DNA of 28,820 nucleotides, taken from contig MCFG01000095.1 in NCBI GenBank assembly GCA_002104895.1, positions 155,001 to 183,820 on the forward strand. The letters are read 5' to 3'. The stretch is from Anaeromyces robustus (taxonomy: Eukaryota; Neocallimastigomycota; Neocallimastigomycetes; Neocallimastigales; Neocallimastigaceae). Position numbers and translations under genes: made by a program. Below are positions 1-28,820 of this stretch, piece by piece; the first letter of the stretch is position 1, and every line of letters starts with the position of its first letter. The notes beneath the pieces were generated by a model, which did no database searches, was not told where the DNA came from, and worked only from the letters and a program-made list of their open reading frames with translations.

Positions 1-1763
1 GTCCTTTTTTTTTTTTTTTTCTAATAATTATGATTCATTTTTATTTATATTTAATTTTTTTTAATCTAAATTTCATATAATATAAGCTTATTTTTTATAC
101 TTTAATTAATAAATTTATTTAATATAATTTTTTAATATATATTTTGAACAATTTAAATATTGAATAAATAAATATACATATTAATAATAAAATAATAAAT
201 AAATATTTTATTTATAGATTCTATAATTAAAATATGTTTTATTTTACTTTAAATAATATATACTTAATCGTAATTATATGAATTTTAGATACTTAAGTAA
301 ATATTTAAAAAAATAATATATTATATTAATATCATATAAATTTTTATTACTTTTATCCATGTTTTTTTTTTTCTGTAATTTTTTTTTTAATTGTATATAA
401 AACTTTGTCAACTGAAATTGAATTTTATTGTTTAATACTTAGCATTAATACATGATAAAAAAAAATATAATAAATTAAAATATAAAATTATTATTATTAA
501 TGATATGTGATAATAAAGTATAATTATTATTATTATTAACTTTATGTGTAAATTATTAGAATTCTCTTTTTTTTTAATCTATTTTTTTGTTACATTTTTA
601 AATGTAAAAATTAAAAGTTTTGAAAAAAAAATTTTCCTAGGTTTCACAAAGCTTCAAAAATAGAAATATTAATTATTAAAGTTTATTTGGCATAATAAAT
701 AGAAATATAATTTTGATTTTTTAAAAAAAACAATGAAACTAATAATAAAGTATATTTAATATATATTAAAGAAATAAAACAATTTTACCAATTATTAAAC
801 ATTAAAGTTAAACAAATTTATTTATTATTTTTAAAGTTTTAATTAATAAATAAATTTATATATATTTTATTATATTTTATTATATTTATTATATATTAAT
901 TAATTAGTTTTTATATATTACCTATTTCACTATCCATTTATTTTTTCTATTTATTATTTTATAGTTATTTATTTATTTATTTATTTCCTATTAATTAATA
1001 TTACATAATAAGATATTATTATCCATATTTAATTGAATAATTTATTATTTTTATTATTTTTTTATATTTAAGATAATAAATAATACAAAAGATAATTGTT
1101 TTTTATCATATATTAATATAAATTATAATATATGTTAATTATTTTTTAGTATATATTAATATTAATTATAATATATAAATAAATAAATTTTATTAACAAT
1201 CAATTTTTTTAGTGAAATTTTTAGTGATTATTAATTTAATGATAATGATATAGTTTGAAAATAAAAGTAATAAAAATATAATAATAAAAAAAAACTAATA
1301 AAAAAATTCTAGAATAAAGATCTTTTTAAATTTATTTATTATTTTTTTTTATTACATAATTTTATAATAAATAATAAAAGTTTTTATATATAAAATATGT
1401 ATAGTATTATGTACAAAATATTATTAAAATCATCATCACTCCTTTAAATATTTATATCATATTGAATAAATTCATAAATATTTAATATTAGTTTATTACT
1501 TGATTTAAGAAATAATTAAATAATATATATTAATCATTATTAGGAATATATAATTATTAAATAACTACACTGCAAAGTTTTTGTTCAAAACCTTTATATT
1601 TAAATTCCTTTTTATATAATTATTAATTGAATAATTTAAAATATTTTATTTTATTTTTCATCATTCTAATACTGATTTAAATTATATTTTTGTTAATAAG
1701 AGAAAAAAATGAATCATATATTTATATATTTGTTATAATTATGTTAACAATATTTATAAAAAA

Positions 1764-1878
1764 AATAAATAAATAAATAAATAAGTAAATAAGTAAATAA
1801 GTAAATAAGTAAATAAATAAATAAATAAATAAATAAGTAAGTAAATAAATAAATAAGTAAATAAGTAAATAAATAAAT
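1764..1878. repeat. Tetranucleotide microsatellite (AAAT/AAGT)n
   Basis: About 115 bp of tandem AAAT units, with several units changed to AAGT in a patterned way (AAATAAGT alternation at 1783-1812 and again near 1853-1870). The interspersed variant suggests that slippage has spread two unit types. Confidence 0.9.
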
Positions 1879-2575
1879 TAATATTATATATAGTGATAAT
1901 TTTTTTTTTACATGTTTTACGTTTTTGTTTTATACAAAACGTTTAATAATTTTATATATCAATATTTATTAAAGATAAGCGATTTAATTATTTTTTTACA
2001 TTAAATTATTAAACTAGTCATATATTAAATAATTATTAAGTGATAAATAAATTGATACAATAATATTAATATTAATAATAATGTATATATTATAAGAAAA
2101 AAGAAAAAAAAAATTGAATTTTTGAATGGAATTGTGTTCAAATATTTTATATTGTATATTTTGTATATAGAATGTATTAATATAATGAATAAAGTATATA
2201 TTAATTATTTCAATTTTGTAAAAAAAACTTTATTATTAATAAAAATAATTATACAAAATAACATAAAAAAAAATACATAAAAAATATATAACAAGAAGGA
2301 ATATAATATTAATTTTTATAGCATTTATATATAATTATCATTATTATTATAAATATTAAATAAAAAAAAATTATATTATTATTAATAGTAAAAATTTAAG
2401 CAAAAAAAAAAAAAAAAACAATAAAAAAATATATTATATAATAATTTTTTTATGTAAAAATGTTTCAAAAAAAAAAAAAAAAAAAAAGCTGGAATAAAAA
2501 TGATACATAAAAAGTGGCAGCTTAAATTTTTTTTAATATATATTTATTAGGCCGTCCATATTAAATATTGTAATT

Positions 2576-2607
<32 letters not shown>

Positions 2608-3703
2608 TAATTATATATATTATATTTAGTATATTTATAATATTTATAATATATAATATATATTATAATATACATAAAATAAATAAAATATTTATTTATT
2701 ATATATATACAGTGGAATATTAAATATATAAATATATAGATACAATTAATATCAATATATATTAAAATATATTTCTAAAATTTTAATTAATTTGGTGTAA
2801 AAAGAAATAAACAATTTATTGGATAATTTTATATATTCATATATCATTAGATTTAATTCATAATTAAATTTAAATTATTTTATATTATAGAAATATAGAA
2901 AAATATATTCTTAAATATAATTAAAACATATATATGATATAAATTTTATAGAATTATTTAAATAATAAAGAATTTTTTTTTTTTTTTTTTTTGGTTATAT
3001 TAGAATCTTGTTAAATTAATAATTATATTAGTTATAAATTAATATATATATAATAGTATTAAATATATATATTTAATTAAACACAAACAAAAAACAAAAA
3101 CAAAAACAAAAATAAAAATAAAAAAATTTTTTTTTCATATATAAGAAAGAAAAATACCTTCAATTTAGATAATTTAGTCATTTCTAATAAAAAATTTTAA
3201 TAAAGATAAATAATATATATGTATAGGAAAAAGATGATATTATTTGAAATATAAATAATATATATGTAAATAAAAAGATTATAAAAGATAGAATCTCTTT
3301 ATTTTTTTTTAATTAGATATATTTTTATTTATAAATAAAAATAAAATAATACACCTTTTTAATAAATATATAATATTATTTAATAGCTTTATTAAGTTCT
3401 TAATTATATTATATAATAATTAAAAATAATGAAATAAAAACAAAATAATAAAATAATAATAAAAATAATAATAAAATAATAATAATAAAATAAAAAAAAA
3501 AGTACAATTAATAAATTGTATATAAAAATATAAAAAATAAAAATCATATCTTAACAAAAAAAAAAAAACATAAATATCAAATAATATAATTAATATTATA
3601 ATATTATTAATAAAATTTAAATTAATTAAAAATAATATATATTCAATATTTTATTAAATATTCAATAAATATTTATTATTAATAATTACAATAATATAAT
3701 TTA

Positions 3704-3707
<4 letters not shown>

Positions 3708-3742
<35 letters not shown>
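3708..3742. repeat. Trinucleotide microsatellite (AAT)n
   Basis: About eleven uninterrupted AAT units roughly 110 bp upstream of the start codon at 3853. It may fall inside the promoter or 5' leader of that gene. No function is implied by the sequence itself. Confidence 0.85.
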
Positions 3743-3744
<2 letters not shown>

Positions 3745-3852
3745 TAAAACAATAAATATAATTTATAAAATTAATAATACTAAAATATAACAATAAAATA
3801 AAATAAATATAATTATAATAATATATAATATAATAAGATAATATATAATAAG

Positions 3853-4989
3853 ATGTGTACTCAATATCCAGAAATTATTATTACCAGTCCAAAGGAACCA
3901 GCTGCTTTTTACTCTGTTCCTCAAACTGTTCAAGAAAATTTATTAACTACAAATTATGAACAGTGGTGTGCTTTATATTCAATGAATGATGATGATGTAT
4001 CATTAGCATATGTTTCAAATGATTTACAAAGAGAAAGAAGACTTAGACAATATGAAAATGAATATCAATATGGTGAAGAATATAGATATGAATATAATGA
4101 TTTTGATAATGACGATTTCTTCGATAAATATCAAACATCAAGAAGAACAACTTTAGATAATGAATTCAGTAATTACAATGACACTCACTCTCAAAAATAT
4201 GAATGTTATGATAATAGAGATTATGATGATGAATATGAAGATGATGATGAATATGAAGAAGGTTTTGATTATGAATATGATTATGAATTTGATGAAAATT
4301 ATGAAGAAGAAGGAATTTTCAGAATGGAAAAAGAACCAGCTCCAGTTAGTAGACCAAGATTAAATTATGATATCATTGCTAATGCTATTAGTCGTCGTTT
4401 TAATAAATCAACTGATTCTGACGTTTCTGATGAAGAAGATGAAAATGAATCTGAAGATGAAGATACCATTGAGACTAAGATTGTTGTTAAAACACCATCT
4501 ATTAAGACTCAAGTAGCAGTAGCAACTCCAAAAAGTCATCATTATGACTTTTTTCAAAAAGAAAATATCCAAAATAATGAAGAAAGTAATAAAATGTATG
4601 ACTTCATGGAAACGATTAAAACCAAGTTTGGTCAAAAAGAAATATCTTCGTCAGTTCCAACGAAATCGGGATTCTCCATTATGAACGAAGTTATTACTGA
4701 AGGACGTATATTTGAAGGACGTGTATTTGGTATGCCAGAAGCTATGTCTAATAAGCATGGTGCAAAAAATTCATTATTTACCCATAGAAAAAGTAGTTCT
4801 ATTGGAAATACTTTAAATGAAAATAATTTCTCATCTTTGATCAAAAAAGATTGTGAAATGATTCTTAGTGGACCAATGAAAAATAGAAAGAGAGCTTATT
4901 CTTTAAATGAACCAAGTAAATTTAATCCATTAAAATTAAATAAAAATGAATTTAGTGATTTAAAGAAAAGTAAACTTTTTTGTTTTTAA
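3853..4989 (+). CDS. Acidic, Tyr-rich protein of unknown function (378 aa)
   Basis: I do not recognise a family. The 378-residue frame is clearly coding: it is much GC-richer than its surroundings and uses third-position T/A in ordinary codons. It opens with an uncharged segment (residues 1-45), then a long Asp/Glu/Tyr-dominated stretch (about 67-155), a second acidic Ser/Asp/Glu run (188-206), and a less biased C-terminal half. Residues 277-300, which contain EGRIFEGRVFGMPE, are the most domain-like part. Residues 342-350 (MKNRKRAYS) are basic and could be a nuclear localisation signal or a basophilic kinase site. No signal peptide or membrane segment is visible. Most of the chain is probably disordered. 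No intron is needed, the frame ends at TAA, and the first ATG is used as start because the frame upstream is A/T noise. Nuclear or regulatory roles are possible but speculative. Confidence 0.85.
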   Translation: MCTQYPEIIITSPKEPAAFYSVPQTVQENLLTTNYEQWCALYSMNDDDVSLAYVSNDLQRERRLRQYENEYQYGEEYRYEYNDFDNDDFFDKYQTSRRTTLDNEFSNYNDTHSQKYECYDNRDYDDEYEDDDEYEEGFDYEYDYEFDENYEEEGIFRMEKEPAPVSRPRLNYDIIANAISRRFNKSTDSDVSDEEDENESEDEDTIETKIVVKTPSIKTQVAVATPKSHHYDFFQKENIQNNEESNKMYDFMETIKTKFGQKEISSSVPTKSGFSIMNEVITEGRIFEGRVFGMPEAMSNKHGAKNSLFTHRKSSSIGNTLNENNFSSLIKKDCEMILSGPMKNRKRAYSLNEPSKFNPLKLNKNEFSDLKKSKLFCF

Positions 4990-6521
4990 AAAATTTTTTT
5001 TAAGTAAAAAAGTTTTATAAAAAAAAACAAAAAAGTTAACTCGAAAAAAACATTAAAATTCAAAATAATATACCAATTTTTCTAGATAATGAGAAACTAC
5101 TAAATATATATCTATATTTTAGTAAGTTTTCAAAATTAAATAGAAAATTGCACTTGTAATTATTTTTTATATTTTTAATTTTGTAAATTGCAAGTGGAAA
5201 ATTTTAAAGTTTTTTTTTATAAATTCATTAAATTTAATTTAATATTATTCCTTCGTTTAATAGTACTCTGTTTTATTTTTGAATTTGAAACCTTTTAAAA
5301 AAAAATATTCATTAATATCATAATCCTAAAGTTTATCTTCCAAGAAAGAAAGAAAAAAACATAACAACAGTCATTTTCAATTTGATTTTAGAATCTATGG
5401 ATAATTAAATTTTTAACTTTATATACCACTACATTCATGAAAAGTTAATAATTTTTTTAAAATTTTAATATATTAACTTGTTTCTCTTTTTATTTTTTTT
5501 TTTTTTTTTGTTTTTTTTTTTTTTTTTTTACTTTCAAAAAGAAAACAAAAAACAAAAAACAAAAATTAAAAAGAGTATAAAGTCAATATATATATAGATA
5601 GAGTTTTTTTTTTTTTCTTTAAAATTTTAAAGAAAAAAAAAATAATTTAAACCGTTATTTAAAAAAAATGGGATAAACCTAAAAATATTTAAAGGAATAT
5701 TTATAAAAAAATTTAAAAGAAATAATTTATATAATAAATAATATAATCTTTATTTTTTTTTATAATTTTTTTATTAAATATTTTTAATTACTACTAGTTA
5801 TTAATATTTTAAATTTCTTAAAAAAGAATATTAACAAATTATTATTAAAAAGAAAAAGTAACATCAAAATATATTTTTATGAAAATATATATACTTTTTT
5901 TTTTTTAATAATAAAAAAAAAATAATAATAATAATAAAGGAAAGTTTTATAATCTTTGGCATTATTATTATTTATTTTTCAAAATATATTTATTATTAAA
6001 AAATTAGTTATAAGTTATAATATTTTATGATTGAAGTAATCAATAATCAATTATTGTTAATTTTGATACATCCAATTAAAATATGTAAGTTTATGATATA
6101 ATTTTTTAATAGGTTTTAGTTAAAAACTAAAGCCAAAAATAAAAAACAAAAACTAAAAACTTAAAAACAAAGACAAAAAAAAAAAAAAAAAAAAAAGCAA
6201 AATAAAAAACAAAACAAAACAAAACAAAAAAAAAAAAAAAAAAAAAAAAAAAGCCAATAAAAAATAAAAAAAAATCTATATATTATTATTTTATTCAATA
6301 TTAAATATTTATATACTTATTAATATCAAATAATATTATTATCAAATATATAGTTAATAACAACAATAATTAAAATATATATATAATTCAATAATTAAAA
6401 CAAAAAGTTAAAAATTCTAAAAAATAATTAACAAACCAAAATAATAGAATTTTAAAAAAAAAAAAAAAATACAAAAAGGTAAATATAAATTATATTAAAT
6501 TAATAATAACTGTTTTTATAT

Positions 6522-6578
6522 TTTACTTTGATTTTCAAAAATTTTTTCAAAGTTATTATAATATAAAATCAAAGTAAA
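6522..6578. repeat. Inverted repeat, 14-bp perfect arms
   Basis: Arms tttactttgatttt (6522-6535) and aaaatcaaagtaaa (6565-6578) pair perfectly around a 29-nt loop. The arms contain four G/C pairs, so this is less likely to be a chance A/T palindrome than most in the region. It has no evident relation to a gene end. Confidence 0.6.
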
Positions 6579-6706
6579 CACAATGGAATTAAAATATTAA
6601 TTTCATTCTATTAATAATATTAATAATAGTTAATATAATTAATTAATTAATTAATATATGGAATTTACCTTTTTTCTAATTAATTTTACCAAAAAGAGTA
6701 AAAAAG

Positions 6707-6749
6707 AATATGCATACATAACAAAACAAAATTATTATGTATGCATATT
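6707..6749. repeat. Inverted repeat, 15-bp perfect arms
   Basis: Arms aatatgcatacataa (6707-6721) and ttatgtatgcatatt (6735-6749) are exact reverse complements with a 13-nt A/C-rich loop. This is the second perfect hairpin within 230 bp. It could form a cruciform or be the remains of a small inverted-repeat element, but no target-site duplication is evident. Confidence 0.65.
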
Positions 6750-7799
6750 ATAAATTATAGAATTAATAATTAATATTTGTAAGAAATATGTTAAAAATTG
6801 TAAAAAAAATTATTTTTAAATCATCTTATTGTGAATAATATTTATTAATTTTATAATTGTCAAAGAATTTGATATATGCTAAGACAAAAAGAATGTATAT
6901 AAAATAATTTATATATTTCTTTTATGTTTATTTAATATATATTCAAATTCTATTAATTAAAAAAAATAGAAAAAAAAAATCTTTTTTATAAAAAAAAAAA
7001 AGATAAAAATTAAAAAAAAAAAAAAAAACTAAACAAAAAAAAAATAACAAAAACAAAAATTAAAAAATTATAATATATAATATATAATATATAAAATTAT
7101 AGATAGTTATCCCAATTTTTTTATTTTTTTTTTTTTTTTTTTTTGATAAAAAAAAAAAAAATAAATAATGGTAAAAAAAAAAACGAATAATAAATAAAAG
7201 TTTTATTAATCGTTTTATAATAATAACGATAATTCAATGTTTTATAATAAAAAAAAAAATAAAAAAAAAAAAATAACTGAGAAAGTGAAGTGTTGTAATA
7301 TTAAAATTTTTTTTTTGTGTGTGTGTGTTTAATATTTAGTAATATTTAGTATATTATTAGGAGTTATTTTTTTATTTTTTATATTATTTTACAGATATTT
7401 TAAGAGAATAAAAATATTAAAAAAAAATTTATGTGTGTGAATTAAAATAAAATACTATAAAAGAAATAAAATAAAAGTATATTGTTAATCGTAGTAGGTA
7501 AAATTTAATCATAGTTGATAAAATATTTTGTATGATCATAGTTAAAAATTTTAACAAACACTTTATATATAAACGAACATAAAACAGTTTTTTTTTATAG
7601 ATATTTTTTTATTTATATTTTATTATTTTTTATTTTTATTAAGTATTTTAAATTACAAAAAAATTTAATAGATAGTTTTTGTTAAAATAAATTATAAATG
7701 ATTTTTTAATACTAAAAGTAAATTCAAAACTTTTTCTATAATAATATTTAATTATTTACATATATTAATAAATATTTTTTGTTTGTTTGTTTGCTTTTT

Positions 7800-7832
7800 A
7801 TTACATATATAAATAATTTTTATATATGTAAT
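7800..7832 (-). promoter_or_regulatory. 3'-flank hairpin of HSP70 copy A
   Basis: Fourteen-bp perfect arms (attacatatataaa at 7800-7813 and its reverse complement at 7819-7832) surround a 5-nt loop, 103-135 bp beyond the stop codon. The other HSP70 copy has the same structure at the same place with longer 19-bp arms. A role in 3'-end formation or mRNA stability is an inference from position and retention in both copies. Confidence 0.45.
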
Positions 7833-7934
7833 TATAAAATAATAACAGTATAATTATTTTTTTTTTCTGTTATTGTATAAATAATGATTAGAAAGATTTA
7901 AATTAAATTAAAATTTAAATTTAAATTAAACTGT

Positions 7935-9881
7935 TTAATCAACTTCTTCAACTGTTGGTCCATTATTACTACCACTATTAGCATTACCAGTAGATCCTGG
8001 GAATCCTCCTGGATAACTACCTGCTCCTGCTGCTCCTGCTGCTCCTTGATACATCTTAGTCATAATTGGATTAGCTATACCTTCTAATTCTTTTCTACGA
8101 CTTTCATATTCTTCTTTACTTGCTTCTTGATTATGATCAAGCCATGATATAGCTTCATCAATAGCTTTATTTAATTTATCTTTATCTCCTGATTCAATCT
8201 TGGAACTAATCTTTTCATCTTGAAGTGTATTACGTAATTGATAGGCATAACTTTCTAATCCATTCTTTGAAGCAACTCTTTCTGCAACTTTAGCATCTTC
8301 TTCTTTATACTTTTCTGCATCATTTACCATACGTTCAATTTCTTCTTTGGATAATCTACCTTTATCATTAGTAATAGTAATTTTATTAGAACGTCCTGTA
8401 GTTTTATCAAGTGCTGAAACATTTAAAATACCATTAGCATCAATATCAAAAGTAACTTCAATTTGTGGTACACCACGTGGTGCTGGTGGAATACCTGTTA
8501 ATTCAAATTTACCTAATAAATTATTATCACGAGTAAGAGAACGTTCCCCTTCAAAGACTTGAATATTAACAGCTGGTTGATTATCGGCATAAGTTGAGAA
8601 AATATCTGATTTCTTGGTTGGAATAGTGGTATTACGTTTAATTAAAGTTGTCATAACTCCACCAGCTGTTTCAATACCAAGTGAAAGTGGTGTAACATCT
8701 AATAAAAGTAAATCTTGAGTTTTTTCTGATGTTTCACCGGAAAGAATAGCTGCTTGTACTGCGGCACCATAGGCAACAGCTTCATCAGGATTAATGGACT
8801 TGGATGGTTCCTTACCATTGAAATAGGATGAAACTAAACTTTGAACTTTTGGAATACGAGTAGATCCTCCAACTAAAACAATTTCATGAATACTTGATTT
8901 ATCTAATTTAGCATCATTAAGTACTTTATCGACGGGTTCAATAATTTTACGGAATAAATCAGAATTTAATTCTTCAAAACGAGCACGAGTAATTGAAGTA
9001 TAGAAATCAATACCTTCATATAATGAATCAATTTCAATTGAAGTTTGAGTTGAGGAAGAAAGAGTACGTTTAGCACGTTCACAAGCTGTTCTTAAACGAC
9101 GTAAAGATCTTGGATTAGTAGAAAGATCTTTCTTATACTTTCTCTTAAATTCTTGGGCTAAATGATTAACAAGACGATTATCAAAATCTTCACCACCTAA
9201 ATGAGTATCACCAGCTGTAGCCTTAACTTCAAAAATACCATCATCAATACTTAAAAGTGAAACATCAAATGTACCACCTCCAAGATCAAAAATTAAAATA
9301 TTCTTTTCACCTTCACTTTTCTTATCAAGACCATAAGCAATAGCAGCAGCAGTTGGTTCATTAATAATACGTAAAACATTTAAACCTGCAATGTGTCCAG
9401 CATCTTTAGTAGCTTGACGTTGTGAATCATTGAAATAAGCAGGAACAGTAATAACAGCATCTTTAACTTTTTCACCAATATAAGCTTCAGCAGTATCCTT
9501 CATTTTTGTTAAAACCATACTTGATATTTCTTCAGCTGTAAAATCTTTTGTTTCTCCTTTAAATTGAACTTGAATATAAGGTTTACCTGCTTTTTCAACT
9601 ACTTTAAATGGCCAATGTTTCATATCAGATTGAACTTCCGAATCATTAAAACGACGACCAATTAAACGTTTAGCATCGAAAACAGTATTTGTTGGATTCA
9701 TAGCAGCTTGATTTTTAGCAGCATCACCAATTAAACGTTCAGAATCAGTGAAAGCAACATAAGAAGGAGTAGTACGATTACCTTGATCATTTGGAATAAT
9801 TTCTACACGATCATTTTGCCAAACACCAACACAAGAATAAGTAGTGCCTAAATCAATACCTACAGATGTAACCTTACCCAT
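7935..9881 (-). CDS. Cytosolic Hsp70 chaperone (SSA/HSPA family), copy A
   Basis: This is an ATP-dependent chaperone that binds and refolds non-native proteins in the cytosol with J-domain and nucleotide-exchange partners. The 648-residue protein has the full family layout. The nucleotide-binding domain covers about 1-385, with phosphate-1 DLGTTYS at 10-16, phosphate-2 DLGGGTFD from 199 and the adenosine motif VGGSTRIP from 337. The interdomain linker DLLLLDV follows from 390, then the beta substrate-binding domain to about 510, the helical lid to about 615, a Gly/Ala/Asn/Ser-rich tail, and terminal EEVD (645-648), which marks a cytosolic form that docks TPR co-chaperones. There is no signal or transit peptide and no intron, as is common for heat-inducible HSP70 genes. 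Length matches yeast Ssa proteins. The protein is identical to that of copy B at 12678-14624, which is transcribed divergently from it. Regulation by heat-shock factor is likely (see the element at 10396-10413). Family assignment is essentially certain; the SSA-type paralogue assignment is very likely. Confidence 0.98.
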
Positions 9882-10203
9882 TTTTTTTTATATTATTATT
9901 TTTTAAACTTTTATATAATTATTATTAACTGTTTTTTTCTAAAATAAATACTAAGTAGTTTATTCGCTTGTTTGTTTTATTTGTTTGTTTTGATTGTTTG
10001 TTTGTTTAAATTAAGAATAAATTCTTTTATTATTTACAATAAATTTATAAAATCGCTTTTTAAATAAATAATATGTTTATAATATTATTTTTTTTTGGTA
10101 TAATTGGTATAATTAATATATTAAACACTTCTTTAACTTCTAAAAGTTATATATAATAAATAAGATATAATAAATAATTGATGAAAAAAAATTTTTTAAA
10201 AAA
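9882..10203 (-). promoter_or_regulatory. Proximal promoter and 5' leader of HSP70 copy A
   Basis: About 320 bp upstream of the start codon appear identical to the upstream region of copy B; the first mismatch is at 10204-10205. Read on the minus strand it contains repeated CAAA/AAAC units (within 9967-10012) and a TATATAAA about 28-35 bp before the ATG. The A/C-rich unstructured stretch would suit a 5' leader translated under stress, as known for hsp70 leaders elsewhere. That function is inferred, and the transcription start is not visible. Confidence 0.5.
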
Positions 10204-10395
10204 ATTTGTTGTATTTATATAAAAAATTTTTATTTTTTTTAATTATTATGGAATTATATATTTATAATTATGTATTAATAATTAATAAAATTTATTATTA
10301 ATAAATAAATATTTTAAAGAAAAATTTTCAATAAAAGAATCTCATATATTAGAATATATTGGATCAATTTAAATTAATATATTAAAATAAATATA

Positions 10396-10413
10396 GTAAA
10401 TTCTCGATTTTTC
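10396..10413 (-). promoter_or_regulatory. Candidate heat-shock element, HSP70 copy A
   Basis: The plus strand reads GTAaaTTCtcGATttTTC, which is an alternating 5-bp array of nTTCn/nGAAn units with two imperfect units. The equivalent site in the other arm (12194-12211) differs at exactly three bases, all in the spacer positions between units. It lies about 515 bp upstream of the start codon, somewhat distal for an HSE. Binding of heat-shock factor is inferred. Confidence 0.5.
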
Positions 10414-11496
10414 TTGTAACATAAATAAAAAAAAAAAAAAAAAAATTTTTTTTTATCTTTATCTTTCTCTGGTGGAAAATCTTTTTTTTCTGTAATATAT
10501 AATAATTAATAATTAATAATCTATTTTTAAATATTGATTAAATAATGGAAAAATAATTTTTTAGATTTTTAAATTTTATTAATTATTTTTTTTTTTTCAA
10601 TATATATTTTCTGTATCTTTATTTCAATTTATATTATTTTAAAAGTTATATTTATTAAAAGTTTGAGAGGTTATATAAAAAGTTTTTGATTCTAAAATAT
10701 AATCTTTTTTTTTTTAGCAATAATAATAATTTATTAGATTAAGAATTCTTAACAAAATTACTATTATTTTTATTATAGAGTTTAAATTTAATATATAAAT
10801 TATAATGAATCATAATACACAATTAAAATAAAATGATCTTAAAACTAAAATTTTATTAAATTCCATAGATTAATATTATTAAAACATTGAAATTCATATG
10901 AATAAAAAGTAATATTTAATAATCTTTAATTTGACTTTTGCATTTATAAAAAATAAAGTGATCTACATTATAATAATTATTACTAGTTATTCTTTGTTAT
11001 TATTTCTTTTATTCTGTATAATAATAATATAAAATAAGTCAAAATATTTTATTACAATAATATATGATTTCTTTAAAAATAGTAAACATATTTTTTGTAA
11101 AAGTATAAATTAAAAATTTTGTTAAATAATTATTATGACTTTAATAGAAAATGTAAAATATTTTTCTGTATATTAAAAAATTTATGTTATAAATATATAT
11201 AATAACATATTAATATTAAAATTATTTTTAACTAATAATTTGAACATAATTATTTTTTAAATATTGATAGAATCAACGTAAAATAAATATTAAGAAAGAA
11301 ATTTAATAAATTAAATCGTTTTATTTAACTATCTATTATTTCCTTTTTTCTTTTACCAAAAAAAGTTAATAAAATATAATCTTTCTCTTTTTATTTAAAT
11401 TATATATTATTATTTAAACATATAACTATTAAAATCATAATAAATAATTTACTTTAAAATTTGTTTTTTTCCATATGTATAAAAATAATAATTTGG

Positions 11497-11562
11497 ATAT
11501 AGATTATCTTTATCTTTTTGTATTTAATATTATAAATACAAAAAGATAAAGATAATCTATAT
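11497..11562. repeat. Perfect 30-bp hairpin in the HSP70 spacer
   Basis: Arms 11497-11526 and 11533-11562 are exact reverse complements separated by a 6-nt loop (atatta). The arms include GATTATCTTTATC with non-random G/C positions, so this is not a simple (AT)n palindrome. It could extrude as a cruciform or mark an inverted duplication formed during replication. It sits about 10 bp before the first GTGGAA repeat unit. Confidence 0.8.
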
Positions 11563-11571
11563 AATGTTTTA

Positions 11572-11641
11572 GTGGAATATTTTTTTTTCTCTAGCAAATA
11601 ATAATTAGTAAATAAGAAAAAATTTTTTAAATATTTTTTTT
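11572..11641 (+). repeat. Direct repeat copy 1 (GTGGAA unit)
   Basis: The first 28 bp (11572-11599, ending TCTCTAGCAAAT) match 12103-12130 with one mismatch. Similarity continues as AAATAAGAAAAAA-TTTTTT-AAAT to about 70 bp. Together with a downstream ttttctattaat the two units bracket the GC-rich insertion, which suggests an ancestral tandem duplication in the spacer. Confidence 0.7.
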
Positions 11642-11643
11642 AA

Positions 11644-11694
<51 letters not shown>

Positions 11695-11695
11695 A
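11644..11695. repeat. Tetranucleotide microsatellite (TAAA)n
   Basis: About thirteen uninterrupted TAAA units, located between the direct repeat at 11572 and the GC-rich insertion. The second repeat unit at 12103 lacks this array, so it probably expanded after the duplication. Confidence 0.9.
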
Positions 11696-11714
11696 ATAAT
11701 ATTTAAATTATTAT

Positions 11715-11726
11715 TTTTCTATTAAT
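11715..11726. repeat. Putative target-site duplication, left
   Basis: The 12-mer ttttctattaat immediately precedes the T8 run that begins the GC-rich insertion; the same 12-mer recurs at 12060-12071 directly after it. A third copy at 12169-12180 weakens uniqueness, because it belongs to the duplicated spacer unit, but exact abutment on both sides fits a retroposition duplication. Confidence 0.55.
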
Positions 11727-12059
11727 TTTTTTTTATAGACTTATCATGTGATTTTTCACATGAATGTATCGGAATTAAATTCCCTGCCTTACCTTTTCGG
11801 CGTCGACGCCCTTGGTATATTCATATATTTTACATTTGTACTTAAACCCTAACGCTAACTTAATAACGGGTCCAGTCTACAAGCCCCACATATGAATAGT
11901 AGTCACCAAGGAAACCGCCCAATAATTTAGAGCCGCACCCCACATTATTAGACTTAAAGATCTACTCATATACTTATATTATTTAATGAGGCGTGAGTAG
12001 CTACGCCACAAATACTATACCTGTGCACTACCTTGCCACAGTGTAAAACCCGTGAAGGA
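11727..12059 (-). mobile_element. SINE-like retroposed element with poly(A) tail
   Basis: A 333-bp island far richer in GC than its surroundings sits in the A/T spacer and is bounded by a 12-bp direct repeat on each side. Read on the minus strand it begins tccttcacgggtttt and ends in eight A residues, as a retroposed transcript would. Just before the tail is a perfect 8-bp hairpin with a T4 loop on plus (11744-11763). Further in are the palindrome GGCGTCGACGCC (about 11800-11811) and a 5-bp GGCGT/ACGCC stem (11990-12007). A sequence fitting the pol III A box, TAGTGCACAGG, lies at 12020-12030 on minus. I find no B box. All three minus-strand frames are broken by stops, so it does not encode protein. 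It could instead be a truncated LINE 3' end or a retrocopy of a structured RNA that I do not recognise. Confidence 0.55.
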
Positions 12060-12071
12060 TTTTCTATTAAT
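12060..12071. repeat. Putative target-site duplication, right
   Basis: Exact copy of the 12-mer at 11715-11726, directly abutting the 5' end of the SINE-like element as read on minus. Confidence 0.55.
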
Positions 12072-12102
12072 AATTATAAAAATTACCAATTATTATTTTT
12101 TG

Positions 12103-12173
12103 GTGGAATAATTTTTTTTCTCTAGCAAATTATAATAAGTAAAATAAGAAAAAAATTTTTTTAAATTTTTTTC
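12103..12173 (+). repeat. Direct repeat copy 2 (GTGGAA unit)
   Basis: Matches the unit at 11572-11641 over about 70 bp with a few indels in the homopolymer runs. It is followed by ttctattaat, as is the first unit after its TAAA expansion. Confidence 0.7.
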
Positions 12174-12193
12174 TATTAATAAAATATTAACAA

Positions 12194-12211
12194 GAATAAT
12201 CCAGAAATTAC
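12194..12211 (+). promoter_or_regulatory. Candidate heat-shock element, HSP70 copy B
   Basis: GAAtaATCcaGAAatTAC fits four 5-bp units of a heat-shock element (GAA, TTC with one mismatch, GAA, TTC with one mismatch). Compared with copy A, only offsets 3, 8 and 13 differ, all between the units. The site is about 467 bp upstream of the start codon. Confidence 0.5.
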
Positions 12212-12355
12212 TATATTTATTTTAATATATTAATTTAAATTGATCCAATACATTCTAATATATAGAAATTCTATATTGATTTATTAGTTATTAAGATTTA
12301 ATTAATAAATTAATAATCAAAATAAAAAAATTTTTTTTATATAAATACAACAATA

Positions 12356-12677
12356 TTTTTTAAAAAATTTTTTTTCATCAATTATTTATTATATCTTATT
12401 TATTATATATAACTTTTAGAAGTTAAAGAAGTGTTTAATATATTAATTATACCAATTATACCAAAAAAAAATAATATTATAAACATATTATTTATTTAAA
12501 AAGCGATTTTATAAATTTATTGTAAATAATAAAAGAATTTATTCTTAATTTAAACAAACAAACAATCAAAACAAACAAATAAAACAAACAAGCGAATAAA
12601 CTACTTAGTATTTATTTTAGAAAAAAACAGTTAATAATAATTATATAAAAGTTTAAAAAATAATAATATAAAAAAAA
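12356..12677 (+). promoter_or_regulatory. Proximal promoter and 5' leader of HSP70 copy B
   Basis: About 320 bp apparently identical to the copy A promoter. It contains TATATAAA at 12643-12650, close to the ATG, and an A/C-rich run of AAAC/CAAA units at 12553-12592. Whether that TATA is used is doubtful because it would leave a very short leader. Confidence 0.5.
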
Positions 12678-14624
12678 ATGGGTAAGGTTACATCTGTAGG
12701 TATTGATTTAGGCACTACTTATTCTTGTGTTGGTGTTTGGCAAAATGATCGTGTAGAAATTATTCCAAATGATCAAGGTAATCGTACTACTCCTTCTTAT
12801 GTTGCTTTCACTGATTCTGAACGTTTAATTGGTGATGCTGCTAAAAATCAAGCTGCTATGAATCCAACAAATACTGTTTTCGATGCTAAACGTTTAATTG
12901 GTCGTCGTTTTAATGATTCGGAAGTTCAATCTGATATGAAACATTGGCCATTTAAAGTAGTTGAAAAAGCAGGTAAACCTTATATTCAAGTTCAATTTAA
13001 AGGAGAAACAAAAGATTTTACAGCTGAAGAAATATCAAGTATGGTTTTAACAAAAATGAAGGATACTGCTGAAGCTTATATTGGTGAAAAAGTTAAAGAT
13101 GCTGTTATTACTGTTCCTGCTTATTTCAATGATTCACAACGTCAAGCTACTAAAGATGCTGGACACATTGCAGGTTTAAATGTTTTACGTATTATTAATG
13201 AACCAACTGCTGCTGCTATTGCTTATGGTCTTGATAAGAAAAGTGAAGGTGAAAAGAATATTTTAATTTTTGATCTTGGAGGTGGTACATTTGATGTTTC
13301 ACTTTTAAGTATTGATGATGGTATTTTTGAAGTTAAGGCTACAGCTGGTGATACTCATTTAGGTGGTGAAGATTTTGATAATCGTCTTGTTAATCATTTA
13401 GCCCAAGAATTTAAGAGAAAGTATAAGAAAGATCTTTCTACTAATCCAAGATCTTTACGTCGTTTAAGAACAGCTTGTGAACGTGCTAAACGTACTCTTT
13501 CTTCCTCAACTCAAACTTCAATTGAAATTGATTCATTATATGAAGGTATTGATTTCTATACTTCAATTACTCGTGCTCGTTTTGAAGAATTAAATTCTGA
13601 TTTATTCCGTAAAATTATTGAACCCGTCGATAAAGTACTTAATGATGCTAAATTAGATAAATCAAGTATTCATGAAATTGTTTTAGTTGGAGGATCTACT
13701 CGTATTCCAAAAGTTCAAAGTTTAGTTTCATCCTATTTCAATGGTAAGGAACCATCCAAGTCCATTAATCCTGATGAAGCTGTTGCCTATGGTGCCGCAG
13801 TACAAGCAGCTATTCTTTCCGGTGAAACATCAGAAAAAACTCAAGATTTACTTTTATTAGATGTTACACCACTTTCACTTGGTATTGAAACAGCTGGTGG
13901 AGTTATGACAACTTTAATTAAACGTAATACCACTATTCCAACCAAGAAATCAGATATTTTCTCAACTTATGCCGATAATCAACCAGCTGTTAATATTCAA
14001 GTCTTTGAAGGGGAACGTTCTCTTACTCGTGATAATAATTTATTAGGTAAATTTGAATTAACAGGTATTCCACCAGCACCACGTGGTGTACCACAAATTG
14101 AAGTTACTTTTGATATTGATGCTAATGGTATTTTAAATGTTTCAGCACTTGATAAAACTACAGGACGTTCTAATAAAATTACTATTACTAATGATAAAGG
14201 TAGATTATCCAAAGAAGAAATTGAACGTATGGTAAATGATGCAGAAAAGTATAAAGAAGAAGATGCTAAAGTTGCAGAAAGAGTTGCTTCAAAGAATGGA
14301 TTAGAAAGTTATGCCTATCAATTACGTAATACACTTCAAGATGAAAAGATTAGTTCCAAGATTGAATCAGGAGATAAAGATAAATTAAATAAAGCTATTG
14401 ATGAAGCTATATCATGGCTTGATCATAATCAAGAAGCAAGTAAAGAAGAATATGAAAGTCGTAGAAAAGAATTAGAAGGTATAGCTAATCCAATTATGAC
14501 TAAGATGTATCAAGGAGCAGCAGGAGCAGCAGGAGCAGGTAGTTATCCAGGAGGATTCCCAGGATCTACTGGTAATGCTAATAGTGGTAGTAATAATGGA
14601 CCAACAGTTGAAGAAGTTGATTAA
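12678..14624 (+). CDS. Cytosolic Hsp70 chaperone (SSA/HSPA family), copy B
   Basis: The 648-residue protein is identical at every residue to that encoded at 7935-9881 on the opposite strand, with the same ATPase motifs (DLGTTYS 10-16, DLGGGTFD from 199, VGGSTRIP from 337), linker from 390, substrate-binding domain, lid and terminal EEVD. The two coding regions look the same at the nucleotide level too, including synonymous positions, wherever I compared them. That exceeds what selection on protein alone would preserve and points to recent duplication or gene conversion. The start is the first ATG after an A-rich leader, and the frame is intronless with a TAA stop. A divergent pair with shared spacer fits co-induction of a highly expressed stress gene. 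Reading frames on the opposite strand inside this gene are shadows. Confidence 0.98.
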
Positions 14625-15412
14625 ACAGTTTAATTTAATTTAAATTTAATTTTAAATTTAATTTAAATCTTCATCTTCATAATCATTATTTATATAATAA
14701 CAGAAAAAAAAATTAATTATACTATTATTATTTTTTAATTACATATATAAAAATTATTTATATATGTAATTAAAAGCAAACCAAGATATTTATTAATATA
14801 TGTAAATAATTAAATATTATTATAGAAAAAGTTTTGAATTTACTTTTAGTATTAAAAAATCATTTATAATTTATTGTAACAAAAACTATCTATTAAATTT
14901 TTTATAATTTAAAATACTAAATAAAATAAAAAATAATAAAATATAATAAAAAAATATAAAAAAAACTGTTTTATGTTCATTATTTATATGTAAATAAAAA
15001 TGAGTGTTTGTTAAAATATTTTATATGATTATAGTTAATGTTTTATCAATTATGATTAAATTTTACCTACTATGATTAACAGTATATATTTTTCTTTTAA
15101 TGTTTTTCTTTTATTTATTTTATTTTTTTATATTTTATCTTACATTTATATTTTACAGATATTTTAAAAGAATAAAAATAAAAATAAAAATAAATATTTA
15201 AATTAAAAATTAAAAAATTAAAATATAATACTTATAAATAATTATTACGTTATTTGTAAGTATTTCTTTCAACCATAAAAAAAAATTATTATACTTCCAA
15301 TAATATATTAAATATTACACACAAAAAAATATTTTAACTTTAATATTACAATACTTTATTTTCTAAGTTATTTTTTTTATTTTTTTATTATAAAAAGATT
15401 AATAAAACTTAT
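14625..15412 (+). other. Diverged 3' flank of HSP70 copy B
   Basis: Aligns with the reverse complement of 7190-7934 but with many substitutions and indels, starting about 14 bp after the stop codon. It contains the hairpin at 14733-14775. No gene is present. The abrupt change from apparent identity to divergence at 14638/14639 marks one edge of the presumed conversion tract. Confidence 0.8.
14733..14775 (+). promoter_or_regulatory. 3'-flank hairpin of HSP70 copy B
   Basis: Nineteen-bp perfect arms (ttttaattacatatataaa at 14733-14751 and its complement at 14757-14775) with loop aatta, 109-151 bp after the stop codon. Copy A keeps 14 bp of this stem at the same relative place. A 3'-UTR or 3'-processing role is inferred. 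Confidence 0.5.
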
Positions 15413-15548
15413 ATTATGAATATAAAAAAGAAGGATATTGATGAAATCTATATTATTAATTCAGATATATTATTAATTTTTAAATTATAAAATAAAAGTT
15501 ATTTTAAATTTTAATCAAAATGATTATCTATATACTTCCAATAAGATA

Positions 15549-15552
<4 letters not shown>

Positions 15553-15584
<32 letters not shown>
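15553..15584. repeat. Dinucleotide microsatellite (AT)n
   Basis: About sixteen uninterrupted AT units, 55 bp before the GC-richer island. Confidence 0.9.
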
Positions 15585-15592
<8 letters not shown>

Positions 15593-15638
15593 AAAAAACA
15601 AATAAAATAAATGAATGAGCAAATAATAAATAAATAAT

Positions 15639-15938
15639 TAACCCTGGATGTTTTACTTGATGCTTTTGGTTCGACACAACCTGAAATTATTTAATTCCTG
15701 ATTAGGTTTTCCTAAAATAGTTTGAGGAAAGGATTCAGAAAATATTATGGGTTAGATTAAAACAACATAAATTTTATTGTTACTACAGATACTACGACTC
15801 TTTAATCATTAGATAATTGGTATTCATAAATAATTATACTTGTCTTAGAAATGTCAAAACTAATATCATTATGACAGTCCAACAGGATCAAGAATACCAT
15901 TTGTATGAATAAATGAAGAGTGGGCTATTCTACTGTAT
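15639..15938. other. GC-richer island of unknown origin, probably a decayed element
   Basis: About 300 bp with clearly higher GC and fewer homopolymers than its flanks, from taaccctggatg to ctactgtatat. All six frames carry stops, but moderate open stretches exist, such as one reading NVKTNIIMTVQQDQEYHLYE before a stop. The composition looks like an old coding or transposon fragment. I cannot name a family. It contains ggttcgacacaacc, which loosely resembles a pol III B box, but no tRNA or matching A box fits around it. It differs from the insertion at 11727-12059. Confidence 0.4.
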
Positions 15939-17107
15939 ATAAAAAATATAAAAGTGTATAAATATTTATATGAATATATTAACTATATATATATAATTTC
16001 TTCTTTAATTAATAAAATATCTTATATAGAAAAACAAAATAAACAAATAATAAATTTTATGTAATGTTATATCTATAATATTGGAAATAATAAATTCTAT
16101 TGTGTTTATTCATAAAAAATGTTATGAATTTTTTTAGTATTAAATAAAATGGTCATTGTATACTTCATTATAAAATAAACTATTTCAATATTTTAATTAA
16201 TATTTGTCTTTATTAGTTTTGTATATAAATACGAGAAAAAATTATTAAATTTATTCAACTTCAGTATTTGTAATAATAGAATTTATTTTTCTTGTACATT
16301 TTTTTAATATAAAATTTAAATTTTAAGCCTCAAGTAAGATAATCATTTATGGTTTAATTACATTTATAAAATAGAATTTTTGAAATATGTATAAAATATG
16401 GAAAGGTATATATGAATATATATGGTAATACTTTAATTTTGATTATTATTTATATTTTTAGTTTTATTAATATATATTATAACATATAAAATAATATTTT
16501 TTATTATTAATTACTATTATTATTAATATAATTATTAAAATAATAATATAAATGATAAATTAATAAAAAAATATTAAAAATTAATAAGTTGAAATACTTA
16601 CCTACAACGAATCACTTTTTTATAATATATAGTTTTTTATCAAAATTTATCTATTTTTTTTTTATTTTATTAAAAAAATAATAAAAATTAATGTAATATA
16701 ATTATTAGTTTTAATGTATATATTATATTGTGCTATTTTAAAGTTAAGGTTTTATTTTTTAATGCATAGTGTTTACTTATTTTTATATTTTATTTTTTTA
16801 TTTATTCATTTTAATTTTAAATTACATATAAATTAAAAAATATGTATTGATAAATAAAATACCGAAAATAAAATAATTAAAAAAAATTGGTTAAAAAAAG
16901 GAATTAAAGTATCAATGATATTTGTGATATTTTTTTATACATTAACAATTTAAAATATACATTATTTTAATGATAATATATACAATATTTATATTATATA
17001 TATTGTATTTTTTTTAATCATAAAATTAAAACTATATATAATTGGATTATATTTTTTTTTATTGTAAAAGAAAAAAAAAAAAAAAAAAGATTTACATAAA
17101 ATTCAAA

Positions 17108-17170
17108 ATGCTATTCACAATGGATAAAACAGAAAAGGTCTTCTACATGAATTTAAATAAAAATAAGTAA
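17108..17170 (+). other. Doubtful 20-codon ORF or first exon
   Basis: A brief patch of coding-like composition reads MLFTMDKTEKVFYMNLNKNK and then TAA. It is preceded by a poly(A)-rich leader-like run, and the end of the frame overlaps aaGTAATT, which could be a 5' splice site. I could not follow it to a convincing second exon. It may be a gene remnant or chance. Confidence 0.15.
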
Positions 17171-17445
17171 TTATTATTAATATTTTGTTAATTATATAAG
17201 ATTACTAAAAATAGAAGTATATATATAAAAGGAAATAAGGAAGAAATTAAATGTATTATTTCATTCATTAGTATTAGTAACAAGATTAATGAAATCATTC
17301 TTTTGAAAAATTAAAAATCATATATATAGACGGAAGTGAACACAGAAAAAAAAAAAAAAGAAAAAAATAAAAATATAATAAACAAATAAGGGATATAATA
17401 ATAGAAAAATAATTATTAATACCCTTAAATATGAATTATTTGTAA

Positions 17446-17517
<72 letters not shown>

Positions 17518-17540
17518 TATTATTATTATTATTATTATTA
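17446..17540. repeat. Composite (AAT)n-(ATT)n microsatellite
   Basis: About 24 AAT units pass directly into about 8 ATT units at 17517. The two parts are reverse complements and can fold into a hairpin with stem up to about 24 bp. Such switches are typical of slippage plus inversion or template switching. Confidence 0.9.
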
Positions 17541-18846
17541 GTATTAGTATAATTTAAACCTATTTTAGTCATTATCAAAAAATATCTGAAAGATGTATAT
17601 ATTATTATTTATATTATTATATATTAGAATTTATATACTAAATTAATATTTATACATATATATAATATATATATGTAATACTTTAAATAATAAATAATAT
17701 TATATTATTTTTTATCAAAAGAGTAAAACAATTGTTATATATATATTATTTTTATTAATTATTAAATGATATATGTGAATATATATATAATGAAATAAAT
17801 ATCCATATATCTATAACCTAAAATTTTAATTAATCAGTCATAGAATATTATTGTAATTTTTAAAACAGACATAATAATAATTATGATACAAAAAAAAACT
17901 TATTATTAATATTATTATTACTTATGTTTATTATTGTTATTATTTAATGAATATTAAAATGGTTATATTTAATAAGAAAAATAGAAAAAAAGAATAAAAA
18001 GAAATAATATATTATAATATAATACTATAATACTATCTTTTTTAGATAATAGTAATAGTAATAATTTTTAAATAAGAGAAATAAATAATTAAAATTAATC
18101 ATAATAATCTTGTAAAAAAATTGTTTGTTTGATTATGTATATATTTATATATTATATTAATTGATATTTATTTTCTTTTTTTAATTATTGATTTATTAAT
18201 TGTTGATTTTTAAAGTAGAAAAATGATTATTTGGTTAATTATATTACTTATTAATAATTATTGATTTAATCATTATTGATTCTTAAAAAAGTGAAATCAG
18301 TGAAAGTAACTTCAAATAATTTTTATAATGCTTTTTTTTTAATTCGAAGTTTTATTTTAGTATATATACATATATTAATGATAAAACATTGAATTAATAC
18401 AGTATATAATTATTTTTATTTAAAAGACAGGTATTATTATATTCTCATTATTATTAATAATAGACTTTTTTCTCTTTTTCTTTTTTTTATTTATAGATTA
18501 TATTAATTTTAATAATATTTATAATACTTGAAATAATTTTTTTTTCGATTTACAACAAGTTATTAAAAAAAAAAGAAATGATTTTATCCTTTTTTTATAT
18601 TTTTTAATGGCATTTTGCTTTTCTTTCTTTTTTTATTTTATTATTTTTTATATATATTATTTTATTTTGTTTTTGTTTTATTTTATATAATATTTGATGT
18701 TTTTTTTATTCTATAATTAGTAATTATAACTGCTTTTTTCAAACATTTACAGATTATTATCTTTCTAATAGATAATTATTATAATGATAATTAAATAAAA
18801 TTTTATAACAAACACAATAATTAGAAGATTCTTGGTGATACATAAG

Positions 18847-18881
<35 letters not shown>

Positions 18882-18882
18882 A
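18847..18882. repeat. Tetranucleotide microsatellite (AAAT)n
   Basis: Nine uninterrupted AAAT units in the intergenic desert. Confidence 0.9.
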
Positions 18883-19213
18883 AATCAATAATAAGAATAT
18901 TAAATTATAATAATGAAATTAAATAATCAAATATATATATAATATTATAATATTATAATATAATAATATATAATAAATATACTTAAAAATATTATTGATA
19001 TCAATAAATATTATAAATGTATAATCCATATGTTTATTTACGAAAAAAAAAAATTTTATCTACAAACATTAATATATATTACATATATTAAATTCAATTA
19101 AAATTATATCAATTTTATTGTGATTGATATATTATTAATTAATTCATTTATGATTTTGATATATAAAAAAATTTCGATAATTAAAAACAAAATGTAGGAA
19201 AAAAAAAAAACAA

Positions 19214-19260
19214 CAAAAAACAAAAAAAAAACAAAAAACAAAAAAAAAACAAAAAACAAA
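19214..19260. repeat. A/C minisatellite, 18-bp period
   Basis: Single C residues sit in poly(A) with spacings 7, 11, 7, 11, 7, giving about 2.5 copies of an 18-bp unit. It lies within a longer A-rich run starting near 19199. The pattern is regular, but a slippage origin explains it. Confidence 0.75.
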
Positions 19261-22200
19261 GGATTGTAAATAATAGTTAATATTATTTAATATATGCGAA
19301 ATGTATAGATTTATTATATTTAATTATTATTAAATTAAAACTATTAAACTATTGGTTCATAATAATTAAAAAATTATTAAAAAAAAAAATAAAATTTAAG
19401 TCTTGCAGAAAATTTTAAGAATTATTATATTATTAGTAAATGGTTTTTTTTTTTTAATAAGTACTTATTATTATAATTATTATTTTATATATAAATAAAT
19501 ATTTAGTTTTGTTAATAAATATGTAGTAATTAATAGTTATATAATATATTGAATCATTAAAAATGTATTGTAAATCATGTACTATGTATATATTATTTAT
19601 TAATTACGTTATATTGTATTATTATTATGCATTATCTACATTAATTATACCCTTGTTTTTCGTATTATTACAAATAACCTTGTAATTTAAAGTTTTTATT
19701 AATACTATTTAATAATGAATTGGGAGTTTTCAAAGCATTTACTATTAATATTTATGAATTTCAAATAATGATATACAATTATACAATATTACAGTAACAT
19801 CTCATTAAGGAAAGTATCATTTTTTAGATATTAAGCTTTTTATCTTTTCTATCTTTATAAGTCTTAATTAGTTTTAGTTTCTTTTATCTTAAGTATTATT
19901 ATATTATATATTTTTTTAAAAAAAAAAAAACAAATGGAAATTATTAAAAATATTTATTGAAAATGATTATTTGAAATATTATTAATAAATTGGAATGTAT
20001 TATATATTTGTAATATATTATAAAATTTTTTTTTATTTTTACAAAGTTTTATTAATTTATCTTTATGAAGTGATTATATAAATCATTAGAAAATGAAAAT
20101 ATAATAAAGAATAAAGTAATTTATAATAAAATAATAATAATATTAATATTATTATTTGGTATTATCATTATTTAATATTTATCAATTTACTATCTTTATT
20201 AAATATTATATATAATATAATAATTTCTTTGTTACAATTATCATATTTAATAGTAATATTTAATAGTTTAATTATTTTATTTCATATTTCAATATTCATA
20301 TAAAAATATCAAATATAAAAAAAAATTTTTTTAAAAAAAATATTTTAATTATAACCATTAAAGGAAATTTTAATATAGAAATATATTATTTTAACAAATT
20401 ATCAAATACCATTATCAAATATAATGAAGTATTTATTTTAATTAAAAAAAAAAAATTAATAATTAATATTACTTGTTAGATTTTACTTTTTATTATTATT
20501 CTGAAGAATAAAAAAATATTAATAGAAATTTAAACCTTAAAATTTAAAGTATTTTCTATAATTAGTAATTTTAGATTATATTTTTTTTATATTTTCTGTT
20601 TTTCCATAAAAAATAGTAAAAAAAAAATGAATAAAAAAAATAAATTAATATAAGTATTTATAACTATAAGAGTTAATTTGTAAAGGTTTTTTATTAATTT
20701 ATAAAATGTTAAAAATCAAAAAAAAAAAAAAAAAGATGTATAATAAAAATATATGAAAGGTTTCTTTTTTTTTTTTTGAAACGAAATAATATTTTTATAA
20801 ATTTGTTAAGAGATTTTATTTTATTGGTATTTGTATTATATTTTTATCATATTTCGGAAAAGTAAAATAATTCTTATTGGTTTATATATACACATTAGTA
20901 AATATATATCATTGAAAAAAAATGTAAATGATTTCATAATTTCATTGCATAATTTTTCGTAAAATTATACTATTAAATAAAGTAAAAACTTAATAATAAA
21001 AAAAGTTTAACAGTTATAAAAAATAAAATTTAAAAAATTTTTTTTTTTCCAATCTATAAGAATTAATACAAAATCAAAGTTATTTATTATTTTAATAGAT
21101 TATCAAATTTATATTTTCATATATAGAAAATAATTGAATCTATATTAATTTTTAATTGGTTTTTTTTTCCTATAATATTATTATTTGTTCTATGGTAACT
21201 TTTATTTCATTATTTTCAAGGAGTAAAGCAAATAAATCTTAATTTTTTTTATAATATAAAAATTACCATATATACATTAAAATTATTACAACTTACCATT
21301 ATTATATGTTCTATTGAAGTAATAAACCGTTTTTTATTATAATTATTATTATATTTAAAACTTTATTTCAATAGGCCGTAGATACTAACTATACAATATT
21401 TAAAAGTATAGGTAAATAAGATATATTTTACAAAGTTAAAATATCTTATTAAAAAGTTAATTATATTGAAAATTTTATTATTTATAAAAAATATTGTTTT
21501 TTTAATTATAATTATATAATAATTGGAATACAATAAATAATTTTTTTTTTAATTTATTTTTTATTTTTATTTTAAAAAATTATAGCAGAATAAAACAAAG
21601 ATTATTGTAAAAATTTTTTTCTTTGTCCTATAAAATAAAAATACTGCCTGCCGTTAAATGAATTTTTAACTTTTAAGCTTTAAAATTTTTAAACTTTCAT
21701 AATTTCGCAATTTATAACTTTTTATAATTTTTTATTTTATTATTTTTTCATTCCTATGGTATATTTATTATTTCATTTTTTTATATTTTAAAAGTACCAT
21801 TATTCCATTAAAATAATTAAACATTAATTTAGATTAAAAAAAAAGCTTTTTTTTTTTGCTATCATTCTTATTAATTTCATTATTAATAGTACTATTTTTT
21901 TTTTTTAAAAAATTAATATATTATTACTGTTACTGTTATAATGTTATCTCTATTGTGAGTTGTCATTAATCTATAATTAATTAGTTTTATTATTAATATT
22001 ACATTATTACCATTATTATTATTATTATTACCAACATTATTATTTCTATTAAATTATTATTATCATTATTATTGAATGTTAAGTTTTATATAGTTCTATT
22101 ATTTTATTATTAATACTATAATAATGAATTCATTAATATATATTTTTATATGATTTATTTTAATTTAATATTGTATTCTATTTAATTGTATATTGTTAAA

Positions 22201-23965
22201 ATTTCGTTTATTATTTTATTTTCTTATTTATTAATTCTTTTATTTATCTTTAATATTTCCTTTTTTTGTATAACAAAAATAGTTTTTTTTTTATGTTTTA
22301 TTATGTTCAATTATAATAATTAATATTAATAAATAAGTAAAAACAATTCTTATGTTTTTATTATTTCTATTAATAGAAAAATTAATATTCCAAAGAAACT
22401 CACTATATTATTATAAATCTATTTTAAAACACCAATAAGAAAAATTAAAATAAAAAAAGAATAGAATAAAAAAGAGATTAATATACAACATAATAAAAAG
22501 TTTTAATTTTGTATATTTTTTCTTCGTTTTTTCCTTTTAATTTTAGCCAGTAAATGCTCTATTACTAATTTTTTTTTCTTTTTTTTAATTAAAATTTATT
22601 AATTCTTTTATATATTTCGTTTTTATTATTTATTTAATTAAATCAATTTAATTAAGCCTTTACTAAATTTGATATATTATAATATAATGTACTTATATAA
22701 TATTTTAATTGCTTGATATATTAACTTAATGTTAATATATGTAAAAAATGATTTTATTTTGATTATTTTTAAATTATTAAAAATAAAAAAAAAAAACACA
22801 AAAAGAATATATAAAACAACAAAAAAGAAAGAGTCAAAAATATTAAAATAATATTATCAATATTAAAATTTTAATTTAAATTATATATAAATATTATATT
22901 ATAAAATATATTGATATATATTGATATATATTTTAATATTATTTATTTGTTTATTTTTTTTTACAAAAAAAAAATAAAAAAAAAAAAAATAAAAATAAGA
23001 TAAATTTTTTTAAAATTTAATTAAACCAAATTTTTTTTAATTAAATTTCTAAATATAAATAATTTATATAGATCATCATATATTAGAATCAATTTAATTA
23101 ATAGTAGGAAAAAGATAGCAGAGAGGAATTAAAAAAAAAAAAAAAGAAAATTTCAAAAAAAAAAAAAAAAAAAAAAAAATTGATTATAAATTATATTTAA
23201 TTATATTAATCATTTAGTTTTAGTTTATTTTAATATATGTTTAATTAATATTATATATATATTTTATATATTATTGTATATATTAAATATATATTATTTA
23301 ATATTCAAGTATTTTTAATTTTCTCAATCTGTATTTTAAAAATTTTTTTCATTTCATTTATTTAAATTTTAATATTCTTTTATATATAAAATATTGCTTT
23401 AGTATAAATATTCAGAAATTTCCCTTTTTTTATTTTAAGTATACTTTTTGTCCTTTTGTGAAATTTTTTGAAATTTTTAGTTATAAAAATTTAAAGAAAA
23501 AAATAACTTTTTTTTTTTCTATTTTATATTGTACCATATGTTTTTTGATATATAGTTTTAAAATTTATTATAATATATAACAAAAAGTAAAAAAGTAATA
23601 ATTAATTTGTATTATAGTTTAATAATATTATTTTCTTTTTTAATTATTTGTTTTAATTATTAAAGAAAAAAATAATTTTTTTGTTTGATTATTACTTTTT
23701 TTCTTTTTCCTTTTTCTCTTTATCTCTTTTTTTTTTTTTTTGTAAATTTTTTATTTTTTTATTAATTATTTTATTTATTTAATATATTATTTTTTTTTAA
23801 AAAAAAAGAGAAAAAATATTTGAATATTTTAATATTAAAGTTAAAAATTATTTATTAATTCTATAAATATTAAATTAAAAATATAAAATACAAATAAAAA
23901 GAAATAAGTATTATAATAAATATTATATATTTTTATATTTAGTATTTAAATCAATTAAAATCAAA

Positions 23966-26377
23966 ATGATGGAAAATAATGAGTACTGTTATCAAGGTGA
24001 AAATAAAGAAATGTACGAAATAATGTACAATAATTATAAAAAATCACTTAGTATTACAGAAAAAACAAAAACTGACTGGAATAATGAAAGTGGTTCAATT
24101 TCTGATGGAACACTTATAATGGATGAGCTTGTTGAATCACCAGAATCAAAAAGTTCTAAAATAATTTCAAGAATTGATGATAGTGATTTTTATAATTATA
24201 ATTTCATTGATCATTTTTATCATAAAAATGCTAATGAAATTAAAAAAATTGATTCCGATGATAGTACTTATGATGGTGACCAAAATGAATTAAGTCGTGA
24301 AAACACACTTACTCAACCATCAGAAATTGACCTTGAAAAAAACCAAGAATTTATTAAAATCGACAATGAAAAAATCGATAATAAAGAATCTTCTGAAATT
24401 ACCAAGGAAATCGAAAAAGAAAACAAAGAAAAAAATGATATCATTGTAAAGGATACACTTAGTGTTCCAAAAGTTGATATTGATATTTCTTTTTTTAATA
24501 ATGAAGAAGAAGAAGATGAAGAAGAAGATTATAATAATACTAATATATTATTTATACCCGAAAGTATAGAGAAGGAACTTTGCCTTAGCTCTTTCAAATA
24601 TTCAAAAACTGTTAATAAAGATAAAAAGAAAAGCCATAAAAAATGTAAAAGTGATGGAGCCTACATTATCATGAAACATAATAAAAGTGATTCCAAATCA
24701 GAAGATCAAGAATCTATTAATAAAGATAATAATAATGATATCAACTCTTCATCTTCTAGTAATAGAAATAAAAATGAAAATAAGATTCGCGGAATAAAAC
24801 GTTCTCAATCTACTAGAAATTGCCCTCCTGTTCCACCAAGAGGAATAAGTAAAATCCATATGAAAGAAAGAATGAGGACTCATATAAAAAGTGAAAGCTT
24901 AAGTAAATCTGAAAAAAAATCAGGTTATCCTTATAAATTCTTTGATATAGAGGAAATATCTAGAACTCTTTCTCTTCAAAGACGTCATAATGAAGCTGAA
25001 TTTGAGACTTACTTAAAAAGAAAATATAGAGAAAATAAAATTAAAATTCTCTACAGAAATGATTATTATATGCAAAAAATTGATGATAAAGATTATGAAA
25101 CTTATGATAAGGCCTTATTTGATGAACAGCTCTTTAAAAACGTTGAAAAAAATGAAACCGATTGTACTTCTTTACAAAAACAAAGTTCAACAGCTAATGA
25201 TTCTCTCTTCAATAAATTACCTTTTAATATTTTATATAAAAAGGAAAGAAATCCAAATATTATTACTCAACGTTATCAACAATTAGTTGAAAGAATCCAA
25301 AAGAATTTAAGAGAAAGAGCTTTATTAGAAGAAGAAGAAAAAAAGGAACAAGAAAATACTAAAACTTTTATAAATTCCAATAATGAAAAAGAAGTTGATA
25401 TAGAAGAAAAGAAAGGAGAAAAAGAAGGTAAAGATATCATAGAAGAAGAAAATGATGAAGGAAAAGATATTGTAGAAGGAGAATATGATAATAGTGATAA
25501 TGATGAAAAGAAAAATATAAATAAATCTCATCGTCATGCTGTTGTAAATTTCAATGATCTTTTAGTATCTTTTACTTCTTCTAATGTTATATCTTCTTCA
25601 TTTTCTTCATCATCATCATCATCTCAATCAACTTCTACTACATCTTCTTCATCATCAATTAATTTAAGTCATCCTAATAGAACTACTTCATTTAATCATC
25701 CACCACCACGTAAACATTATCATCTTTCTAGAACAAAGAAGAATAATAAAGTTAGTAATATTACTACTAAAAATCATAATGATACCCAAAAATCATCAAG
25801 TCATATTTCCTCTTCAAGAGTTTCTAATCCAGAATTATCAAAATCTTCAAGAATATCAAATAAATCATCTTTTTCACATACCTCAACTTCTTCTTCTTTA
25901 TCTTGTTCTACTTCCGTATCTTCTAATTGTTCAACCGAAAAAGAAAACATAACAAGAAATAGTAATTCTTCTACTTGCTCTTCTTCCTCCTCTACTATTG
26001 TTAGTGCTACTACTCCTTCCACTCCTACTGTTTATGCACAACCCTATGATTATTACCAACAATATAATACATATGGAAAAAAATTAAGTCCTTTAATACG
26101 TCGTGATCATACTTACATAAAACAATACTATCCATACCAAGCACCAACTTATGATGATTATTGTAATAAACCTTTAAATCCAATGATGAGTTCTTATAAC
26201 TTATCAAAACCAATATCAACATCTACATCTACATCTACATCTTCATCTACATCTACTACAAACACAAAAAAATTAACACCAAACTATATGAATTCTAATT
26301 TTACTTGTTATTATAATTATAATAAAACATATAATCTTCCCTATACTTCTGGTTCAGATGTTCTTACATCTTATTAA
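23966..26377 (+). CDS. Large disordered Ser-rich protein with SH3-ligand motif (803 aa), function unknown
   Basis: I do not recognise a family. The 803-residue frame is intronless with strong coding composition. Its N-terminal part (1-270) is Asp/Glu/Lys/Asn-rich with an acidic run at 180-188. Around 279-293 is a basic and proline-rich segment, RSQS...PPVPPRG, matching the class II SH3 ligand PxxPxR (P287, P290, R292). The most ordered-looking part (about 300-465) is charged and probably helical, ending in a Glu/Lys-rich coiled-coil-like stretch near 455. Then come Lys/Glu repeats, a poly-Ser tract (533-568), more Ser/Thr-rich sequence, a Tyr/Gln-rich segment (from about 690) and an Ile-Ser-Thr repeat near 750-765. 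No signal peptide or membrane helix is seen. A cortical or cytoskeletal signalling adaptor is plausible from the SH3 motif but unproven. The start is the first of two adjacent ATGs; the second would shorten the protein by one residue. Confidence 0.85.
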   Translation: MMENNEYCYQGENKEMYEIMYNNYKKSLSITEKTKTDWNNESGSISDGTLIMDELVESPESKSSKIISRIDDSDFYNYNFIDHFYHKNANEIKKIDSDDSTYDGDQNELSRENTLTQPSEIDLEKNQEFIKIDNEKIDNKESSEITKEIEKENKEKNDIIVKDTLSVPKVDIDISFFNNEEEEDEEEDYNNTNILFIPESIEKELCLSSFKYSKTVNKDKKKSHKKCKSDGAYIIMKHNKSDSKSEDQESINKDNNNDINSSSSSNRNKNENKIRGIKRSQSTRNCPPVPPRGISKIHMKERMRTHIKSESLSKSEKKSGYPYKFFDIEEISRTLSLQRRHNEAEFETYLKRKYRENKIKILYRNDYYMQKIDDKDYETYDKALFDEQLFKNVEKNETDCTSLQKQSSTANDSLFNKLPFNILYKKERNPNIITQRYQQLVERIQKNLRERALLEEEEKKEQENTKTFINSNNEKEVDIEEKKGEKEGKDIIEEENDEGKDIVEGEYDNSDNDEKKNINKSHRHAVVNFNDLLVSFTSSNVISSSFSSSSSSSQSTSTTSSSSSINLSHPNRTTSFNHPPPRKHYHLSRTKKNNKVSNITTKNHNDTQKSSSHISSSRVSNPELSKSSRISNKSSFSHTSTSSSLSCSTSVSSNCSTEKENITRNSNSSTCSSSSSTIVSATTPSTPTVYAQPYDYYQQYNTYGKKLSPLIRRDHTYIKQYYPYQAPTYDDYCNKPLNPMMSSYNLSKPISTSTSTSTSSSTSTTNTKKLTPNYMNSNFTCYYNYNKTYNLPYTSGSDVLTSY
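26216..26258 (+). repeat. In-frame Ser-Thr microsatellite inside the 803-aa gene
   Basis: Repeated tctaca hexamers (coding Ser-Thr) with a few changed units encode the STSTST run near residues 751-765. It could vary in length between strains without breaking the frame. Confidence 0.75.
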
Positions 26378-27140
26378 ACCAAAAATATATAATTATAATA
26401 TAAACAAGTAATAAAAAACTTTTTTTTATCGTTCTTATTATTATTATTATTATTATTTTATTTATTTTATTATTACCATAAAACCTATTATATTATTCTT
26501 ATTTTAAAAAAAAAAAAAAAAATTCAACAATATCTCTATAATTGATATTCATCATAAATAATTTAATTTAATATAAATATAATTGAATATTTTTATTTAT
26601 ATATATAAATATTCAATATTATATATCTAAAGTTTTATTAAAATTTTTATAATTAATATATTTTATTTCTTTAGATATAGATATATATTTTATTTGTATA
26701 TTTCAATATATATGAAAAAAATATATAACATGTTAGTTTTGTTATTAGTTTTAAATAATTAAGTATTTTTATATAATATTCTTTATTGAAAAAAAAATTT
26801 TGTATTAATTATCATCTGTATTTATAATAATATTTTTATATATATCTTAAATTTTAATTACTATTCTTATAATTTTTTTCTTTTTAGAAATATCAAAATA
26901 TTAATTAATTAAGAATAATTTCTTATATAAAATATATTTATTTATTTAATAATTTGTTAAATAAAAAATATATATATATCTATTCTATCTTTTATTTGAT
27001 TCTTTGTTATTTATTTATAATTTTTTTTTATGTTCAATTACTTTCTTTATAATCTTTAATATACCAATTGTTGTAAAAAAATGATAATAAAAAAATAAAA
27101 ATAAAAAAAAAAAAAAAAAATGAATAAAAAAAAAAATTAA
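26378..27140. other. 3' flank and AT-rich spacer downstream of the 803-aa gene
   Basis: No gene is seen. There is an ATT array near 26436-26457, poly(A) runs, and an 11-bp A/T hairpin (attgaatattt at 26582-26592 with 26607-26617) about 200 bp past the stop, which in this composition may be chance. Confidence 0.7.
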
Positions 27141-27250
27141 AAAAAAATTTTATTAATTATTGTAATTATATTGTGTATTATGAAATAATTGAGATAAAAA
27201 AATTTTTTTAATCACTATAATTATATTGTGTATTATGAAATAATTGAGAT
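27141..27250. repeat. 55-bp tandem duplication
   Basis: Two adjacent 55-bp copies (27141-27195 and 27196-27250). The last 33 bp of each are identical (from taattatattgtg to ataattgagat), and the A7T-rich first part has a few changes. It lies just before the composition change that leads into the LINE, but I cannot tie it to the element. Confidence 0.85.
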
Positions 27251-27299
27251 ACAAAGTTTTTTTTTATTATATTAATAAAAATTATATAATATATATTAA

Positions 27300-27882
27300 T
27301 TAGTATAATGCTTGGTGCAATGATTATTTATATTCACTATTCGGTTAAAGAAGTAGGTAACATTATGCGCAATGATAATGTTAGTAATAAAAAGTACGAC
27401 TTTTTATTACAATCCATTTTTTTTTCTTTGAAATAATTACCTTACACTATTTATGTTATTTAGTTTATATTGCAGTTCTTTTTACAATTAAGTTTTTTAT
27501 GTTTCTATCAATTCTACACTATTATTCTTATATACAGCACAATCAATACAACACAATAAATACTATACAATACAATTTTTTACATACCAACAATAAAAGT
27601 TTTTTTTATTCACTAATACATCATTCACAACGTTAAATTATATATACAACTACACAGTTGAATCTCTTACTTTTACTCTCAACAATATTTCTCAGTCATT
27701 TACTATAATTCTTTTCATTGCTAAGTTTTTTTTTTTTATATACTTTTTTATTTTTTAATTATATATTAAAATCATAAAAAAAAAAAAAAAAAAAAAAATT
27801 TGCTATTTTCTATTATAATACATTTATATTTTTTTTATTTTATTATTTTTTTTTTTATATAGATTCTTATCAGCCTTATCAA
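27300..27882 (+). other. Leader region before the LINE reading frame
   Basis: From about 27300 the sequence becomes pyrimidine-rich with many C residues, unlike ordinary spacer here, and this continues into the LINE ORF. It is probably the element's 5' leader, but no 5' boundary is visible. It contains a 42-codon frame (27308-27436, starting MLGAMIIYIHYSVKEVG) of unknown meaning. A T-rich tract ending TATATAG at 27862 just before the ORF resembles a 3' splice site, so an upstream exon is possible. Confidence 0.4.
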
Positions 27883-28698
27883 ATGGATCATACGAACTAT
27901 ACTAATAAGATTAACTATATCAGACGGGGTATTAGGTGTCATGGTATTGATATCTCAGATACTTATGTTATTTTTATCCGTCGCATTCGTTCTTGGACTC
28001 TTCCAAAATTTAGAAATTTTCTTGAGAAGAATTTCCCTGAGTTTAATAATACCATCGTTGCTGTTAAACATTCCTCTCTTCTTAATGATAATTTATATCA
28101 AATTAAAACTACAGCTTCTGAGGAGAATATTAATAAATTTATTGATAGTTTCAAATTAATTATTAAAAAATGTTCCATTAACTTTCATCGATGTAGTAGG
28201 AAGAATCACAAGCCTTCCTTTGCTCTTATCAGGAGAAAACTTTGCCACTCTAAAAAGAACATTAAGGATATTACTGACTTTTCTGAAATCAACAATTCTT
28301 TTACTTCTAAGAACAATTTGAATGAATTTTCCTTTTGTCTTAGTTGGAACACTAACGGGTGGAATAACAAGAAAAGAGATGGTATTCTGTATTTCTTTAG
28401 TCTCTTTAAACCGCTATTTGTTTGTTTTCAAGAAACTGGTAATGGTACTAATTCTAATAATGTTATTCCTTGTAAAATCACTTTACCTAAATATAAATAT
28501 TTCTGTAAGAGAGCAAATAATACAATTCCTGGTTTGAGAGGTTTATATATCTTTTATAATAGGTCTTTACAGACTTCTATTGAAGATTTTTCTTTGAATT
28601 ATATTATCTCAGTTACGACATATTCCTTGTGGAACTTCACTAAGTGTTCTATTGGAAATATTTATATACCTCAGAAAGGGCATAGTTTTACACCATAA
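27883..28698 (+). CDS. LINE ORF, N-terminal part with endonuclease domain, frameshifted
   Basis: The 271-residue frame starts with about 140 residues of basic sequence with a Cys/His-containing patch (FHRCSRKNH), possibly nucleic-acid binding. The endonuclease domain follows, with N156/N158 in WNTNG (155-159), catalytic Glu184 in QETG (183-186) and NIYIPQ at 259-264. The enzyme would nick target DNA to prime reverse transcription. The frame ends prematurely at 28696-28698; the fourth motif, LLGDFN, is in the +1 frame immediately downstream. The reading frame is also open upstream of the ATG through a T-rich tract to before 27841, so the true start could be further upstream or in another exon. 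The expected intact protein would be far longer than this. Confidence 0.75.
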   Translation: MDHTNYTNKINYIRRGIRCHGIDISDTYVIFIRRIRSWTLPKFRNFLEKNFPEFNNTIVAVKHSSLLNDNLYQIKTTASEENINKFIDSFKLIIKKCSINFHRCSRKNHKPSFALIRRKLCHSKKNIKDITDFSEINNSFTSKNNLNEFSFCLSWNTNGWNNKKRDGILYFFSLFKPLFVCFQETGNGTNSNNVIPCKITLPKYKYFCKRANNTIPGLRGLYIFYNRSLQTSIEDFSLNYIISVTTYSLWNFTKCSIGNIYIPQKGHSFTP

Positions 28699-28820
28699 AT
28701 CTGCTAAAGCAGAAGCTTGTACATGGTTTTCTCTTCACTTACATCATCCTTCTATTCTCCTTGGCGATTTTAACATTAATCTTGAAGATATTCAAAATTG
28801 GGTTTCTAATATAAATGGCT
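28691..28820 (+). pseudogene. LINE endonuclease continuation in the +1 frame, partial
   Basis: From 28691 the +1 frame is open to the window end and carries SILLGDFNINL, the canonical Asp/Asn motif of the endonuclease (GDFN at 28763-28774). It follows on from the frame ending at 28698, so one extra base near the TTTT run at 28686-28689 explains the break. It is either a genuine inactivating mutation or a homopolymer sequencing error. The downstream limit is the window edge. Confidence 0.75.

Follow-up and report, generated by a model that had tools for sequence, protein, structure and literature searches.

Divergent HSP70 genes sharing an exact 2.28-kb core in Anaeromyces robustus: probable gene conversion within a recurrent head-to-head chaperone layout

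Introduction

How do two neighbouring genes come to be identical to the last base when the DNA on either side of them has drifted apart? The question is raised by a stretch of 28,820 bp from the fungus Anaeromyces robustus (C765:155001-183820, hereafter the window), in which two HSP70 genes lie head to head. The assembly comprises 70.17 Mb in 769 contigs; the window holds no N letters, and GC is only 9-13% in most of its gene-free 1-kb stretches. Taken with this composition, the glycoside hydrolase content of the assembly (8 matches to GH48, 34 to GH11 and 12 to GH6) is what an anaerobic gut fungus of the Neocallimastigomycetes would be expected to show. Divergent hsp70 genes have a classical precedent at the Drosophila 87A locus, where they are arranged as such a pair. 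An initial annotation of the window, made by eye, proposed an older inverted duplication homogenised by gene conversion. This reading is supported by the contrast between core and flanks, by a second HSP70 pair and by conflicting trees of the HSP20 genes, although the extent of the converted segment had to be revised.

Results and discussion

An exact core with diverged flanks

The left HSP70 gene lies at window positions 7935-9881 on the minus strand, where it was found as an open reading frame and by whole-genome search, and the right gene lies at 12678-14624 on the plus strand. Both encode the same 648 residues, as first annotated, and none of the 648 codons differs. The right copy matches Pfam PF00012 with 891.4 bits over profile positions 2-599 of 599, a full-length HSP70 domain that the identical left copy shares, and both proteins end in PTVEEVD, the terminal EEVD being what we take to be the label of a cytosolic-type HSP70. 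The identity extends beyond the genes: the segment 7921-10203 (minus strand; a leader of 322 bp, the coding sequence and 14 bp past the stop codon) is the reverse complement of 12356-14638 (plus strand), with 0 differences in 2,283 bp, so that the core read by eye proved exact to the base.

Its edges are as sharp as had been described. On the inner side, successive 50-bp bins show 100, 92, 60 and 42% identity, the fall from 100% to the last two values taking place within about 100 bp. The outer end of the core lies 14 bp past the stop codon, and here the next 477-488 bp still align between the arms (7444-7920 on the left, 14639-15126 on the right), with 72-98% identity in the first nine bins and, over 458 aligned sites, 35 mismatches as well as 11 indels; these flanks are thus aligned but diverged, in agreement with the first description. 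The spacer between the core arms (10204-12355) is mostly unalignable from arm to arm. The proposed 3.2-kb inverted repeat stands only if unalignable gaps are allowed within it, while continuous BLAST homology covers just 7444-10248 and 12311-15126 (97.2%, core included); a separate island pairs 7193-7226 with 15382-15415 at 91%.

The part of the original proposal that did not survive is that conversion covered the promoter together with the coding sequence. A TATA-like box, TATATAAATAC, is found on each arm (10211-10221, minus strand; 12338-12348, plus strand) and ends 7 bp short of the core. Further in, towards the axis of the repeat, are putative heat-shock elements, HSE-like sites with the sequences GAAAAATCGAGAA on the left (10401-10413, minus strand) and GAATAATCCAGAA on the right (12194-12206, plus strand), each within a conserved inner island (10328-10465 and 12137-12279, 85% identical by BLAST when one is inverted). 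The window contains three HSE-like matches against 0.83 expected, a number reached in 6 of 100 shuffles and not significant from the window by itself, and in DNA this rich in AT, TATA-like words turn up often. To judge from these positions, the homogenised unit would be leader plus coding sequence, with the putative promoter elements outside it.

Gene conversion or a recent duplication

Neither base composition nor selective constraint is sufficient to account for the identical core, because the non-coding leader alone shows no difference in 322 sites, compared with 35 in 458 (and the 11 indels) in the outer flank (Fisher p = 8.6e-9), and because the leader has changed freely between this HSP70 pair and the second one in the genome. 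The same comparison bears on a simpler history, a single recent inverted duplication in which the AT-rich intergenic flanks have merely mutated or slipped faster. Many of the flank differences are indeed indels or A/T changes within runs. However, the core leader is equally AT-rich (12% GC over 300 bp) and likewise has homopolymer runs, yet it has no difference at all, and the p value given above counts substitutions alone. A recent duplication would also have to have occurred twice with the same edges, and we consider it very unlikely.

The second occurrence is on C35, where two HSP70 genes (C35:266099-268042, minus strand; C35:269509-271452, plus strand) share an exact block of 2,285 bp with 0 of 647 codons differing. 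Here too the leader is invariant (0 of 259 sites) against 19 of 317 in the flank (p = 1.4e-5). The proteins of the two pairs are identical at 90.4% of residues, and their genes differ at 70 of 180 fourfold sites. A common ancestry of the two pairs was considered and finds no support in their upstream arms, which are no more alike in local similarity than shuffled sequence.

The reading that we prefer, with a probability of roughly 0.8, is that an inducible cytosolic HSP70 gene was duplicated head to head long ago and that the two arms have been kept identical by ectopic (interlocus) gene conversion. For the HSP70 pairs, the contrast with the flanks is the sole ground from which we infer this probable concerted evolution. 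During repair, one arm would serve as template for the other; conversion tracts would cover the transcribed body and fail where homology had already been lost, on the inner side shortly before the TATA-like box is reached and on the outer side beyond the stop codon. Each gene would thereby retain its own promoter, with TATA-like box and HSE-like site, while protein and leader were corrected together, and the likely benefit would be a doubled, full-strength supply of one chaperone controlled by heat shock. GC-biased conversion was rejected: third-position GC is lower, not higher, in the two converted HSP70 pairs (0.088 and 0.100) than in three other HSP70 genes (0.127, 0.157 and 0.276), a comparison that leaves aside the HSP70s on C763 and C36, in which the ATG-started frame lacks the N-terminus.

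The surroundings of the second pair hold further chaperone genes. This pair lies between two Hsp104/ClpB-like genes (C35, approximately 254973-291944) that face each other at a distance of about 31 kb, and all four chaperone genes of this region point outward. The two Hsp104-like copies are 83% alike, which makes them no closer than a copy on C139; that such distant copies are not homogenised fits a need for closeness in conversion.

Head-to-head layout of the HSP20 genes

The layout recurs on a much larger scale among small heat-shock protein genes. The assembly has 55 matches to PF00011 (HSP20); 46 of these genes lie inside the fetched stretches, and 42 of the 46 are arranged head to head, in 21 pairs. 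A wider count of neighbours less than 10 kb apart, which covered 54 matches after removal of a fragment belonging to a gene already represented, gave 21 head-to-head, 12 tail-to-tail and one same-strand arrangement (on C60). Two glycoside hydrolase families served for comparison: at the same distance, GH11 and GH6 neighbours comprise six same-strand and one head-to-head arrangement, excluding same-frame repeats (GH11 on C346, C110 and C122; GH6 on C34). The idea that head-to-head placement is a general property of local duplicates is contradicted by these neighbours. The head-to-head excess of the HSP20 genes and two HSP70 pairs over GH11 and GH6 is marked (Fisher p = 7.9e-6), with the reservation that neighbours are not independent, since arrays grew by copying of pairs; C49 and C66, for instance, have long similar stretches in common. 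A 2,150-bp "exact" run on C66 was discarded as a repeat, having arisen from masked letters aligned with one another. No neighbouring inverted pairs were seen among tubulin and HSP90 genes. The layout is nevertheless not confined to chaperones, because two actin copies on C366 are also divergently oriented, at a distance of about 13.5 kb.

Conflicting trees in the HSP20 family

The plainest case of homogenisation among the HSP20 genes is a pair on C767 (C767a), in which 557 of 558 aligned coding sites are equal and most flank bins are near 50%. More informative is the group of pairs on C299, C304, C120 and C165. In the upstream tree of this group, 14 arms fall into two clusters and all seven pairs have one arm in each; support at the midpoint root is 100 (UFBoot) and 1.0 (SH) for one side, and 61 and 0.67 for the other. 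With identity of only about one half between them, the two clusters could just represent the dissimilar sides of a single spacer. Coding sequences, on the other hand, group by locus, and mates are sisters on C304, C120 and C165. Forcing these three mate pairs together in the upstream tree costs 417.5 log units (AU test, p = 3.6e-4), and the coding tree loses 246.4 when made to group by side (p = 1.5e-8). The short-spacer pair on C165 was omitted from the upstream tree, and C65 from both trees. Because the coding and upstream trees conflict, the pairs of this group must have multiplied as units, with their coding sequences homogenised later. For this group specifically the comparison shows conversion of coding sequences with the promoters kept apart.

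Homogenisation is not universal among head-to-head pairs. Mates are sisters in 7 of the 21 HSP20 pairs, against a mean of 0.57 and a maximum of 3 in 500 shuffles; in the other 14 they are not, several arms on C66 and C49 being closest to arms of other pairs. Some mates have diverged considerably, at 28% of sites in two pairs on C73 that are copies of each other and at 18% in a second pair on C767 (C767b).

These HSP20 pairs also bear on two further explanations of the identical blocks. The first is that the template was a transcript, either cDNA or RNA, and not the other DNA arm. The block edges invite this thought: identity begins 7 bp (window pair) or about 35 bp (C35 pair) downstream of a TATA-like box and ends 14 or 82 bp past the stop codon in the two HSP70 pairs, and in C767a the identical block is nearly the coding sequence alone. 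Conversion between DNA arms, however, ends at the same points where only a constrained transcribed body has kept its homology, and near-identity resumes past the core, with exact stretches of 90 and 98 bp in the 3' flanks, a pattern less readily accounted for if the template was a transcript that ended normally. A transcript template is the least probable of the explanations weighed here.

The second is an artefact of assembly, in which arms that truly differ were made identical when the consensus was called, or was polished using reads that align to either arm. Such smoothing would produce exact identity over 2.28 kb, as seen in both HSP70 pairs, and fold-back errors may exist in this assembly: at C73:129001-138717, two HSP20 head-to-head pairs form mirror images in a near-perfect palindrome that reaches the contig end. 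Its arms are 3.8 kb long; comparison of 3,823 positions gave 83 mismatches, almost all of them confined to the loop at its centre, and the palindrome may itself be an assembly fold-back. Against general smoothing, the assembly retains differences of 1-4% between many neighbouring HSP20 copies, and smoothing alone could not produce the tree conflict in that family, whose copies are not identical. The window arms differ in their flanks and on the two sides of the spacer, so both HSP70 loci are real, and nothing else in the assembly approaches them in a search with the promoter-leader region, the next best match being 69%. An artefact is therefore improbable, if less so than the other alternatives, although smoothing may account for part of the exact identity; gene conversion between DNA arms is retained as the best explanation of the identical cores.

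An HSE-like word in the shared spacers

A gapped HSE-like word, GAANNWTSNNGAA, which was chosen after several promoters had been viewed, is concentrated between divergent chaperone genes. Of 23 head-to-head spacers, which total 31,957 bp with masked letters counted, 22 contain it, at 40 sites; among 11 tail-to-tail spacers (27,918 bp) two contain it, with 2 sites, and the remaining 83,169 bp of fetched sequence have six. Shuffled head-to-head spacers gave an average of 0.19 and a maximum of 2. Counted by gene, 42 of 53 chaperone genes have the word within the upstream 700 bp, and it was absent from 35,933 bp downstream of chaperone genes. It is also absent upstream of the single HSP70 gene on C63 and the BiP-like gene on C6. 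In 18 of the 21 HSP20 head-to-head spacers there is a single HSE-like cluster, which in 14 lies at 0.40-0.61 of the spacer, while each of the two HSP70 pairs has two mirror-image sites.

It is an evenly balanced question whether the head-to-head pair is the working unit of inducible chaperone genes in this genome, with gene bodies pointing outward from a shared or mirrored centre of putative HSF binding, conversion rewriting the bodies but stopping at the promoters, and arrays growing by duplication of whole pairs. If so, chaperone dose would grow while each promoter half kept its own history.

Relation to known systems

Inverted heat-shock gene pairs under conversion are an already established kind, known from Drosophila and nematodes. 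For the Hsp70 genes of Drosophila, conversion has been noted "at least among transcribed sequence" (PMC2871787), which matches the block edges described here. The present case differs in that it concerns a fungus, with two pairs on two contigs and a large HSP20 set of the same layout. In C. elegans, the adjacent inverted genes hsp70-7 and hsp70-8 and an hsp16 inverted repeat are under conversion (PMC3966223). Adjacent inverted genes of both the HSP70 and the small heat-shock protein kind thus occur with conversion in Caenorhabditis as here, but A. robustus has 21 HSP20 head-to-head pairs, the majority with one cluster near mid-spacer. Mammalian HSPA1A and HSPA1B, a near-identical inducible HSP70 pair, are described as subject to conversion together with purifying selection (PMC5865164); they are arranged in tandem, whereas the genes here are head to head and have no rise in third-position GC.

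Among fungi, the anaerobic fungi are reported to devote the highest share of genes to HSP20 and HSP70, and heat induction of both families was reported in two of them; the text consulted does not mention gene order and contains neither "paralog" nor "duplicat" (PMC10512342). As far as the literature searched goes, what is new is the spread of the arrangement through a fungal HSP20 and HSP70 complement, often around one central HSE-like cluster. The findings would extend concerted evolution of inverted heat-shock pairs to an apparently early-diverging fungus, and the layout suggests how the HSP20/HSP70 set of an anaerobic fungus is arranged and kept uniform. With many replicate pairs of varied age and spacing in one genome, it becomes possible to measure how far conversion tracts reach with respect to promoter, leader, coding sequence and distance.

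Other features of the window

A search for known RNA families at gathering score returned none in the whole window, and three other open reading frames have no Pfam match. Two of these, of 378 and 803 aa (3853-4989 and 23966-26377), flank the HSP70 pair and are acidic and rich in serine and asparagine. The third, of 271 aa (27883-28698), has a start that recurs on C6 (172168-173883, 571 aa) and, judged by eye, looks like part of a LINE-type element. The HSP70 spacer contains a 66-bp near-perfect palindrome at 11497-11562 (96% self-complementary) and, only to the right of the axis, a high-copy dispersed repeat of about 335 bp at 11726-12059. The repeat adjoins an AATA run (11642-11695) and is flanked by an 87% direct repeat (11560-11647 and 12091-12183). 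Among 260 candidate places 40 were scored, its own included, and the other 39 are 98-100% identical to it, so that it looks to have spread recently.
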